Source: Mageeibacillus indolicus UPII9-5 (GTDB taxonomy: Bacteria > Bacillota > Clostridia > Saccharofermentanales > Fastidiosipilaceae). Taken from it: a stretch of 64,000 nucleotides of DNA. Of this stretch, positions 1-64,000 are shown in pieces (positions within the stretch are counted from its first letter, which is position 1; every line of letters starts with the position of its first letter). Under the pieces are notes generated by a model. That model saw only the letters and a program-made list of their open reading frames with translations, had not been told where the DNA came from and did not search any database. The DNA lies in the NCBI RefSeq assembly GCF_000025225.2, contig NC_013895.2:1488001-1552000 (forward strand), written 5' to 3'. Position numbers and translations under genes: made by a program.

Positions 1-314
1 AACGGACTGTATTGCTTAATAAGGCTAGTACATTCCTTGCGCCCCTGCCGATATTCATTGCAAGCAGCAAAAAACCGCATGCTCGGCCGTGTCGGGAACG
101 GCGCTGCTTTTACCGGGATGAAATCGAAACCTGCCTGCGGCACCACTTTTGCTTCTAGGCCACCACTTGTACCGCAAAAAATGATTCGCAGTTTCGGGCA
201 TTGCCGCCGCAGTTCCGTAGCGATGGCCAACGCAGGATGAATGTGACCGCTAGTTCCGCCACCGCTAAAAAATATTGTACCGGTTAAATCTTTTCGCGCT
301 GTTTGCTCGATCAT
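1..314 (-). CDS. murG: MurG, N-terminal part (gene runs off the window)
   Basis: N-terminal 104 residues of the glycosyltransferase that adds GlcNAc to lipid I to make lipid II on the inner face of the membrane. Translating the minus strand from the ATG at 314 gives MIEQTARKDLTGTIFFSGGG followed by TSGHIHPALAIATELRR. This contains the glycine-rich GGGTSGHIHPA loop that is diagnostic for MurG. The frame stays open to position 1, so the gene continues outside the window. It starts 8 bp after the ftsW stop codon and is surely co-transcribed with it. Identity is firm; only length and C-terminus are unknown. Confidence 0.95.
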   Translation of the reverse strand, partial: MIEQTARKDLTGTIFFSGGGTSGHIHPALAIATELRRQCPKLRIIFCGTSGGLEAKVVPQAGFDFIPVKAAPFPTRPSMRFFAACNEYRQGRKECTSLIKQYSP

Positions 315-322
315 GTATCCCC

Positions 323-1591
323 CTATTCAAGTTCCTCCGTCAGGAAATTTCGGTTGTCAAATTTTGAAACGCTCAGCATCAGGCCAACCCCGAGTAAGAA
401 AAACAGATTTGAAGTACCGCCGTAGCTGAAAAATGGCAGAGAAATGCCCGTAGGTGGCAGGACGGCCAAGTTTACCCCCACACTCAAAAAGGCCTGTAAA
501 GTCAGCAAATAGGTGTAGCCACAAACAATTAAGCGGCTGAAAATAGTCGTCGTTCGAATGGCGACCACCATACCGGCGATCAGAAAAGCAATAAAGAGGA
601 GGATAAGAGCTATACCCCCGATAATACCCATTTCTTCGCACAAAATCGAAAATATGTAGTCATTGTGATTTTCCGGCAAATAAAGATATTTTTGGCGGCT
701 TTGCCCAAGGCCGACACCGGTAATCCCTCCCGAGCCAACCGCTATAAGAGCCTGCTCAGATTGCCAACGTTGGTCATCGGTAACACTTACATCTTCCGTA
801 AAAATATTGATTCTTGTAACAACATGTAACCAGCGCTGGGTGAAAGATGCATTGGGGAAAACGGCAGACAAAGTCAGTACCAGAACCACCAAGGCTGTCA
901 ACGCCCCGACACCGACCAGGCCGCCGCGCAACCAAGAGCCAAATTTCAAACCGGCGGAGGCCATCATCGCCGCACAAACCAGAATAATAATGATTACTGC
1001 CGACATGTGGGCCTGCAGGGAAATCAGCATCAATTGCAGGACAACAGGGATCATCGGCTTGATAATCTCTTCCCAGGCGTCGACCCAGCCTTGCTTTTCA
1101 GGACGAGCCTTGAAGATCAATCCGGCGCGACGGCGGCGGCGCAAGTTGGAATAATACCACGCCATGTAAAACACAGTGAATATTTTAGTATATTCCGAAG
1201 GCTGGAAAGTGGATTTGGTCAGCGGTACGGGGAGCCAGCGTCTGGCCCCTTGAATAACGATGCCGACGCTCGGAACAAGTACCAGAACAAGTAGGAAGAA
1301 CGAGATTGCACCGGTTAAAATGACCCACGGTTTACGGTCAAAACGGCGAATGTTAATTTTGGACATCGCAATAATTGCCGCTACGCCTAAGGCCATAAAC
1401 AAAATTTGCCTAGTTATAAAAAAACTGGTTGAACCACCGCTTTTATAGAGTGAGCCGACCATGCTGGCACTGAACAGCATTATTAAGCCGAAAGCGAGGA
1501 TCAACATAACGGTGACGACTAGCGGCCCGTCGACATGAGCTTTCAGCCGACCGACAGAGGTATTTTTTTCTGAAGGATCCTGATTTATCAT
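323..1591 (-). CDS. ftsW: FtsW, SEDS-family peptidoglycan glycosyltransferase
   Basis: Polytopic membrane protein of about 422 residues that polymerises lipid II at the septum with its partner class B PBP. Visible SEDS signatures are GLGQSRQKYLYLPENHNDY near residue 300 and PTGISLPFFSYGG near residue 385. About ten hydrophobic segments follow a short hydrophilic N-terminus. Several starts are possible (TTG 1600, ATG 1597, ATG 1591). I prefer 1591 because AGGAGG at 1601-1606 lies 9 nt upstream of it, while the others are 0-3 nt from that site. The gene follows mraY by 16 bp. murD, which usually sits between mraY and ftsW, is missing. It could be a RodA paralogue by sequence alone, but the dcw context favours FtsW. 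Confidence 0.95.
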   Translation of the reverse strand: MINQDPSEKNTSVGRLKAHVDGPLVVTVMLILAFGLIMLFSASMVGSLYKSGGSTSFFITRQILFMALGVAAIIAMSKINIRRFDRKPWVILTGAISFFLLVLVLVPSVGIVIQGARRWLPVPLTKSTFQPSEYTKIFTVFYMAWYYSNLRRRRRAGLIFKARPEKQGWVDAWEEIIKPMIPVVLQLMLISLQAHMSAVIIIILVCAAMMASAGLKFGSWLRGGLVGVGALTALVVLVLTLSAVFPNASFTQRWLHVVTRINIFTEDVSVTDDQRWQSEQALIAVGSGGITGVGLGQSRQKYLYLPENHNDYIFSILCEEMGIIGGIALILLFIAFLIAGMVVAIRTTTIFSRLIVCGYTYLLTLQAFLSVGVNLAVLPPTGISLPFFSYGGTSNLFFLLGVGLMLSVSKFDNRNFLTEELE

Positions 1592-1607
1592 TGGCATCAA
1601 CCTCCTG

Positions 1608-2612
1608 TTAAATTTTGCACATATTTACCAGAAGTAGCCCGATGATTATGCCGACCACGGTTACTAAAATAAAGACGCGGACAATTTTTGTTTCAGGCCA
1701 GCCTCCCAATTCAAAGTGATGGTGAATCGGGGACATACGAAAGATGCGGCGACCGTGTGTGGCTTTAAAAAAGCTGACTTGAATAACCACCGATAGGGCT
1801 TCGGTCACATAAATTATACCGTACAAGGCAAACAACCAGGGTATACCCATCAGCAGCGGAATCATACTCACTGCCGCGCCTAAAGCCAAGGAACCGGTGT
1901 CACCCATAAATACTTTCGCCGGATAACGGTTATATACTAGAAAGCCAAGGCAGCCGCCGGCAACCGCGAAAGAGATCCGGTCCAGGTCGGGTGAATAGTT
2001 GGCGGTCGACAAAATAAGCAGTCCAAGGCTGATGCTTACCACGGCGGTAACGCCGGAAGCCAGTCCGTCGAGCCCATCGGTTAAATTAACCGCATTAATG
2101 CAAAAATATAAATAAACAACTACAAATAGGGCATAAATTATGCGCCATGCTCCGAAGACCACCAAACGATATGGTGGAAAGAACAGGTATATCACCGGGT
2201 CGCCATGTGCAAAAATTATGTACAATGCAGCCAACACACAAAGGCCAAGCATCAGGCCGGTTTTTTGGCGAACCGTGAGACCTTCTTTATTTATGCGAAC
2301 TTTAACAAAATCGTCAACAAATCCGATCGCACCCATCGCCAATATAAGTAAGGTCAGGATACCAATATCTGATCTGAAGCCGCCGATCAGATACAACACT
2401 AAACCAACTACGGCTATCGGCGGTAGGAACATCAGTCCACCGAAGGTCGGAGTGCCTGTTTTTACTAAATGGGTTTTGGGGCCGTCATCACGCACGCGTT
2501 GGCCTAGGTGGAGGCGGCGCAGTTGCGGCAATAAAAATTTGCCATTCAATGCTGTACCGCAGGCGACAGCGATCAATATAAGGAAGCCGATTAAAAGTTC
2601 AAGTATGTCCAT
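1608..2612 (-). CDS. mraY: MraY, phospho-MurNAc-pentapeptide transferase
   Basis: Membrane enzyme (334 residues, normal family length) that transfers phospho-MurNAc-pentapeptide from UDP to undecaprenyl phosphate to form lipid I. Family motifs are all present: VKTGTPTFGG (residues about 50-60), GFVDDFVKV (about 98-106), NAVNLTDGLDGLASG (about 172-186), FMGDTGSLALG (about 235) and the PIHHHFE loop near residue 300. Ten hydrophobic helices are visible. GGAGG sits 6 nt before the ATG at 2612. The 131 bp upstream, to the murF stop at 2744, hold no gene. Confidence 0.97.
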   Translation of the reverse strand: MDILELLIGFLILIAVACGTALNGKFLLPQLRRLHLGQRVRDDGPKTHLVKTGTPTFGGLMFLPPIAVVGLVLYLIGGFRSDIGILTLLILAMGAIGFVDDFVKVRINKEGLTVRQKTGLMLGLCVLAALYIIFAHGDPVIYLFFPPYRLVVFGAWRIIYALFVVVYLYFCINAVNLTDGLDGLASGVTAVVSISLGLLILSTANYSPDLDRISFAVAGGCLGFLVYNRYPAKVFMGDTGSLALGAAVSMIPLLMGIPWLFALYGIIYVTEALSVVIQVSFFKATHGRRIFRMSPIHHHFELGGWPETKIVRVFILVTVVGIIIGLLLVNMCKI

Positions 2613-2743
2613 TTTATCCTCCGTTTGCCGTGGCGGGAGGCCAACAAGCAGGCAAACATGCAGCCGGAATTATGAATTGGTTGCATAGTTACAAAATATC
2701 GCAGTTCTTAAATTATAGCGCAATATGCCGATATTTGCGCTAG

Positions 2744-4405
2744 TTATTCGGCCAAGCGTTTACTGATGATGGCATCACACACTTTTTCCATCGCAAAAGA
2801 ATGCGAACCCTTAATCAGAATGATGTCACGGTCTTGAATCGTCGGCAATAGTTCCGCGGTCAAACTGTCACGGTCGGCGAAAACATGAACTTTGACCGGG
2901 GGCTTAATCGTCGCCTCAGCCCTCGCCCTCGATTCTGAAGTGTAATTTGTGGCCGTAAGTGCCACCGATTCTGAAGCGAGGTCCACTGCCGGTTCCGTGC
3001 CGGAAGCTCCGGGGCTTCTATCTCCTTTGCCGCCGGCCTGACTGTCGGCCTGATCGCCAGCCTGATCACCATCAGCTATTCCTTGAGCCACCGCGGCCAC
3101 GTATGGACCGCAGAGCCAAATTTCTGCCAAGTCGGCTGTCGCCAAGTACCGCCCCAATTCATAATGCAATCGATCCGCCATATTTCCAAGCTCAGCAATA
3201 CCACCTAACACCGCAATTGCCCGGCGCTTTTCTGAATGTGCTAAGAAACACAAAGTCTTGACCCCGGCTCGTATTGACTCCGGCGCGGCGTTATAGGTAT
3301 CGTTGATCAACACCACTCCGTCCGCGTTCATAATCCGCTGACGATTCCCGATTACCGAGAAATCGCGCAAACCGTTGGCCGCTAAAGTGAGCGGCTGATG
3401 CAACAGATGAGCCGTCGCTAAGCCGAAGAGGGCGTTTATCACATGATGCTCCCCCGGCACCGGTAATTTTATACGGGGCAGCCGATTGCTATCGACAAAA
3501 GCCTCCATGGTCCCGTATTTTTCTAAGTCAGGCGCTTGCTGAAGTTTTATAATAAAAGACGCACAACCATCGACTTCAATTTTCACATCAGTAGCAACGA
3601 GACAGTCCCCAGGCAGATCCGGCGGACAAGTATTTAGTGCCACAAAAGCTTGTTTAATCTTGCCTTTTTGTTCCGCGGCCAACTGACGCAAAAACGGATC
3701 ATCAGCATTAAGCAACAACACTCCGTCCGCTTTCAGCCCGTTAATAATTTCCGCCTTAGCCCGCATTATGGCCATTTGAGAGCCAAGTTGCTCAATATGG
3801 CAGTACCCTATATTAGTAATAACCGCAATATCCGGCTGAGCCAATCTGCTTAATTTAGTCAAATCGCCGGCGTGATCCATGCCCATTTCAACGACAGCGA
3901 CATCACAAGCACTGCGAACTTTCAGGACGGTTTGCGGCACGCCGATCTCATTATTCAGATTTTCGCCTGTACAGGAAACCGCCAAAGTCGGTCGCAAAGC
4001 GGCGGCAATCATTTCCCGGGTTGACGTTTTGCCGACACTACCAGTGATAGCGACCAAGGTATGCAAATAGTTTTGACGATAATAAGCCGCCAATTTTTGC
4101 AAAGCGGTCAATGTATCCTCGACCAATATAGTCGGCAATTCAGCCTGCCAAAGTTCGGCGCACTTGAGATCGCTGACTACCAAGGCTACTGCTCCGGCTC
4201 GCACGGCTCGTTCAACAAAAGCATGGCCGTCAAAGTTTTCCCCTTTTAAGGCAAAAAATGCTTCGCATCTTTTTATCGTCCGGCTGTCGGTTGAAGTGCC
4301 GAGCAAAACATAATTCATGGCCTCTTTCCGCATAGCCGAGTCAGCTGAAAAAAACAGTTGACCGGAGGTTGCCCTTATCAGTTCTTTTAATCTTATCGGA
4401 TCCAT
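2744..4405 (-). CDS. murF: MurF, UDP-MurNAc-tripeptide:D-Ala-D-Ala ligase, with a low-complexity insertion
   Basis: Cytoplasmic ATP-dependent ligase adding D-Ala-D-Ala to the UDP-MurNAc-tripeptide. The P-loop ITGSVGKTSTREM is near residue 120, GENLNNEIGVP near 150, NDTYNAAPESIRAG near 370 and the C-terminal LIKGSHSFAMEKV near 530. At 553 residues it is about 100 longer than a typical MurF. Most of the excess is a hydrophilic stretch at residues about 440-503 (plus-strand 2895-3085). It begins DGDQAGDQADSQAGGKGD and sits between the conserved glycine after VAAVAQ and the VHVFADRDSL strand of the C-terminal domain. Its DNA has a 12-bp repetitive texture. AAAGGA lies 6 nt before the ATG at 4405. 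Confidence 0.95.
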   Translation of the reverse strand: MDPIRLKELIRATSGQLFFSADSAMRKEAMNYVLLGTSTDSRTIKRCEAFFALKGENFDGHAFVERAVRAGAVALVVSDLKCAELWQAELPTILVEDTLTALQKLAAYYRQNYLHTLVAITGSVGKTSTREMIAAALRPTLAVSCTGENLNNEIGVPQTVLKVRSACDVAVVEMGMDHAGDLTKLSRLAQPDIAVITNIGYCHIEQLGSQMAIMRAKAEIINGLKADGVLLLNADDPFLRQLAAEQKGKIKQAFVALNTCPPDLPGDCLVATDVKIEVDGCASFIIKLQQAPDLEKYGTMEAFVDSNRLPRIKLPVPGEHHVINALFGLATAHLLHQPLTLAANGLRDFSVIGNRQRIMNADGVVLINDTYNAAPESIRAGVKTLCFLAHSEKRRAIAVLGGIAELGNMADRLHYELGRYLATADLAEIWLCGPYVAAVAQGIADGDQAGDQADSQAGGKGDRSPGASGTEPAVDLASESVALTATNYTSESRARAEATIKPPVKVHVFADRDSLTAELLPTIQDRDIILIKGSHSFAMEKVCDAIISKRLAE

Positions 4406-4470
4406 ACTTTTCCTTTCATTGTTTTTATGCGTTTCTGTCGATTAGCGTGTTATTCGCGGCCTTCAAACTC

Positions 4471-4523
4471 CAACCGGGCCATCAACCGAGCCATCAACCG
4501 AGCCATCAACCGGGCCATCAACC
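4471..4523. repeat. 12-bp tandem repeat at the PBP stop codon
   Basis: Four full copies of caaccgRgccat (4471-4518) plus 5 bases of a fifth. The PBP stop codon at 4518-4520 lies inside the repeat. Read on the minus strand, each unit carries TGA in the PBP frame, so the array forms the 3' end of the PBP message and part of the 112-bp gap before murF. Confidence 0.9.
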
Positions 4524-7361
4524 ACCGTACGGATTATGCTCAGGCACGCCGCCGTACGGACTGTATATTCGTTGTGTTGTCCAAATAGGATCGGTTACCG
4601 CCGGGCCATCGTCATTACTTTTGGTGACAGGAGGATCGACCACCCGCCTAATTTGCGGCGGATTGTAGCCGGACAAAGCACCGAACTTCAATTCAATAAC
4701 TTCATATTTTCTTATTTTCTGCCTTTTTCCGTCTTTCTTGGCCTCAACCGACTGACCAACGACTACGCCGGTCAACGGATTGCCGTCATAGCGAATATTT
4801 ATGCGCCGTTGATAAGCAAGTTCAGCTGCTTCTTCAAATGTTTTGCCGGTAAAATCAGGCACATCCACTTCTTCGCGCGGCGGATCGCCATTCGGGCTGA
4901 CGTAATACACCGGGTAGCCGTTTAATTTTTGTTTTCCCAGCGGATACATTGTATAAAAGAAATCGCTGTATTTCATGCCCGGCGCCAGCTCAAATTCCAC
5001 GTCTTTCAAGGCCAGATAGTCGGCAATCGACTGAAGTTTGACCCCGTTGGCGTAAGATATTTCCTTAGGCTGTATCGCCTGATACAAATCGGCTTCGGTA
5101 TAACGTTTGGCGACATTACGCAAACGGCCGGTGACTCGGATAATATCTCGGCACATTCCCTGGGCGCAGGAGGTTTTGTCGGAATTAGGGCCATAAATGA
5201 TGGCCAGGACGACGAATCGCGGCTCATCAATCGGGAAAATCGAGGCTACCGACATAACGCTGTAATCGTCGTCATCACCGTTGAGCAATTTTTTGGTTGA
5301 CGTACCTGATTTACCACCGGGGAAATAGCCCGGCTCATTCGCGTAGGTGACAATTCCTTTGGTAAAAGCGGACCGCATCATAGCCAGCATAGTTTTGGCC
5401 GTCTCTTTGCTGTACACCTGTCTTACCGGGCAGGGGGCAAAGTCTCGCACGATTTTACCGTTGACATCTGTCAAATATTTCGCAACTTGTGGTTTCACCA
5501 TCACGCCTTCATTACCCAAAGCGGTATAAGCAGTGGCCAAAGCAAGTGGAGTGACGGTGTTAGATTCGCCGAAAGACATCGGAGCAAGGTCGACCACATT
5601 AGGATTATTGTGCAAGAGGCCGATCGCCTCCGCCGGCAAATCGACACCGGTGGCACCGTAAAAACCCAAGGCATGAATATAGTTATAAAATTTTTCGATA
5701 CCGACCCGTTCCGCCAGTTGTACCATTACCGGGTTGCAGGAATTACCGTAGGCCTGTTCAACAGTTTCGTAGGCATGGTTGTCGGGAAAAGCATGGCAGT
5801 GAATGGCGTATTCGCCAAAACCGCGGATCCAAATAGGCGCATCGCTGAACATCTCTCCGAGCTTAAACGCGTGTTCCTCCAGAGCAGTGGCAACTGTAAA
5901 GGACTTCATTGTCGAACCCGGCTCATAAGTGCTGCTGACATTTAAATTCGCCCAAACATGGGAATTGAGGAAATTCATGTCGTATTTGTCGGTAAGCGGT
6001 GACCAACCTTTGTAGTTGGGATTTGGTTCTTTCAGTTCTTCGATCAAATTCCATGTGGCAAAATTTTTGTACAAAAGGCCTAAAAATTTATGCGGGGTCG
6101 TCGGCCCGAATTTTTGCTTGTGTACTACGGGTTTGCTAGGTTTGACAGAATTGGCAGCCTTGGCCGTACCGGAGGGGTTCGCCATATTGGGCCTATCGGA
6201 CGGGTTGGTCGGCGAAGCGAAATCAGCCGAAGAAGAAACGTTGCGCTCATTCGTTTTTGGCGCATCTCCGTCACGATCCGCCGTCTGCTTTTTTTGCGCT
6301 TCGGCCGCCGCGGCAGCTTCCTTGGCCGCATCAAGCCGTGCCGCTTCCACTTCTTTTTTGCGATCCTCTTCCTCTTTTTTTAGCTGCTCAATTTGTTTGT
6401 TGATGCCCTTTTCTAACTCAGCCAAATCGTAACCGTGACTGACGATACGTTCTTTCTTCACCGCACGGGCGCCGGTCTCGTAACCGCGTGGGGTTTGGTA
6501 AGGGTGGTTTAAATCGTAGCTGACATCTTGCGCCATGGCGAGAACTGCGCCGGTCTTCGTATCCATTACCAAACCGGTCGCACCGTCAATCGCTTCGAAC
6601 AAGTTGCTATATCGGGTGACAATCTTTTGAATCTCGCGTTGCAACTTGCTGTCAATGTTCAAAACAAGGTTGCTACCGGGGATGGGCTTAGTTTCTGTTG
6701 GGGTAGTATAAGGCAGCTGACCGCCAAAATAGTGGTCAACCTCACCATAAGTATAGCCGGGAGTGCCGGAAAGGATTTTATTATAGTAAGCCTCAACCCC
6801 ATTGATTCCGACCAGACTGCGCTCGTTCAGTCCCGCAAAACCGATGACTTGAGAAGCAACATCTTTTTTCGGATAAAACCGACGGGGCAATGCATCTACC
6901 GCTACACCGTTGATGCGGTTTTCGTTTAGGTAGGCGGCGAAAGGATCATACTCTTCTTTGGAAATGTTTTTTTTCAAAACAACATATGTCACGTCTTTTT
7001 TGGCAAAGCAGCGGGTAACTTCCGACCGTTCGAGTTTAAGAAACTTGCTGAAAGCATCGATTATCGCTTCACGTTTGGGCGGATCTTTTGCTTTATTGCT
7101 GCGAACGGTGGCAGGGGTTATACCTATCGTGTAAACATAAGTCGTCAAAGCCAGTGTTTCACCATTGGTATCTTCAATTTTGCCACGTTCGGGGTAGGTT
7201 TGCCGTTTGGTGAAATGGTTGGCCCCGGCCAATTTTTTGTAATGGGTTCCCTGAACGATTTGAATGCTGAAAAGTTCACCGATCAAGACGACGGCAAAGA
7301 GGCACAGAACCAGCATAACCGACAGCATGCCGATGGCGGAGCGGGAAATTTTATTGCTCAT
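4518..7361 (-). CDS. ftsI: Class B penicillin-binding protein (FtsI/SpoVD type) with PASTA domain and a large internal insertion
   Basis: Bitopic septal transpeptidase (947 residues). One N-terminal membrane helix (about residues 10-30) is followed by a PBP dimerisation domain and the transpeptidase domain. Active-site motifs are STMK (SxxK, near residue 480 in SSTYEPGSTMKSFT), SCN (SxN, in YGNSCNPVM) and KSGT (KTG box, in GGKSGTSTKK). A PASTA domain follows (VDVPDFTGKTFEEAAELAYQ) and the tail ends in repeated SPYGG/NPYGG. About 150 residues separate GAVLAMAQD from YEPGST beyond what is usual. Most are a Glu/Lys/Ala coiled-coil-like stretch and a Ser/Pro/Asn-rich linker at residues about 310-425. 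The start has GGAGGTGA 7 nt upstream and overlaps the ftsL end by 11 bp. FtsI and SpoVD cannot be separated from sequence alone. Confidence 0.93.
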   Translation of the reverse strand: MSNKISRSAIGMLSVMLVLCLFAVVLIGELFSIQIVQGTHYKKLAGANHFTKRQTYPERGKIEDTNGETLALTTYVYTIGITPATVRSNKAKDPPKREAIIDAFSKFLKLERSEVTRCFAKKDVTYVVLKKNISKEEYDPFAAYLNENRINGVAVDALPRRFYPKKDVASQVIGFAGLNERSLVGINGVEAYYNKILSGTPGYTYGEVDHYFGGQLPYTTPTETKPIPGSNLVLNIDSKLQREIQKIVTRYSNLFEAIDGATGLVMDTKTGAVLAMAQDVSYDLNHPYQTPRGYETGARAVKKERIVSHGYDLAELEKGINKQIEQLKKEEEDRKKEVEAARLDAAKEAAAAAEAQKKQTADRDGDAPKTNERNVSSSADFASPTNPSDRPNMANPSGTAKAANSVKPSKPVVHKQKFGPTTPHKFLGLLYKNFATWNLIEELKEPNPNYKGWSPLTDKYDMNFLNSHVWANLNVSSTYEPGSTMKSFTVATALEEHAFKLGEMFSDAPIWIRGFGEYAIHCHAFPDNHAYETVEQAYGNSCNPVMVQLAERVGIEKFYNYIHALGFYGATGVDLPAEAIGLLHNNPNVVDLAPMSFGESNTVTPLALATAYTALGNEGVMVKPQVAKYLTDVNGKIVRDFAPCPVRQVYSKETAKTMLAMMRSAFTKGIVTYANEPGYFPGGKSGTSTKKLLNGDDDDYSVMSVASIFPIDEPRFVVLAIIYGPNSDKTSCAQGMCRDIIRVTGRLRNVAKRYTEADLYQAIQPKEISYANGVKLQSIADYLALKDVEFELAPGMKYSDFFYTMYPLGKQKLNGYPVYYVSPNGDPPREEVDVPDFTGKTFEEAAELAYQRRINIRYDGNPLTGVVVGQSVEAKKDGKRQKIRKYEVIELKFGALSGYNPPQIRRVVDPPVTKSNDDGPAVTDPIWTTQRIYSPYGGVPEHNPYGG

Positions 7362-8001
7362 GGGCCTTCACCTCCGTAGCTGTCGCTGCATCGCCAGACT
7401 TGGAATTAGTTTCCATTTTTTTGGCCAGTTCTGAGCCGGCGGGGGACGTGTTGCCGTCAATCACTTTTTCCTTATTGACATTGTTTTCCGCAGAAATAAT
7501 CTCGGTAGGTGCCATTCCTTCTAACAGGCGTAAATGCCGCCCGACATTTTCCAGCGCGCGCCGCCAGTCGATGTCCTTCAAAACACTGTCCTGACTGCGT
7601 TTACTGTTGAAACTTACATAATCCTGCCGAGCCACATTTATCGTCAAAATTTGTCCTTCCAATGGCAGAGTCATGCCGAGCATTTCTGCTTTTTTGCGGA
7701 TACGGGCAATATCAGCCGATTTCTGAATTTGCTCGCGTTTTTGCGCCGATTCCATGCGGGTAAAGCGGATTTGGCTCTCCAGCTTGGCGTTTTGGTAGAC
7801 GATCCGGGCAATCCGTGCCTGATTGAGCAGCAAAAGGCCAAAAACGACGAATAAAAAAAGGATGGCTCTGACTGCAGTCCGCACTTGTGCCGACTGAGGG
7901 AAAAGGCGTTGCAACAGGCTAGGTCGCCTCGGGCGTCCGGCTCTTCGTTCCCCGGCAAGGTCGGCGGAAGTCGTATATGTATTTTGTTTCGTTCTGTTCA
8001 T
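7351..8001 (-). CDS. ftsL: FtsL/DivIC-like cell division protein
   Basis: Small bitopic protein of the division complex that in characterised bacteria links FtsB/FtsQ with the FtsW-FtsI synthase. A basic N-terminus is followed by one membrane helix (AILFLFVVFGLLLLNQ) and a charged coiled-coil stretch rich in Q/K/R (residues about 70-110). A segment EMLGMTLPLEGQILTI resembles the septum-formation initiator end. An Asn/Glu/Thr-rich tail is longer than usual. The ATG at 8001 has AAGGTG 9 nt upstream. The longer alternative at 8043 has no ribosome site. Position between rsmH and the PBP gene is the classic ftsL slot, and this carries more weight than the weakly conserved sequence. Confidence 0.8.
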   Translation of the reverse strand: MNRTKQNTYTTSADLAGERRAGRPRRPSLLQRLFPQSAQVRTAVRAILFLFVVFGLLLLNQARIARIVYQNAKLESQIRFTRMESAQKREQIQKSADIARIRKKAEMLGMTLPLEGQILTINVARQDYVSFNSKRSQDSVLKDIDWRRALENVGRHLRLLEGMAPTEIISAENNVNKEKVIDGNTSPAGSELAKKMETNSKSGDAATATEVKAHEQ

Positions 8002-8082
8002 TAAATTGCACCTTTTTTGCGGTTGCGAGTGACCGGTGTTCATTAAATAGGGTAGTTGCTTAAGATTGTTCCACGACTGTTT

Positions 8083-9087
8083 TCAGTCGGACGCTTCACC
8101 CGAAAAAATCTCAACTAGCGGCGGATTGGCGTTGCGCCGAAACACGCGCACTCTGGCCGAGCGAGAACGCGGGTTTTCCGCCAGTTCTGTTTTTCCAGCA
8201 ACTAGGCCGTGAGGTGGGTCTGCTTTGCCTTGGGACGCTAATCCGCAAACACAGGGCAAACCACTCGGACAGCGGCAGGGACGCTCCCACCGTCGAAACG
8301 CTTGTTTGACCAAGCGGTCTTCCAATGAATGGAAGGTTATAATTACTAAGTGGCCATCCGGCTTTAATAATCCAGGAGCTTGTTGGAGCAGCTTACGCAA
8401 AGCTCCCAATTCATCATTTACGGCGATACGCAGACTTTGGAATACTCGTTTGGCCGGATGCTGTTTTTCGCGGCGGGCAGCCGCCGGAACGGCCTTGCAA
8501 ATTAGGTCAACCAGTTCGCCAGTTCCGGTCAAAGGTTTGGTCTCCCTCGTTTTGACGACAGCGGCCGCGATTCGGGCAGCATAGCGTTCTTCCCCGTATT
8601 CGCGCATTATCCGAGTCAATGTCGCCTGATCTTCTAAACGCAGAATATCTGCCGCCGTTCTACCGCAGGTAGGATTCATACGCATGTCCAACGGCCCCTC
8701 TAGCCGATAGGCAAAGCCGCGTTCCCCGGTATCCAGTTGGGGTGAAGAAACGCCCAGATCAGCCAAAATCCCATCAACAGCAAAGACGTTTCGCTTAGAT
8801 AATTCTTCGCGCAATGAGGCAAAGTCGGCAGCGATAAGTTCATAGGTTGCTGCTGTTTTAACTTGAGCCAATTTGGCGGCAGCGGCTTGACGTGCCGTCG
8901 GGTCTTTGTCGAAAGCGAAAAGTCGGCCACCTGATCCGAGTCTTTGCAAAATGGCGGCACTGTGTCCGGCACCGCCGGCCGTACAGTCGACATAGGTACC
9001 GTTAGCCTTAAGGTCCAATGCCTTCAAACATTCTGTCAACAGCACTGGTACATGGGAAAATTGTAAACTTCGGGTTTCTTCTCTCAT
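8083..9087 (-). CDS. rsmH: RsmH, 16S rRNA m4C1402 methyltransferase
   Basis: SAM-dependent methyltransferase (formerly MraW) that N4-methylates C1402 of 16S rRNA. Motifs: FSHVPVLLTECLKAL at the N-terminus, the SAM-binding DCTAGGAGHSAAIL, DLGVSSPQLD, ERGFAYRLEGPLDMRM and FHSLEDRLVKQAF. From the ATG at 9087 the protein has 334 residues. This is close to the family norm and starts just before the conserved domain. An upstream in-frame GTG at 9171 would add 28 unconserved residues. It is the first gene of the dcw cluster here. mraZ, its usual upstream partner, is absent; a giant surface-protein gene stands there instead. Confidence 0.95.
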   Translation of the reverse strand: MREETRSLQFSHVPVLLTECLKALDLKANGTYVDCTAGGAGHSAAILQRLGSGGRLFAFDKDPTARQAAAAKLAQVKTAATYELIAADFASLREELSKRNVFAVDGILADLGVSSPQLDTGERGFAYRLEGPLDMRMNPTCGRTAADILRLEDQATLTRIMREYGEERYAARIAAAVVKTRETKPLTGTGELVDLICKAVPAAARREKQHPAKRVFQSLRIAVNDELGALRKLLQQAPGLLKPDGHLVIITFHSLEDRLVKQAFRRWERPCRCPSGLPCVCGLASQGKADPPHGLVAGKTELAENPRSRSARVRVFRRNANPPLVEIFSGEASD

Positions 9088-9266
9088 GGCTATTAGTTTA
9101 CCGTTCCGTTTTACTAACTTCAAGGTAATTTTTATTAATAAATCAAAAGCGCCTGCGCAGGAATTTCCCACGTAAGCGCTTCGTCTGGCTCAATAATTCG
9201 GCGGTTCAACGCCGGTCATCGTCGATTAATTATCAGTCGGCAGGTAAGGGCCGTTACAAAAATTTG

Positions 9267-12200
9267 CTAGTCCAAATGGCAGGACGAGCAGCCGCCCTGT
9301 CCATTCGTTTCAGTTTGCCTACCGTTTCCGCCAAAAATTTTACCGACTTGGCGTTTAATGTAGTTGCCGGCTTTACCGGCCGCTTCGCTTACGGCCGTAT
9401 AGGCGCTGTTGGCCGCCGTATAAGCCTTGTTCATGCCCATTCTGGCGCAGTCGCAAATCGCTACAACCGGTGGGAAGCCGTAGGTCTGTTCGCGGTTGAT
9501 CACCTTGAATCCATCGAGGCAGCGCCCGATGTAGATCGCGTCAAATTTCTTGCCGCCATAGCTGAGCGTTCCGCCGGATTCGCCGATTTCGTGCAACTCG
9601 TAATCATAGATGCGGTGGCTGATGCTCCGGAATTTCAGCCGGACATTTCTTATCCAATCGTGCCATTTGTTGGCCGCGGTCAGATCTGCCGTCCGGGGTT
9701 TAAGTTTAACTCGCGGATCCATGAAGCGCATTTCCATCGTCAATGGCTTAGGATTGGCCGCCATGCCTACGGACAGAGTGTTGAAATCGAGCGGCTGGCC
9801 GTACTTCCCGAACCAGAATTTGTGCACTTCGACGTCGATGGTCGGCACTTCCCAGTTGTAAATGTTAAGGCCATTTTCCGTGTCACCGTCATAAGTAATT
9901 TCGAACAGGCGTCTGGCTTTTTGTTTATTGATAAAGATATCATGTTCGACGAAAATGCCAGTTTCTACGCCGTCGGTTTCTTCTTCCGCCCCAACCTCCG
10001 AGGCCTTAAACTTGATGAAATCATGCTGTTGGTTGTCAATTGCTTTGAGTTTGTCCAGCCCTTCCTTTGTCCAGACGGATTTCGTCGGCGGGTTATTCTC
10101 GTCTATTTGGATATTGCAGCAATCTTCTTGACCAGCAGCCGGGGCATCAGAGCCCTTAGCAGAAACTTTAATTGTTTTTAACTGATATGGCTTCTTTTGC
10201 CAAATCGGCACTCCATCCTGTTTTTCAGCTGCCGGTTTGAACTTTTCATCATCTTTCGGTGCTGTCAAATCCGCAAAGTCGGTTAGTTCCAGCTTATTCA
10301 TGGAAGGTTTGTTAACGCCTATCCATTTTCCCTCACCATCGGACGACCTCAATTTACAACCGCCTTCACCGTCCTCTTTTATACAGTCATTATAATCCTT
10401 CTCAAGATCTTTCAAAATCTTGCTTCTCGTCAAAGTTCCATCCGTGAGTGCCTCCGGTTCCGTCAAAACCCCGTTCCGCTTACTGCCGCTGACCCGCTGA
10501 CAAATAAGATTCTGGCTGGCTCGAACGGCCATCACCTTGCTCCAGGCCGGTTGCTCTTCGTATTTCCCTTCTTTTTTCAGATTACCCTTCTCTATAAGCG
10601 GCAAAATTTCGTTATTGTCCTGCCAGGTATCGTCCTCCGCCTTAAACAACAATTTGACCTCATAATTGGGATCGAAAGTGATTTTTCGCGGTACTTTCGG
10701 TTCCGGCGGCAGAGCTTCATCCAAATTGGCCTCCAAATCTTCTTCCACGACATCTACTGCATTAACTCCCTTAGGTACGTTTCCATTGTATACATTCTTC
10801 ACATCTTGATCGATCCAACGCAAGGACACCGGCAGGAAACGAACCGGGCGGATGGGCGGCAACGGAATGTTGGCATCATCAACGCCGTCGGCCACATCGA
10901 CAATGTAGCGACGGTTGCATACAGTTGCGTCCTTGACACCGTTGGTGTCAAGCTTATCCCCCATACCTAGAAGGTCGGAAATGGTTTTGTTTTCCTTCTG
11001 GCCAGCAACAACATCTTTTAGTTTGTCACCTGATTTTAGTCCGTTAAACGCACCCTGATAGTTGGTGACAAATTCCATATTTTTATCCAGCTCAAAGACG
11101 ACGCGGTGGTATTTATAAGGCGTGATAGCATCTTTAGAATTGCGTACAAGCACCCGGTAATCCTTGTATTCAAAGTCGAAGTTATAACTCTTAGCACCGT
11201 TGATTTTAAGTGTACCATCCGGATCTTCCTCAAATTTGGCAACCCGTTGACGCCCATCTTTTTTATCTTCTGCCTGTGCACCGTCCTGCGTCTTCGGTAC
11301 ATAATACAGCTTATAACCGTGAATCGGTTTGTAGTTGATGACATCATAGTCAAAGTTATCATTATGGACCTTTTCAGGTTCACGCATAATCTGGTATCTT
11401 ATCTTAGCTTCATTACCACTATTCCCATGGCCACTACTGCCTTCGCCACCGCTGCCATCACCGCTGTCATCGACACATTTGTAAGTCTTGTAGTAGAAAC
11501 GGTGCTTGAACGGTTGATAGTAGAACTTAAAGACGGTAGGTGGCGGTAGCACCTTTTTATCACCAATTTTCTCCATACCCTTTACAAGTTTATTCTGGAT
11601 AAACTTATTGGTAATCTCCTGAGGCAAGCCATTTTTATATGTATCCTTTAAAAGGAGCTCCAAGTCACTTTTATTGTCAGCATTCTTGGGATCTTTTTCG
11701 TTGCTGACTAAAACCCAGGTTGTATCTTCCTCGGCCATCCCGGCTATATTGGATTTGGGCAAAGCATCCGGTTTAACTTGGAGCATAGCCATCTTATCTT
11801 TGGGATAAGTATTTTTGTAATCCTTCTGCAGTTTTTCCCGCACCTGCTTTAAATCTTCAGAATTTTCATCACTAAGATCTACAAAAACCGGCTTTTTGGG
11901 GTTCTCATTATTCGAGCCAAGCTCTACGCCTTGCTTATTGAAATAATGGTGCTCGAAATAGACGGGAACGCGTTCGTCTTCAATCCATTTCGCGCGCATA
12001 CCCATCTTCCCAGCTACCGGTGAGCCGAAAGAGAAGAGTTCTTCTGAATTATGCTCTTTTTCATAGGAGGTATCTTCAACCCAGCCATTATCTCCATCAG
12101 ACTTGTAGCGGACAGTTTTCCAACCGACGAATTTGTACCCCGGTTTCACCGGCACAATTTTCTTCTTAGCTTCTTGCTTAAGGCACAGCTTGGAATCATC

Positions 12201-15200
12201 CTTGGAGTCCTCCTTAAGGTACTGCTCAAGCTCTTTGCGAATATTAGCCCCTGACTTAATTTGATAGGTCACTTTCCCAATACGAGTATGATTTTTAGCA
12301 TAATCGTCGATTTTATCCCAATCAACAGTTCCATCCCCGATGTTTTTCCCGTCCTCATTAACAGTCTGGATATTGATCTTGTGTTCATCTTTTTTGTATA
12401 GCGTGTTATTGAACTTGGCGTCCGTCACTTCTTCTTGAGGTGGCAAGCCTTCGAACCATCCTCCATCTAAGTCGATTGTAAAATCGTAGATTTTGGGATC
12501 GACCCATTTGGTAAAAACGGTTATCGGGTTGTCGGGCATGGTGTAGCCGTCGACTGGGTATTTGTTATTCTTATCAAAGGTATAGCACTCAATTTTCCAA
12601 GTTTGCGGTATTCCTTTCGGTCGCAAGTCATCTAATTGTTCTGGTGTCATTTTTGAAGGATCAGGTAAGGCATGCTCAAATTTGTCATCATAAAATGCCG
12701 GCACTTCCTTCGTCTTTTCCTCCGGCTTTTCATCCGGCTCTTCATCCGGCTTTTTCTCCTGCTTCCCGATGCTTTTTATCGTGATGGGGTAGCGGTTGCG
12801 AGCGTAATGGACTTTTAAAATTCCTATTTCTTCATATTCAGTCTCAAATTTGCTCGGCGGAAATTCATCATCTTTTTCGAATCCTTTCGGCAGAGTTTCA
12901 TCTTCGCTCGGATTTTCATCTTCGCTCGGATTTTCATCTTCGCTCGAATTTTCATCTTCGCTCGAATTTTCATCTTCATCATCCAACTCCACTTCAAAAT
13001 TAAATCTTTCAAATTTTTCTTTAATTTTCTTACCGTCTAATTTCTTTTCCACATCGTCAATCTCATCATTGGTATCTGAGATAAGTTGACCCATATCCGT
13101 GCTATCCTTTGTATCCGTTATTTTTAGTTTAACTTCTTCTTTTCCCATTAATTCATTTATTTTTTCTTGCGGCTTTTTAAGTCCCAACTCTTTAATGTCG
13201 TCCTTACCCTTAGGTATAGCAGTGAACCCAATTAAGTCTGGCACGATATATTCAAAATCAGAGTTATTCGTATCTACTTTAATTTTCCAAGGTATATCAT
13301 TAATTGCATATTTTGTCCCATCCAGTGACTGATTACAAAAGAGTGTAAAAATAGGAAAAACTTTACCACTTTGATTAGTAAAATCAGGTAACATGGCTAG
13401 CACAGCTGGAACATTATCTTCGTAATCAGTTTTAGCAGTGTAATATCCCCGGCGATCGGCCAAATAATATTTGCCATTTCCGTAAAGAAGCTTGGGAGAA
13501 ATAGAGTATGGTGGAGTATCAAAATATTGGGTATTATCCGAACAGGTTTTCCAACCCAAGAAATACTCTTCTCCTTTTTTATGATAATAGAAAGAACAAT
13601 TTTCGTAAGGATTTGGCCAAACTTTGTCTAGATTCTGGCCAAATCGCGCCGTAAACTGATAAGGTGCCTTCTTCCTTTCCTCCTCACTCAGTTGCAAATC
13701 TGGTTGCGGTTCTACTTCTTTAGCATCTACTAATGTTTTCCCATCTTTATACTCCATATTCGGTGCTTTAAACGGGGTCTTTTTGCCTTTTGAAGTAAAA
13801 TCACTAAGAATGTGATTACCCAACTTGTCGTAACCGCTACCTTTAATGCTCAATACGAACCCGTCTGGATATGGTTCTGTAGGTATCTTATTCTCTGGTT
13901 CGTTATCTCTTTTTGTTGTAAACACCACCGTATAGCGCCGCCGCTTGAAGATAATCTTGCAGTCCGCCCGGCCATCACCCGTTACGTACATTCCCTTGTT
14001 TGCTTCCGTAGTTGCAGCTTTGTCGAGCTGAAAGAAGTCCTCAAATTTGGCCATTGGTTTGTACTTACTAGCCAAAGCATCCCATTCATAGAACTTAGTG
14101 TCAATATTTTTATGTCCGCTGCCGTCTTCACCGTCTGCATGTTTCTTAACAGCCTCAGCTTTGTCAGCAAGTTTTGTATTCCAATCTTGGGAGCTGAATG
14201 AAGTAAACGTATCTACTTTAATCGGAACATCCTTAACTTCTCCATTTTTTTCAATTTTTTGTGTATCTGTATTCGAATACAGATACACATATTTATCAGC
14301 GAATGTATCAAATAGTGGATCATCCGGTTTTTCCAGCCAGTAGCTGTAGGTGTATTCGGCTGTTGGATTCGTTGCCCAGACTGCGGCAAAAGTTACCCCA
14401 TTCGATGGCATGAGATACTCATATTTAAGATCAAGCAGCTTATTTTTATAATCGTCACGCGAGGCCGGATTTTTCATATAGGCTCTGTCCAGTTCCTCTT
14501 GACGGGTTTTTCTTTCTATTTCATTTTCCGTTTCCGTTTTTCTTTTTGCCACCTCATCCGGCAAGTGTTTAGCTACTCGCTTTGGCAAAATTTCTGCTAC
14601 TTTATTTGCCTGCTTTTCTGCTAACCTTTTTTTCACTTCCTTTTCTTCGTCTTCAGGCTTCAGACTTCCGTCTTCAATTTCTTTTTTTACTTCTTCTTTA
14701 ATCTTTTGTTCATATTCTTTTTTAACTTTCTCTTCAACTTCCTGCTTATATTTATATTTAAGATCTTCGACAACCTCGTTAGTGACCTCTTTTTCGATTC
14801 TAGCGCGAGTATTTTCTTCTATAGTCTTTTTTTCCTCAGGTTTAAAGCTATTTTTAATCAATTCATCTTCGAATGTTTCGATCGCATTATCTCCAGTAAC
14901 CTTATAAAATTTTTTAGGTCCCTTATTTTCGCCTTTATTCGTGTAAGCGACGTCCTTATTAGGTCGCCAGCCTAAAAAAGTGTAGCCTTCACGTGTCGGT
15001 TCTGGCGGGAAAATTATGGGCTGATCATAAGCGAAGGTACGGGTCGGCAGAGGATCGCCACCGTTAGCGTCGAAAACAGCCGAACCAGTATTACGAAGTA
15101 GGCGCAAGGTAATTTGGAATTCACCTGCTTTAGCCTCCGGCACCAAAAAACGCACATTTTCTAGTTCCGGTCTATAGCCCTCACGTAATTCTTTATAATT

Positions 15201-16622
15201 GTTCTTTTTTTCCATATCATTATTCCCTTTAGCGGCAGGATACAGTTCATTATGACTGAGCACATAATCGGCACCTATGCTTGAGTTAATTGTTATGTTA
15301 TCTGTTTCGTCGACAGCTTCAAACTCGTTCATATTCTTCGTGCTTTGCTTCTGATACCTAATGGTTACCGTGGCATCATTTGGCATATAGACAAAGGTCT
15401 GCTCAAACTTATTTTGTTTTGTGCTCGGATTACTATCGTATCCTTTTTTGCCTTCATGATCCGTTACCTCATTTTTGATGGGCAAATTTCTGACTTTATT
15501 TCCTTCATCTACGGATGAAGTTCCGTCGTGCTGAAAGACAATTTCCGCATAATCTATTTTCTGTTTGGCTTCCAAATTTTTATAGATTTCTTCCTTTATA
15601 AAAATTTTTTCCTCATTTTTATCGTTCTCTTTCGCCTCCGCATGTTTATCGTTTTTTTCCGGCTTCGTAAGATCACCGTCATACACTACTGGTTTTGCAT
15701 AGCCTTCCTTTTGCGGCAAAACAAACCTCGTACCGTTTACCGATGGGGCCAAATCGTCTTCACCAACAGTAATCTGATATGGTTTATGGAACTCTTTTAC
15801 CAAAAATGTGGGAACAATTTTCTTATTTTCGCCCTCACCCTCGGATTTATATATGGTACGTATCAGCACAAAATGCATCTTATAGCTGTAAGTCGCTGGA
15901 GGTGCTTCGTTTTTTACCTGTTTATTGGCTGCATCTTGCTTGATCGGATCGCCTAAATAGCGTGCTTGCAATGGCAGGTGGCGGTTGAGATAAGCACCAT
16001 CCGGTTCTGTGATCTTCGGATCAGCTTCTTCGCCTTTCTCTAGACCGCCGTCTGTTTTTGCCGGGGCAGAACCGTAGGTTAATAAGCCGTTTCCTTCAGG
16101 AGCCGGCTTAGACGGACAGGTTGTATCATTGCCTGCTTCAGGGGCTGAACGATCCATGCCTATTTCGGAGCGATCTTCGTAAGCAGCACGATCCAAGTCA
16201 CTTACGGACCGGCGGCTGCGTTTAGAACGACCTTTGTCGTTTTTATTGCCGGTTACCGGTTCAGCCACGATGTAGTTCGGTTGCGCATCGGCATCCGACG
16301 CAGTACTCGGTTCCTTTGCTGTCTTTGTTGCTTCGGCTGACTCCGCCTTGCCTTCGTCCTGCTTTGTCGCAGCTTGCTTCTTCGCTGCACCGTCTGCCTT
16401 GGCTGCGTTAGGTTCCGCAGTGTTCGGTTGCGCAGTGTTCGGTTCCGCAGTGTCCGTCTGATCAGTCTTATTCGCATCGCCCTGCTTAGTCAGCTTGTCA
16501 TAATCACTGCTTACCGCATTTATTTCAGCCGTATTTACAGCTCGCAAAGCCGTGCAGTCAAAAGAAGTAAGCACAAGGGTCAAACTGAGCACGGCGGCAA
16601 TTTTACGTAAATATTTATTCAT
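9267..16622 (-). CDS. Giant exported repeat protein (2451 residues) with InlB B-type motifs
   Basis: Sec-exported protein of unknown function. The start is the ATG at 16622, with GGAGAGG just upstream and a signal peptide MNKYLRKIAAVLSLTLVLTS. Motifs of the Listeria-Bacteroides (InlB B/Flg_new) type recur: REGYTFLGWRP near residue 550, EYFLGWKTC near 1020 and PGYKFVGWKTV near 1500, each followed within a few dozen residues by an alternating beta pattern such as VTFAAVW. Within the first unit a Lys/Glu-rich helical stretch of about 130 residues (about 580-710) separates the FLGW half from the AAVW half. An Asp/Glu-rich SEDENP repeat is near 1220. The C-terminus is helical and ends GGCSSCHLD, with no LPxTG motif or final membrane helix. 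Some sectors have lower GC than the dcw genes. Adhesin or matrix function is inference. Confidence 0.9.
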   Translation of the reverse strand: MNKYLRKIAAVLSLTLVLTSFDCTALRAVNTAEINAVSSDYDKLTKQGDANKTDQTDTAEPNTAQPNTAEPNAAKADGAAKKQAATKQDEGKAESAEATKTAKEPSTASDADAQPNYIVAEPVTGNKNDKGRSKRSRRSVSDLDRAAYEDRSEIGMDRSAPEAGNDTTCPSKPAPEGNGLLTYGSAPAKTDGGLEKGEEADPKITEPDGAYLNRHLPLQARYLGDPIKQDAANKQVKNEAPPATYSYKMHFVLIRTIYKSEGEGENKKIVPTFLVKEFHKPYQITVGEDDLAPSVNGTRFVLPQKEGYAKPVVYDGDLTKPEKNDKHAEAKENDKNEEKIFIKEEIYKNLEAKQKIDYAEIVFQHDGTSSVDEGNKVRNLPIKNEVTDHEGKKGYDSNPSTKQNKFEQTFVYMPNDATVTIRYQKQSTKNMNEFEAVDETDNITINSSIGADYVLSHNELYPAAKGNNDMEKKNNYKELREGYRPELENVRFLVPEAKAGEFQITLRLLRNTGSAVFDANGGDPLPTRTFAYDQPIIFPPEPTREGYTFLGWRPNKDVAYTNKGENKGPKKFYKVTGDNAIETFEDELIKNSFKPEEKKTIEENTRARIEKEVTNEVVEDLKYKYKQEVEEKVKKEYEQKIKEEVKKEIEDGSLKPEDEEKEVKKRLAEKQANKVAEILPKRVAKHLPDEVAKRKTETENEIERKTRQEELDRAYMKNPASRDDYKNKLLDLKYEYLMPSNGVTFAAVWATNPTAEYTYSYWLEKPDDPLFDTFADKYVYLYSNTDTQKIEKNGEVKDVPIKVDTFTSFSSQDWNTKLADKAEAVKKHADGEDGSGHKNIDTKFYEWDALASKYKPMAKFEDFFQLDKAATTEANKGMYVTGDGRADCKIIFKRRRYTVVFTTKRDNEPENKIPTEPYPDGFVLSIKGSGYDKLGNHILSDFTSKGKKTPFKAPNMEYKDGKTLVDAKEVEPQPDLQLSEEERKKAPYQFTARFGQNLDKVWPNPYENCSFYYHKKGEEYFLGWKTCSDNTQYFDTPPYSISPKLLYGNGKYYLADRRGYYTAKTDYEDNVPAVLAMLPDFTNQSGKVFPIFTLFCNQSLDGTKYAINDIPWKIKVDTNNSDFEYIVPDLIGFTAIPKGKDDIKELGLKKPQEKINELMGKEEVKLKITDTKDSTDMGQLISDTNDEIDDVEKKLDGKKIKEKFERFNFEVELDDEDENSSEDENSSEDENPSEDENPSEDETLPKGFEKDDEFPPSKFETEYEEIGILKVHYARNRYPITIKSIGKQEKKPDEEPDEKPEEKTKEVPAFYDDKFEHALPDPSKMTPEQLDDLRPKGIPQTWKIECYTFDKNNKYPVDGYTMPDNPITVFTKWVDPKIYDFTIDLDGGWFEGLPPQEEVTDAKFNNTLYKKDEHKINIQTVNEDGKNIGDGTVDWDKIDDYAKNHTRIGKVTYQIKSGANIRKELEQYLKEDSKDDSKLCLKQEAKKKIVPVKPGYKFVGWKTVRYKSDGDNGWVEDTSYEKEHNSEELFSFGSPVAGKMGMRAKWIEDERVPVYFEHHYFNKQGVELGSNNENPKKPVFVDLSDENSEDLKQVREKLQKDYKNTYPKDKMAMLQVKPDALPKSNIAGMAEEDTTWVLVSNEKDPKNADNKSDLELLLKDTYKNGLPQEITNKFIQNKLVKGMEKIGDKKVLPPPTVFKFYYQPFKHRFYYKTYKCVDDSGDGSGGEGSSGHGNSGNEAKIRYQIMREPEKVHNDNFDYDVINYKPIHGYKLYYVPKTQDGAQAEDKKDGRQRVAKFEEDPDGTLKINGAKSYNFDFEYKDYRVLVRNSKDAITPYKYHRVVFELDKNMEFVTNYQGAFNGLKSGDKLKDVVAGQKENKTISDLLGMGDKLDTNGVKDATVCNRRYIVDVADGVDDANIPLPPIRPVRFLPVSLRWIDQDVKNVYNGNVPKGVNAVDVVEEDLEANLDEALPPEPKVPRKITFDPNYEVKLLFKAEDDTWQDNNEILPLIEKGNLKKEGKYEEQPAWSKVMAVRASQNLICQRVSGSKRNGVLTEPEALTDGTLTRSKILKDLEKDYNDCIKEDGEGGCKLRSSDGEGKWIGVNKPSMNKLELTDFADLTAPKDDEKFKPAAEKQDGVPIWQKKPYQLKTIKVSAKGSDAPAAGQEDCCNIQIDENNPPTKSVWTKEGLDKLKAIDNQQHDFIKFKASEVGAEEETDGVETGIFVEHDIFINKQKARRLFEITYDGDTENGLNIYNWEVPTIDVEVHKFWFGKYGQPLDFNTLSVGMAANPKPLTMEMRFMDPRVKLKPRTADLTAANKWHDWIRNVRLKFRSISHRIYDYELHEIGESGGTLSYGGKKFDAIYIGRCLDGFKVINREQTYGFPPVVAICDCARMGMNKAYTAANSAYTAVSEAAGKAGNYIKRQVGKIFGGNGRQTETNGQGGCSSCHLD
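12901..12978. repeat. 18-bp tandem repeat inside the giant gene
   Basis: Four copies of tcttcgctcgRattttca (12901-12972) plus a partial unit. On the minus strand they encode SEDENP/SEDENS hexapeptides in a strongly acidic stretch. The unit length is a multiple of three, so copy-number change keeps the frame. Confidence 0.95.
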
Positions 16623-16658
16623 AATCCTCTCCATTTTCGGCGATATAACAGTTTCACC

Positions 16659-16715
16659 TCGCCTAGTAGCAAAATTACAAGGTGCTGCGTCTCGCCTGGC
16701 AGCAAAATTATAAGG
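16659..16715. repeat. Imperfect 24-bp direct repeat upstream of the giant gene
   Basis: tcgcctagtagcaaaattac plus aagg (16659-16682) recurs as tcgcctggcagcaaaattat plus aagg (16692-16715), 33 bp apart with 3 differences. It lies in the 5' untranslated region between the promoter candidate and the start codon. Function unknown. Confidence 0.7.
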
Positions 16716-16760
16716 CAAAGATTACGCGCTTGTTGCGCTTTGAGTCCTTTGCAGCATCAT

Positions 16761-16790
16761 ATTTTAACACAAATTTAATACTCGTAACAA
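16761..16790 (-). promoter_or_regulatory. Promoter candidate for the giant surface-protein gene
   Basis: On the minus strand TTGTTA (16785-16790) and TAAAAT (16761-16766) are 18 bp apart, a good sigma-A-type match. Transcription would start near 16755 and leave a leader of about 130 nt before the ATG at 16622. The rest of 16623-16934 holds the direct repeat at 16659-16715 and the inverted repeat at 16893-16910; no gene is seen. Confidence 0.55.
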
Positions 16791-16892
16791 GGAAACAATA
16801 TCAGTGATCGTCTTAATAAATGTAAGACTAGGTACATTTTTTGTTCTCCACCATTCGCCGGCAGTGTTCAGCAAGCAAAAAATTTGTTAATC

Positions 16893-16910
16893 TGTTAGAT
16901 ATCACTAACA
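16893..16910. promoter_or_regulatory. Inverted repeat before the DUF438 gene (operator candidate)
   Basis: TGTTAG-ATATCA-CTAACA: perfect 6-bp arms around a 6-bp centre, ending 13 bp before the GAGGAGG ribosome site of the DUF438 gene. The layout is that of a dimeric regulator site. It loosely resembles Rex-like TTGTTAAnnnnTTAACAA sites, but the centre is 2 bp longer and the outer bases differ. Regulator unknown. Confidence 0.4.
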
Positions 16911-16934
16911 ACACAAAAATTACGAGGAGGCACT

Positions 16935-18785
16935 ATGCGCGAATTTTTACCTGATGTAGACAATGTAAAATTGCAGGCCGCTTTTGAAATAAAAAAAGCC
17001 TATGAAGACGGAGAGCTGAGTCTCGCAGCAGCCAAAGCCGAACTGAAAAACCGGGTTAAGGTGCTGCACCCCTACGAGGTGGCTTTGATCGAGCAGGAGT
17101 TGAAACCGGAAGTTGAGGATGAATGTCGCAAAGAAGATATTCAGGGTATGATCGCTCTTTTTGAGGATGTACTCGACCGCACCCGTCCGACTCTGCCGCT
17201 TAATCACCCGATACTCAACTATTATCGGGAAAATGATGTCATGCGTGATCTGCTGAAACAAGTGGAAGACTTACAGCAATATCCGGCAATCAAAAACCAA
17301 TGGTTGGAAATCTATGATCATATTGTCCGTTGGCGTTTGCATTTGCAGCGCAAACAAAATCAGCTCTATCCGGTTTTGGAGAAAAAAGGGTTCACCCGTC
17401 CGACCACGACTATGTGGACTTTGGACGACTTCATCAAAGATGAAATCTCGGCGGCTTATAATCTTCTCAAAAAGGCTGACGTTACTTCATTAAATGGGGG
17501 GAATGGTGAGCTAAGTCTGATGAGTGAGGCGGATGAAACTGCTTTTATTAAGCTACAGCCGACTTTGGTCGCCGACATCCTCGATTTGATACAAAAAGAG
17601 GAGACGGTGTTATATCCTACTTCACTCGCCTTGATCAGTTCGCAGGAGTTTGACGCGATGCGGCAGGGGGATTTTGAAATTGGTTTCGCCAATATAACGC
17701 CGGAACCGCTCAGTACGCCTTGGGAAGATGGCTTGCAAGCGGGCGGTGTGGGAGCCGGGGTTGGAACTGAGGGACAAGACGGACTTGGAACCGGGCTTAG
17801 AACCGGGCGGCCAAGTCCGAATGGCGTAGCGACATCGCAGGCGGCGGCCGAGCAATCCTCTAACCCAAACTCGGCCAAAGTACCGGGTGTAACAAGTAAT
17901 GCTTTGGCATCCGAAATAGCCGCCCTGCTCGGCAAATACGGTTATCAATCACCGGAGGCGACCGACTCACAACAGGAACTCAATGTGACCAACGGCAAAC
18001 TGACCTTGGAGCAAATTAATTTGATTTTTCAACATATGCCGGTTGATTTCTCTTATGTCGATGAAAATGAAATCGTCAAATTTTATAATGACTCCGCTCA
18101 TCGGGTTTTCCCGCGTTCGTCGAACGTAATCGGGCGTGATGTCAAAAATTGTCATCCGCGTAAAAGTGTCCACATCGTTGAAGAGATTATCTCCAAATTT
18201 CGCAGTGGTGAGCAGGATCAAGCTGAGTTTTGGATAAATAAGCCAGATATTTTTATTTATATTTTATATACTGCCGTGCGTGACCGTGACGGGCGTTTCC
18301 GTGGCGTTTTGGAGATGATGCAAGATTGCACGCATATTCGGTCTTTGACCGATTCGCAAACACTGCTGACTTGGGCCGCGCCAAAGGACGAGCAAGGCAG
18401 TCAGTCCGATGCCGCCGGCATTTCAATGAAATCTGATGCATCCAGCACCCACGGCAAGGCGGTTCAACCTGCCGCGCCGGCAGAATCTGATTCCACCAAA
18501 TTGGCCGGTTCAAACGCTCCGGCCGCGGAACGTATTGAAGCTGATCGTACTGGCGGGGAAGTAAAAATAACCCCGGAAACTTTTTTAAAAGATTTATTGG
18601 CCGTAGACCCCGAATTAAAGGCTTATCTCATCGAGCTTAATCCCAAATTTCGTGCCTTAAACACTCCATTAGCGCGAATCATGCTTCCCAAGGCCAGAGT
18701 ACAGGATATGAGCGAGCGCACCGGTATTCCACTCAGCGAATTAATCGGCAAATTGGAGGCGTTTTTTGTCAGGCACAAGCAGTGA
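16935..18785 (+). CDS. DUF438 / hemerythrin-like / PAS / DUF1858 protein
   Basis: Cytoplasmic multidomain protein of 616 residues, probably a redox or gas sensor. Order: DUF438 (residues about 1-75), a helical hemerythrin-like HHE domain (about 90-240) with histidines in NHPILNYYREND, YDHIVRWRLHL and elsewhere, a Gly/Ala/Pro-rich linker (about 262-318), a PAS domain (about 355-480, from LTLEQINLIFQHMPVDFSYV), a second linker, and a C-terminal DUF1858-like domain (about 540-612, from ITPETFLKDLLAVDPELKAY). This order is the one known for DUF438 proteins of anaerobes. A strong GAGGAGG precedes the ATG. It is monocistronic and diverges from the giant surface-protein gene. The inverted repeat in its leader may be its control site. 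Ligand and output are unknown. Confidence 0.88.
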   Translation: MREFLPDVDNVKLQAAFEIKKAYEDGELSLAAAKAELKNRVKVLHPYEVALIEQELKPEVEDECRKEDIQGMIALFEDVLDRTRPTLPLNHPILNYYRENDVMRDLLKQVEDLQQYPAIKNQWLEIYDHIVRWRLHLQRKQNQLYPVLEKKGFTRPTTTMWTLDDFIKDEISAAYNLLKKADVTSLNGGNGELSLMSEADETAFIKLQPTLVADILDLIQKEETVLYPTSLALISSQEFDAMRQGDFEIGFANITPEPLSTPWEDGLQAGGVGAGVGTEGQDGLGTGLRTGRPSPNGVATSQAAAEQSSNPNSAKVPGVTSNALASEIAALLGKYGYQSPEATDSQQELNVTNGKLTLEQINLIFQHMPVDFSYVDENEIVKFYNDSAHRVFPRSSNVIGRDVKNCHPRKSVHIVEEIISKFRSGEQDQAEFWINKPDIFIYILYTAVRDRDGRFRGVLEMMQDCTHIRSLTDSQTLLTWAAPKDEQGSQSDAAGISMKSDASSTHGKAVQPAAPAESDSTKLAGSNAPAAERIEADRTGGEVKITPETFLKDLLAVDPELKAYLIELNPKFRALNTPLARIMLPKARVQDMSERTGIPLSELIGKLEAFFVRHKQ

Positions 18786-19322
18786 ATCAGTCTCGCTCCG
18801 ATCCCAATGCTGATCCAATACTGATATTCAGATGTTCTTAATTATGGGGCGAGTTTTTACAGTAGGTCAGCTATCCTATGCCGGTTGGTTTGCTAACGGA
18901 TCGACGTCCTATATACGTAGGTTGCTGCTAGGCGGCTGGCAGAGTTGCTAACAACGGACAACATTTGTTGGCAAGTGTTTCCCGGCCGCCCCGGGGCCTG
19001 TTGCTGGCTACAAACTCGGCAGCCCGGGGCCTGCTGCGGGCTGCAAACTTGGCCGCCCGGGGCCTGCTGCGAGCTGCTAACTCGGCCGCTCGGGGCCTGC
19101 TGCGAGCTGCGAACTCGGCCGCTCGGGATCCGCCATGCCGAACCGCCAACGCCTATGGTAGCTCCATATGGCAGTGCCAACGACTATGGCAAAACTCCAA
19201 CACTGACTATGCCTATGTAAAACACTACGACGCCAAGTTGCAGCTGTTGTTTTTCGGAGACGGTGCGCTAAGTTGCCAGAAATTACAACTACCGCCGACT
19301 TAACCGCCAAGCAACCAACGAA
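18786..19322. other. 537-bp intergenic region, mostly repeat
   Basis: Lies between two genes that converge here (DUF438 protein on plus, ECF fusion on minus). It holds a GC-rich 33-bp tandem array (18992-19123). Open frames crossing it on both strands exist only because the array lacks stops; none has a ribosome site or a recognisable domain. No clear terminator hairpin was found. Confidence 0.6.
18992..19123. repeat. 33-bp tandem array, four copies
   Basis: Four 33-bp units starting at 18992, 19025, 19058 and 19091. Each begins cggggcctgYtgc and ends near ctcggccgc, with partial copies on both flanks. Units differ at several positions, so the array is not freshly amplified. Much more GC-rich than surrounding DNA. 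Confidence 0.9.
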
Positions 19323-22088
19323 TTAACCGCCGAACAACCGGAAAGTACCACCCCAAACGGCCGCCGCTATCGCCAAACACGGAATCAACAGACATATTCC
19401 CAGAAAGACATAATCTTTTTTGTGAATAAGACTTATTCTTGCATGCGAACGGACAGTTTTTCCTCCGAACCCCCGTGCCTCCATTGCCTTAGCCAAAGCC
19501 ACCGAACGCCGAATGGACAACACCAACAACGCAAACATTTGCGGGAAAAAAGCTTTTAATTTATTATCATCCCCCAGCCCCCGGGACCGTCGAGAAGCCT
19601 GCAAAGCCGCCCAATCTTCGTGCAACACATCGAACAACCGCATGCCGGCCAATCCTCCATAGACGAAACGATCGGGACAGTGCAACAATTGACTCAAAGC
19701 ATCAGCCAAATCTGTAGCATCAATTCCCAGTACAACGATAATCGCCGGAATGCCCAAAGCCAAAATACGCAACCCGGTTGCTAAGGCCAATTCGCCGGAC
19801 AAATCGGTTATATGGATAAAACCCCAGTCAAACCACACCGCTCCCCCACTTTTACCATATAGCCAAACCGCCAAGGCCGAGCTCGGCGCACCAACCCAAA
19901 CCGGCCACGAAAGTTTAATAACACGCCAAGGTTTCAGCTTGACGGCCGCGGCGACAAGAAAATCAAGGCCGAGTGCAACTAGGGCGGACAACCAATCCAA
20001 AGTAAAAATAAGCGGAACTGCTATGAGCAATGCTCCAAACATACGAAAGGCCGGATTAAGCTGCGCGATGTAGGGAGATTCACTCGTACTTCGCGACTTT
20101 TCCTCTCTAGCATTTACTTCGCTCACTGCAAGGGTGGTTTTCGCGGCAAAGTCAGCCTCAGGATCGCACACGAAGTTTTGCCGCAGCTCAATTACTTCGG
20201 CTGCGAGGGCTTGGACAAGGTCGCTGTCATGCGTGACCACGATGATGCAGGTGCCGGATTTTTTGAGTTCCGCACAAAGCCTTACGATCTGCTGCCAAGT
20301 TTTGAAATCTTGCCCAAAAGTCGGTTCATCCAAAATAAGTACAGTCGGGCGGGTAGCCAGTGCTGCTGCCACGGTGAGTCGCCTTTTTTCGCCGCCGGAT
20401 AAAGTGTAGGGGTTGGAGGTTGCATAGCGAGATAAATTGAACTCCCGTAACAGTTTTTGGCCGGCCGTCACAGCTTGGTCGGAGGGGGCTCCAGCGCGAG
20501 TAGGGCCGAGCGTCACTTCGTCCAAAACAGATTTGCAGGCAAATTGGTGTTCGGGGTTTTGAAAAACATAGGAAATTCGTGTGGTCAGTTCGCGCGATGG
20601 CCAAGCGAGCGGATCATCCGATTTTAACGGATAGGTCAGTTCGCGGCTTGCTTTTACTTTCCCGGCCACCGGGGCCAAAAGTCCGGCCAAAGTAAGTGCT
20701 AAAGTTGATTTGCCGGTTCCGTTTTCGCCGGTCAAAGCATAAACCGTAGCTTTTTTGAAAGTCAGATTTATGTGTTGGGCGATAGGGGTTGCGCTGCGTC
20801 CGATAGCCAAATCGATCGCTCGTAAAACGATTGGTCGGTCTCTGTCTGAGGCTGCTGTTTCAGGCGGCTCGGCTGCCGTTGCTGCCGGGTCAGCCGCCGT
20901 TGCTGCCGGGTCAGCCGCCGTTGCTACCGAGTCAGCCGCCGTTGCCGCCGTTTCAGAGAAATTGCCAGGCGAAGTTTTTGCCTCCAAGCCAATTTTAAAC
21001 GCGGTTGCAACCTCCCCGCTCAACTTAGTTCGGTAAGTTCGCGGCAGCCAAATGCCAAGTTCCGCCCAGTTCAAATCTTTGCGGTTAAAAACCGCGGTCG
21101 GCGAACCATCCGCCACAATACAGGTATGGGAATTAGCCGCTCTTACGACATCATCGTCATGCACTATATTATATTCATCTATGTTTTTAGTGGGGGACGC
21201 GGCGGCCCACTCACTCTCACCGGCCCGCTCGTTGAGGCAATCAGTTCCGGACTCAAACCCACTCACGGCGAATTTATTTTCGACCGGTGCAGAAGCTAAA
21301 CCCGCCTTGACCGTTTCAACCGCGCCACCATTGACCTCTTCAGAACCGGCTACTACTCCGGCAGTAGCCCCCAGACCCAAAACGACGACCCGATCAATAA
21401 TATTAAGCCACGGCTCGATCCTATGCTCCACCAAAACCAAGGTCGCCCCGGTTTTTTGCAGAACATGCTTCGTCGCCGCGACAATTTGCCGTACCCCGTC
21501 AGGATCCAAATTGGCCGTAGGCTCGTCCAAAAGCAAAATCCGCGGTTGCATCGCCAAGGCTCCGGCCAAGGCCAAACGTTGCATTTGACCACCGCTTAAA
21601 TGTGCCGTTCGTCTTGATAGTTGCAACCCATCTAGTCCAACTGCCTCTAAACCGGCACTCACTCGTGGCCAGATCAGCGAACGGGCAACGCCAAGATTTT
21701 CCGGGCCGAAAGCGACATTGTCCCCTAAGCGATCAAAAATCATCTGCGCTTCCGGATCCTGCAAAACCAAGCCGATCTTCCCGCGTGCCTCGCGTAAAGG
21801 TTGCCCATCGCAAAAAATTCCGCCTTCACTAGTGCCGCCATCCTCGTCCTCTACAGGCTCTGGAACACCGGTTGCCGCTCCGCTACCGCTACTGTTCCCG
21901 ATCAGCCCGGCCGCCCCACTCAAAATAGTAGATTTGCCGATGCCGGAAGCCCCCAGAAGCAACACATGTTGCCCCGGTTCAATTTTCAAATTCAAATTAC
22001 GCACAGCGAAACAGTTTCTGCACGCATGACGATAACCCCAGTTGACGAATTGCAACGCCGCCGGTTTTAAAGAATATTGCTCACCCAT
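19323..22088 (-). CDS. Fused ECF transporter energy module (ATPase-ATPase-T component), YkoD-YkoC type
   Basis: A 921-residue protein joining all three energising parts of an ECF vitamin importer. ATPase 1: Walker A GASGIGKST near residue 47, LSGGQMQRLALAGAL near 165, Walker B/D-loop LLLDEPTANLD near 185. ATPase 2: GENGTGKST near 450, LSGGEKRRLTVAAAL near 565, ILDEPTFGQD near 588. The last 260 residues form a CbiQ/EcfT-like membrane domain with the coupling-type motif AKAMEARGFGG. ATPase 1 has an odd Gly/Ser/Glu-rich insert near residues 70-100. The ATPases are joined by a linker with an 8-residue Ala-rich repeat (ATAADPA, about 371-412; 24-bp DNA repeat at about 20870-20945). AAGGA precedes the ATG. 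The S-component gene is 79 bp upstream. In Bacillus, YkoC and YkoD are separate proteins. Confidence 0.9.
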   Translation of the reverse strand: MGEQYSLKPAALQFVNWGYRHACRNCFAVRNLNLKIEPGQHVLLLGASGIGKSTILSGAAGLIGNSSGSGAATGVPEPVEDEDGGTSEGGIFCDGQPLREARGKIGLVLQDPEAQMIFDRLGDNVAFGPENLGVARSLIWPRVSAGLEAVGLDGLQLSRRTAHLSGGQMQRLALAGALAMQPRILLLDEPTANLDPDGVRQIVAATKHVLQKTGATLVLVEHRIEPWLNIIDRVVVLGLGATAGVVAGSEEVNGGAVETVKAGLASAPVENKFAVSGFESGTDCLNERAGESEWAAASPTKNIDEYNIVHDDDVVRAANSHTCIVADGSPTAVFNRKDLNWAELGIWLPRTYRTKLSGEVATAFKIGLEAKTSPGNFSETAATAADSVATAADPAATAADPAATAAEPPETAASDRDRPIVLRAIDLAIGRSATPIAQHINLTFKKATVYALTGENGTGKSTLALTLAGLLAPVAGKVKASRELTYPLKSDDPLAWPSRELTTRISYVFQNPEHQFACKSVLDEVTLGPTRAGAPSDQAVTAGQKLLREFNLSRYATSNPYTLSGGEKRRLTVAAALATRPTVLILDEPTFGQDFKTWQQIVRLCAELKKSGTCIIVVTHDSDLVQALAAEVIELRQNFVCDPEADFAAKTTLAVSEVNAREEKSRSTSESPYIAQLNPAFRMFGALLIAVPLIFTLDWLSALVALGLDFLVAAAVKLKPWRVIKLSWPVWVGAPSSALAVWLYGKSGGAVWFDWGFIHITDLSGELALATGLRILALGIPAIIVVLGIDATDLADALSQLLHCPDRFVYGGLAGMRLFDVLHEDWAALQASRRSRGLGDDNKLKAFFPQMFALLVLSIRRSVALAKAMEARGFGGKTVRSHARISLIHKKDYVFLGICLLIPCLAIAAAVWGGTFRLFGG

Positions 22089-22167
22089 TTACGATCCTTA
22101 AAAAAAGTTAGGCGACATTCAACCGGAGCCGAACGCCGCCTTTAAAACCTATGTAGCTTGCACAATA

Positions 22168-22776
22168 TCAGCTTTTTTGTGCCCTAATTGCTCGCCCGGA
22201 AGCGAATGAATCCAACGCGCCGGTGGCCGCAATTGCTAAATATATGTACCACATCAAAATACCAGCAATTATAGCTCCCGACACCACGGTGCTGACCAAA
22301 TAAGCAACGCCGTATTTGCCGAAAATATCAATACCTTGCAAATGCTTGACAAAGCTGTAAGCCCAAGCAGCTACTCCACTTAAAGCACCCGAAAGAACGA
22401 CCGTTCCCAAAGTCCAGCGACGATAGCCGAAAACCCAGAACCCGACCTCCGCGCCGAAGCCCTGCAAAAGAGCGATAATAACGGTTGATGCGCCGCCCCA
22501 CTGATTTCCCATCAAAGCTTCCAAAACTCCGGCCACAACTTCAGCATAGATCGCTGCACCGGGTTTGCGAACGATGACCGCTGCTAAAGGGGCAGCAAAC
22601 AGGAAAAGTCCGTTCAAAAGTCCGTTCATTCCCGGCAAAACACCGTTCAGCAAGTGGCTCGGAACTGACCAGCCAATAGCCGCCGCCCAATAAATGAACG
22701 CCGAAACCACGCCGATAACTGAAGCAACAGCAATATCAACAACACGCCATCTGAAATTTTTTTGTACGTCAGACAT
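22168..22776 (-). CDS. ykoE: ECF transporter S component, YkoE family (thiamine/HMP)
   Basis: Substrate-binding membrane subunit of about 202 residues with six hydrophobic helices. It looks like YkoE, which serves hydroxymethylpyrimidine/thiamine uptake in Bacillus: N-terminal FRWRVVDIAVASVIGVVSAF, then PGMNGLLNGLFLFAAPLAAV and GNQWGGASTVIIALLQGFGAE. Start at the ATG at 22776, with AAAGGTGA about 5 nt upstream; longer frames lack a ribosome site. The next gene encodes the fused energy module. I looked for a TPP riboswitch upstream and did not see its conserved CTGAGA and GCCAGCG elements, so the substrate rests on family resemblance. Confidence 0.82.
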   Translation of the reverse strand: MSDVQKNFRWRVVDIAVASVIGVVSAFIYWAAAIGWSVPSHLLNGVLPGMNGLLNGLFLFAAPLAAVIVRKPGAAIYAEVVAGVLEALMGNQWGGASTVIIALLQGFGAEVGFWVFGYRRWTLGTVVLSGALSGVAAWAYSFVKHLQGIDIFGKYGVAYLVSTVVSGAIIAGILMWYIYLAIAATGALDSFASGRAIRAQKS

Positions 22777-22902
22777 ACTTTCACCTTTCTCGGAAGTTAA
22801 GTTCACGGGGTAGATTGCAATTTGCCGCTCAGTCGTTTTCATCTGCCATGACACGATTGCCAAGCAAGGTGGTGGCATTACGCGGTGGCATTACGCAAAA
22901 AA

Positions 22903-22975
22903 TGCACTGAGCGATCCACTGAACGGTCCACTGAACGATGTGCTGAACGGTCCACTGAACGATGCACTGAACGAG
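22903..22975. repeat. 12-bp tandem repeat upstream of ykoE
   Basis: About six imperfect units of the type cactgaacgRtc, in phase over 73 bp. The unit length matches the array at 4471-4523 but the sequence is different. Confidence 0.85.
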
Positions 22976-23132
22976 ATTCTAGTCAATGCGCTAATCAATG
23001 CCCGACCAAATTCAACTTCCATTCAAAATTTGTATTATACTGCCGATATTCTAGCACGCATATAAAAATTGTTCAATATAAATTGGTGGGATATTGAATA
23101 TTTTGAATTAGCGGCTGCCCCCCAGAAATTGT

Positions 23133-23168
23133 GTCTGCCGCGTCGCGACTGCCTCAGCGCCTGCCGCG
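23133..23168. repeat. 36-bp direct repeat, copy 1
   Basis: gtctgccgcgtcgcgactgc followed by ctcagcgcctgccgcg. Copy 2 at 23256-23291 differs at 3 of 36 positions; the period is 123 bp. Confidence 0.9.
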
Positions 23169-23255
23169 CCTGTGGGCTGTCACTCACCGGCGGCAACCTA
23201 CAACCGATAACTCGCCGGCGGTAACCTAGCTCACAGGCCATAACTTAGCGATCGC

Positions 23256-23291
23256 GTCTGCCGCGCCGTGAGTGCCTCAGCGCCTGCCGCG
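23256..23291. repeat. 36-bp direct repeat, copy 2, overlapping the stop of the surface-protein gene
   Basis: gtctgccgcgccgtgagtgc followed by ctcagcgcctgccgcg. The stop codon of the minus-strand gene (23277-23279) lies inside it, so the last residues of that protein (GRGRR) come from the repeat. Confidence 0.9.
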
Positions 23292-25292
23292 TCCAGTTTT
23301 GACCACGTGTTTCCGACCATCAAACCGCTGCCGCCACCGGCGAATTTCAGCCGTCAAAACAGCCAGCGCAGTCACCGCGCCTAGCTCCGGGAAGTAGTTG
23401 AATGCCTCCCCTGTTTTGACAATGCCGACTGTTTGCTGCGCCATTGAATCGGTTGCGCCTTTGTGTGCCACCTGGGCGTTCGGTACGGAGCCGGAACTAG
23501 ACGGAGCCGCAGTCAGTGCTGGGCAAGGTGATCCCGGTGGACAGGACGGACATGGCGGCACTATCGGTGGGAAATAGGCACGTTGCTTTTTCTGCAATTT
23601 GAAAGTGATTATCTTCTGCGTTTTGGCTTGCGATGTTTTTTGCAGCTCAATCGCAAATGACGGTTCGCTTTGGCCGTCAGCCACCCATTCGTAGCCGGCC
23701 GGTGCCTTGAGCAGCGGTTTTACCGTGTATTTCCCCGGCAGAAGGTAAGTGCCGGTCGTTGCCGCATAGCCCAGGTCGGGGGCAATTAAAGTGGTGGAAT
23801 TTGCCCGCATCATTTCAATAAGTTCTTGACGGGTGGGCTCTTTGCCAGCTTGCATCGAGCTGAATTTTCCTTGAATCACGGCATTGTTTGCCCGCAATTC
23901 AAACGGCTTGCCGATTTCGTAGCTACCGTCATTTTTCTTATATTCGACGGCCAGTTGCGTTGGCAAAGCGCGGTAGGTGAGGTAGTAATGTTTGCGGGTG
24001 AGTCTTTTGAGCGGCTGGCCGTTCTTGTCCACGGCGTAGGCAAAGGAAAGATAGTGGTTGCCGGGAGTCTCTTTAGTAGCACTATCATTTTTGAACTCGT
24101 GGGTCGCATTATTCGGTTTGTCTAGGTCGTTATCCCAGTAAACATAGCCCGGCGTGCTTCGGCTCGTTAGTTCTGCCATTGTCGGACGTTTGTAAGATTT
24201 TTGATAACTGTCTCCGTCATAAGACAGTATGGGCTTTTTTACATCGCCGCCGGTACTACGCAAAAAATCAGTTTTCTCCGTGGTAAGCGTCGGGAGTCCT
24301 TGCAGTGGGGCAAGGGAAGGTATTTCATAAAATGGACGTGATGAAAGTATTGGTGCTTTGGTTTTTTCCACTTCACTCAGCAAAGGATGGGTATCGCTGT
24401 TACCGCGTTGGGGCAAGGTGGCATGCAAGGCAAGGCTTGTCGCCCGGCGATATTGCAGGTCGTCCACCGCATGGAATTGTGCATCGGTCATTACGCCAAA
24501 TTCTGAATACCAAAAAGTATATGTATAACCTCCGCTTACAATTGACGTGCCGGCATTAAAAAGTACACGCTCAGGCTCTTTAGTAATCTGCCAAGTAAAC
24601 TCTAAGTAAAAAATATTCGCTGGACTTTTTTCTTTAATGTCAATAAGTACACGTTCCATAGTCTCGCTCGCCAGCGTCACACCATTCGCTTTAACAGTTA
24701 CCGGATGATCCACATACTTCACAGTCTCAGACGATCCGGCATAGATGCTGCCATCACGCAGGGGCAGGCCATCACGCGTCTGCGAAGGTCTAGTAAAAAG
24801 GCCGGTCGGATAGGCATAATCTTCAAATTTGAACACCGCATAAAGTTTGTAGGTTCCTTTTTGCGCCGGCATCTCATATTTTTTAACCAAACGCGCCTGC
24901 GGATGGGGATCATCCGCCGTCGGGACCGGTGTAAATAGCATTTTGAGCAAGCTGACATCACCATGTTTAAATGCTTTCTCAATTTCCGCATCGGATATAA
25001 CGTCCGGGAAAGGATTTTTTACCGGCCCGGCAGTCTTGGCTCTTTTAAAGTTATAAGTAATATCGCTGTCGGTTTCACTGACACGCGTGAAATCGCCCAG
25101 AACTCCCCCATTTGCCGCTACAGCCGGTTGCGGGAAGACCGGATCATCTTCCAGCGCATTTACCGCCAAGGCAGGGACGGTCGCCCCCGCGGTCAGAGCT
25201 GTCAGCCCCACAGCAATCCCGGCAATTGTCGCCAAAACGCGGCAAACGCTCACTTGTTTAACTTGTTTAAAATAATAATTAAAAGAATTCAT
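23277..25292 (-). CDS. Exported SpaA-like surface protein with a degenerate sortase tail
   Basis: A 671-residue secreted protein. Signal peptide: basic MNSFNYYFKQVKQ start, hydrophobic core IAGIAVGLTALTAGATV, cleavage near ALA-VNA. Residues about 500-590 look like a SpaA/Cna-B fold (TYLLPGKYTVKPLLKAPAGY, then FAIELQKT). A Pro/Cys/Ser-rich stretch follows (PPCPSCPPGSPCP). The C-terminus has IVKTGEAFNYFPELGAVTAL, a hydrophobic stretch and then RRWRQRF. This is the layout of an LPxTG sorting signal, but the first two residues are I-V and the tail is extended by 15 or more residues, partly encoded by a direct repeat. Anchoring by sortase is therefore uncertain. The gene stands alone, with GAGTGAG as a weak ribosome site. 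Confidence 0.82.
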   Translation of the reverse strand: MNSFNYYFKQVKQVSVCRVLATIAGIAVGLTALTAGATVPALAVNALEDDPVFPQPAVAANGGVLGDFTRVSETDSDITYNFKRAKTAGPVKNPFPDVISDAEIEKAFKHGDVSLLKMLFTPVPTADDPHPQARLVKKYEMPAQKGTYKLYAVFKFEDYAYPTGLFTRPSQTRDGLPLRDGSIYAGSSETVKYVDHPVTVKANGVTLASETMERVLIDIKEKSPANIFYLEFTWQITKEPERVLFNAGTSIVSGGYTYTFWYSEFGVMTDAQFHAVDDLQYRRATSLALHATLPQRGNSDTHPLLSEVEKTKAPILSSRPFYEIPSLAPLQGLPTLTTEKTDFLRSTGGDVKKPILSYDGDSYQKSYKRPTMAELTSRSTPGYVYWDNDLDKPNNATHEFKNDSATKETPGNHYLSFAYAVDKNGQPLKRLTRKHYYLTYRALPTQLAVEYKKNDGSYEIGKPFELRANNAVIQGKFSSMQAGKEPTRQELIEMMRANSTTLIAPDLGYAATTGTYLLPGKYTVKPLLKAPAGYEWVADGQSEPSFAIELQKTSQAKTQKIITFKLQKKQRAYFPPIVPPCPSCPPGSPCPALTAAPSSSGSVPNAQVAHKGATDSMAQQTVGIVKTGEAFNYFPELGAVTALAVLTAEIRRWRQRFDGRKHVVKTGRGRR

Positions 25293-26028
25293 GTTTTTTC
25301 ACTCACTCGTAATTCTCACTATATCAGTTTGCATTAATATGCAGAAAATATATATCGTTAATAATTATTTGTCAATTGCAATCAGCTGCAGTTACCGACT
25401 TGTAATATTTTGAAATATTCGGTGTAACATAGCCGCTCAGTATAGCCGATCATCCAGTCAGCCAGCGTCTCCTGCAACCGTAAAATAAATAAAATCGTGC
25501 CGTCATTTGCTCCCCTGCCTACACCTCCCTGCCTACACCTCCCGGCGATAAAATCGGCGGTACATCGCCGATAAAATTGCACTGGATTTTTTCCCTCCCG
25601 GCGGTATAATGGCAATAGAATTTACTGTGGGAGGAAAGGCTTATGTCGGATTTAACTTACAGCTACTTTACAGCGTTTCGGCCGGCAATATCTGCGCTCA
25701 TCACGGTTACACTGCGGCGTGGCAGCCGATTTTCCGCGGCCTATTTTAAATACGGGTCGTGTCGCTGAACTTACATAATTAGACGCATAACGACTTTGAT
25801 GCGGTATTCCTATTTTTCTTGAAGCGACCACCCGGTATTCCTTCATATTTCCTGTTTTTATTGTTTTCATTATTTTCATTATCGTGAACGAAGAAACCCG
25901 GCAACCGGTCAGACCGTTAGATGTGAAACCAGGCTACCGCCCGTCAACCATCCATAGCCGCATTCATCAATAGTAGCAACGCGCCATAGCCGCCATAGCT
26001 TGCACCAAAATCCAAGGAGATATCAAAT
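25293..26028. other. 736-bp region upstream of mgtA, including a possible leader
   Basis: Between the divergent surface-protein gene and mgtA. It holds a TATAAT (25605-25610) followed by GGGAGG and a 41-codon frame (see 25643-25768), a cctgcctacacct direct repeat (about 25510-25545), and a duplicated cggtattcc near 25803 and 25835. I could not fit an M-box or other named Mg2+ riboswitch to it. Confidence 0.45.
25643..25768 (+). CDS. Possible 41-residue leader peptide upstream of mgtA
   Basis: ATG at 25643 preceded by GGGAGGAAAGG and, 33 bp upstream, by TATAAT without a convincing -35. The product MSDLTYSYFTAFRPAISALI continues with a basic, aromatic-rich second half and ends YFKYGSCR. No family recognised. 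Position, ribosome site and distance (260 bp) from the Mg2+ transporter gene suggest a regulatory leader. A chance frame or the stub of a decayed gene is as likely. Confidence 0.3.
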   Translation: MSDLTYSYFTAFRPAISALITVTLRRGSRFSAAYFKYGSCR

Positions 26029-28791
26029 ATGACCAAATTACATAAAACCAAGCCAAACCCCAGCGCCGCGGCCAAAGCCGCAATTCTTGCCGAGCTAAAA
26101 AGCGTTGTCGGAGAGATGGCGACACTTGACACGCCCGAGCTCATGACCCGCCTAAACAGCAATACCAACGGACTTGATGATGACGCGGCGGAAGAGAGCA
26201 GAAAAGTGCATGGCGACAATGCTGTCACCCGCCGTGAAAAACCATCCCTCGGCAAACAGTTGGTCACCGCTTTTGTCAACCCGTTTACCGCAATTTTATT
26301 TTTTCTGGCACTGGTCTCCATCCTCACAGACATGATCTTCCCTTACTTTTCCCTCTTTGATAGCGATCCATCTGACTTCAACCCCCTGACGGTCATCATC
26401 ATATTTACCATGGTCATAATTTCCGGAACGCTGCGCTTCGTCCAAGAGGGGAAAAGCGGCAACGCCGCGGCCAAACTTTTATCGATGATTACCACTACCT
26501 GCACCGTAATGCGCAACAATGCCAAAACGGAAATCCCCCTTGATGAAGCGGTGGTTGGCGACATAGTCTTTCTTTCGGCCGGGGATATGATACCTGCCGA
26601 TGTGCGCATCATCGCCGCCAAAGACCTTTTTATCAGCCAAGCCACCCTGACCGGCGAAAGTTTGCCGGTTGAAAAAACCGCCGCGGCCTGTTGCGGCACC
26701 GGCAATCTAACCGATTACGCCAATATCGCTTTCATGGGCAGCAACGTCATTTCCGGCAGCGCCACCGCAGTCGTTATTGCGGTAGGTGACCACACCTATT
26801 TCGGATCCATGGCTCTAAGCATCAACCAACCCGCCGTAGAAACCAATTTTACCAAAGGCGTTAACGCTGTATCTTGGGTTCTCATACGTTTCATGATGGT
26901 AATGGTACCGCTAGTTTTCATCGTCAACGGCCTGACCAAAGGTAACTGGACAGCCGCTTTCCTTTTTGGTATATCGGTTGCGGTAGGGCTAACCCCGGAA
27001 ATGCTGCCTATGATCGTAACGACCTGCTTAGCCAAAGGCGCAGTTTCCATGAGCAAAAAGAAAACCATTGTCAAAAACCTGAATTCGATCCAAAATTTCG
27101 GCGCGATCGATATCCTCTGTACGGATAAAACCGGCACGATAACGCAAGACAAAGTCGCTTTGGAATATCACTGGAATATGCAAGGCAAAGACGACTTGTA
27201 CGTGCTGCGGCAGGCTTATCTCAACAGCTACTTTCAAACCGGCTACAAAAATTTAATGGATCTCGCGATTATCCAAAAAACGGAAGAAGCAGAAGAACAA
27301 AATCGGGCCTTGCTAGATCTTTCGGAAAACTATGTCAAAGTGGACGAAATTCCTTTCGATTTTACCCGCCGTCGTCTCACCACTGTGGTTAAAGGGAACT
27401 CCGGCCGCTCCCTAATGATAACTAAAGGTGCGGTTGAAGAAATGCTGAAGATCTGTCGCTATTATGAAATCGACGGACAAGTATCGACCTTGACGGATGA
27501 AGATCGTCGTCAAGTCCAAAACACCGCCGCCACCTTGAACGACAAAGGATTCCGTGTTCTTCTTTTGGCCAAAAAAGATAATCCGCCGACGAGCGGCAAT
27601 CTGGAGGTAAAAGACGAGGCCGACATGATTTTGCTCGGCTATCTGGCCTTTTTGGATCCGCCCAAAGAATCTGCCGTTACCGCTATCCGCGCCCTGTTCA
27701 CTCACGGAGTAAGAACGAAAATTTTAACCGGCGATAATGATAAGGTTACCCGCGCCATTTGCAAGCAAGTAAATATAAATTATAAAAACATGGTTTTGGG
27801 GCCGGATCTGGAAACAATGTCTGATGACGAATTGGCGCATGTCGTCGAAAAAGCAGATGTTTTTGCCAAACTTACCCCTGACCAAAAAGCCCGGGTTGTC
27901 GCTGCATTGCAGAAAAACAACCATATTGTCGGGTTCATGGGCGACGGGATAAACGACATTGAGGCAATGAAAACCGCCGATATCGGTATTTCGGTAGACG
28001 GAGCGGTCGATGTGGCTAAGGAAACCGCCGATATCGTCCTTTTGGAAAAAAATCTGATGATTTTGGAGGAGGGCATCATTGAGGGCCGCAAAACTTATGC
28101 CAACATGATTAAATACATCAAAATGACTGCCTCATCCAATTTCGGCAATATGTTCTCGGTTTTGGCGGCAAGTGCTTTGTTGCCTTTCCTGCCGATGATG
28201 AGTCTACACTTGATTTTATTGAATCTTATCTATGATCTTTCCTGCACCGCTATTCCGTGGGACAACGTGGATGAGGAGTTCATCCTTAAGCCGAAAAAAT
28301 GGGACGCTTCCCGCATTGGTAATTTTATGATCTGGATCGGGCCTACCAGTTCAATTTTTGACTTTACAACTTACATTTTCTTGTACTTCATATTGTGTCC
28401 GATGTTCGTGTCACACGGGGTGTTGTTCAATGACTTGGCCATGCATTTCAGCGGCAGGGAGTTGGAGCATATGCAAGCAATGTATATCGGGTTGTTCCAA
28501 GCCGGCTGGTTTGTCGAGTCAATGTGGAGTCAAACATTGGTCATTCATATGATTCGTACGCCCAAATTGCCGTTCATCCAAAGCCGTGCTTCGGCGAGTC
28601 TTACTGCCTTGACCGGCTGCGGCATCCTCGCTCTAACTGTCATCCCGTTTACTTTCATCGGGAAAGCGTTGGGCTTTGTCCCCCTGCCGGGCGCGTATTT
28701 TGCTTATCTGATTCCTTGCATTATCTTGTACATGCTACTGGCTACCAGCCTGAAAAAGGCCTATGTCAGGCGGTACGGGGAGTTATTATAA
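26029..28791 (+). CDS. mgtA: MgtA-type magnesium-importing P-type ATPase
   Basis: Membrane ATPase of 920 residues, full length for P3B ATPases, that imports Mg2+. Motifs in order: [11 protein letters not shown] near residue 207 (actuator TGES), [19 protein letters not shown] in M4 near 320-340 (typical of MgtA/MgtB), phosphorylation site [11 protein letters not shown] near 365, [12 protein letters not shown] near 565, and hinge [14 protein letters not shown] near 640. The C-terminal membrane segments include [17 protein letters not shown], also an MgtA signature. AAGGAG lies 8 nt upstream of the ATG. A small membrane-protein gene follows 330 bp downstream on the same strand. Confidence 0.96.
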
Positions 28792-29122
28792 AAGCTATAG
28801 CTATGAGCGATAAGTCAGCTGGAAAGATCGTGCGTGCGACGTGTGCATTGGTTGGGCAGTGCGCTGGGCGGTGGCCACGGCTGCCAGTGATACAGCGGTC
28901 GATGACGCAGTAGGCGGTGGCCAGCCTCACCATTTGGATTTAAACATCGCCTCCCGCCCCTCGGCCTCGCTCATCGCGCCTCACCCTTCGTCCTTCGCCC
29001 GGCTCTAACACCTTGCCCAAATCAGCCTTGCGTCTGGGCAGGCAATGGGTATCAGACGATGGAACCGTAGAGCGTTAGAACAGCAGTAGAGATGCCTTAC
29101 TAAAACACATAGGAGAATATAT
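28792..29122. other. 331-bp gap between mgtA and the small membrane-protein gene
   Basis: No gene, promoter or terminator could be supported. The composition is GC-rich with short imperfect repeats (ggcggtggcca twice, near 28870 and 28913). The small gene downstream has its own AGGAGA site at about 29109. Confidence 0.5.
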
Positions 29123-29350
29123 ATGAATTTTAAAAAAATATGGTTGGCTTTATTTGGAACGGATGAATGGCTCGGACTCGACATCGGCTTTTTTGTCGCG
29201 CTGGGTTTAGTCATTCTATTGGTCATATTGATGAATGTAGTATTTTGGACACGCAAACCGCTTCACCCGGCTGACGCAACGCCCAAGAAGTCGAGCTCCG
29301 CTACGCCAGACGATGAGGCAAATTCCCCAAATAACCATAAGCCAATGTAG
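29123..29350 (+). CDS. Small single-pass membrane protein downstream of mgtA
   Basis: 75 residues: MNFKKIWLALFGTDEWLGLD, one membrane helix (IGFFVALGLVILLVILMNVV), then a soluble Pro/Ser/Asn-rich tail. AGGAGA stands about 8 nt before the ATG. No family recognised. Its position after mgtA suggests an accessory or regulator of the Mg2+ ATPase (small membrane proteins such as MgtR and MgtS do this in enterobacteria), but there is no similarity to support it. Its last 50 bp overlap the end of the convergent M20 gene, which constrains its sequence. Confidence 0.6.
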   Translation: MNFKKIWLALFGTDEWLGLDIGFFVALGLVILLVILMNVVFWTRKPLHPADATPKKSSSATPDDEANSPNNHKPM

Positions 29351-30485
29351 CCAATACAGCCGGCCCGTATACAATGGCGTCCTCATTAAAAATCGCTTTA
29401 CCGTTATGTAACGGATAAGCCTCACCACTTGTCGGCCGGCAGCCTACCATTAGCATCAAAGACGGTACGACCTTGGCGATGTTGGCAAAATCATCACTCG
29501 CCGTTACCGCTTCGCAATCTTCGAACATGGCAAATTCCGGATTTTCCGCCTTAACTTGCCGTAAGCACCGCACCGCTTCCGCATAAAAATCGACAACATT
29601 CACAAGTGCCGGCACATCCGAGAGGATCTTGACCTCAGCTTCAGCGCGATAAGCCTTGGCAATATATTCCGCGATTTCCGGTAGCCTGACCCGAATATGC
29701 CTTTTACTCTCTGCGTGGTAAGTTCTGGTTGTTCCCTCGACTACCGCCACCCCCGGAATTATGTTTGGAGCCGAACCAGCTTGAATATGTCCCGTGGTAA
29801 GCACCGCACCCTGAGTAAAAGGAAGTTCCCGAGCCACTACGGTTTGGAGAGCATTCACAATTTGGGCGGCAACCAAAGCTGCGTCAACACCTTTTTCCGG
29901 CATAGCACCATGACAGGATGATCCTTTAACCGTTATACGGAAATTGTTATTCGACGTGGCCATCGGGCCAGGCTTGGCATAAATGCCGACCTCACGTGTC
30001 GTATCCATGTGCAACATAATCGCCCGATCGACCCGGGGATTTTCCAATACCCCCGCCGCAATCATCTTTTCCGCTCCTTGCAAAATCTCCTCTGCCGGCT
30101 GAAACATGAGTTTTACCACCCCGTCTAAATCAGCTTCAATTTTCTTAAGCAGTTTTGCCGTCCCCAACAACATCGCCACATGAAAATCATGGCCGCACAT
30201 GTGGCCACAACCATTATTAGACTTGAAACTTAAATCAGTCTCTTCAACTATCGGTAATGCATCCATGTCCGCGCGCAACAAAATTACCTTATCACCCTGC
30301 CCCAAAGTTGCTAATACTGAATTTTCAATCGGCGACTGGTAAGCTATGCCAAGTTTTCGTAGCTCTTCCTTGACGATTTCAGTGGTATTGCTCAGGTTAA
30401 AACCAATTTCGGGATTGCGATGAATCCGCCGGCGAATGTCCAGCATATAATCTTTAATTTCTTTAGAACTGGTCCAAAAATCCAT
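29301..30485 (-). CDS. M20D-family amidohydrolase/carboxypeptidase
   Basis: Cytoplasmic metallo-amidohydrolase of about 394 residues, related to hippurate hydrolase, IAA-amino-acid hydrolase and N-acetyldiaminopimelate deacetylase. Motifs: RRRIHRNPEIGFNLSNT, LLRADMDALPIVEET, GCGHMCGHDFHVAMLLG (metal ligands Cys/His), MFQPAEEILQGAEKMI and MLHMDT. Substrate cannot be fixed from sequence. The ATG at 30485 is preceded by AAGGTGG; the longer TTG frame is not supported. It follows the GNAT-like gene by 14 bp, so the two form an operon, and it overlaps the convergent small-protein gene at its 3' end. Confidence 0.88.
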   Translation of the reverse strand: MDFWTSSKEIKDYMLDIRRRIHRNPEIGFNLSNTTEIVKEELRKLGIAYQSPIENSVLATLGQGDKVILLRADMDALPIVEETDLSFKSNNGCGHMCGHDFHVAMLLGTAKLLKKIEADLDGVVKLMFQPAEEILQGAEKMIAAGVLENPRVDRAIMLHMDTTREVGIYAKPGPMATSNNNFRITVKGSSCHGAMPEKGVDAALVAAQIVNALQTVVARELPFTQGAVLTTGHIQAGSAPNIIPGVAVVEGTTRTYHAESKRHIRVRLPEIAEYIAKAYRAEAEVKILSDVPALVNVVDFYAEAVRCLRQVKAENPEFAMFEDCEAVTASDDFANIAKVVPSLMLMVGCRPTSGEAYPLHNGKAIFNEDAIVYGPAVLATLAYGYLGNLPHRLA

Positions 30486-30499
30486 ATTTTTCCACCTTA

Positions 30500-31345
30500 T
30501 CAATTTAATTTTGCAACACGATAAACCCAGGTATCGAATGTTTCCTGCTCGGCAACCGCAAAAAGCCCCTTCAACGCCATTCCGGCCGGGTCGACATCAT
30601 CCGCCTCAAAAAAGATACTTTGATAACTATTGAAGAGCTTGTCCACCAGATTTTGCGCAAAAGAGGTAAACTTATCCATGTCACGCGAACAAACATAGGC
30701 GATCTCATTTTCTTCAACAAAAGCTGCCTGACTTACTTGCCCGTCTGTGCTGCTATAAAAAACCTCAAGCGGCAAATCTTCGATAAACTGTTCCAAACTT
30801 ACCGTTAAAGGGCTTATCGGTGCGTGGGTGGCACGATAATACTCGTACAGCAGCTCTCCACACGCCGCATAAGCAGTTTCACCCGCTATCGCCCGCTTAA
30901 TAGCAACACGTTCACTCTCGGCTCTCTCGATTCTCCCTGTTTCCCGGGTTCTCCCAGTCCTCCCGGTTCTCTCACGTTGGCACGCCGGCTTCAGGTCACT
31001 TTGCTTCACGCTCAATTCATAGCACATCCTAAGCTTATTGAATCCATGCGCCGCCAAAAATTCAGCTTTTTCTTTTTCCCCGGAAGATAGCATAACCTGC
31101 AACGGGCTGTTCTCCGCCGTCGCTATGTAGCGAAATAAGTCAAACGATTCTTCGCCTTCATGCTGTTCATGCTGCGCCTGGTAGGCCTTTTCCCAAGCGG
31201 TTATTTCAGCTTGGTCAAATTTCAAATAGCAGTTTTGCAGGTGATACGGGTTGCGGTAGGTCGTAATTTTGGCCACAGGCTGTCCCTGCCGCTCAAGCTG
31301 GTACCCGTCATCGCACTTAACTATGTTTGTCTCCACTCTATTCAC
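30500..31345 (-). CDS. GNAT-like protein with an Arg/Gly/Glu repeat insertion
   Basis: 281-residue soluble protein. The strand-helix pattern of two GNAT-like lobes is visible: the first ends in AEFLAAHGFNKLRMCYELS, the second runs from YYRATHAPISPLTVSLEQF through GQVSQAAFVEENEIAYVCS to a final FDTWVYRVAKL. The lobes are joined by a stretch of tri- and hexa-peptide repeats (RTGRTGRTRETGRIERAESE, plus strand about 30905-30975). The start codon is GTG (31345). It is the first gene of a two-gene operon with the M20 hydrolase, so acetylation and deacylation of a shared small molecule is possible. The GNAT assignment is from pattern, not a full motif match. Confidence 0.55.
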   Translation of the reverse strand: MNRVETNIVKCDDGYQLERQGQPVAKITTYRNPYHLQNCYLKFDQAEITAWEKAYQAQHEQHEGEESFDLFRYIATAENSPLQVMLSSGEKEKAEFLAAHGFNKLRMCYELSVKQSDLKPACQRERTGRTGRTRETGRIERAESERVAIKRAIAGETAYAACGELLYEYYRATHAPISPLTVSLEQFIEDLPLEVFYSSTDGQVSQAAFVEENEIAYVCSRDMDKFTSFAQNLVDKLFNSYQSIFFEADDVDPAGMALKGLFAVAEQETFDTWVYRVAKLN

Positions 31346-31433
31346 CTAGATTCCATTTAATGCAGTAATGCATATATTTTATGCTATTTTGCTTGCTCAA
31401 GCAATTCATAATCCTACCCTATAATGAAAGAAA

Positions 31434-31478
31434 ATGAGTGTCGACTCAGATACAACAAACACTGAGACAGACACTCAT
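31434..31478 (-). terminator. Rho-independent terminator of the carbohydrate locus
   Basis: Perfect 9-bp outer arms atgagtgtc / gacactcat (31434-31442 and 31470-31478) with inner ctcag/ctgag pairing. On the minus strand they are followed by TTTTCTTTCATT. It lies 54 bp past the stop at 31532 and so would end the long minus-strand transcript. Confidence 0.75.
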
Positions 31479-31531
31479 AAAACTTTTGCCGATAAAATCT
31501 ACGATCTTTACTTATCGCCTAGTCAAATTAA

Positions 31532-34500
31532 CTACTTAGCCTTTAAACTCTTTCTAAGATAAATAGCCGCGCCGCCCAATATCAGAACGGCCAAGCCGGC
31601 CGACACTAGCCACCACGTCAGCGTCGCATAGCTGTGACCTTCTCGGGTCTGAACCTTGACGGGTTTCAAATCCAACTTTTTATTGTTTTCGGCCGTATCT
31701 TTTTTTACATTAGGATTCGGCAGATTGGCTAAATCTGCTGGTTTAAGGTCGAAATCATCTAAATAAACTGAGCCTTTTCCAGCTCCAATATCAACAATTA
31801 CATCATATTGAACAATTTTGATGCCGTCAAAAGCGGGTACGTCCAATTTGAATTGTTTCCAGTCACCAATACTACTAGCCGGTATATTGGTTTTAGTAAC
31901 ATGAATATTTCCTTGACTATCCGTCCGCTTTACGCCCAAACTTATCCCACTCCCATCATATATAGACACCTTATCCATTTTCATGAACACCGAAAGAATA
32001 TAGTCGGCATTAAAATCAAATTTATCTGGCTCAACGCAGTATTGATATATCGCTTGCGCATTGGAAAATTCCAGATTAATTTTAACCGCGTGTTCACCGC
32101 TATGAGCATCCGAACAAACTTCGTAATTTCTTTTCCCTTCTTCCGGTTTGCCCGGCCAAACGTCCCAGTCCAAAATCGAACCGTCAGGATTTAAATTTTC
32201 CAAACTTGGGTTGCGTAGAATACCGGCACCATTCTTACCGTCTTTGATTGATTTTTTCGGCAAGTTGGCCGCCTTTAAAGAAAAATCGTCCAAATAAATC
32301 TTACCGGAACCTTCCCCTATATCCACGATAACATCATATTGAACTATTTTTTTATCGCTTATGCCAGGGGCCTCGACTTTAAAATTAACCCAGCCGTTCG
32401 TGTCTGCCTGCTTAATTTTAGTATAAATATTGCTTTCTTTGCCGTCTTCAGTTTTCCTTTTAACACCAAGTGTCAGTTCGCTTACCTTTACATTTTCCAG
32501 CTTCGCCCATACAGAAGCTACATAGCTGGCATTGAAGTCAAATTTTGCATGATCTGTACAATATTGATACACCGCATGTTTATTTCCGGAGACCGGTTCA
32601 ATCAGCAAAGATCTGGTTCCACTATGATGTTGATCGGTTACCACCTTGGACATACGTACACCTTCTTTAGGATTTCCCGGCCAAACATCCCAATCACGTA
32701 TTGTACCGTCAGCATTAAGAATCTCTAAACCAGCATTGCGCAACAAGTCGCCATTCTGTGCTGATGAGACAGTTTTTTTCAGCTGTTTTACGGCAAAAGG
32801 CTGCTTTCCGATATCAGCCGGACGCAAGTCAAAATCATCCAAGTAAATTTTTCCTCTGCCACGGCCGATGTCCACAATAACATCATACTGAACTATATCC
32901 GTGTCACTGATGCCAGGGACGGGAATTTCGACCTTAAACCAATCGGCGTTTGCCGGACGTTTTATATCTAAATAATAATTATTTTCTTCGCCGGCAGCAT
33001 TCTTCCGTTTGACACCCAACGTCAATTCATCGACTTGTAGGTCTACCGTTTTGAGCCAAACTGAAGCGATATAGCTAGCATTGAAATCGAAAAATGAGGG
33101 ATTTATACAATACTGGTATACAGCATGTTTATTTTCGGCGACCGGCTCAATCAGTAAGGATCGTCGCCCGCTGTGTACCGGGTTCATTACCGATTTAAAC
33201 CGTCGTGTTCCTTCTTCCGGTTTGCCCGGCCATACATCCCAGTCGCGTACTGAACCATCAGGATTAATGATCTCTAAACCGGCGTTACGCAAGATTGAAT
33301 CGCTCAGGCGACTCTCTGTCCCTGCCGAATGGGCCTCTGAAGCATACTCATCATTACTAAAATGAATTTTATCAATCAAATCAGAAGCCTTTACTTTAGG
33401 TAAAGAAACTTTGCTTAATTTGAAATCATCTAAATATACTTTGCCCTTGCCCGCTGGCACATCAACAATCACATCATATTGTCCAATATTAGCTCCTTCG
33501 ATACCTGGGGCCGCCAATTTAATTTCTTTCCAACCAATGTCGCCGCTTTCTGCTACTTGAGTAGATAAGTTGTACTCATGCCCCAAAGCGTCTTTGCGTT
33601 TGATCCCTAGCGTGATTCTGCCTGAAGTCAGATTTTCGGCTTTCAACCAAACAGAAACCATGTAGCTTGCAGTAAAATCAAACGCCGAAGCGTCAACACA
33701 ATATTGGTATATGGCCTGCTTATTATCCGGTACCTGCTCAATCATAATGGCACGTTTCCCTCCATGGATCGGAGCGGTAACCGATTTATAACGTCTTTCA
33801 CCTTCGCTAGGATTCCCTGGCCACACATCCCAATCGCGCACCGAGCCGTCATCATTCAAAGTTTCCAGCCCCGGGTTACGCAAAACGTTGTCTTTATCAT
33901 GGCTCGACTCAGGTAGCTTCACGGATCGCTTAGGTGTATCAGATTTGGTTAAATCGAAATCGTCTAAATATATTTTTCCTGAACCTTTGCCTATATCTAC
34001 TATTACATCATACTGTTTAATTTGTTTGTCGGTTATCCCAGGTACATCAAGTTCCACCTTAGCCCAGCCTTTACCGGCAGTTTGATCGATATTTTTGTAA
34101 ACATTGTACTCTTTGCCATCATCTGCCCGCCGCTTTATGCCTAAACTCAGATTATCAGTCTTAACGTTTTCTAAATTCACCCAAACTGAGGCCGTGTAGC
34201 TTTCATTAAAATCGAATTTAGTTTTATCTATGCAATATTGATACACTGCATGATTGTTGCCTGCCACAGGCTCGATAAGTAGAGATCTTTTTCCGCTGTG
34301 TGCCTTCCCGGTAACTGATCTTGCTTGCTTAACGCCTTCTTGCGGGTTGCCCGGCCACACATCCCAATCCGTTATTGAGCCATCAGCGTTCAAATTTTCC
34401 AAGCTGGAGTTACGTAAAATCGCGCTTGACTGTGCCGGAGTAAAACTTTCTCGCGTAGCTAAAGTGACCGTATCCACATAAAACAAACTTGCCGTACCTT

Positions 34501-35542
34501 CTGTGGTGCAATGGAACAGAATCTCGTCACGCGGAATATTTGCCGGAATTTTAACTGTTATTTCTTGCCAAGATGTTTGCGTTGCCGCAACAGTATCTGA
34601 TTCGATGTTTTGGTCGGGCACGCCTGCTTTCTTAATTTCCGCCCGTAATTTGCAGGAACCGGAATTTCCGCCACTTTTGACCCAAGCAGACAAATATAAA
34701 TCTTTGTCAGTCTGTATTATTTCTCGGTTTAACCACCATCCACTGGCTTGGAAAATATCGCGGGGGCCTCTGAGTAAGGCAGAATTACTCCCGTCGTGTT
34801 TTTCCACCGTAGTGACCTCAAACTCACCGCCCCAAGCTTCCTTTCCTTTCTCAAAACGGGGATTACGGATAAGGCTGAACCCAGTCAGGTCAGAGCAGTA
34901 AAAATACGCGTCATCAAAATAAATAGCGCCTTTGTTGCCAGGAGAAACCGTAAATTTAACTGCATGGCGCAAAACCTTGCTTGAAGCATCTCCATCAACT
35001 GAAACTTTTTGCCAACCTCTTTGCGGCCTAGGATGAGCAGTAATTGTGCCGAGCGGAGAATCTGGGCGTTCGAGGTGAATCGTAACCTTATCGGCATCCT
35101 CTTCCATGCTTAGATACACCCACATTCCAGCGGTGAAAGAGGCCTGTCGATTGTAAGTCAAGTTTTCCGGCGTGATCGTATAAGCAAAAGCCTCCTTGTC
35201 TGCTCCAGCTGCCACCATAAAGCTTTTTTCTCCGCTGTGTGTAAATCCAACTTCGGTGTTAATAGTTACCAGAGTTTCATTTCTGCCCCACCCACTGGCA
35301 TCTTTTTCCATTCCCGGATTTTCCAAAAGATTAAATCCTTTGGCCTCAACTATCGCTTCGGCAGGTAACGAACCGCCATGTATCGAGCTCCCACGTGGCA
35401 AATCACCGGCCACCTCATCAGCTGTCGCCGACCCGGAAAAAGCAATGCAATTCGTCTGTTGCAATGGCAATGCTGTCAAAAGCATAATCGCACTTAAACC
35501 CCAAGCCGACAAGACGCTAAGATGCTTAATTAATTTATTCAC
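31532..35542 (-). CDS. Membrane-anchored protein with seven carbohydrate-binding-like modules
   Basis: Exported 1336-residue protein, probably a surface glycan-binding component. A signal peptide (LSVLSAWGLSAIMLLTALPL) is followed by two divergent modules (about 70-370) and five close repeats of about 175 residues. Each repeat opens LRNxxLExLNxDGSxxDWDV, contains AVYQYC and FDFNASYxxSVWxK, and closes QYDVIVDIGxGxGKxYLDDF. This is a CBM4/9-like jelly-roll pattern. The WDVWPG marks are at about 32160, 32687, 33235, 33827 and 34360 on the plus strand. The end is GHSYATLTWWLVSAGLAVLI and a basic tail RKSLKAK: a membrane anchor, not LPxTG. GTG start with GGAGGG 7 nt upstream. Last gene of the locus; no catalytic domain seen. 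Confidence 0.85.
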   Translation of the reverse strand: MNKLIKHLSVLSAWGLSAIMLLTALPLQQTNCIAFSGSATADEVAGDLPRGSSIHGGSLPAEAIVEAKGFNLLENPGMEKDASGWGRNETLVTINTEVGFTHSGEKSFMVAAGADKEAFAYTITPENLTYNRQASFTAGMWVYLSMEEDADKVTIHLERPDSPLGTITAHPRPQRGWQKVSVDGDASSKVLRHAVKFTVSPGNKGAIYFDDAYFYCSDLTGFSLIRNPRFEKGKEAWGGEFEVTTVEKHDGSNSALLRGPRDIFQASGWWLNREIIQTDKDLYLSAWVKSGGNSGSCKLRAEIKKAGVPDQNIESDTVAATQTSWQEITVKIPANIPRDEILFHCTTEGTASLFYVDTVTLATRESFTPAQSSAILRNSSLENLNADGSITDWDVWPGNPQEGVKQARSVTGKAHSGKRSLLIEPVAGNNHAVYQYCIDKTKFDFNESYTASVWVNLENVKTDNLSLGIKRRADDGKEYNVYKNIDQTAGKGWAKVELDVPGITDKQIKQYDVIVDIGKGSGKIYLDDFDLTKSDTPKRSVKLPESSHDKDNVLRNPGLETLNDDGSVRDWDVWPGNPSEGERRYKSVTAPIHGGKRAIMIEQVPDNKQAIYQYCVDASAFDFTASYMVSVWLKAENLTSGRITLGIKRKDALGHEYNLSTQVAESGDIGWKEIKLAAPGIEGANIGQYDVIVDVPAGKGKVYLDDFKLSKVSLPKVKASDLIDKIHFSNDEYASEAHSAGTESRLSDSILRNAGLEIINPDGSVRDWDVWPGKPEEGTRRFKSVMNPVHSGRRSLLIEPVAENKHAVYQYCINPSFFDFNASYIASVWLKTVDLQVDELTLGVKRKNAAGEENNYYLDIKRPANADWFKVEIPVPGISDTDIVQYDVIVDIGRGRGKIYLDDFDLRPADIGKQPFAVKQLKKTVSSAQNGDLLRNAGLEILNADGTIRDWDVWPGNPKEGVRMSKVVTDQHHSGTRSLLIEPVSGNKHAVYQYCTDHAKFDFNASYVASVWAKLENVKVSELTLGVKRKTEDGKESNIYTKIKQADTNGWVNFKVEAPGISDKKIVQYDVIVDIGEGSGKIYLDDFSLKAANLPKKSIKDGKNGAGILRNPSLENLNPDGSILDWDVWPGKPEEGKRNYEVCSDAHSGEHAVKINLEFSNAQAIYQYCVEPDKFDFNADYILSVFMKMDKVSIYDGSGISLGVKRTDSQGNIHVTKTNIPASSIGDWKQFKLDVPAFDGIKIVQYDVIVDIGAGKGSVYLDDFDLKPADLANLPNPNVKKDTAENNKKLDLKPVKVQTREGHSYATLTWWLVSAGLAVLILGGAAIYLRKSLKAK

Positions 35543-35563
35543 CTCACTGCCCTCCTGACAAGC

Positions 35564-36934
35564 TTATTTTTTCTTTAAGGCCGCAATAGCTTGGTCAATG
35601 GATCCACTTACCGTATCCGCCAAAGTAATCCACGGCGTGTCCATAGCCTTGAATTCAACATAGCCATCCGGCAAAGTTATATTTCTCGTCCACAATATTT
35701 TGCTCGGCATATTCTGAATATCTACCACCGCTGCGGCCGCTTCTTTTGTAAAGCCGTGTGACTGCCATTGCTTAATCGCAGCTTCCCGGGCATCCGCCGC
35801 ATCCGGGTCAACATTCAACATCTTGTCATATTGCTCAGCCAGAACCAGAAGCGCAGCTCCTTTTGGATTTTTAGCTCCCTTCATTAACCAAAAATGATCC
35901 GTCAGCGAGCCTTGATATTGCTTATCCGCCTTTGGATATTTGGGCAGTGGTACTATTCCTATACCGTCAGTTTTCCAAAGGTCAGCATAGTCAACATAGC
36001 CCCGATAATCATTGGTGTAAACGAACGCAGCCTTGCCGGCTTGGAATTCCGATGTCGCATTTCCCAAACTTACCAACTTGTCGCCATTCGGCCCGATACC
36101 ATAAACGAAATTGGCCGCATCCTGAATCTTTTCGCTTTTAATATTATTGGTATATTTACCATCGGCATATTCTATATAAAGATCTCCCGTGCTGGCAAAA
36201 ATGGCCGTAAGAAAGTCCCCCGTATTTACCAAGCCGTAAATATCGGTCACTCCGTCACCATTACTGTCCGTTGTGGTCTCCGCCAAATATTCGCGGAATT
36301 TATCCCAAGTCCATTCTCCTTTTGCCTGAAGCTCCATAGGATCGGTCAGACCAGCCTCGGAAATCAACCTCTTGTTATAAAACAAAACACCGAGATTATG
36401 TGCCTTATGCGTAATATTGTAAATTTTTCCGTTATAGGTCATCTTTCTGATATCAGCCATAGCTCCCGTCTTTTCCCATACCGGGTCAGAAAAATTCACA
36501 TATTCATCCCAGGGCTGAACCAAATCCTTGGTGATTAATTGCGGGAAACTTTGGGCATCGCCGATAACAATGTCCGGAATATCACCGGCAGCAATCAGTT
36601 TATACAGATTTTCGTAATAATCCCCGGATGATACTATTACCTTAACTTTGCCTTTATAATAATCTTGAAAACGGTAACCTTCCCAATCAGTCTTAAATTT
36701 CGGCACATATTCGCCCCAGCAATAGACCGTCACCGTGTCATCTTCCAACTTCCCCTCCGGCATACCCGTAACATCAATACGTGTGCCATCAACATACTTC
36801 CGTTCACTAGTGGTTTGTGTTGATTTTTGAGAATTACCAGCAGCATTACCGTTGTTGCCGCTGTTGCCGCTGCAGGCTGCATTGAGACAGAGTAGCGAAG
36901 CCAATCCGAAAGCTAAAAATTGTTTTTTATTCAT
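35564..36934 (-). CDS. Sugar ABC transporter substrate-binding lipoprotein (family 1), system 1
   Basis: Extracellular binding protein, 456 residues from the ATG at 36934 (AAAGGAG 8 nt upstream). Lipobox LNAAC with the lipidated Cys at residue 21, then a Ser/Gly/Asn-rich spacer. Family-1 features: DDTVTVYCWGEYVPKFK, DIPDIVIGDAQSF, FYNKRLISEAGLTDP, WTWDKFREYLAETT, GKAAFVYTNDYRGY. Follows its two permease genes after a 203-bp gap that holds no gene. The ligand is unknown; the GH3 neighbours suggest beta-linked oligosaccharides. Confidence 0.9.
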   Translation of the reverse strand: MNKKQFLAFGLASLLCLNAACSGNSGNNGNAAGNSQKSTQTTSERKYVDGTRIDVTGMPEGKLEDDTVTVYCWGEYVPKFKTDWEGYRFQDYYKGKVKVIVSSGDYYENLYKLIAAGDIPDIVIGDAQSFPQLITKDLVQPWDEYVNFSDPVWEKTGAMADIRKMTYNGKIYNITHKAHNLGVLFYNKRLISEAGLTDPMELQAKGEWTWDKFREYLAETTTDSNGDGVTDIYGLVNTGDFLTAIFASTGDLYIEYADGKYTNNIKSEKIQDAANFVYGIGPNGDKLVSLGNATSEFQAGKAAFVYTNDYRGYVDYADLWKTDGIGIVPLPKYPKADKQYQGSLTDHFWLMKGAKNPKGAALLVLAEQYDKMLNVDPDAADAREAAIKQWQSHGFTKEAAAAVVDIQNMPSKILWTRNITLPDGYVEFKAMDTPWITLADTVSGSIDQAIAALKKK

Positions 36935-37137
36935 GTCATACGCTCCTTTCAAGCCGAATCTCGCATTTTCATCTACTGTTTATATGATTTGTGATATTGC
37001 ATGGTTGTTACCCTATATATTAATTGTAGTTTTGTGTGGACTAACTAAACAGTCCTTTTTTTTTACCAGTTATTCTTAAATTTTGATTTTTGATCCGGAT
37101 TCAGATTTGCTTATTTGAGTCGAATAAGCGATTACGT

Positions 37138-38109
37138 TCAACCAACCAAGCCTGATCTATCCACACTGTTTTTAAATTTTTTGTGCAACAAAAGATACAA
37201 GATCAGGGGCGGCAATACAGATAAAAGTACGCCTGCCTGCAGAATCAAAATCCCCTCCTGCGGATTTGCCCCAACATCATATTGCATAATATGAGATATA
37301 TGATTTTTTAAGGCATATAATTGATTCATCACTGTTTTATAGTTATTCAACAATGATGTAGTATAAACAAAGTCGTTCCAATACCATACAAACGAAACCA
37401 AAACCGTAATTAAAACCGCCCCGCCGGCATTCGGCAAAATGATTCGTGCAAAAGTTCTAAACGGCCCACAACCGTCAAGATATGCGGCTTCTTCGAGTTC
37501 TTTCGGCAAACCGCGAAAAAACTGACGAAAAATAAATATTATCACCCCAGAACGGATACCGTTACCAAGCATAGCTGGCAAATAAAAGGCCAGGGGCGTA
37601 TTAACCAAATTGATATTTATATGGCTGCCGGTCAGATAATTGTACAAACTCACCAGCCCGAGCGGATTAAAAAAGCGGAAATTAACGAAGGTCGGAATCA
37701 GAACCGTTTGCGGCGGCACAATCATCGTAATTATCACCAGCAAAAAAATCAATTTAGCGGCTCGAAAACGGAAGCGGGATAATCCATATCCGGCCATCGC
37801 GCAGGATGACACTTGCAAAAGTGTTGATATGACAACCAGTAGCAGAGAATTAACCAAGGCCTCACGATAGTCAAGATAGCGAATGGCATTGCGCAAATTA
37901 GTCAGGACAATGGTTTTAGGGATCAAAACAACCAATGGATCATATAACTCGGCCGCCGGTCTGAAAGCAATACTTATACTATAAAAAAGTGGATATAAAA
38001 TGATCACACTTAACCCGGTCAGCAGTAAGCTCCGGAAAATCGTCTCTGCCAGTTTAAACGATTTATTGAACGCAAAATATGTTTGCCACGGCACTTTATT
38101 TATTGCCAT
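37138..38109 (-). CDS. Carbohydrate ABC transporter permease, MalG type, system 1
   Basis: Inner-membrane permease of about 323 residues with six helices. The binding-protein-dependent (EAA) loop reads EEAAYLDGCGPFRTFARIIL, the site that contacts the ATPase. Start ATG 38109 with GGAGGG 8 nt upstream; the longer frame would run into the upstream permease, whose stop is at 38114. No ATPase gene is present in the locus. Confidence 0.92.
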   Translation of the reverse strand: MAINKVPWQTYFAFNKSFKLAETIFRSLLLTGLSVIILYPLFYSISIAFRPAAELYDPLVVLIPKTIVLTNLRNAIRYLDYREALVNSLLLVVISTLLQVSSCAMAGYGLSRFRFRAAKLIFLLVIITMIVPPQTVLIPTFVNFRFFNPLGLVSLYNYLTGSHININLVNTPLAFYLPAMLGNGIRSGVIIFIFRQFFRGLPKELEEAAYLDGCGPFRTFARIILPNAGGAVLITVLVSFVWYWNDFVYTTSLLNNYKTVMNQLYALKNHISHIMQYDVGANPQEGILILQAGVLLSVLPPLILYLLLHKKFKNSVDRSGLVG

Positions 38110-38113
38110 AAAT

Positions 38114-39088
38114 CTATCCCTCCATGTAAATTGTCCTACGGCTGACAAAGCGGTAAACTAAAGCGATAAATATGATCACTAAGAGCAAATACATCCACGT
38201 CAGTCCAGCTGCATAGCCAAAATTCATCTCGGATGTCTGCTTAGTGACCAGTTGAATGACTGAGTTGCGACTGCTCGTGCAATAGTCAATAATACTGTAC
38301 ACAGTGTTCATAAGCAGCATGGGGGTAAGCAATGGAAAAGTAATTTTCCAAAATGACTCCCAAGCCGTGCAGCCGTCTATTTTCGCACTTTCATAGAGCT
38401 GATCAGGTATAGCTTTCAGACCGGCCATAAATATTAGGATCTGAACGCCGGTATGCCAGACAAGATTAAATATTTCATACACATAAGGCATTACCGTTTC
38501 CAAGATTTTATACGGTATTCCCATCGTCAGGAGCAAATCGTAGCTGCCACGGCCGTAAAATAAGCCCCTCTCGGCCTGATTGCCCATAATTTGATTTGAT
38601 AAATAATCAGTAGTTAAAATTTCTATAACTGCGCCTGACATAATGATAACCGGTAAGAAAAATATAAGGCCGGCAATTGTACTTCCGCGAAATTTATGGT
38701 TCAGAATCACAGCCAAAAATAGGGACAAAAGCAAAATAAGGATAGTTTGGGCTATCATATTGCCGAAACTATCTAATATTGACCTAATATATCTCGGATC
38801 GGCCAAGAGGGCATCAGTAAAATTCTTAAGGCCGACAAATTTAAGCTTCATGCCATTTTCTGTTATACGCAAAGCCGAAAAAGCGTAAGTTATTGACTGA
38901 ACCATCGGTAAGAAAAAAAATAATATAAATCCCAAGAGGAACGGTAGACAAAATTTTAATCCCGTTCTTGCCTGACGCCGGGTAAAAGAAAGTTTTTTAC
39001 TGTGTTCACATCGTAAGCAGATAAAATGTCTCCGTGGCCGGTTTTCACTTTCATACCTGGTAGTTTTAAAAACACGCACAAATTTCAT
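38114..39088 (-). CDS. Sugar ABC transporter permease, MalF/UgpA type, system 1
   Basis: 324-residue permease with six helices and the EAA-type loop YESAKIDGCTAWESFWKITF. An unusual hydrophilic N-terminus of about 45 residues includes CLRCEH before the first helix (FCLPFLLGFILFFFLPMVQS). GGAGGG lies 8 nt before the ATG. Starts 2 bp after the DUF5696 stop, so translation may be coupled. Confidence 0.92.
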   Translation of the reverse strand: MKFVRVFKTTRYESENRPRRHFICLRCEHSKKLSFTRRQARTGLKFCLPFLLGFILFFFLPMVQSITYAFSALRITENGMKLKFVGLKNFTDALLADPRYIRSILDSFGNMIAQTILILLLSLFLAVILNHKFRGSTIAGLIFFLPVIIMSGAVIEILTTDYLSNQIMGNQAERGLFYGRGSYDLLLTMGIPYKILETVMPYVYEIFNLVWHTGVQILIFMAGLKAIPDQLYESAKIDGCTAWESFWKITFPLLTPMLLMNTVYSIIDYCTSSRNSVIQLVTKQTSEMNFGYAAGLTWMYLLLVIIFIALVYRFVSRRTIYMEG

Positions 39089-39090
39089 AG

Positions 39091-41352
39091 CTACTTCCCT
39101 CCTTCTATAACATAACTTAAAGGAGCGAATTCACGCGTTCCCCAGTTTATGATTTTGTCAGTATAGTTGACGAGAACAACCACACCACCGGCAAAAGTCG
39201 TCCGATGCAGACCTGAGGGCAAAATCTCATGATTATCTATCTGAACGCCTGCTACACGTTGTAAATCACGCCCGTATCGACTAAGTTCATCCTTTATTTG
39301 CTTCCGACAGGTCAACCAATTGCCACCATACAATAATTCTTTCACGGTTACATAATCCGGGCGGCTGATTTCTCCAGCCAAAGAATATTGTAAACAAGAA
39401 CCGGTTTCTAACGCCTGCAAAATAACTTTTTTACGATTGCCGACTTGATTTATGCTCGGCCCACAATAAGCCCTTATTCCGCTCAATACCATCTGGTAAA
39501 ACGGAACCTCATCATCCATTATCTCATAATGACTTCCGCTAATCGGCACATCGTATATTAGATCTGCGGCAGCAATACTATAATAGCAACCGCCGGCAAC
39601 CGCCAGTTTTTGTTTTTCACTCAGCTTGGTCAACTCATTTTGGAAATAAGAAATTCCCCTGTCTCGGTCTATGGTGTAGTCTTTCCGATAGTCAGAATAA
39701 GCCATGCCACCCAGATCTTCACTCGCTATACCGTCAACCTTCCATTTATCCAAAGATTTTTGCAAAATTGCCATTCTTGCCTCTAGTTTCGCGGCATTCA
39801 GCAAATATTTTTCGCTTTTATCTTGCCTTGCCACACTACTTGCTCGATAATACTCATATTGTTTGGACGGCTCATTCGCCAAATTGCGAATAGCATCACC
39901 TTTGATTCTTATGCCTCGGCCTGAACGGGAAAAATAAAGTAGTGGCAACGACATATAGGTATTTATTTGTTTTAGTTTTAAGTCAGCTAAAAATTTTTTC
40001 ATTTCTCTCTGCGGTTGAATCGGGCAAAACTCCCCTGCCGAATACCCAAGAATTGTATTTTTATCCCAAGCAGCCAGCCTGAGCTGAGGGCGGCATCCTG
40101 ACCAATCAGTAAAATTATCAACTATCTCATTTACTGCATTCGGCAAAGAAATTTTTTCAATTTTTTCATACAATGGCACGCCAAGTACGGTTCCTTTTGT
40201 CGCGACGCCACCATAAATGCTGATTAAAATCGGATTCGTAATAGCTGTTTTTCTACTGCTGGGATCAATCTCGTTTTTTAATCGTTTGGCCATAGCTGGG
40301 TAACCACCTTTTCGTGGACAAAACAAAACGGTTATTTCTAAATCTGAGCTCAAATTCAAGCTTCTTTCCAAAATCGTTTGAAAACTATCCGGTGTTATAT
40401 ATTGTTTGTCCGACGCCCGAACAACAAAGTCGGCATAGGCTTGATTGAATTTACTTCTGTTCCCGGCGGTAGAAGCAAAAATTTCGGCACAACCGGCTCC
40501 TTGGCTGATCACAGCCAAAGCAGTGTCGCCATTTCTCTCCATACCGTAAACCGGCAAATAAATTTTTTCACGTCTTCCAGCGTAGGCGGGATAGACAAAG
40601 GCGCGGTTTATACCATAAACAGGCTCATTATAAATACCTTTGCGGCCATTATTAAAACGTAACAATCCGCCGCAGCCGTCTGGCAACAAAAAATATCCGT
40701 TATCTCTCGAATCGGCGACAAATAAGTTTGGCATCAAAGTGAATTTTTTAAATACAAACCGATCATTTTCATTAATTGAAGTGCGATCAATTCGTACTAA
40801 CAGACGATCTCGTACAAGTTCAATATCCATGGCGAAACTCAACCCAACTGGAAGAGAGGAACGCAAACGGAGCAAATCACGGCCGTCCTTTTTAGTCAGC
40901 TCAGTTTTTATCTGAACATTTTCAGCGGCACTGTAAAACTCCGTTTCTTTGTTCATTTTGCGATCGTAATAAGAACCGGAAATTATTGATTTCAGCTTTA
41001 ATTTCATTACTCCTTTAAGTCCGGCCATATTTTCATCAGTTATAGAAGAAAAATACTCACTACCATTAGCAAAGTCTCGCAAATAAAAATTTTTACCATC
41101 TGGAGTCAGATGAAGTTCCAAAGAATCATTTTTTAAACTCAGGGCCGCTTTGTTACCGGCCGTTGCCGTCTGGGAAGCAACAACAGCCTCACTTGCACTT
41201 GGCACACAAGATTTGGCAACTTGTTCAGATGAATCGTAAGCCATCCCCACCTTCTGTTTGGCCACTGTTGAACGGCAACTAGAACCTGTAGTCAAAAACA
41301 CTGTCAATATCAGCAAAACGCTTAAACGGATAATATTTTTTCTATGTTTCAT
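39091..41352 (-). CDS. DUF5696-like exported protein
   Basis: 753 residues with a hydrophobic N-terminal segment (LSVLLILTVFLTTGSSC). The Cys could be lipidated, though -3 is Gly, not Leu. The body is soluble and resembles DUF5696 proteins, which as I recall sit next to sugar ABC genes and YIP1 proteins in Paenibacillus-like bacteria. It includes GGYPAMAKRLKNEI and a late half with alternating strands and helices that could be a TIM barrel (VDGIASEDLGGMAYSDYRKD, then GGCYYSIAAADLIYDVPISG). A hydrolase role on the imported glycan is inference. Sits 2 bp from both neighbouring genes. Confidence 0.7.
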   Translation of the reverse strand: MKHRKNIIRLSVLLILTVFLTTGSSCRSTVAKQKVGMAYDSSEQVAKSCVPSASEAVVASQTATAGNKAALSLKNDSLELHLTPDGKNFYLRDFANGSEYFSSITDENMAGLKGVMKLKLKSIISGSYYDRKMNKETEFYSAAENVQIKTELTKKDGRDLLRLRSSLPVGLSFAMDIELVRDRLLVRIDRTSINENDRFVFKKFTLMPNLFVADSRDNGYFLLPDGCGGLLRFNNGRKGIYNEPVYGINRAFVYPAYAGRREKIYLPVYGMERNGDTALAVISQGAGCAEIFASTAGNRSKFNQAYADFVVRASDKQYITPDSFQTILERSLNLSSDLEITVLFCPRKGGYPAMAKRLKNEIDPSSRKTAITNPILISIYGGVATKGTVLGVPLYEKIEKISLPNAVNEIVDNFTDWSGCRPQLRLAAWDKNTILGYSAGEFCPIQPQREMKKFLADLKLKQINTYMSLPLLYFSRSGRGIRIKGDAIRNLANEPSKQYEYYRASSVARQDKSEKYLLNAAKLEARMAILQKSLDKWKVDGIASEDLGGMAYSDYRKDYTIDRDRGISYFQNELTKLSEKQKLAVAGGCYYSIAAADLIYDVPISGSHYEIMDDEVPFYQMVLSGIRAYCGPSINQVGNRKKVILQALETGSCLQYSLAGEISRPDYVTVKELLYGGNWLTCRKQIKDELSRYGRDLQRVAGVQIDNHEILPSGLHRTTFAGGVVVLVNYTDKIINWGTREFAPLSYVIEGGK

Positions 41353-41354
41353 AA

Positions 41355-43406
41355 TTACGACCTCAAAGTTAACTCATTATATACAATCAAAACTAGTTTG
41401 CTTACTTGCTCAAAAAGGATCACGCATAAAAACAAAAGGAAATATACAATAACTATTCCTGCCAAGGTCAAGAACAAGTTAGCTATAGTTGCTTTGAGAG
41501 TAAAGTCGTGCAAACGACCGATAACCGCGATAAGTACGCCTAAGGACCAAATATAGCCAACCACAGACAACATCAGCAAAAACGGCCTGCCTTCTAGGCT
41601 AAGGACATTGCTTAGCAGCAGTATCAAAACTTGCGTCGCCAAGTACGGCAGAAGCGCATAGGCGGAAACACAGTATATTTGTCCAGCGGTGCCTCGGCCG
41701 TATGAAAGACTAGCCACACTCCAATTGACCGAAACAAATATTAAATAAATTATTATTGTCGTCATAAGTGGTAGGAAAACATTGAATTCAGCCGGATTAT
41801 TAGGGTTAAACGGGAAACCAGCAGCAAAATATTTGACTACTTCTAGTAGGAAGCAAAACACGACCACTGCCGTTGAAAATTTGTAAGATAAGCTCTTCGT
41901 ATAGATAAGCTCGTCTACACCGTCTGAGGGTGACAGTGCCACAACTAGATGCTTTTTTAGATTTCTCATAAATTTTCCATGCTTTTTGAATTTCAAACGA
42001 TAAAGTTTTATCAACATCATCACTATCAAAATTATAAGTATCAACCAAGGAAAATTCGTCCGCATAAAAGAGAAACGCAGTTCCGAGAAAGCGGCAGAAT
42101 AATCTTCCCGACTGTCGCCCAAGCGGAAATATTTCAAGGCCTCAGCATAATTTTTTTGCTGAGCCGCCGCCTTCCCTAGGCCAATATAAGCAAGAGGGCA
42201 ACAGCAATTACGCGCAATTATTTCTTCCCAAATCGGTTGGGCCACCGCGTATTCGCCGTCGTTATAAAGACGATCAGCCTGCTTAAGCAAACGCCCGTAC
42301 TCTGTTACTGAAAACCTAGTAATCATACCATTTTTGCCGTCAAGCACATATACATATTCTCGAATACTTTCTATAGCTGCCGCCTTGGTAAAACAACCGA
42401 GTTGTTTACCGCTTCCGCCAAAAATGCCTAACAGCTGCCCGTTACGGTCATACTGAAAAATTCTCCCCCGTGCCGCGTCCAAAATGCTTAATACGCCTGT
42501 ATCGGAAATATCGACATCAACAATTCGGCTCAAATTCGCCAAGCCGTCAATTTGTTGCTCTTCCGGGATAAAATCACCGAATAAAAGATCCCTGCCGTCC
42601 CACAAGCCTTTACCAGACGGATTCAATTTGCGTACTCGTCTTGCTTCTCTGATGCAGTTAGCAGAGCATGTATAAACAAAGTTTTCTGTATCTATATCGA
42701 AGTTCGTATAAGCTATAGGAACAAAGCGGTTCATCGCCTTCTTTTGCTCATCCGTCAAAAGTTTTTTCCAGTTCTGATCGATCAACATATCCAAGGTCAT
42801 TTCCACCTCGTTCGGGCCGAAAAAGCCAAGAAAATCTCCGGTTTCAGACAACATTACAGCCCCAGAATAAAGTCCATCAACCAAGGCATAGACGTTTCGT
42901 GCCTTGTCCACAATAACTTTGTTGACGGCAAATGGAACGGCTGCATCATAGGCCGGTGAATTCGGCCGCTCGTACCGTTTTATCAGCTTACCAGTCCAAG
43001 TAAAACGATAAACGCATCTTTCCTGACGGTCAGCGATGTAAATTCCTGCCGGGCAGAGGAAAAAACCTCCAGCAGAAGCAAAACTCATGCGCTTTCCTGA
43101 AGCATCGTAAAAATTTATTTGCCCTTTCATATTCAATGCCTGATCAAGTATGATAACCCGGCTCTTGGCTGCATCAAGTCCGTACAGCTGTTCTTCATAG
43201 AAAAAAATATCGGTCAAATCGGATTTTTGTTCGCTGCATCCGAAATTTTTAGCAAAATCAGGAACATAATAATCCGGTGACGGCTGTTCGTTTTTGTTAC
43301 GGTCGTAGGTATAGCTTTGCGAATGACCATATGTAGCCGTCACTTCAAGCGGCCATGCCAATAAAAATATCAATGACAGGCAAAAAACAACCAAGGATTT
43401 TTTCAC
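41355..43406 (-). CDS. YIP1-family membrane protein with an extracellular NHL-like propeller
   Basis: 683 residues. A signal peptide (SLVVFCLSLIFLLAWPLEVT) precedes NHL-like beta-propeller repeats to about residue 380 (for example GIYIADRQERCVYRFTWTGK and ILDAARGRIFQYDRNGQLLG), a TPR-like helical pair (PLAYIGLGKAAAQQKNYAEA) and a C-terminal block of about six helices of YIP1 type. GTG start with AAAGGAG 8 nt upstream. Sits between the two ABC importers, next to the DUF5696 gene. It may scaffold or sense at the transporter; no direct evidence. Confidence 0.72.
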   Translation of the reverse strand: MKKSLVVFCLSLIFLLAWPLEVTATYGHSQSYTYDRNKNEQPSPDYYVPDFAKNFGCSEQKSDLTDIFFYEEQLYGLDAAKSRVIILDQALNMKGQINFYDASGKRMSFASAGGFFLCPAGIYIADRQERCVYRFTWTGKLIKRYERPNSPAYDAAVPFAVNKVIVDKARNVYALVDGLYSGAVMLSETGDFLGFFGPNEVEMTLDMLIDQNWKKLLTDEQKKAMNRFVPIAYTNFDIDTENFVYTCSANCIREARRVRKLNPSGKGLWDGRDLLFGDFIPEEQQIDGLANLSRIVDVDISDTGVLSILDAARGRIFQYDRNGQLLGIFGGSGKQLGCFTKAAAIESIREYVYVLDGKNGMITRFSVTEYGRLLKQADRLYNDGEYAVAQPIWEEIIARNCCCPLAYIGLGKAAAQQKNYAEALKYFRLGDSREDYSAAFSELRFSFMRTNFPWLILIILIVMMLIKLYRLKFKKHGKFMRNLKKHLVVALSPSDGVDELIYTKSLSYKFSTAVVVFCFLLEVVKYFAAGFPFNPNNPAEFNVFLPLMTTIIIYLIFVSVNWSVASLSYGRGTAGQIYCVSAYALLPYLATQVLILLLSNVLSLEGRPFLLMLSVVGYIWSLGVLIAVIGRLHDFTLKATIANLFLTLAGIVIVYFLLFLCVILFEQVSKLVLIVYNELTLRS

Positions 43407-43410
43407 AACT

Positions 43411-44292
43411 TTACTCCTTTATTCCCGAACTTGTCATAGTTTCAATTACCTTGCTTTGAACCAAAAGGAAGAAAAAAGCCGGCGGAATAATTAAAACAAC
43501 GGCAGCAGCGGCAGCCACCCCGGCCCTAGCAATACCTCCGGCAGCAATTTGATTTAAGACCGTGGGCAAAACCTTATATTCTTCTTTGTATATGTATGCC
43601 GCGCCGGCACCTGCCCACAACCCCTGGAAACTAAAAATACTCAAAGTTAACCAAGCCGGCTTGACCATTGGCATAACCACCCGCCATATTATCTGCCATT
43701 CCGAGCAACCATCTATTCTGGCGGCCTCGATTATAGACATTGGTACCATCTGCTCCATGAATTGCCGCATCAGGAATAAGCCTAACGGTGCCGCCAAACC
43801 GGGCAAAATCATAGCATAGTAGGTATTAAGCATACCCGTCTTAGATAATATTAAATATTGAGCAACCATAAGAACTGGAGAAGAAAACAGCAATGTTTTA
43901 ACCACTATCTGATTCAGCACGTTCTTACCACGGAATCGTCCGATGGCAAGCGCGTACGCCGCCATAGAAGCGATAATCACGTATACCACAGTCCCGGCCA
44001 ACGAAACAAAAATACTATTGAACAGGTATCTGGAAAAGGGGACCCACAGCGTATCCGTCAAACGGAAAAGCTCACGGTAATTTTCCCAAACAGGATGATG
44101 TACGAAAAAGCGCGGAGGGAAAATAAAAAGTTCTTCCACCGGTTTTAGAGATTGCAGAACAGAATACACTAGCGGCAAGATAGAAAATATACCGGCTGCC
44201 AACAAAATCAAAAAGATAAAAAATGTGCCGGTTTTGGATCCTACTCCTCTGGTTCTTTGGTCTGATAACAGGATTTTTTTCATTCTAATCAT
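43411..44292 (-). CDS. Carbohydrate ABC transporter permease, MalG type, system 2
   Basis: About 290-residue, six-helix permease with EAA loop IEAARIDGCSEWQIIWRVVM. Start ambiguous: the ATG at 44292 overlaps the upstream stop (44285) by 8 bp; the ATG at 44283 is 9 nt after GGGGG and gives MKKILLSDQ. Either way translation is coupled with the MalF-type gene. Confidence 0.92.
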   Translation of the reverse strand: MIRMKKILLSDQRTRGVGSKTGTFFIFLILLAAGIFSILPLVYSVLQSLKPVEELFIFPPRFFVHHPVWENYRELFRLTDTLWVPFSRYLFNSIFVSLAGTVVYVIIASMAAYALAIGRFRGKNVLNQIVVKTLLFSSPVLMVAQYLILSKTGMLNTYYAMILPGLAAPLGLFLMRQFMEQMVPMSIIEAARIDGCSEWQIIWRVVMPMVKPAWLTLSIFSFQGLWAGAGAAYIYKEEYKVLPTVLNQIAAGGIARAGVAAAAAVVLIIPPAFFFLLVQSKVIETMTSSGIKE

Positions 44293-45181
44293 CCCCCACT
44301 TTTTTTAGCAGTTTTTGAACCACTCCGTTGAAAACCAGCATCATAAAAAAGAGTAAAACGGCAATAGCGCAAGCATAACCCATTTCATTTCGCACCCCAG
44401 CCATGTCATTCATGTGAGTGATTAATGTTGAGGCGGCATAACCAGTTGACACCCCATTTGCTGTCGCTCCGGCAACATCTAACAAGGCTTGTCCGACAGT
44501 TCCCGCCGCAAAGCTTGCCCCAATCTGCATAACCGCCCCAAAAAGCAATTGCGGCTTCATATTCGGCAAAGTTATGTAAATTAGTTCCTGAAGGCGATTA
44601 GAAATTCCGTCTATCGCTCCAGCTTCATACTGTCGCCGATCTATACCTTGAAATCCAGCTATGAATGACAAAAACGACGTTCCCAAGCTCATCCACAACT
44701 GAACAACAATGATACAAGCCATGATATATCTGCGATCCGTAAGCCATTGAACCGGTTCATTTATTAAACCGATGGGCATTAGGAAGCTGTTTAGAAGGCC
44801 ATATTGATCACCGCTGAAGATGAAGGCCCATACAGTATAAACCGCTGTTGACAACGAAGGTACATATAACATAAATGTAAACGCTGATCTTATGGCCGGT
44901 TTAAGTTCATTAACCAGCCAAGCAAAAAAAAGGCAGGTCACATAGCTCAGCGGGCCAGTAATCAAAGCAAAAACAATTGTATTACTCAAAGAAATCGTAA
45001 AAACGCTATCGTCAAAAAACATTCGTATATAATTGTCAAGGCCTTTGAAATTTGGGAATTGGACCATATTGAAATCAGTAAAGCTTAACACGATAGACGA
45101 AACTATGGGAAGAACAAGAAAGCACAGAAAAAGTAGGCCAAAAGGTAAAAGTAACAAATAATAAACAGTTGTCTTCTTCAT
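44285..45181 (-). CDS. Sugar ABC transporter permease, MalF type, system 2
   Basis: 298-residue permease with six helices and the loop YEAGAIDGISNRLQELIYIT in the EAA position. The ATG overlaps the stop of the binding-protein gene by 4 bp (ATGA). GGAAGGGG lies about 10 nt upstream. Confidence 0.92.
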   Translation of the reverse strand: MKKTTVYYLLLLPFGLLFLCFLVLPIVSSIVLSFTDFNMVQFPNFKGLDNYIRMFFDDSVFTISLSNTIVFALITGPLSYVTCLFFAWLVNELKPAIRSAFTFMLYVPSLSTAVYTVWAFIFSGDQYGLLNSFLMPIGLINEPVQWLTDRRYIMACIIVVQLWMSLGTSFLSFIAGFQGIDRRQYEAGAIDGISNRLQELIYITLPNMKPQLLFGAVMQIGASFAAGTVGQALLDVAGATANGVSTGYAASTLITHMNDMAGVRNEMGYACAIAVLLFFMMLVFNGVVQKLLKKVGDD

Positions 45182-47997
45182 TTGCTGTAACCCCTTCCCC
45201 TGTATTCTTCCCGTTTGCGCTCAAGCTCACGATCAATTTCCGCCGCATATTTTAAAAGAGATTCGCGATGGTTTATGCGATCGTAAACTGTAGCTCTGAA
45301 TGCATTGGTCAGGTTGCGAGCCGTATAGTATGAGCCAGGCATTTGCGCTTGCTCTTTGACTTTATTCCATTGAGATAAAATAACATTCTGCTCTTTTGGC
45401 AGCCACGGCAAAGAGGCGAATGCGACTTGATTAGCCGGAGCGTATCGCCCGATTGCCCCCAGAAGGTCCTCAGTTTTTTTGCCGTATTCAGCCTGTTGAC
45501 GGGCAGATGCGAACCAGAACACAAAGTCAGCTGCTTCACTCTTATGCTTGCTGGAATTAAGCACATAGGTTCCCAAACCGGACAACGCCTGAACACTGTT
45601 ATCGATCCTCCCAGAACTCTCGTTACCTGGGATCGGATATACTGTCCATTTACCGGTTATTTCCGGTGCTGCCAACAAAAGGCGATTGTATTCTGTGTAG
45701 TCAGCCAAGGCCAAAGGCATTTCGCCACTTCTAAAACGGTTGTAGAAATCATAAGCTACCGGCAAATCATAATCAGTAAATAACCTAGTATATTGATGAA
45801 AGACTTCAATTGCCGTCTGATTATTAAAATCGGTATGCTCTAAATTATCGCTGTAATAAGACTGGCCGCGCTGCCATAACATAGTAGCAAAACTGCTGTC
45901 TCCTGACGGTATTCCAACTTGCATATTTTTACGCTGAATATTTGGGATAAGCGCGTAAAGGTCATCCCAGGTTCGGGGAATTTTCAGCCCCAATTCAGTA
46001 AATATGTCGGTCCTAATAAACATCAAAGGAAAAGATTGGGTCAATGGTAGGCCGAAACACCTGTTTTGATAATAATAAGGTCGGAAGGCTTGGCTTTGGC
46101 ACTCAGTTTTCAATTTTTTGAAAGCAGCATTATCATCCAAAGGAAACAACGCGCCGCGCATTGCCAAATTAACAATTTCCCCGTTTGGAACATAAAGAAC
46201 GACATCTGGACTATTACCGGCAAGAATAGCTTCGGTGATTCCCTGCTGAACCAGACTAAAATTGATTTTCTTCTTGCCGTTCTTTCCGGAATATTCATTA
46301 TCGGCCATATCTTTTATCACCTGTAACTGCTCACGGCCGGCCGCCACCCACACAGTTAAACCATCCTTAGAATCATATTTCTTGGGAATAAATGACGCAA
46401 GCAATGCTTTACTTTCAAAACATAATTTTTGCCAAAAATTACCGTTAGCCATGGGAACTTTACCAGCCGGTGAACGGAGCATAATATAGTCTAAATCAAG
46501 AGGTTGATTGCTGATATTAAGCATAAAGGCTGAAAGAGCGTCTATATTACTCTTAAAATTCCCCAGTCGGGCCGGAATTGAGTCCGGCTTTTTTAGGAAA
46601 GAGTCCAGTTGAACTTCAAGGCTAGTTATCGCAGTCGCTTCGCCGCTATGAGTATCACCATCCTTTTTCCTTGAACTATCACTGCCTGCCCCCTGCCCGG
46701 CAGCACTGTTTTCTAGACAATTCCTTTGCATTACTAGCCTTTCTTTAATTTTTTTTAATCTGCCATGCAAATCCGGGAGGTCTCGTTCGATGAAATAATC
46801 TCGGTTATGGTCCGGGTTTATGCCCGTGATCATCATTATGCTCCGATATGTATCAGTCAACTCCGATACTAAATCGGTTAATCCAACAATCACCGCAGCT
46901 TCAGGGCCGGGTACAACTTCCATGGTTAAACTATGCTTGCCCTTGGTCAAAAAGATCTGAGCAGGATTGCCTTTTTCGTCCTTAAGCGATATGAATTGCC
47001 AGTCCGATGCATAAGGGAAAGCCAAATTTTGCGCAGCTTTGAAAGGCAGCCGTCCATCAATGTAAATCCTCCGGTTGACACTTAGCCCGCTTTTATAAGA
47101 CTGTCTGGCTTTAAAATCAAGCAAATAAAGCCCGTCTTGCGGTACATCGAGTTCCCACTCCATCCATTGCCCATCATTGCTATAATTCAGACCACCAGCA
47201 ATGTTAAGCAGCATTTTTTCTGGACTTACGGGTTGTAATAAGGGATCAGAACGGCTGTACATTGATCCAAGCGAAGCTGAAGAGGATGCTGTCAAATGCT
47301 CAGCTTGGAAGTAAAGCGAAGATCCGGTGTATGGAGCGGCTTCGCGATAGCGTTTGCTATTGCGCAAATCACTGTATGTTTGATAGGAAGGATAGGCAAC
47401 TAGACGTAAACCATTTAAGCGGAAATCGGTGCGAATCCCTTCAAGAGTGAGTTGTATCTTACCGGCCGGCAACGCCAGTCGATAGGGATCGTTGCTTACG
47501 TTATTTTTAAGACGGTATATCAATTTATTCTCACGTTGCGATATCTTACAAACCGGTCTGATTTGGTCACCATTGCTGTCAGTTCTGATTGCCCCGTAGC
47601 TTACCGGTCGCGCCAATTCCAAAAAAACGCCTTTTTTTTCTGCGCCAAACTTCAACGTTGCTTTAAGCTGAATGACCTCATTGACTGATTCCTCGGCTTG
47701 ATAAATTATTTCAAGGGCGTAATCCCCCGCTTTACCTACATCAGCCTGAAAAGTAATGTCACGCAACTCACTTTCCCAGTAAAGTCCTTTCGCCTCTGCC
47801 TTGAATTTGCCATGGACAGCAACCGGTTTTGAGAGATCGAAGACTATATCGGAATCAGAAGCAAATACCTTAATGCTGCCAAAATCCAAATATACGAGCG
47901 CTGTCAAAAATACAAGTGATGCCAGCACACAATTAAACAACAGTCTATGTCTTGACATACATTGCTTTAATTTGGCCAAATCCTTCATCTCCTTCAT
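45178..47997 (-). CDS. Oversized ABC substrate-binding protein with an N-terminal carbohydrate-binding-like region, system 2
   Basis: 939 residues, about twice the usual size. The N-terminus has one hydrophobic helix (LLFNCVLASLVFLTALVYL) and no lipobox Cys, so it may stay membrane-anchored. Residues about 40-400 hold two beta-rich regions. The second looks like CBM6/35 (YFQAEHLTASSSASLGSMYS, DGQWMEWELDVPQDGLYLLD, LTKGKHSLTMEVVPG). A helical linker follows. Residues about 545-930 are a family-1 solute-binding domain (GNSPDVVLYVPNGEIVNLAM, IRTDIFTELGLKIPRTWDDL, KSEAADFVFWFASARQQAEY). Start uncertain (47997 or 47988); neither has a well-spaced ribosome site. It precedes its permeases. Confidence 0.82.
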   Translation of the reverse strand: MKEMKDLAKLKQCMSRHRLLFNCVLASLVFLTALVYLDFGSIKVFASDSDIVFDLSKPVAVHGKFKAEAKGLYWESELRDITFQADVGKAGDYALEIIYQAEESVNEVIQLKATLKFGAEKKGVFLELARPVSYGAIRTDSNGDQIRPVCKISQRENKLIYRLKNNVSNDPYRLALPAGKIQLTLEGIRTDFRLNGLRLVAYPSYQTYSDLRNSKRYREAAPYTGSSLYFQAEHLTASSSASLGSMYSRSDPLLQPVSPEKMLLNIAGGLNYSNDGQWMEWELDVPQDGLYLLDFKARQSYKSGLSVNRRIYIDGRLPFKAAQNLAFPYASDWQFISLKDEKGNPAQIFLTKGKHSLTMEVVPGPEAAVIVGLTDLVSELTDTYRSIMMITGINPDHNRDYFIERDLPDLHGRLKKIKERLVMQRNCLENSAAGQGAGSDSSRKKDGDTHSGEATAITSLEVQLDSFLKKPDSIPARLGNFKSNIDALSAFMLNISNQPLDLDYIMLRSPAGKVPMANGNFWQKLCFESKALLASFIPKKYDSKDGLTVWVAAGREQLQVIKDMADNEYSGKNGKKKINFSLVQQGITEAILAGNSPDVVLYVPNGEIVNLAMRGALFPLDDNAAFKKLKTECQSQAFRPYYYQNRCFGLPLTQSFPLMFIRTDIFTELGLKIPRTWDDLYALIPNIQRKNMQVGIPSGDSSFATMLWQRGQSYYSDNLEHTDFNNQTAIEVFHQYTRLFTDYDLPVAYDFYNRFRSGEMPLALADYTEYNRLLLAAPEITGKWTVYPIPGNESSGRIDNSVQALSGLGTYVLNSSKHKSEAADFVFWFASARQQAEYGKKTEDLLGAIGRYAPANQVAFASLPWLPKEQNVILSQWNKVKEQAQMPGSYYTARNLTNAFRATVYDRINHRESLLKYAAEIDRELERKREEYRGRGYSK

Positions 47998-48041
47998 TTT
48001 GCCCGTCTGCTTATTTAACGCCTACCGAGTTATCTTTTACT

Positions 48042-50357
48042 TCAGTGCAATTTTTGATTGCATTCAGCAATCAGCCTGTCCAAAATATCATTATTAAGAA
48101 CATTTTCGCTCAGTAGGGTAAGTATACGCAATGGCAGATCGTTCACTCTAACCCGATTGGTTTCACTCTCATCAAAGATCGGCAAGGTTAAAAGTTGCTC
48201 TTTGCCGGTGGAAATCAAAAAACGTTTAATTTTCTCAAACATTTCCCGGCCAGCCTCGCTGCTTCTTAATTGCCCTATGGTCGACCAACCAGTTATTTCC
48301 TTCTTTTTAACAAAGGTGGGTTTGAACCGGATCGGTGCTTTCAACCGGATATCTTGACTAGAAGCCGCTGCCAAAATTTGATATTCGCCGGCCGGGGAAT
48401 AAAACCGATTCAGATCCTTATCGTAATAAGAGAAGCTACGCGCCGAAAGTTCAAATCTTACAGTTTTGCTTTGCCCCGGAGCCAGAGAAACCTTAGTAAA
48501 TTCGCGCAATTCTTTGATCGGCCTAAGTACTTCTCCACAAGGATTTTCCACATAAATTTGTACCGTTTCACTTCCGTAACGTTCACCCGAATTTGTAACC
48601 GTAAGAGTTACTGTAACCACGTCATAATCACTAATTTCCTCCATTGATAAACTAAGATTAGAGTAAGTAAATTCCGTGTAACTCAGTCCGTGTCCAAAAG
48701 GAAATAACGGCTCGATCTCTTTCGTATCGTAATAGCGATACCCAATAAACACACCTTCCTTATAGGTAACCTTGCCACCCTGACCAGGATAATTAAAATA
48801 CGCTGGCGTGTTAGCAAGAGCTTTCGGAAAAGTAACCGGCAACTTACCGCTCGGATTAACTGCACCGTAGAGCAGTTTCGCCAAAGCAGATCCCATGGCT
48901 TGTCCACCCAAAAAACATTCAACAATGGCCTTAACATTTTTCTGCCACGGCATCTCCACAGGTGAGCCGTTAGAGAGTATAACGACTGTATTTGGTTGAA
49001 CGGCAGCGACCGTAGTAACTAATTTGTTCATATAAGCCGGTATCTTTAGATCCTTACGATCGTGTCCCTCAGCTTCTATTCCTTTTGGTAGCCCCACCAT
49101 TACCAAGGCAACATCGGCCCGACCTGCAAAATTGATAATTTTCTCAAGTTCCTCCGGATCATCCAAGGAATCTGACGTAGCCGGAATATAATCGACTCTG
49201 CCGAAAGCCAGCTTCTTAATTTCATCAATCGGAATATCTCGGCGGGTAGGATTTACCAGTGCACTACCATCCATTTGGAAACGTGGCTCTGACGCAAATT
49301 CACCGAAAACTGCAATGTTTTGCTTGGAGTCGAGTGGAAGAATATGGTCCTCATTTTGCAATAAAATCATCGAGTTTTCGCATAATTTACGGACAAAATC
49401 ATGGTGTTTCGGCTCGTTCCATTTCGCCTGCGGATCGGCCTGAGCCTGTGCTCTGAATACTTGACGCATAATTCTCCGGCAGCACTTGTCCAAATCCTCT
49501 TCGGTTAATTCACCTGAAGCAACAGCCGCCATAATGCGCTCATGAGATACTCCATGACTGCAAGGCATTTCTAAATCTAATCCAGCTTTAATAGCTCTTA
49601 CACGATTGTTTATCCCGGACCAGTCAGACATGGTAAAGCCCTTAAATCCCCAGTCATTTCGCAAGACGTCTTCCAATAAATATTTATTTTCCGAACAATA
49701 GCTACCGTTGACCTTGTTTAAAGCCGTCATTACCGACCATGGTTGTGCTATCTTTATTGGCTTTTCAAAGGCAGCTAGATATATCTCGCGTAAGGTTCGC
49801 TCATCAATCTCGGCATCAATAAATTCGCGATCTGTTTCCTGATTATTTGCAGCATAGTGTTTTATGCAACACCCTATGCCTTCCCCTTGGACGCCCTGAA
49901 TATAGGCAGTGGCAATATCAGCCGCCAAAAAAGGATCCTCTGAATAATATTCAAAACAACGCCCGCATAAAGGAGTGCGCACAATATTTACGGCCGGACC
50001 TAAAAGTATAGAGATGCCGTTGGCCTTAGCCTCTATGCCCAGATGATGCCCAGCTTCTTTGACAAGGTCTCTGTCCCAAGTCGCCGCCATACCTGGACCG
50101 GAAACATATGCCACAGCCGGTCGGCTCTTGTTCCAACCCATATGATCCGAAATTCCCTCTTGTTTACGCAGGCCGTAAGGCCCGTCAGCCACTTCCATAG
50201 ACGGTAGACCGTAAGCAGGGAAATCCATAGTTTCCCAAAAATTTTTGCCTGAAAGATAATCGGCCTTCTCACTGATCGTCATTTTTCGCAAAATTTCTTC
50301 AATTTTTACTGACGATAAATCATCATTAAATTCAGCCCCCGTATTGTCATTTTTCAT
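48042..50357 (-). CDS. GH3 beta-glucosidase-like enzyme (second GH3)
   Basis: About 771-residue glycoside hydrolase family 3 protein without signal peptide, so cytoplasmic. N-terminal TIM-like domain with RTPLCGRCFEYYSEDPFL, KHYAANNQETDRE and catalytic nucleophile Asp in GFTMSDWSG near residue 245. Then the alpha/beta domain and a C-terminal fibronectin III-like domain (TVQIYVENPCGEVLRPIKEL). This is the longer, Bgl3B-like architecture. ATG at 50357 with GGAGG 9 nt upstream; it overlaps the preceding GH3 gene by 11 bp. Exact linkage specificity unknown. Confidence 0.92.
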   Translation of the reverse strand: MKNDNTGAEFNDDLSSVKIEEILRKMTISEKADYLSGKNFWETMDFPAYGLPSMEVADGPYGLRKQEGISDHMGWNKSRPAVAYVSGPGMAATWDRDLVKEAGHHLGIEAKANGISILLGPAVNIVRTPLCGRCFEYYSEDPFLAADIATAYIQGVQGEGIGCCIKHYAANNQETDREFIDAEIDERTLREIYLAAFEKPIKIAQPWSVMTALNKVNGSYCSENKYLLEDVLRNDWGFKGFTMSDWSGINNRVRAIKAGLDLEMPCSHGVSHERIMAAVASGELTEEDLDKCCRRIMRQVFRAQAQADPQAKWNEPKHHDFVRKLCENSMILLQNEDHILPLDSKQNIAVFGEFASEPRFQMDGSALVNPTRRDIPIDEIKKLAFGRVDYIPATSDSLDDPEELEKIINFAGRADVALVMVGLPKGIEAEGHDRKDLKIPAYMNKLVTTVAAVQPNTVVILSNGSPVEMPWQKNVKAIVECFLGGQAMGSALAKLLYGAVNPSGKLPVTFPKALANTPAYFNYPGQGGKVTYKEGVFIGYRYYDTKEIEPLFPFGHGLSYTEFTYSNLSLSMEEISDYDVVTVTLTVTNSGERYGSETVQIYVENPCGEVLRPIKELREFTKVSLAPGQSKTVRFELSARSFSYYDKDLNRFYSPAGEYQILAAASSQDIRLKAPIRFKPTFVKKKEITGWSTIGQLRSSEAGREMFEKIKRFLISTGKEQLLTLPIFDESETNRVRVNDLPLRILTLLSENVLNNDILDRLIAECNQKLH

Positions 50358-52563
50358 CTGCGACAACCTCCAAGTTAATGTTTAAACTGTGCGCGTCATC
50401 TGAAGATGTAGCCAGAGTGAGGATGAACAACCCGGGCTCGCACCGCAGCTCCCCATCAGAATCATAAAAGCTCAACATCTCTCTATTGACCTTAAAGTTA
50501 ACTTGCTTTTTCTGTCCCGGTAGCAAGCTGATTTTCTTGAAACCTTTTAATTCTTTAACTGGTCGAGCAATTGATGCTGAGGGATCTCTGATATAAAGCT
50601 GTACAACTTCACTGCCCTCATACTTGCCGATATTAGCTAGGGTCACCGCCACCTCAGCCTCTTCATTAACCGCTATCGTCGGTTTATCCAGCTCAATTTC
50701 TTGCATCCGGAACTCAGTGTAGGACAGTCCAAAACCGAAAGGATATAGCGGATGATTCGGCCCATCCAAATAACGTGAAAGGAAATGTTCTTCGCTGCTT
50801 TCGTCAAGCAACGGTCGGCCTGTAGACAAATGATTATAATAAACTGGGATCTGTCCTTGCGCATATGGAATACTCATTGTCAGCTTACCGGAAGGATTAA
50901 CTTGGCCAATTAAAATTTTAGCAATAGCCAATCCAGCTTGACTTCCAAGTTGATAACATTGAAGAATTGCCTGACAATGCTCAGCATACCAATTAAGCAG
51001 TAGCGGTCGTCCGTTCATAAGGCAAAGCACCAATGGAACACCAATTTCAGCCAAAGATTCCGCCAACTCCTGCTGTACGGCTGGCAAAGAAATCGACATA
51101 CGGCTGCATGCTTCTCCACTCATAACATCATTCTCGCCTAAGGCTAAAATTACCAGGTCCGATTTTTCAGCCAGCAGCTTCGCCCGTTGCAAACCGCCAT
51201 TTATCTTTTCATTTACCGCACAACCGGCTTCCGTCATAACTTTCCATCCCAATAATTCAAAACCAGATTTGAGATCTGTCGTTTCATTCTTGCGCGTACT
51301 GAATGACCAACAGCCGCAGAGATCCTTACTTTCGGCAAAAGGCCCTATTAGCGCGACCTTTTGCTCTGCTTTAATAGGTAAGATAGAATCATTTTTCAGC
51401 AAAACAACGCTGTTTTCCGCCAATTTTCGGCTGTAAGCCAAATATTCTCGGCAAAAAACCGTGGATTTGATTTTTTCGGGACTGTTTAGCGAACGGAATG
51501 GATCATCCATTAACCCGAGTTGATATTTTAGTGTCAAAATTCTTGTCACGGCCCGATCAACATTATCCGTAATAGCTTGGCTCGCACGGCATAGTTCCTC
51601 ACCAAAACGGGTAAAGAAGTTCGTTGTCATTTCAATATCCAATCCGGCTTTTAACGCTTTAGCCGCCGCTTCCTTCTCGTTCACGGCAACTCCATGCGCA
51701 ATCAATTCCAAAACGCCGTTATAGTCAGAAATCACCACACCGGCAAAATTAAGTTTATTTCTTAAGATCTCAGTAAGAAGCTTATAATTTGCTGTCACTG
51801 GGACTCCGTCAACCACGTTAAAAGCAGCCATAATTGAAGCTGCCCCCGCGTCAATTCCCGCCTTAAAAGGCAATAAATAATGATTAAACATAGTTGTTGG
51901 ACTGAAATCAACAGTATTGTAATCGCGCCCGGCTTCAGCAGCCCCATAGCCTAAAAAGTGCTTTAAACACGCCGCCACGCTATGACTTGTACAACCAATC
52001 TTTTCACCTTGGTACCCTCGCACCAATGCGGCCGCAATAGCTGAACCGAGAAACGGATCTTCTCCGGCACTTTCCGCCACCCTGCCCCAACGCGGGTCGC
52101 GTACCAGATCAACCATCGGGGAGTATACATAATTTATACCGCAGGCAGCAGCTTCTTTAGCCGCAATCTCAGCCGCTCCCTGAATTAACTCCAGATCAAA
52201 ACTCGAAGACCATGCCAATGGAATAGGAAACACAGTTTCAAAGCCATGTATTACATCTTGTGCAAACAGCAAAGGTATGCCCAAGCGAGACTCCTCAACC
52301 GCCATTTTCTGGAAATGTTTTATTTTTGCTGCCAATGCGGTAGGCTCGTCAACCAGAATCATTGAGCCGATCTTTCCTTCTCTAATCCGCTGCTCCACCG
52401 GCTCTCCTTTACCAGTGCTTCCGATGTAACTTATCTCGGCACCAACCGCCTGAGTCATTTGTCCTAGTTTCTCCGACAAAGTCATTTTCGCTAGCAATTC
52501 CTGCACTGCTTGTTGAATCTCTCGATCATTTTTAGGCTTTTTTTTATAATTCACGACTATCAT
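50347..52563 (-). CDS. GH3 beta-glucosidase-like enzyme (first GH3, BglX-like)
   Basis: 738-residue family 3 hydrolase, no signal peptide. Motifs: IPLLFAQDVIHGFETVFPIP, DPRWGRVAESAGEDPFLGS, CLKHFLGYGAAEAGRDYN and nucleophile Asp in GVVISDYNGVLE near residue 276. The fibronectin III-like end (EVVQLYIRDPSASIARPVKE) follows. Resembles BglX-type enzymes, yet lacks the export signal that BglX carries in Gram-negatives. Starts 2 bp after the upstream gene. It is clearly distinct in sequence from the second GH3, so the pair probably acts on different linkages or chain lengths. Confidence 0.92.
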   Translation of the reverse strand: MIVVNYKKKPKNDREIQQAVQELLAKMTLSEKLGQMTQAVGAEISYIGSTGKGEPVEQRIREGKIGSMILVDEPTALAAKIKHFQKMAVEESRLGIPLLFAQDVIHGFETVFPIPLAWSSSFDLELIQGAAEIAAKEAAACGINYVYSPMVDLVRDPRWGRVAESAGEDPFLGSAIAAALVRGYQGEKIGCTSHSVAACLKHFLGYGAAEAGRDYNTVDFSPTTMFNHYLLPFKAGIDAGAASIMAAFNVVDGVPVTANYKLLTEILRNKLNFAGVVISDYNGVLELIAHGVAVNEKEAAAKALKAGLDIEMTTNFFTRFGEELCRASQAITDNVDRAVTRILTLKYQLGLMDDPFRSLNSPEKIKSTVFCREYLAYSRKLAENSVVLLKNDSILPIKAEQKVALIGPFAESKDLCGCWSFSTRKNETTDLKSGFELLGWKVMTEAGCAVNEKINGGLQRAKLLAEKSDLVILALGENDVMSGEACSRMSISLPAVQQELAESLAEIGVPLVLCLMNGRPLLLNWYAEHCQAILQCYQLGSQAGLAIAKILIGQVNPSGKLTMSIPYAQGQIPVYYNHLSTGRPLLDESSEEHFLSRYLDGPNHPLYPFGFGLSYTEFRMQEIELDKPTIAVNEEAEVAVTLANIGKYEGSEVVQLYIRDPSASIARPVKELKGFKKISLLPGQKKQVNFKVNREMLSFYDSDGELRCEPGLFILTLATSSDDAHSLNINLEVVADEK

Positions 52564-52565
52564 CC

Positions 52566-54455
52566 TTAATTTCTTTCATTTTTCTCTTTAGCAGATTGGC
52601 GTTTCAGCAACTTTGTAATCATTGTAACAATCGCCGCTACAATAGCAGCAAAGACAGGCAACAAAATCTTAATAGCTAAATATGAGTGTCCACCATTATT
52701 TACGCCAGCTATTTCTCTGTTCGCGCTGTCCTTTTTTTTTACCGCCGGAGTACCGTTCAACCTCAAGTAATCAAGTTTCAAGTCGCCGGGCTGGTTTTCA
52801 TATATTTCTATACTTGACTCATCTGGCAAGGCCAAAGATAAGTCTGCTTCCCTCATATTTTTGCTCGCCGGCAAATTGACTTTGTATTCTTCCCCGTTTA
52901 ATATCAAATGCAATTCAGAACCTTTCGGGCTAATATAACAGATTTCCATCTTGTTTCCACCACGCACGCCAGAGAAACACAGCTTATTTCCCGCACCAGC
53001 CAAGCCCGTAACCATTTTGCAGCCAGATGCCCCTTGAGAATCAACTACCTTAGCATCTCCAACAAGTTGCGCCCATTCAGCCTCAAGTCGATCATTTAGC
53101 GCAATCTTGTCCAGCAAAAGCTCTCCTGCATTACACTTGATTTCCAACTCACTGTTTTCTGCTAGAATCAAAGGTATACCATAGCCCCGATAAGTTGAAG
53201 TTGCCGGCAAAACCACCTTACCTTTAGAACGATCGCCTGATTTCAGCTCAATTTCAACCTTTACGTCTGCCTTATAGGTCAAAACAAGTTGCTGGGCCAT
53301 TTTGCATTTATCAAAAAATATACTTTGGCCCTTGGAAAGCCGGACCGATTCGCCTTGGCTTGCCGTCTTATCACTTACAATATCATTTTCGCTTTCCGCA
53401 GCCTGTTCCGCTTCTTCCCCGTTTTGAGCCGGATATTGCATAGCCCAGTCAAGCACCGTAAGCGGTTTTCCTTCCTCTTTAAAAAGGTTGTAGCCAAAAT
53501 ACATTATGCCGCGTACAAAAGGATAATTGCGGCGATAAAAATCTACCGTCCCTTTCATAGCGGCTTCTTTGGCTGCCCTGTCCAAAACCAATCCGGCTGT
53601 CTGATCGGGCCAAACACCTTTGTTGTATTCCAAAGTATGGAATCCGCACTCAACTACCAAATTAGGCTTATTGGGATAATCCTTCAAAAAGCGATCCATA
53701 GTTCCTTTTAGGCTTGCTAAATTGAACACATTTTCTGCGCCTTCCGAAACAGACGGCAATTTCTTCCCGGCAGGATATGCGTAGTTATTAATAAAATAGC
53801 CATCCGCATGTGCGGATACATAAGACGGTATCTCAAAGGAATCGTCCCAACCGTAAAAAACACTCAAATACAGTTTGGCACCGGAATTCCCTTCAGCTGC
53901 AGTTATTTCACGCATCCGCCTGATCAATTCTTCGGCATAAGTTTTCTGTCGGTCTTTACTCAAATCTGAATTCACACCACCAAGATTCGCTTGAACGACA
54001 GGATCATCAATGGGCATATTAAGCGCATAATACAAAACAGTTCCCCTATTTTCCTTCTTACAGGTGAAACGAATCAGATCTTCGTGCCTTTTTATTATTT
54101 TACCGACATCGTCTTTGGAAAAAGCGAATGTTTTGTCATAACCTTCAATTCTCACCACAATTTTTATATCAAGCTTGTTCAAAAGGTCAAACAACGCGCT
54201 TCGGTAGGCCGGATCATAACTTTCCAAACCGTAAACCGTAATCGTGTTAAGATGATAAGTATTTTTCGCCCGACTCAATTCACGGTTTAACCAAGCCGCA
54301 TAATCCGCGCGATTTTCCAAAACGAAAGTGGCACCACAGACAAATTCATCTGCATTTACCTGTTGCCTATACGGTGTCATAACTAAAGCTGAAACATAAT
54401 TATTTTCTGTAAAAATCATTGCCATAATCAACACAAGTAATATAATTTTTTTCAT
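52566..54455 (-). CDS. Membrane-anchored TIM-barrel hydrolase-like protein
   Basis: 629 residues from the ATG at 54455, with AAAGGAGAGGGG just upstream. Signal peptide MKKIILLVLIMAMIFTENNY. Residues about 30-370 read as a (beta/alpha)8 barrel of clan-A glycoside hydrolase style: strand ends TITVYGLES, IKIVVRIEGYD, LYYALNMPIDDP, AKLYLSVFYGWDD, GYFINNYAYP, NLVVECGFHTLEY (Glu in the nucleophile position) and GIMYFGYNLF. A beta-sandwich region follows (about 400-580). The end is GHSYLAIKILLPVFAAIVAA and a basic tail, a membrane anchor. First gene of the locus, directly after the promoter. No GH family could be named; substrate binding without catalysis is possible. Confidence 0.68.
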   Translation of the reverse strand: MKKIILLVLIMAMIFTENNYVSALVMTPYRQQVNADEFVCGATFVLENRADYAAWLNRELSRAKNTYHLNTITVYGLESYDPAYRSALFDLLNKLDIKIVVRIEGYDKTFAFSKDDVGKIIKRHEDLIRFTCKKENRGTVLYYALNMPIDDPVVQANLGGVNSDLSKDRQKTYAEELIRRMREITAAEGNSGAKLYLSVFYGWDDSFEIPSYVSAHADGYFINNYAYPAGKKLPSVSEGAENVFNLASLKGTMDRFLKDYPNKPNLVVECGFHTLEYNKGVWPDQTAGLVLDRAAKEAAMKGTVDFYRRNYPFVRGIMYFGYNLFKEEGKPLTVLDWAMQYPAQNGEEAEQAAESENDIVSDKTASQGESVRLSKGQSIFFDKCKMAQQLVLTYKADVKVEIELKSGDRSKGKVVLPATSTYRGYGIPLILAENSELEIKCNAGELLLDKIALNDRLEAEWAQLVGDAKVVDSQGASGCKMVTGLAGAGNKLCFSGVRGGNKMEICYISPKGSELHLILNGEEYKVNLPASKNMREADLSLALPDESSIEIYENQPGDLKLDYLRLNGTPAVKKKDSANREIAGVNNGGHSYLAIKILLPVFAAIVAAIVTMITKLLKRQSAKEKNERN

Positions 54456-54772
54456 ATTACGCCCCTCTCCTTTGAGATAACAGGGTTTACTGTCATACGT
54501 TTCGATTATAGATAGTGTGAATATGCTTAACAATTATTAAAATCGCTCAGTTATTCTCAAATATTGACATTGCGACAGAGTTATTGGGATAGTTAGTGAG
54601 AGAGCTACAGTTGGGCCATTATTTTAGGGAATTTATAATACTAACCCAATTTTTTAAATACTGACTTCACTTGCGAGAAATTAAAAATCATATATTTAGA
54701 AACATACAAATTATATTAACTTTGATTAGGCTACGTCATTCGTCCTATGCCTCACCGCATACACTTATATAA
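54456..54772. other. 317-bp regulatory gap upstream of the carbohydrate locus
   Basis: Contains the promoter at 54505-54533 and AT-rich DNA to the AraC gene's stop at 54773. As the AraC gene is read in the same direction, its transcript would run into this gap. No convincing terminator hairpin was seen, and no repeated AraC-type half-sites could be named. Confidence 0.5.
54505..54533 (-). promoter_or_regulatory. Sigma-A-type promoter of the carbohydrate locus
   Basis: Minus strand: TTGTTA (54528-54533), 17-bp spacer, perfect TATAAT (54505-54510). Expected start about 54498, giving a leader of about 42 nt before the ATG at 54455. The only strong promoter seen ahead of the 23-kb locus. Confidence 0.75.
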
Positions 54773-55642
54773 TTATTTCTGAACGATGCTTGATTTACAA
54801 TATTGACCCGGGGACACACCGTTAATCTGTTTGAACAATCTGTTAAAGGTTTTAACATTATTTATCCCTACCGTCTCACTAATTTCGACTATGGTCATGT
54901 CGCTGCCGGCCAGCAAAAGGTCGCGAGCCTTATTGATACGATAGGTGTTGAGATAGCTTAAAAATGTCTGACCAGAATACTTCTTGAAAAATCGGGCAAA
55001 ATAGCCCGGACTGAAGTTGAATGCTTCAGCGGCCTGCTGCAAGCTGAGAGGTTTTTTGTAATTTTCTTCAATATAAGCAAAAAAATCATCCAACTTAATA
55101 ATCATGTCTAAATTTTCCGTCTTTATGTTTTTACTCCCGGCAGGTTCTACGTAATTACATAGATAAAATATCAAGTCAAATATTCTTGCTCGCACCGCTA
55201 GATCCCAGGCAAATACATCAGGATATCGCAATTCTTCAAGCTCGTCGATCAACGTCCGGACGCGCTTATAGTCGGCTGTGCTCCATTCGCGGCTTGAATA
55301 AGGAATGTTAATAAGTTTTTTGTGCAATTCCTGCGCATTTACACCAAGAAAATTGTCACCTTTTTCGAACAATTTATAACCGAAAAGAATAACTAAGCGT
55401 TCGTTGCATTCGCTTGCCATGTAAAGATGACTGCTGCCGTCAGGAATAATTACAATATCTCCTTCCGTAACTTCATAAGGCTTGTTGTCAATAATCATAT
55501 TGACTCTGCCTTTTTTGCACAAAATAAGTTCAACTTCCCTGTGCCAATGATAAGGAACATAGCTACCTAATGTGTCATAAAATAGGCAGTACGGTATTGA
55601 TTTCTTGTTTTGATGCAACTGAAAGCTAGAGTTTTTGGCCAT
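54773..55642 (-). CDS. AraC-family regulator with N-terminal cupin
   Basis: 289-residue DNA-binding protein. N-terminal AraC cupin (YHWREVELILCKKGRVNMII, EGDIVIIPDGSSHLYMASE) is the probable sugar-binding part. The C-terminal double helix-turn-helix begins near residue 185 (KPLSLQQAAEAFNFSPGYFA, then MTIVEISETVGINNVKTFNR and the NGVSPGQYCK end). AAAGGTAC lies before the ATG. It sits directly upstream of the carbohydrate locus in the same direction and is its most likely local regulator. Confidence 0.92.
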   Translation of the reverse strand: MAKNSSFQLHQNKKSIPYCLFYDTLGSYVPYHWHREVELILCKKGRVNMIIDNKPYEVTEGDIVIIPDGSSHLYMASECNERLVILFGYKLFEKGDNFLGVNAQELHKKLINIPYSSREWSTADYKRVRTLIDELEELRYPDVFAWDLAVRARIFDLIFYLCNYVEPAGSKNIKTENLDMIIKLDDFFAYIEENYKKPLSLQQAAEAFNFSPGYFARFFKKYSGQTFLSYLNTYRINKARDLLLAGSDMTIVEISETVGINNVKTFNRLFKQINGVSPGQYCKSSIVQK

Positions 55643-55858
55643 GGCTGTACCTTTAAACTTAATTTGCTATATTCCTTTCATCCGGTAATTCGGCATTGAC
55701 TTAAAGCATATCACATATCCCGGCAACCTTAATTCTATACCATTACAACAAATGTACAAGCGGCCTAGATATAATAGCGCAGCAACATATATTACAAATA
55801 GTGCGTAATACCTCGCGCAATATCTCATGCTCAATAATGTTACCCCGTAAAGATAAAT

Positions 55859-56638
55859 TCACCGATTTCGAGTGCCTTCCCGCAGAGATGACGGTGAAAT
55901 GTCAAGATACTTGCGAAAAACGGCGGAAAAATATTTATAGTCACTGAACCCGGTAAGTTCGGCTATTTCGTAGACGCGCATATCTGTGTTGCGCAGCAAG
56001 TGCAAGGCTACGCTGATACGGTAACGATTCAGGTAATCATTAACTGTGTAGCCGGTATCTTTTTTGAAAAGGCGGTTAATATATGTGTCTGAGATATTGA
56101 ACTCTCGGCATAGATCATTTAAACCGCACGGTTTCATATAATTCTTGGAAATATACAAAATAATTTGCTTGACCAGTTTATTTCGCGCTTCATGTTCAAC
56201 CGGCAGCAAATCCGGGATCGGGTTAGTGTCTACGGCCGCCAACTTCATCTCCGCTGCCCGTTGTAGGTCAAGACCGGACACAATTTTGGCCAGCAAATCC
56301 GAGAGTTCCTGATGGTCGATCGGCTTGAGCAAATAATCGGCGACCCCTAGCTTAATTGCTTGGCGAGCATATTCAAATTCAGAATAACCGGTCAGGATAA
56401 TCGCGGCAAAGCAGCGATTTTCTTCCCGTGCCAAGCGTAGCATTTCCACGCCGCTCAAGTGGGGCATACGAATGTCGGTAACTACTATATCGGGGTTTTC
56501 GCTTCTGATTAAATCTAAGCCTTCTTTCCCGTTGCCAGCTTCACCGACAACTATGCAGTTGTGCAAAGCCCAGTTTTGCGTAAACACTATGCCCTTGCGA
56601 ATAATTTTTTCGTCTTCCACCACAATAACTTTGTACAT
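55859..56638 (-). CDS. Response regulator with AraC output domain (YesN type)
   Basis: 259 residues. Receiver domain: acidic VVEDE near the start, phospho-acceptor Asp in DIVVTDIRMPHLSG near residue 54, LLKPID near 104. AraC double helix-turn-helix from about residue 155 (GLNDLCREFNISDTYINRLF, RVYEIAELTGFSDYKYFSAV). Compact compared with many YesN proteins (often 350-550), as the linker is short. The gene follows its kinase by 37 bp. AraC-type regulators paired with YesM kinases often serve adjacent ABC transporter genes. Confidence 0.93.
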   Translation of the reverse strand: MYKVIVVEDEKIIRKGIVFTQNWALHNCIVVGEAGNGKEGLDLIRSENPDIVVTDIRMPHLSGVEMLRLAREENRCFAAIILTGYSEFEYARQAIKLGVADYLLKPIDHQELSDLLAKIVSGLDLQRAAEMKLAAVDTNPIPDLLPVEHEARNKLVKQIILYISKNYMKPCGLNDLCREFNISDTYINRLFKKDTGYTVNDYLNRYRISVALHLLRNTDMRVYEIAELTGFSDYKYFSAVFRKYLDISPSSLREGTRNR

Positions 56639-56675
56639 TTATCAAGTTACCGCCTTTCAGGACAATTCCCGTCGT

Positions 56676-58787
56676 TCAATCGGACAGAGGTAAATATATG
56701 GTCACTGTTGTGCCTTTGCCGGGCGATGAGTTTACTTGAACCCGTCCACGCCGGCCGTAACGCAAATCAACTGTCTTAAACACATTATAAAGCCCGAAGG
56801 ACAAATGTTTGCCATCATTTTTTCCGGGGGGGACGGTTTTTTCTTGCGCTGATGCTGGCGAGGTTGCCTGGCGCATGTCTGCCACGTTGTCTGGCCGGAT
56901 ATCCTGCCGCGTGTCAGCTCCGGAGGCTGGCCGGCTGTCCGCTCCGGGAGCTGGCCGACTGTCCGCTCCGGGAGCTGGACGTATGTCCGGCTGCGTATTT
57001 ATCCCGGTTTCCGGTCGGGGTTCTGTCCGCATATTCGTCTCGGCGTCCTGCTGCGTGTCCGCTCTGGGAGCTAACCGGATGTCCGGTGACGTATCCCACC
57101 CGGTTTCCGGCCGCGTATCCCTCTGAATATCCAGCGAACAGATCTGAGCAAGTTTCGCCGGCGAAATGCCGGGACCATTATCTTCCACCCTTATTATAAG
57201 ATATTCAGATTCAACCATTACAGAAATATTTATCAGCACTCGGTCAACCTCATCAATCGAATAAGTAATCGCGTTTTCCACCAACGGCTGAATCAATAAT
57301 TTAGGAATTTCGATATTCGACAGCTCGGCCGGCAACTCTATGCGATAATCCAGCCGCTCATCGAAACGCATTTTTTGCAATTGCAGATAAGCTTCAATAT
57401 AACCCATGTCGGTAGAAAGACTGACCTCCGCCAACCCATAATTGACCGAATAGCGCAAAAGTCTAGCTAAACACCCCATCATCACCACCGCATTTGCCGG
57501 GTCAAAATCTATTTCATACCTTATAGTTTCCAAAGTATTAAATAAAAAATGCGGGCTAAATTTGGCCTCAAGATCTTTGATCTCCATCGCCCGTTTTACT
57601 TCCGCCAAAGCACAATTGCGCTCAAGAAGGGTCTTGATCTCGCCGGCCATCGCATTATACGCATTAAACAAAGTTTGAAATTCCGGATAAGTTTCCGCGG
57701 TAATATGGTAGGCATCTCCATCACCGGACTTACCGCCCAGGTGCAAAGCCAAATTCAATTCGCGAATCGGTTCGGTAAGTTTCTGGGACAGGCGGCGGGA
57801 AATAAAGAAGGTAAGTAAGCTTAATAAAATCTCCAATATGGTCATCAGCAACAATCCGACCTTTAAATTACCGGCGTATTCGGCAATATCCGCATAGCTG
57901 AGAATTTGCAATCGAGTATCGGCCAAAGTAAAACTGCTGCGCACGGTAGTCAAATGCCGCCAAATACGGTTGCCAGACTGCTGGTGGGCAAGGCGCGCTT
58001 TACCGATCGAATCTGTTGCCGATTGATCCGAGGAAAAGATCACATTGTCGAAACGGTCGGTAAGCAGGAGATCGACTTTGGCGGCGCGGACTTGCTCGAT
58101 CACCGTACCGGCCAAAGGTTCCAAAATCAGCTCTCCTTGCCCACAAGGGAAACGCAACAATAGCAGGCCAGGTCTTGCCGCGTAGCCATCCGTTTCGCGG
58201 CGTTCGACCGGAAGTGAGGCGTGCAGAGAACGCGGCACCGCTTGCACGGTCACGGGCAAATTTTCCCTATAATAAGTGCCAGAAAAGTTTTCGGCCTTGC
58301 GTGCGATATCCGCCCCGGTTAAACCTTCGGGGAATTTTCGATGCACCGCCTCAAACAAATTCGTAGCGATAACCTGCTTGTGTCCATCCAAAATATAAAA
58401 ATTACAGTCGAGTCCACTGTTCCGCCGAAAATCATACATCAGATTATATAGCCGATGCTCCGCTTCCCGCTCAGCCTTGCTTCCGGGCGCTGCTAAAGCG
58501 TATTGGGAAATATTCGGAGCTATCTTGGCCGCCGCTACCTTCCCAGCTGTTACCTGAGCGGTTGCCGCCCGGGTCAAGGCCGCAATCGACGCTTGATTAC
58601 TGATTTGTAAGCGGCTTTGCAACTCATTGAAGTAAAAGAAAGCACTGACGGAAAAATAGATCAGCATGGCCGCAGCAATCGCCGCGCTCACATACTTGAG
58701 GAATAGTCGCTGCACCTCCTGCCCGAACGTGGGACGAAGGGGAGCCGGGAATGAGGCTGACGTGTGTTTTTGTCGCATAGTTATCAT
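56676..58787 (-). CDS. Sensor histidine kinase (YesM type) with a repeat insertion in the ATP lid
   Basis: 703-residue membrane kinase. One helix at about 32-55, an extracellular sensor region (about 56-300), a second helix (about 308-326), HAMP, then the His_kinase domain with phospho-acceptor His in SPHFLFNTLETIRYE near residue 414. HATPase_c: N box LVENAITYSID near 507, G1 VEDNGPGIS near 540, G2 GLYNVFKTVDLRYG near 667, final GKGTTVTIYLPL. Between G1 and G2 are about 100 extra residues (about 552-650) of Arg/Pro/Asp-rich repeats such as RPAPGADS, coded by 24-bp DNA repeats. Starts at 58787 and 58778 are both possible; neither has a good ribosome site. The first 80 bp lie inside direct-repeat copy 1. 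Confidence 0.92.
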   Translation of the reverse strand: MITMRQKHTSASFPAPLRPTFGQEVQRLFLKYVSAAIAAAMLIYFSVSAFFYFNELQSRLQISNQASIAALTRAATAQVTAGKVAAAKIAPNISQYALAAPGSKAEREAEHRLYNLMYDFRRNSGLDCNFYILDGHKQVIATNLFEAVHRKFPEGLTGADIARKAENFSGTYYRENLPVTVQAVPRSLHASLPVERRETDGYAARPGLLLLRFPCGQGELILEPLAGTVIEQVRAAKVDLLLTDRFDNVIFSSDQSATDSIGKARLAHQQSGNRIWRHLTTVRSSFTLADTRLQILSYADIAEYAGNLKVGLLLMTILEILLSLLTFFISRRLSQKLTEPIRELNLALHLGGKSGDGDAYHITAETYPEFQTLFNAYNAMAGEIKTLLERNCALAEVKRAMEIKDLEAKFSPHFLFNTLETIRYEIDFDPANAVVMMGCLARLLRYSVNYGLAEVSLSTDMGYIEAYLQLQKMRFDERLDYRIELPAELSNIEIPKLLIQPLVENAITYSIDEVDRVLINISVMVESEYLIIRVEDNGPGISPAKLAQICSLDIQRDTRPETGWDTSPDIRLAPRADTQQDAETNMRTEPRPETGINTQPDIRPAPGADSRPAPGADSRPASGADTRQDIRPDNVADMRQATSPASAQEKTVPPGKNDGKHLSFGLYNVFKTVDLRYGRRGRVQVNSSPGKGTTVTIYLPLSD

Positions 58788-58982
58788 TAGCGGTGTGAGT
58801 CATCAGAGAGCCAGAATCATCGAACGCAACCGCGAACTCTCCTGCTGCCCGCTCCATCCTTTCCGTACGAATATATTATCATATGCTTGTACTCAAATAC
58901 TGATTTCTTTACGTCCTGATAACTTAAAGAATAACAGCAAAGATATGACAGATGTCAAGGTCAAAACCGTCAAAAAAGTGGC
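58705..58982. repeat. Long direct repeat flanking the cassette, copy 1
   Basis: 278 bp, about 95% identical to 62008-62289 by eye (roughly 14 substitutions plus one 4-bp indel near 58889). It covers the kinase 5' end, the intergenic DNA and the last 90 bp of an ABC permease gene. Here the kinase side is intact and the permease side is truncated. Homology starts at agtcgctg and ends at gtggc. Confidence 0.93.
58893..58982 (-). pseudogene. 3' remnant of the iron-type ABC permease gene
   Basis: Read on the minus strand this gives FLTVLTLTSVISLLLFFKLS, GRKEISI and a stop. It matches the C-terminus of the intact permease at 62200-63864 almost residue for residue. It has no start and ends at the repeat boundary. 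Confidence 0.88.
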
Positions 58983-58987
58983 TCCAA

Positions 58988-59095
58988 ACTGGATGTGTAA
59001 TCGCCGAAGAAGCGGACAAAAGGCAGAGAATTCAGAAACAGATCAAGGAGGTGAAACAGTGGATGGATCACCTTTTGGGAATGCACGTAGTTTGA
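58988..59095 (+). pseudogene. 3' remnant of an unidentified gene at the cassette's left edge
   Basis: A frame with no start, opening right after the repeat boundary: TGCVIAEEADKRQRIQKQIK, then EVKQWMDHLLGMHVV and TGA at 59093-59095. The amphipathic, charged helix looks like the end of a real soluble protein, perhaps a regulator, but no family is assignable from 35 residues. The same DNA carries AAGGAGGTGA (59044-59053) ahead of a GTG, which could serve a 20-codon frame. I think this is chance. Confidence 0.4.
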
Positions 59096-59118
59096 ATCGA
59101 TATTCAAACCTTTTATTG

Positions 59119-59134
59119 ATTTGATTAATCAAAT
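59119..59134. promoter_or_regulatory. Perfect 16-bp palindrome upstream of the cassette promoter
   Basis: atttgattaatcaaat, ending 2 bp before the -35 box. Its symmetry and position fit a regulator site. Regulator unknown. Confidence 0.5.
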
Positions 59135-59136
59135 GC

Positions 59137-59165
59137 TTGACTGTTAGAAATTACAGCAGTACAAT
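59137..59165 (+). promoter_or_regulatory. Sigma-A-type promoter of the secreted-protein/ABC cassette
   Basis: TTGACT (59137-59142), 17-bp spacer, TACAAT (59160-59165): one mismatch in each box. Expected start about 59172, leaving a 57-nt leader before the ATG at 59229. Confidence 0.75.
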
Positions 59166-59176
59166 AAGTTCAGTTA

Positions 59177-59207
59177 TACAACATGTTCAAGAGTACAACA
59201 TGTTCAA
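59177..59207. promoter_or_regulatory. Direct repeat in the cassette leader (operator candidate)
   Basis: tacaacatgttcaa at 59177-59190 and again at 59194-59207, a 17-bp period, each copy holding the palindrome acatgt. It lies just after the expected transcription start and before GGAAAGGAG. Confidence 0.5.
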
Positions 59208-59228
59208 AATGCGGAAAGGAGATTCATT

Positions 59229-59627
59229 ATGAAAAGGCTTATGAAGTACTCAGCTGTAGCTTTAGCTCTGATGTTATTTATCGGTGGAGCAACATTTGTT
59301 TCTGCTAGAAACATAGCTGAATATGACGTGGTGATGCCAAGATTTGGTGGTGCCACTTATACTGACACACTTACCAAAACAAATCAAAGTCGTGCGGTAA
59401 ATAACAATGGTTCTATTGGTGGTGGTTACAAAATGAACTGTGCGGTTTATTGGGGAAGTGACAAGATTACTGAGGATTACTCATTAACATCCGGATCACG
59501 CATTCTGATTCCTTACAATGAAGCATATAACTTTGTTGATAGCAATGTAAAGCTTGGCATGTGGACTGGTTTAACGACTTATGTAAAAGTTGCAGCAAGT
59601 GGTTCTTGGAGCCCTGATGAGAATTAA
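59229..59627 (+). CDS. Small secreted protein, DUF2712-like
   Basis: 132-residue exported protein. Signal peptide MKRLMKYSAVALALMLFIGG, likely cleavage at FVSA-RN, leaving about 105 residues that are Gly/Ser/Thr/Asn-rich with an alternating beta pattern and only one Cys. It ends GSWSPDEN, which resembles the end of DUF2712-type secreted proteins I recall beside ABC transporter genes in Firmicutes. Bacteriocin, toxin or signal are possible roles, none shown. Strong GGAAAGGAG before the ATG and its own promoter. A terminator after it separates it from the ABC genes. Base composition is more AT-rich than that of flanking genes. Confidence 0.72.
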   Translation: MKRLMKYSAVALALMLFIGGATFVSARNIAEYDVVMPRFGGATYTDTLTKTNQSRAVNNNGSIGGGYKMNCAVYWGSDKITEDYSLTSGSRILIPYNEAYNFVDSNVKLGMWTGLTTYVKVAASGSWSPDEN

Positions 59628-59649
59628 TCACGGGCAAGCAATAGTACAT

Positions 59650-59679
59650 AAAGGGGGAGGCTTCCACCTTCCCCTTTTT
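59650..59679 (+). terminator. Intrinsic terminator between the secreted-protein gene and the ABC genes
   Basis: Stem aaagggg.agg / cctt.ccccttt (59650-59660 with 59667-59677), a 6-nt loop and a run of five T. It should let only part of the transcription reach the ABC genes, giving much secreted protein and little transporter. Confidence 0.75.
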
Positions 59680-59708
59680 AATTCCATATTGTTTTTTGGG
59701 GGAATTAC

Positions 59709-60482
59709 ATGAAAAACAAGAAGTTGATGTTTAAGCATTTGTTTGGATTTAGAATGTTGCTCAGTATCATTCTTTGCTTATTATCAATGAGCATTGTTTC
59801 TTTCCAGAATGCCGGGCAAGAATATTTCAAAAATAAGACTAGTTTTATAGCCTTTAGTGATGGTTACTTTAACTCTTTACTTCCGTTTATGGTTTTCATT
59901 GCTTGCGCTCTTCCGGCAGCTGACATATACGCATCTCACAAGTCATCTGGGATGTTACGGTATTTCATCACTAGAACAGGGAGGAAACGTTATTTCATAG
60001 AAATTTTTCTCATCAATGCCATATGTGCCTTTGTAGCATTGTTTATAGCATTCTCTATTTGGGTGCTTATTTCAGTTCTGTTGTGTACAGGGAAGCCTAA
60101 TTTAGATCTGGAACTGAACCATACGCAACAATATACTTACGCCTCTCTCTATCTGATTTCACCTACTATGTATGTATTGATGGCCATTCTACACGGGTCA
60201 ATCTTTAGTGCCGTATTTGCAACACTGGCTCTAGCGTTGACTTTTTACGTGCCTAAAAAATTTGTTGCTTGGGTTTCACCCGCCTTAATTTCCATCTTTT
60301 TATCATTGGTGGCCATGTTTTTACACCTGACTCACTTTGAGCCCAGTGTGATGTTTGCATTTACCAAGGTTGGGCATCTTAATGCAGTTTTAGTGTGGTG
60401 CTCTTGGTTAATCATCATTTTAGCTAGCGTCATTCTCGCTTGGCTAAAATTCATGACAACCAAGAACATTCAAGGAGAGTAA
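59709..60482 (+). CDS. ABC-2-like permease A of the cassette
   Basis: 257-residue membrane protein with six hydrophobic segments (for example MLLSIILCLLSMSIVSF, INAICAFVALFIAFSIWVLI). The pattern is that of ABC-2-type or lantibiotic-immunity-type permeases. Lys-rich N-terminus (MKNKKLMFKHLFGFR) and a GGGGGAA ribosome site. Sits 82 bp after the secreted-protein gene, past the terminator. Export of, or protection from, the secreted protein is inferred from linkage. Confidence 0.75.
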   Translation: MKNKKLMFKHLFGFRMLLSIILCLLSMSIVSFQNAGQEYFKNKTSFIAFSDGYFNSLLPFMVFIACALPAADIYASHKSSGMLRYFITRTGRKRYFIEIFLINAICAFVALFIAFSIWVLISVLLCTGKPNLDLELNHTQQYTYASLYLISPTMYVLMAILHGSIFSAVFATLALALTFYVPKKFVAWVSPALISIFLSLVAMFLHLTHFEPSVMFAFTKVGHLNAVLVWCSWLIIILASVILAWLKFMTTKNIQGE

Positions 60483-60486
60483 GATC

Positions 60487-61272
60487 ATGAAAAGCAAAAA
60501 GGTATTTTCATTCCTGATCTATAGCTTCACCGGGTTAGTTTTGTTATTTAGCTTAAGCCAAGTTGTTGGAATTATAAGCAAGTATGGTAAATTCTCATAT
60601 GGCGAATTAACTGCCTATTTTTTAAATGATAGCTATACAGGATTTTTCACTTTTCCCTTTTGCTTGGGTGCTTTGCTAGTTAATCAAACGCAAAAAGAGT
60701 CAAATCTTTATTTTATTATGTCGAGGTATAAAAGCCGTATAGTATATATTCTTAAACGAATAAGTAATTGCTCGATTATTGCTTTGAAATACTATGCGAT
60801 CATATTGTTTTTGTCAATCTTATCGTGTATTAGCAATTCACTGTTTAATAGCAAAACATCTGATGCATTTCAAGAGCTAGCGAAAACTTTTACAACCAAG
60901 CCTGCCACTATCTCTAAAAGTGTTTTTTCAACCGCTCTACAGAGTGGACTTGCTTATCTGATGGTGATAATAATTTTAGTCTTATTCTTCCTGTTACTAA
61001 CGCAGACCAAATTAAATGGCGCAGCTATTTTTGCTGTTTTCAGTGTAACCATCATGATAAACGCTTTTGCTTGTCTTGGCTTTTTTGGCAATATTTTTAG
61101 TAATGCCAATCTCTTTGCTCTCCTACTTCCTCTACAGAGCACACATCATTTCAGTCTAGAAGTACTGATAGGTATATGTGGAATCTTACTACTGCTAAGC
61201 CTTAACATCTTGCTAATTTGTAAGCGCGACTTGGTTCTACCAAAGTCTAACAAAAATTATGAAACGGAGTGA
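60487..61272 (+). CDS. ABC-2-like permease B of the cassette
   Basis: 261-residue protein with six hydrophobic segments, no close sequence resemblance to permease A. GGAGAG 7 nt before the ATG; 4 bp after the previous stop. The two permeases probably form a heterodimer. Rich in AT-ending codons, unlike the dcw genes. Confidence 0.75.
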   Translation: MKSKKVFSFLIYSFTGLVLLFSLSQVVGIISKYGKFSYGELTAYFLNDSYTGFFTFPFCLGALLVNQTQKESNLYFIMSRYKSRIVYILKRISNCSIIALKYYAIILFLSILSCISNSLFNSKTSDAFQELAKTFTTKPATISKSVFSTALQSGLAYLMVIIILVLFFLLLTQTKLNGAAIFAVFSVTIMINAFACLGFFGNIFSNANLFALLLPLQSTHHFSLEVLIGICGILLLLSLNILLICKRDLVLPKSNKNYETE

Positions 61273-61275
61273 ACG

Positions 61276-61914
61276 ATGGATAATTTTGCAATTGAGCTCA
61301 AGGGATTATCTAAGAACTATGGGAAAAGAAACATTTTTGAAAACACCTCATATGCTTTTGAGACTGGGAAAAGCTACGGAATCGTTGGTCCTAATGGATC
61401 CGGTAAAAGCGTACTTTTTAAACTGATTGCCGGTTTAACACTCCCAACATTAGGTAAAATTTTTGTTGAAGGAAAACAAATAGCAGTATTGGGTTCTTTG
61501 CCAGAGAGTATTGGCTACATAATTGAGAATCCCGGTTTTTTACCTGAACTCTCCGGTTTTAAAAATTTAGAGATATTATCTGGGATTAGAGGCTTAGTTG
61601 GTGCCAGTGATATTAAGCAAATGCTTGAAAAAGTTGGCTTGTCTGAATCCATGGATATAAAAACCCAAAATTATTCGTTGGGAATGTTGCAGCGTTTGGC
61701 GTTAGCACAAGCCTTATTGGAGCACCCTCGTATTTTACTTCTTGATGAACCCTTTAATAGCATCGATAAGGAAGGCGTTGCTGAATTGCGCCAAGTAATT
61801 CTCAACTATCAAAAAGAATATGATGCCACAATTTTGCTTACCTCTCATAACGAGGATGATATCCGTTTTTTCAATAGTAAAATTGTGTATATTCGTGATC
61901 ATCAGCTTGTTTAA
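61276..61914 (+). CDS. ABC transporter ATPase of the cassette
   Basis: 212-residue ATP-binding subunit, complete. Walker A GPNGSGKSVLFK near residue 40, Q-loop region YIIENPGFLPELSGFKNL, signature YSLGMLQRLALAQAL (Ser-Leu-Gly-Met in place of SGGQ, as in several exporter and immunity ATPases), Walker B RILLLDEPFNSID, H-loop LLTSHNEDD. Starts 3 bp after permease B. Together these three genes make a full transporter. Confidence 0.93.
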   Translation: MDNFAIELKGLSKNYGKRNIFENTSYAFETGKSYGIVGPNGSGKSVLFKLIAGLTLPTLGKIFVEGKQIAVLGSLPESIGYIIENPGFLPELSGFKNLEILSGIRGLVGASDIKQMLEKVGLSESMDIKTQNYSLGMLQRLALAQALLEHPRILLLDEPFNSIDKEGVAELRQVILNYQKEYDATILLTSHNEDDIRFFNSKIVYIRDHQLV

Positions 61915-61949
61915 CGATATAAGCTGAATTATTCATCTCTTTCCCACAT

Positions 61950-62090
61950 CTACTTCGCTCCGCCGGAGGATTTTTTGTTACCTGATTCTCTTCCCACTAG
62001 GAGAAACAGTCGCTGGACCTCCTGCCCGAACGTGGGCCGAAGGGGAGCTGGGAATGAGGCTGACGTGTGTTTTTGTCGCATAGTTTTCAT
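61950..62090 (-). pseudogene. 5' remnant of the histidine kinase gene
   Basis: From the ATG at 62090 or 62081 the frame gives MRQKHTSASFPAPLRPTFGQ, EVQRLF, identical to the N-terminus of the intact kinase. It then leaves homology at the repeat edge (62008), continues LLVGRESGNKKSSGGAK and stops at 61950. Not functional as a kinase. Confidence 0.88.
61957..61976 (+). terminator. Weak terminator after the cassette
   Basis: ctcc-gcc-ggag mini-hairpin followed by ga and six T, 43 bp after the ATPase stop. The stem is short, so efficiency is doubtful. Confidence 0.35.
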
Positions 62091-62289
62091 TAGCGGCGTG
62101 AGTCATCAGAGAGTCAGAATCATCGAACGCGACCGCGAACGCCCCTGTTGCCCGCTCCATCCTTTCCGTACGAACATATTATCATATGCTTATGTATGCT
62201 CAAATACTGATTTCTTTACGTCCTGATAACTTAAAGAATAACAGCAAAGATATGACAGATGTCAAGGTCAAGACCGTCGAAAAAGCGGC
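62008..62289. repeat. Long direct repeat flanking the cassette, copy 2
   Basis: 282-bp partner of 58705-58982. Here the permease end is intact and the kinase side is truncated, the reverse of copy 1. Carries a 4-bp insertion near 62194 relative to copy 1. Confidence 0.93.
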
Positions 62290-63864
62290 GGCATTGCCAT
62301 AATTACCCCTGATGACCTCAGTATAAATAGCGACGGTGAGCGTTTTAGTACCGCTAGTGTACAAAATAACGGACGAGCTTAACTCACTGATTACCGTAAT
62401 CCAACTCATCAAGGCCCCGGAAATAACTCCCGGCAGCATCATCGGCAAGGTAACATCCGCAAAAGCTTTGAACTCCCCGGATCCCAAACTGATTGCCGCT
62501 TCTTCCATGCTTGGGCTGATCTGCGCTATAATCGCCGAACTTGAACGAATAGTGTAAGCCAACCGCCGCATCATTAAGCTGATGATTATAATTATTGCCG
62601 TGCCGCTAATCATGATCGGCGGCGCATTGAACGCGAAAATAAAAGAAATACCCAAAACTGAGCCTGGAATAATATACGGCAACATGGATATCGTATCCAA
62701 AGCCCCCGTCAACGCATTACGCTTCCGCTTAGCCATATATGCGACTAAAACACCGAAAACGATTATGAGAATTATCGCAGCCAAGCCAAACAAATAAGTG
62801 TTTCTTATAACATAAGCCTGCCCTGAGCCCAAAATATTTCGATAGCTTTGCAAAGAAAAACCGGGCAAAAACACCTGACCGCCGCGATTCTTCAAAAAAG
62901 AAGTGACGATAACGACAATCTGCGGCAAGATGGCGATAAAAGTCAGCAAGTACACGAACAAGTGAGTCACGCCATTCGAGATTCCGTGCAATTTACGTTG
63001 CTGAATCGGCCGCAAAGCCGTCATCGAATAGGAAAAAATGTTACCGGCAATCTTTTGAGCAATAAATATTACCCCGACAACAATAATTGCAATCACACAC
63101 AAAGCTGCGGCAAAGCCATCATCGCCGCCGACCTCACTCATAAACGAGTTATAAATCAAAACCGGCATGGTTTTATAACCTTCACCAATGAGCATAGGCG
63201 TACCGAAATCGGCAAATACTCGAGCAAACACCAACAACGCTCCGGCTAACAAGCTGGGCATGACCAAGGGAACGATTACCGTAAAGAACCGTTTCAGGCC
63301 GCTACTTCCTAGACTTTCCGCCGCCTCACTGAGCGAACTGTCCATGTTTTTCATAGCCCCCGAAATGTACATGAACACTAGCGGGAATGACTGCATTGAC
63401 ATGACCAAAACGATGCCAGCGAACCCATAAATACCCCCGTAATGTATGTGAAAAGCACTGCTCAGCAAACGCGTAATTATCCCGTTACGCCCGAGCAACT
63501 GAATCCAAGCATAAGCCCCGATGAACGGCGGCGAAAGATAAGCGATGATGCAAAGAATGTTGATCAAACTGATATTCTTTATCTTATACATCCTTGTCAG
63601 ATAAGCCATAGGCAAACCAATGAGCACAGAAATTATCGTAGCCGTCAACGTTACTTTAAAGCTGTGCAAAATATTCACCCAGTAGAACTTTTTGGCAAAA
63701 AAGCGCGCGAAGTTACTTAAGGTGACCTGCGCCGTCCCCTGATCGACAAAACTCTTGTAGAGAATCAAAACCAACGGATACAGCAAAAAAATCAGAAAAA
63801 CAAGCAGAACTGCCAGAGAAACCCAGATCCAAACTCCACTTGTTCCTTTTTCACGCTTCTTCAT
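62200..63864 (-). CDS. Iron(III)-type ABC transporter permease, duplicated (FbpB-like)
   Basis: About 554-residue permease of the FbpB/SfuB class, in which two six-helix permease units are fused. Both EAA loops are visible: LSEAAESLGSSGLKRFFTVI and MEEAAISLGSGEFKAFADVT. The ATG at 63864 has GGAGGAGG about 8 nt upstream and overlaps the ATPase stop by 14 bp. Class members import Fe3+, thiamine, polyamines or phosphonates; the substrate is not decided here. Its last 90 bp lie in direct-repeat copy 2. The kinase/regulator pair probably followed it directly before the cassette arrived. Confidence 0.9.
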   Translation of the reverse strand: MKKREKGTSGVWIWVSLAVLLVFLIFLLYPLVLILYKSFVDQGTAQVTLSNFARFFAKKFYWVNILHSFKVTLTATIISVLIGLPMAYLTRMYKIKNISLINILCIIAYLSPPFIGAYAWIQLLGRNGIITRLLSSAFHIHYGGIYGFAGIVLVMSMQSFPLVFMYISGAMKNMDSSLSEAAESLGSSGLKRFFTVIVPLVMPSLLAGALLVFARVFADFGTPMLIGEGYKTMPVLIYNSFMSEVGGDDGFAAALCVIAIIVVGVIFIAQKIAGNIFSYSMTALRPIQQRKLHGISNGVTHLFVYLLTFIAILPQIVVIVTSFLKNRGGQVFLPGFSLQSYRNILGSGQAYVIRNTYLFGLAAIILIIVFGVLVAYMAKRKRNALTGALDTISMLPYIIPGSVLGISFIFAFNAPPIMISGTAIIIIISLMMRRLAYTIRSSSAIIAQISPSMEEAAISLGSGEFKAFADVTLPMMLPGVISGALMSWITVISELSSSVILYTSGTKTLTVAIYTEVIRGNYGNAAAFSTVLTLTSVISLLLFFKLSGRKEISI

Positions 63865-64000
63865 GCTCTGCCTCCTCCGGTCCGCCAACCTTAAGCACGC
63901 AAGTTTCCATTACCACGCTCTTTTCGGTTACCGGATCAAAAACATTAATCTTGTCGCCTTTAATTTTCAAACTTAGATGTTCGCCTTTAACCAGACGCTG
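63851..64000 (-). CDS. ABC transporter ATPase, C-terminal end (gene runs off the window)
   Basis: The last 49 codons, QRLVKGEHLSLKIKGDKINV then FDPVTEKSVVMETCVLKVGG and stop at 63851. This is the TOBE-type end of an FbpC/PotA-like ATPase. It overlaps the permease start, so the two are translationally coupled. Confidence 0.82.
   Translation of the reverse strand, partial: QRLVKGEHLSLKIKGDKINVFDPVTEKSVVMETCVLKVGGPEEAEHEEA

What the first reader, a model, noticed from the sequence alone, without database searches (positions are those of the whole stretch)
58705..62289. Secreted-protein/ABC cassette inside a duplicated operon junction
Two direct repeats of about 280 bp flank a 3-kb plus-strand cassette. 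Each repeat contains the same joint: the 3' end of an iron-type permease gene, intergenic DNA and the 5' end of a histidine kinase gene. In copy 1 the kinase is whole and the permease is a stub; in copy 2 the reverse. So permease and kinase were once adjacent, and the cassette entered with a long duplication of the joint. That geometry fits single-crossover (Campbell-type) integration of a circle carrying the joint, or an ectopic duplication, rather than transposition (no transposase, no short target duplication). About 5% divergence means it is not recent, yet homologous excision should still be possible and would restore the ancestral operon.
Basis: partly seen in the sequence, partly recalled or inferred. 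Interest (0 to 1): 0.85.

Follow-up and report, generated by a model that had tools for sequence, protein, structure and literature searches.

The report
Foreign ABC cassette between duplicated joints
A foreign-looking four-gene secretion and ABC-transporter cassette sits inside a bacterial transporter and sensor operon, flanked by two copies of the old gene joint so that neither host gene was lost; this fits a known but poorly understood way for genes to move without a transposase.

Summary
Copies 58698-58982 and 62001-62289 align over 289 columns with 16 substitutions and two 2-base gaps, and a whole-genome search finds no third copy. In 10 of 17 related loci examined the permease is followed by a kinase, without the cassette, so the genes were once neighbours. 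The 3,018-bp insert has 37.2% G+C, against 45.4% for the window, and the lowest of 122 overlapping 3-kb steps lies on it. Its secreted-protein/permease/permease/ATPase operon recurs in other genomes and on a 10-kb mobilizable Priestia plasmid. Simulated recombination between the copies leaves both host genes whole and removes 3,303-3,307 bp.

Best reading: insertion with long target duplication, the pattern named for restriction-modification genes in Helicobacter. Whether a circle integrated by one crossover or a fragment was captured at a staggered break is undecided: substitution patterns in the two stubs point opposite ways. None of 18 related cassette spans shows this geometry. No cassette-free strain of the species could be examined.

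The parts
58698..58982 (.). Joint copy 1: first 30 kinase codons (58698-58787; the whole kinase continues to 56676 on -), 105-bp spacer, permease 3' stub of 29 codons plus stop (58893-58982)
62001..62289 (.). Joint copy 2: kinase 5' stub of 30 codons (62001-62090), 109-bp spacer, last 29 codons plus stop of the whole permease (62200-62289)
58983..62000 (+). 3,018-bp insert, 37.2% G+C, single copy in the genome
59137..59165 (+). Promoter-like site TTGACT-17-TACAAT upstream of the operon (1 found in the region, 1.5 expected from shuffles, so weak as statistics)
59229..59627 (+). 132-aa secreted-type protein (signal peptide judged by eye); no family match above cutoff
59709..60482 (+). mem1, 257-aa membrane protein, permease by context
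60487..61272 (+). mem2, 261-aa membrane protein, second permease by context
61276..61914 (+). 212-aa ABC ATPase (PF00005); best NCBIfam hit TIGR03740 lantibiotic-protection ATPase, 152.5 bits, below its 309.75 cutoff
61953..61968 (+). Terminator-like stem-loop followed by a T run near the insert's right end (one of 2 such sites found in 61850-62400, 0.3 expected)
56676..58787 (-). Whole histidine kinase (703 aa by the first ATG), host gene
62200..63888 (-). Whole two-domain ABC permease (up to 562 aa), host gene
55859..56638 (-). Response regulator with AraC-type HTH, next gene after the kinase

Best explanation
A foreign, self-contained secreted-protein/ABC operon of about 3.0 kb was inserted between the permease and the kinase of a transporter/two-component operon, and a 285-289 bp stretch spanning the host joint was duplicated around it. 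Because that stretch holds the 3' end of one gene and the 5' end of the other, both host genes stayed whole. [quoted passage not shown] Shown: the two copies, which halves are whole, adjacency of the two genes in relatives, the insert's odd composition, and that recombination on paper restores both genes. Inferred: that insertion and duplication were one event; that the cassette came by horizontal transfer, perhaps from plasmid DNA; that homologous recombination, for instance through the 73-bp identical block, could excise a 3.30-kb circle. Payload function (inferred): a secreted antagonistic or signalling polypeptide with a LanFEG-like export or self-protection transporter, which would favour retention. 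As to route, integration of a circle by one crossover and capture at a staggered break are about equally likely; the first is also listed as a rival, so its odds overlap with these.
For: Repeat alignment; two copies only in the genome. Permease followed by kinase in 10 of 17 relative loci, 9 of these also with the response regulator; no match to the secreted protein or the two membrane proteins in any of the 17 at E<=1e-4. Lowest G+C among 122 3-kb steps. Secreted protein found in 1 of 12 family genomes, the own one, at E<=0.01 (8 of the 12 are at least 90% complete). The same operon occurs elsewhere: order secreted/mem1/mem2/ATPase in L082, L105, L106, L107 and L091, secreted/mem1/ATPase/mem2 in L089, and on Priestia plasmids, among them the 9,971-bp MOBQ plasmid pHJT3_2. 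Excision simulated at the six longest identical blocks: kinase 703 aa and permease 562 aa without internal stops, spacer 105 or 109 bp. Two replacements at conserved residues in the permease stub.
Against: No cassette-free genome of this species or genus was available, so the empty site is inferred at gene level only. 7 of 17 relative loci have no kinase relative beside the permease. Kinase matches in relatives lie mostly outside the duplicated first 30 codons. 5 of 6 kinase-part differences are synonymous, unlike a stub drifting in place (P 0.005-0.009 if all changes fell in the stub, 0.04-0.07 if shared with the whole copy). None of 18 related cassette spans shows the same geometry, so long duplication is not a habit of this cassette family.
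Confidence: 0.7

Rival explanations
1. Campbell-type transfer: a circle carrying the cassette and a joint from a diverged strain (an excised circle, or a plasmid that had captured the joint) integrated by one homologous crossover; the copies differ because they are two strain alleles.
For: 5 of 6 kinase-part differences are synonymous, as between two working alleles. The cassette family occurs on plasmids. The copies share a 73-bp identical block.
Against: 2 of 3 permease-part differences are replacements at positions conserved in all 17 relatives, unlikely in a working donor allele (P 0.028 under an assumed 90% synonymous). It needs an earlier event that put the joint on the circle. None of the four operon genes matches a replication or mobilisation family.
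Confidence: 0.4
2. The joint was first tandemly duplicated inside the host, and the cassette later entered at the new kinase/permease junction between the copies.
For: Gives the same geometry; short tandem duplications are common (established knowledge).
Against: Needs two independent events at one junction, to within the resolution of the alignment ends. No example of tandem joints without the cassette was met, but the 17 relative loci were compared at gene level only.
Confidence: 0.12
3. Site-specific integration by a recombinase acting in trans, with the repeats as long attachment sequences, as seems to occur for related cassettes downstream of scpB in genomes G093 and G120.
For: In G120 a related cassette whose ends share about 20 bp occupies a site that is empty in G147; G093 has two in tandem there.
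Against: There the shared core is about 20 bp and the 147-bp repeat is borne by the cassette and missing from the empty site. Here the repeat is made of two host gene ends. None of the four operon genes matches a recombinase.
Confidence: 0.08

Closest known systems
Insertion with long target duplication (Nobusato et al. 2000, restriction-modification genes of Helicobacter pylori; not read, seen as cited in passages of PMC1643837, PMC3874152 and PMC3031569)
   Same: Gene cassette between long direct repeats of target sequence; [quoted passage not shown]
   Different: Payload is a secreted-protein/ABC operon, not restriction-modification; another bacterial phylum; the target is an operon joint; no same-species empty site was available.
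Transposed genes flanked by host-derived direct repeats in Arabidopsis (PMC2869330, abstract and passages)
   Same: Direct repeats like the target site flank the moved gene; insertion of a circle by homology is proposed there.
   Different: Plant nuclear genome and machinery.
CDI gene element of Burkholderia thailandensis (PMC6350997, passages)
   Same: Antagonism genes between direct repeats, with a circular intermediate shown.
   Different: The repeats are insertion sequences with a transposase, and the element is about 210 kb.
Lantibiotic-protection ABC ATPases (TIGR03740; LanFEG type) and the lactococcin 972 cluster
   Same: Small ATPase with membrane proteins beside a secreted polypeptide; the lactococcin 972 cluster stabilises plasmids by post-segregational killing (PMC4055356, abstract and passages).
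   Different: ATPase below the cutoffs of TIGR03740 (152.5 of 309.75 bits) and of the lactococcin 972 ABC model TIGR03608 (96.7 of 254.85 bits); the secreted protein matches no bacteriocin model; no activity shown.

Membership tests
Insertion with long target duplication | Long direct repeats of target sequence at both ends of the insert | tested here: met
   289 columns, 16 substitutions, two gaps; two copies only in the genome
Insertion with long target duplication | Related genome with one copy of the target and no insert | tested here: inconclusive
   Adjacency at gene level in 10 of 17 relative loci; no DNA-level empty site in the same species available
Insertion with long target duplication | No transposase or site-specific recombinase in the insert | tested here: met
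   None of the four operon genes matches one; three of them have no family match above cutoff, and small open frames in the insert were not scanned
Insertion with long target duplication | Payload is a restriction-modification system (usual, not strictly defining) | tested here: not met
   Secreted protein, two membrane proteins and an ABC ATPase
Classical transposon | Terminal inverted repeats and a short target duplication | tested here: not met
   No inverted pair of 16 nt or more lies at both ends of the insert; shorter ones were not sought; the duplication is 285-289 bp
Lantibiotic-protection ABC ATPase (TIGR03740) | ATPase above the curated score | tested here: not met
   152.5 bits against 309.75
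Lactococcin 972 bacteriocin | Secreted protein matches a bacteriocin family model | tested here: not met
   No such match for the window protein (Pfam; NCBIfam) or the relatives scanned; the only Pfam hit is DUF4179, below cutoff
Campbell-type integration | A circle carrying one joint, seen free or in another strain | not testable with these tools
   Needs reads or other strains

The most novel reading that the evidence does not exclude
Secreted-antagonist/ABC cassettes can behave like restriction-modification units: they enter chromosomes without a transposase through long target duplication, are held by post-segregational killing, and leave again by recombination between the duplicated joints.
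Probability: 0.1. Interest if true: 0.65.

Novelty: new member of a known kind. Interest (0 to 1): 0.36.

Why it matters
To my knowledge the way genes insert with long target duplications is still unexplained. This locus is a clear single case with a payload other than restriction-modification, in which both host genes are preserved and each stub can be compared with its whole partner. Strain comparison or reads across the joint could decide between circle integration and break capture.

Tried and rejected
A second case of the same geometry. I compared the two flanks of 15 related spans (some were cut by contig ends, and in L076, L077 and L083 only part of the operon was recognised) and scanned three more loci, L105-L107: 18 spans. 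Four of the 15 gave flank matches. L078: its 147-bp repeat occurs only twice in G093, but comparison with G120 and G147 shows that it is borne by the cassette and missing from the empty site. L083: dispersed repeat; G195 has 102 matches to the joined query that contains it. L080: tandem duplication of the whole cassette. L075: 56 and 34 nt at 82%, with five matches in G177. None is a duplicated host joint.

The open stretch 58961-59092, which reads like the 3' end of another gene, was searched as a 32- or 44-residue peptide: only itself in the own genome, none in plasmids or phages. In 398 phylum genomes 55 had matches at per-genome E<=1, the own genome included, the best other at 0.009; I take these as chance. 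It does not resemble the end of the Priestia relaxase by eye.

Viral contigs: no relative of the ATPase, mem1 or the secreted protein by the tool's peptide patterns, and no exact match to a 50-base piece of the joint. mem1 in plasmids: 3 Melissococcus records at 26% identity; in phages: one weak hit at E 0.01. The ATPase in plasmids reached the 5000-record limit and says nothing specific. Structure of the secreted protein from its single sequence: mean pLDDT 43, not searched further. Its family profile against solved structures: best E 0.087, cortactin, taken as chance. Weak DUF4179 matches of the secreted proteins are below cutoff. The 92-column run without substitution has P 0.026 under uniform placement; gene conversion is possible and not argued. 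The codon test between routes was inconclusive.
Full report
Setting. The window is bases 1488001-1552000 of a single-contig genome of 1,809,746 bases. The size matches Mageeibacillus indolicus UPII9-5 as I recall it; no call names the organism, and only shows that the genus is in the taxonomy. No other genome of the same genus was among the 58 relatives or the 12 family genomes.

Observation. The two direct repeats are real: 58698-58982 and 62001-62289, 16 substitutions and two 2-base gaps in 289 columns, and no third copy in the genome. On the minus strand each reads: end of the permease (29 codons plus stop), spacer, start of the kinase (30 codons). Copy 1 adjoins the whole kinase and ends in a permease stub; copy 2 adjoins the whole permease and ends in a kinase stub. 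One search lists six families of direct repeats of at least 45 nt in the window: two are this pair, and the other four lie at 31.7-34.4 kb and 18.99-19.15 kb and look like repeats inside a coding frame or a tandem array.

Ancestral adjacency. I examined 17 loci with a permease relative of at least 41% identity: three from two unnamed family members (G005 twice, G008) and the 14 returned from named genomes. The many weaker permease matches were not examined. In 10 of 17 a kinase relative follows on the same strand, 8 to 673 bp downstream, and in nine of these the response regulator follows. No match to the cassette's secreted or membrane proteins was found in any of the 17. Seven have no kinase relative there. 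The closest permease, of Erysipelothrix inopinata, is 68% identical. Kinase matches cover mostly the middle and C-terminal parts, so the duplicated first 30 codons cannot be checked this way.

Insert. It is 3,018 bp with 37.2% G+C against 45.4% for the window; the 3-kb step on it is the lowest of 122. It holds four plus-strand genes: a 132-aa secreted-type protein, two membrane proteins and an ABC ATPase. Only the ATPase has an accepted family match (PF00005); its best NCBIfam hit, the lantibiotic-protection ATPase TIGR03740, is below cutoff. A promoter-like site lies upstream (not more than shuffles give) and a terminator-like hairpin near the end. Kinase and cassette diverge; cassette and permease converge.

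Relatives of the insert. The secreted protein is found in 3 of 398 phylum genomes at E<=0.01 (own, G352, G517) and in 1 of 12 family genomes (own). Its relative from L082 finds 5 of 188 genomes of the order, the own included. mem1 matches in 16 of 291 class genomes, the own included. The order secreted/mem1/mem2/ATPase recurs in L082, L105, L106, L107 and L091; L089 has secreted/mem1/ATPase/mem2. In the five with the same order, two genes upstream look by eye like a response regulator and a kinase; no family search was run on them. In plasmids, four Priestia records carry a relative of the L091 secreted protein, and I opened three. In the 9,971-bp MOBQ plasmid pHJT3_2 it follows the relaxase gene on the same strand, with a permease next and the ATPase across the record start. 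In the two larger plasmids it lies beside, but on the other strand from, the permease, a second protein and the ATPase. So this gene set does occur on mobilizable DNA. The window's own secreted protein was not searched in plasmids; its mem1 and ATPase were.

What the substitutions say. In the kinase part 5 of 6 differences are synonymous; the sixth changes codon 2 (Ile in the whole gene, Lys in the stub). If all changes fell in the stub this has P 0.005-0.009; if the whole copy also took synonymous changes, 0.04-0.07. That leans towards two alleles that both worked, hence transfer from another strain. In the permease part the stub has Thr for Ala and Leu for Ser, where all 17 relatives have Ala and a small residue (Ser, Ala or Gly); that leans towards decay after truncation (P 0.028 for two working alleles under an assumed 90% synonymous). 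With nine coding differences neither route is excluded.

Excision. Joining the flanks at each of the six longest identical blocks gives the whole kinase and the whole permease with a spacer of 105 or 109 bp, and removes 3,307 or 3,303 bp. The longest identical block is 73 bp. Whether it happens in cells is untested.

Is it a habit of the cassette family? No sign of it in 18 related spans. The tempting case, L078, is something else: related cassettes were added downstream of scpB at a site with a core of about 20 bp, one in G120 and two in tandem in G093, while G147 has that site empty and its own cassette elsewhere (L074); each cassette there brings its own repeat of about 147 bp.

Known kind. 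'Insertion with long target duplication' was described by Nobusato et al. 2000 for restriction-modification genes (not read; cited in passages of PMC1643837). A review passage gives duplications in the order of 100 bp (PMC3874152), and another paper says that such forms resemble direct-repeat forms expected to amplify by unequal crossing-over (PMC3031569 passages). The library lists 19 papers with the phrase 'insertion with long target'; in the passages I read from four of them that concern bacteria the payload is restriction-modification. I did not read the rest, and make no claim that this is the first other payload. [quoted passage not shown] That is a reason why a secreted-antagonist cassette might be retained, if this one is such a cassette, which is not shown. 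Transformation can make duplications bordered by repeats in pneumococcus, but of about 100 to 900 kb (PMC3784515, abstract).

Verdict. A sound observation with a mostly sound interpretation. The product is well explained as insertion with long target duplication; the route is open. It is a new member of a known kind, of moderate interest because it is clean, testable and carries a different payload.

Noticed in passing
L104/L078 (G093), L102 (G120), L103 (G147): Related ABC cassettes accrete downstream of the scpA-scpB genes: one in G120, two in tandem in G093, none at that site in G147. Ends share a core of about 20 bp (GATTTTGGCAATAAAAA) and each cassette brings a repeat of about 147 bp; a pair that looks by eye like a PIN toxin and its antitoxin lies in the insert. 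The recombinase is unknown.
   Followed up: partly
window 58961-59092: The left end of the insert reads as the last 30 or so codons of a charged protein with a stop, perhaps the broken 3' end of a donor gene; no convincing relative found.
   Followed up: partly
window 59178-59207: Two copies of ACAACATGTTCAA, 17 bp start to start, between the promoter-like site and the secreted-protein gene, possibly an operator (read from the sequence).
   Followed up: no
window 56870-57073: The kinase carries a degenerate repeat of 24-bp units (about residues 570-640) after its first HATPase_c stretch, probably an expansion inside the ATPase domain.
   Followed up: no
window 31532-35542: 1336-aa open frame on the minus strand with four to five internal repeats spaced 525-591 bp.
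   Followed up: no
window 18990-19154: Tandem 33-bp G+C-rich repeats between the open frames that end at 18785 (+) and 19323 (-).
   Followed up: no
L082, L105, L106, L107, L091: In these relatives the operon is preceded by genes that look by eye like a response regulator and a histidine kinase; the window cassette has none of its own but lies next to a host kinase.
   Followed up: no
L083 (G195): A dispersed repeat of about 173 bp; G195 has 102 matches to the query that contains it, a likely miniature mobile element.
   Followed up: no

Follow-up and report, generated by a model that had tools for sequence, protein, structure and literature searches.

Among the described systems with which the locus was compared, the lactococcin 972 family (Lcn972 of pBL1, streptococcin B) is similar in its plan, since it combines a small unmodified Sec-exported protein with permease and ATPase genes that follow it and are thought to give immunity, on a plasmid of ~10 kb. 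Lactococcin 972 binds lipid II (PMC8538875) and is carried by the 11-kb plasmid pBL1 (PMC4055356), and the function of the two downstream genes in lactococcin 972 loci has been described as not experimentally verified (PMC11796350). A second similarity is to the LanFEG transporters of lantibiotic loci (NisFEG, SpaFEG, EpiFEG), in which a small ATPase with a glutamate at the Q-loop position and two dissimilar permeases are encoded beside the structural gene; five relatives of the locus described here additionally resemble nisin and subtilin loci by an OmpR-type regulator and a kinase directly upstream. Such an E-loop is a mark of the LanF (lantibiotic-immunity) and bacitracin-type ATPases. AS-48 and aureocin A53, in turn, are bacteriocins of the circular or leaderless kind, which lack a Sec signal. 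Their producers are likewise protected by ABC transporters (PMC8538875), and NisFEG expels nisin from the membrane, for which it depends on, or recognises, the nisin C-terminus (PMC4234265).

The window, which is the whole analysed stretch of 64,000 nucleotides, contains at 59229-61914 a cassette of four genes. As read from the open reading frames, the first product is exported by Sec, the next two are membrane proteins of dissimilar sequence, and the last is an ABC ATPase (Table 1). The four reading frames of the initial annotation, with sizes of 132, 257, 261 and 212 aa, were found in place, as were the signal peptide and the Gly/Ser/Asn-rich mature part with its GSWSPDEN end. The Sec signal is supported by alignment and hydropathy, and its cleavage after residue 26 was placed by eye. 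The ATPase is the sole cassette gene with a family match (ABC_tran, E 1.4e-29), and no family in Pfam, NCBIfam or PHROG covers the secreted protein, permease A or permease B; the coding status of these three genes is supported because conserved homologues occur elsewhere in the same order. Two unlike membrane proteins are thus present as initially annotated, but neither matches the Pfam ABC-2 membrane domain or has a solved relative by sequence, and we term them ABC-2-like by size, hydropathy and context. We consider it moderately probable that the cassette, which was acquired horizontally, is a self-contained antagonism unit that pairs a bacteriocin-like protein, unmodified and exported by Sec, with an ABC-2/LanFEG-like pump for self-protection.

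Table 1. Features of the cassette and its flanks, in window positions.
Feature	Position	Strand	Description or support
Left flanking direct repeat	58698..58982		5' end of kinase gene, intergenic region, relic of permease 3' end
Perfect 16-bp palindrome	59119..59134		ATTTGATTAATCAAAT; just 5' of the promoter-like site
Promoter-like site	59137..59165	+	TTGACT-17-TACAAT; 10/12 match, not above chance
14-bp direct repeat, operator-like	59177..59207 (copies at 59177, 59194)	+	TACAACATGTTCAA
Shine-Dalgarno of secreted gene	59215..59221	+	AAAGGAG
Secreted protein, candidate bacteriocin-like effector	59229..59627	+	132 aa; ORF, homologues in 15 other independently found loci
Predicted signal peptide	59229..59306	+	MKRLMKYSAVALALMLFIGGATFVSA; aligned with signal peptides of relatives
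C-terminal GSWSPDEN motif	59601..59624	+	Sequence, comparison with relatives
Hairpin followed by T run	59650..59677	+	Follows the secreted gene, ahead of permease A; probably terminates transcription in part or serves mRNA processing
Permease A, ABC-2-like	59709..60482	+	257 aa; homologue in every readable family locus, reciprocal search
Permease B, multi-spanning	60487..61272	+	261 aa; counterpart in many relatives is a 503-520 aa protein
ABC ATPase	61276..61914	+	212 aa; glutamate at Q-loop position; PF00005, E 1.4e-29
Right flanking direct repeat	62001..62289		3' end of intact iron-type permease gene, truncated kinase 5' end

A direct search with the secreted protein gave nothing in the named genomes; a whole-genome search found a relative at 27% identity, and stepwise profiles then added further ones. 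In all 15 loci found via the secreted protein alone (10 chromosomal and five Bacillales plasmid records, the window locus excluded), a permease homologue adjoins the secreted gene, and nearly all readable loci among them also have further permease genes and an ATPase, so that the initial question of whether homologues always neighbour two permeases and an ATPase was answered in favour of the initial reading. Two additional secreted-protein loci end at a contig edge and stand outside this count. In four Clostridia, which belong to another family of the same order as the host, and in G576, the genes run in the order regulator, kinase, secreted protein, permease A, second permease (513-520 aa) and ATPase. 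The module also occurs in G741, G599, G854 and G917 and on plasmids of Priestia and Planococcus, two of which are smaller than 10 kb. The secreted gene is divergent from the pump genes in four of the five plasmid records (three from Priestia, which share one locus, and one from Planococcus), and because a divergently transcribed secreted gene stays linked there, the linkage is not a mere accident of operon structure. In G280, a frameshifted secreted gene adjoins intact pump genes. No homologue of the secreted protein was found in phage records or viral contigs, and a match in G018 had an E of 0.03. Profile matches in G325, G744, G585 and G803 were treated as chance, as they cover the N-terminal half only, and the two of these loci that were read, G325 and G744, have no such pump next to the match. 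The module is found twice in G741 (L034, L035), near both ends of contig C1 and flanked by transposase-like ORFs, which may reflect an assembly overlap or a terminal duplication. On the Priestia plasmids (L024:7716-8753, also L025 and L027), the secreted gene is followed by a gene for an exported protein of 345 aa that matches no Pfam family.

The linkage was also found when the search was started from the pump. A profile of permease A matched in 12 further genomes at E ~1e-9 or better, two of which end at the contig edge and are unreadable. Seven of the ten readable loci encode an intact small exported protein (G737, G711, G785, G722, G589, G767, G747), in two of them, G722 and G747, with another ORF between it and permease A. 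Two loci have a broken exported gene, namely G761 with a C-terminal relic beside an insertion element and an intact pump, and G848 with an in-frame stop, and in G843 no small exported protein is visible beside the permease. As a control, the same crude rule applied to 20 other ABC loci of the host genome found a small exported non-lipoprotein neighbour in none. Several neighbours of homologous permeases carry a recurrent WSPD[S/E] or GxW at the C-terminus, and the exported proteins of two plasmid loci, one in Vescimonas and one in Lactococcus, end in or near WSPDS, compared with WSPDEN in the window. In one branch of the family, the ATPase is followed by a membrane-anchored protein of ~230 aa with only a weak DUF2314 match (L067:8798-9481, L068:8810-9517, L069:2706-3377, L071:2567-3256, L072:5851-6555, L129:9696-10445), possibly a second immunity factor.

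At the Q-loop position, each of the 23 ATPases of the family carries E, N or D and none carries Q, as opposed to Q in 17 of 19 controls, which include the true Lcn972 ATPase of the same genome. The best NCBIfam model for the window ATPase is TIGR03740 (lantibiotic-protection); however, unlike in LanFEG, its 152.5 bits are half the cut-off of 309.75, and the permeases match no curated model. The locus further differs from LanFEG loci in that genes for lanthionine formation, a leader protease or dedicated export are missing and in that the effector would be an unmodified protein with a predicted beta-sandwich fold. The ORFs surrounding the cassette include no recognisable gene for a lantibiotic precursor or its modification, and those of 55859-64000 include none for modification or a leader peptidase, in agreement with the initial reading that a leader-peptidase gene is lacking. 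From AS-48 and aureocin A53 the window protein is set apart by its Sec signal. Another E-loop ATPase of the same genome (G000:C1:1735113-1735703, L079) lies near a 279-aa permease and a divergent gene pair sized like a regulator and a kinase, and this is possibly a lantibiotic or bacitracin-type resistance locus.

Membership of the cassette in the lactococcin 972 family was ruled out by sequence and transporter type. Neither the window protein nor its relatives match PF09683, and the mature part is longer here. Lcn972 loci have one permease of ~730 aa and a Q-loop ATPase, in contrast to the 257- and 261-aa permeases and E-loop ATPase of the cassette; in the family described here, an E-loop ATPase is combined with ABC-2-like permeases, of which there are two or three. 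The PF09683 search of the genome identified a different gene at 1257335 as part of a true lactococcin 972 locus, in which the PF09683 gene (G000:C1:1257315-1257560, equal to L042:7315-7560, - strand, E 9e-11) is followed by genes for a permease of 733 aa and an ATPase of 225 aa. Both systems, a lactococcin 972 locus and a member of the cassette family, are likewise present in G576.

Structure prediction gave an eight-stranded beta-sandwich for the mature domain of a relative that is ~25% identical to the window protein (pLDDT 89.7, pTM 0.84); the window protein itself, modelled with signal peptides, reached a pLDDT of 49, and this model was not used. The fold search with the model of the relative placed the nearest solved folds at Z 7-10, the best with a Z of 9.6 to a GOLD domain, followed by carbohydrate-binding modules, furin P-domains and PirA. 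Because no match stands clear and the arrangement is common, no function was read from the fold; the Lcn972 structure is absent from the list of matches, an absence that carries no weight. The carbohydrate-binding modules CBM6 and CBM86 among the matches (Z 7-8.5) could point to a surface or matrix factor, in which the exported protein would serve adhesion or glycan binding and the ABC genes would move the protein or a glycan to the surface. However, a Z of ~8 is typical of unrelated beta-sandwiches, a protein with its own Sec signal does not need ABC export, and none of the neighbouring genes read was recognisable as serving glycan synthesis, so that we regard such a role as very unlikely.

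The same fold is relevant to another explanation, according to which the pump detoxifies an envelope-active antibiotic made by others and the exported protein is its helper, be it a shield, a decoy or a ligand-binding subunit. Beta-sandwiches of this shape are common ligand-binding modules, E-loop ATPases also occur in bacitracin-type resistance pumps, and a shared machine would fit the observation that the protein and the pump strictly co-occur and evolve at similar rates. This explanation is nevertheless unlikely, since the pump is kept where the exported gene is lost in two loci, four plasmid records show divergent transcription, and the protein has no lipobox, in which it differs from LanI and from typical Gram-positive ABC binding proteins.

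DUF2712 (PF10916) had been named initially as a family to be searched, and we know of no function for it; the literature search found no paper on it. The window protein gives no match to PF10916 up to E = 1 (membership score 22 bits), nor does any other protein of this genome, and direct membership was therefore rejected. However, G722 encodes a genuine DUF2712 protein (E 1.8e-14) in the same slot beside a homologous permease set, both families share the WSPD C-terminal motif, and hhalign aligns the window family with DUF2712 at a probability of 79-85%, albeit with shallow profiles and partly over the signal peptide. DUF2712 is treated here as no more than a putative distant relation of the window protein. 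Within the secreted-protein family, conservation is among the highest in the C-terminal region. Tentatively, and with somewhat less confidence than would make it probable, we propose a widespread Bacillota bacteriocin class of unmodified Sec-exported beta-sandwich proteins, DUF2712 included, each with a producer-protecting LanFEG-like pump that would read a conserved C-terminal G-x-W-(S-P-D) tail.

For the window cassette, the mechanism that we favour would be as follows. The 132-aa protein would be exported by the general Sec pathway and lose its signal peptide, and the mature part of ~106 aa, folded as a small beta-sandwich as predicted from a relative, would be a bacteriocin-like protein that needs no modification and targets the envelope of related Gram-positive bacteria. 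Together, both permeases and the ATPase would form an ABC-2/LanFEG-like pump that does not secrete the protein and instead clears or displaces it from the membrane or cell wall of the producer, thereby giving self-protection; in doing so the pump may recognise the conserved C-terminus of the protein. An envelope target is a fair guess and no more, made because lactococcin 972, which is also small, unmodified and exported, binds lipid II. An effector with a protective pump would explain why the pairing is strict, why small plasmids carry the module, why the genes can be divergent, why the pump survives loss of the effector, and why a hairpin that would favour the first gene follows it. On the other hand, no member of the secreted-protein family is a characterised bacteriocin, and the secreted protein was not seen to evolve faster than the pump, whereas many bacteriocins diversify faster: in a comparison of four close relatives, its conservation (70-87%) is similar to that of permease A (75-88%). 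Regulators that possibly sense the environment also adjoin many loci, which leaves room for a stress-response role.

Such regulators speak for a further alternative, in which the exported protein would signal to the population or to the producer itself, would be sensed by a two-component or sigma/anti-sigma system encoded next to it, and would be recycled or cleared by the pump. In five relatives a two-component system, made up of an OmpR-type regulator and a kinase, lies directly upstream of the module, on a Peribacillus plasmid the permease gene comes after LytTR/GHKL genes, and genes for a sigma factor and an anti-sigma-like protein adjoin the module in L099 and L129. However, no dedicated sensor is evident in the window locus or on the small plasmids, a folded domain of 106 aa is large for a pheromone, the pump is constant whereas the regulators are of unrelated kinds between loci, and regulators beside bacteriocin loci are common anyway, which makes signalling quite unlikely. 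The initial annotation had left it at self-protection or sensing by the transporter; self-protection fits better because G280 and G761 have kept the pump although their secreted gene is lost and because dedicated regulators are present in many other loci and not in this one. In the two loci with a sigma factor, which belong to G917 and a Vescimonas fastidiosa plasmid, a second small exported protein is encoded together with the sigma factor and the anti-sigma-like protein directly upstream of the module (L129:4219-6060, L099:3684-5333).

Regarding expression, the hairpin between the first and second genes has a dinucleotide-shuffle z of -2.7 and recurs at the equivalent position after the first gene in 9 of 13 loci. 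The internal terminator that was annotated initially is thus a real hairpin, probably a partial terminator or an mRNA-processing element, by which more effector than pump would be made. The own promoter is only plausible: the -35/-10 match exists, but promoter-like sites in the region are not in excess over shuffled sequences (9 found vs. 11.7 expected). The palindrome and the direct repeat exist as putative operator-like sites.

If the favoured reading is true, the family libraries searched here have missed a class of small exported antibacterial proteins, DUF2712 would gain a function, and a simple pair of an unmodified protein and a pump would be available for asking how LanFEG-like pumps counter a substrate that is already external. 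The host is probably vaginosis-associated and has a separate lactococcin 972 locus, and the cassette would thus bear on competition in that community.

The cassette is horizontally acquired, as judged from its composition, its flanking repeats and a relative that lacks it at this site. No other 3 kb of the window is as rich in A+T (37% G+C vs. a mean of 45%). The cassette is bracketed by two 289-bp direct repeats that are 93% identical and have no further copy anywhere else in the genome, and splits a permease-kinase gene pair or operon. In each repeat, the intergenic space lies between the 3' end of a gene for an iron-type permease and the 5' end of one for a sensor kinase, and the related genome G005 has two permease loci in which the kinase gene directly follows the permease and the cassette is absent. 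As to whether the cassette is a transposon, no transposase lies inside it or directly adjoining it within the window. Between the kinase ends of the two repeat copies there are five silent codon differences and a single replacement, and since these differences are mostly silent, the second copy seems to stem from a working gene of a diverged strain. We infer that homologous recombination brought the cassette in, from donor DNA in which it already occupied this site; the mostly silent differences suggest recombination with a diverged donor and not decay of a duplicate. The sensor-kinase gene itself (- strand, 56676-58787) contains in-frame degenerate 24-nt repeats at 56870-57073 of the window, which encode units of ~8 aa resembling PAPGADSR between the ATP-binding motifs of the HATPase domain.
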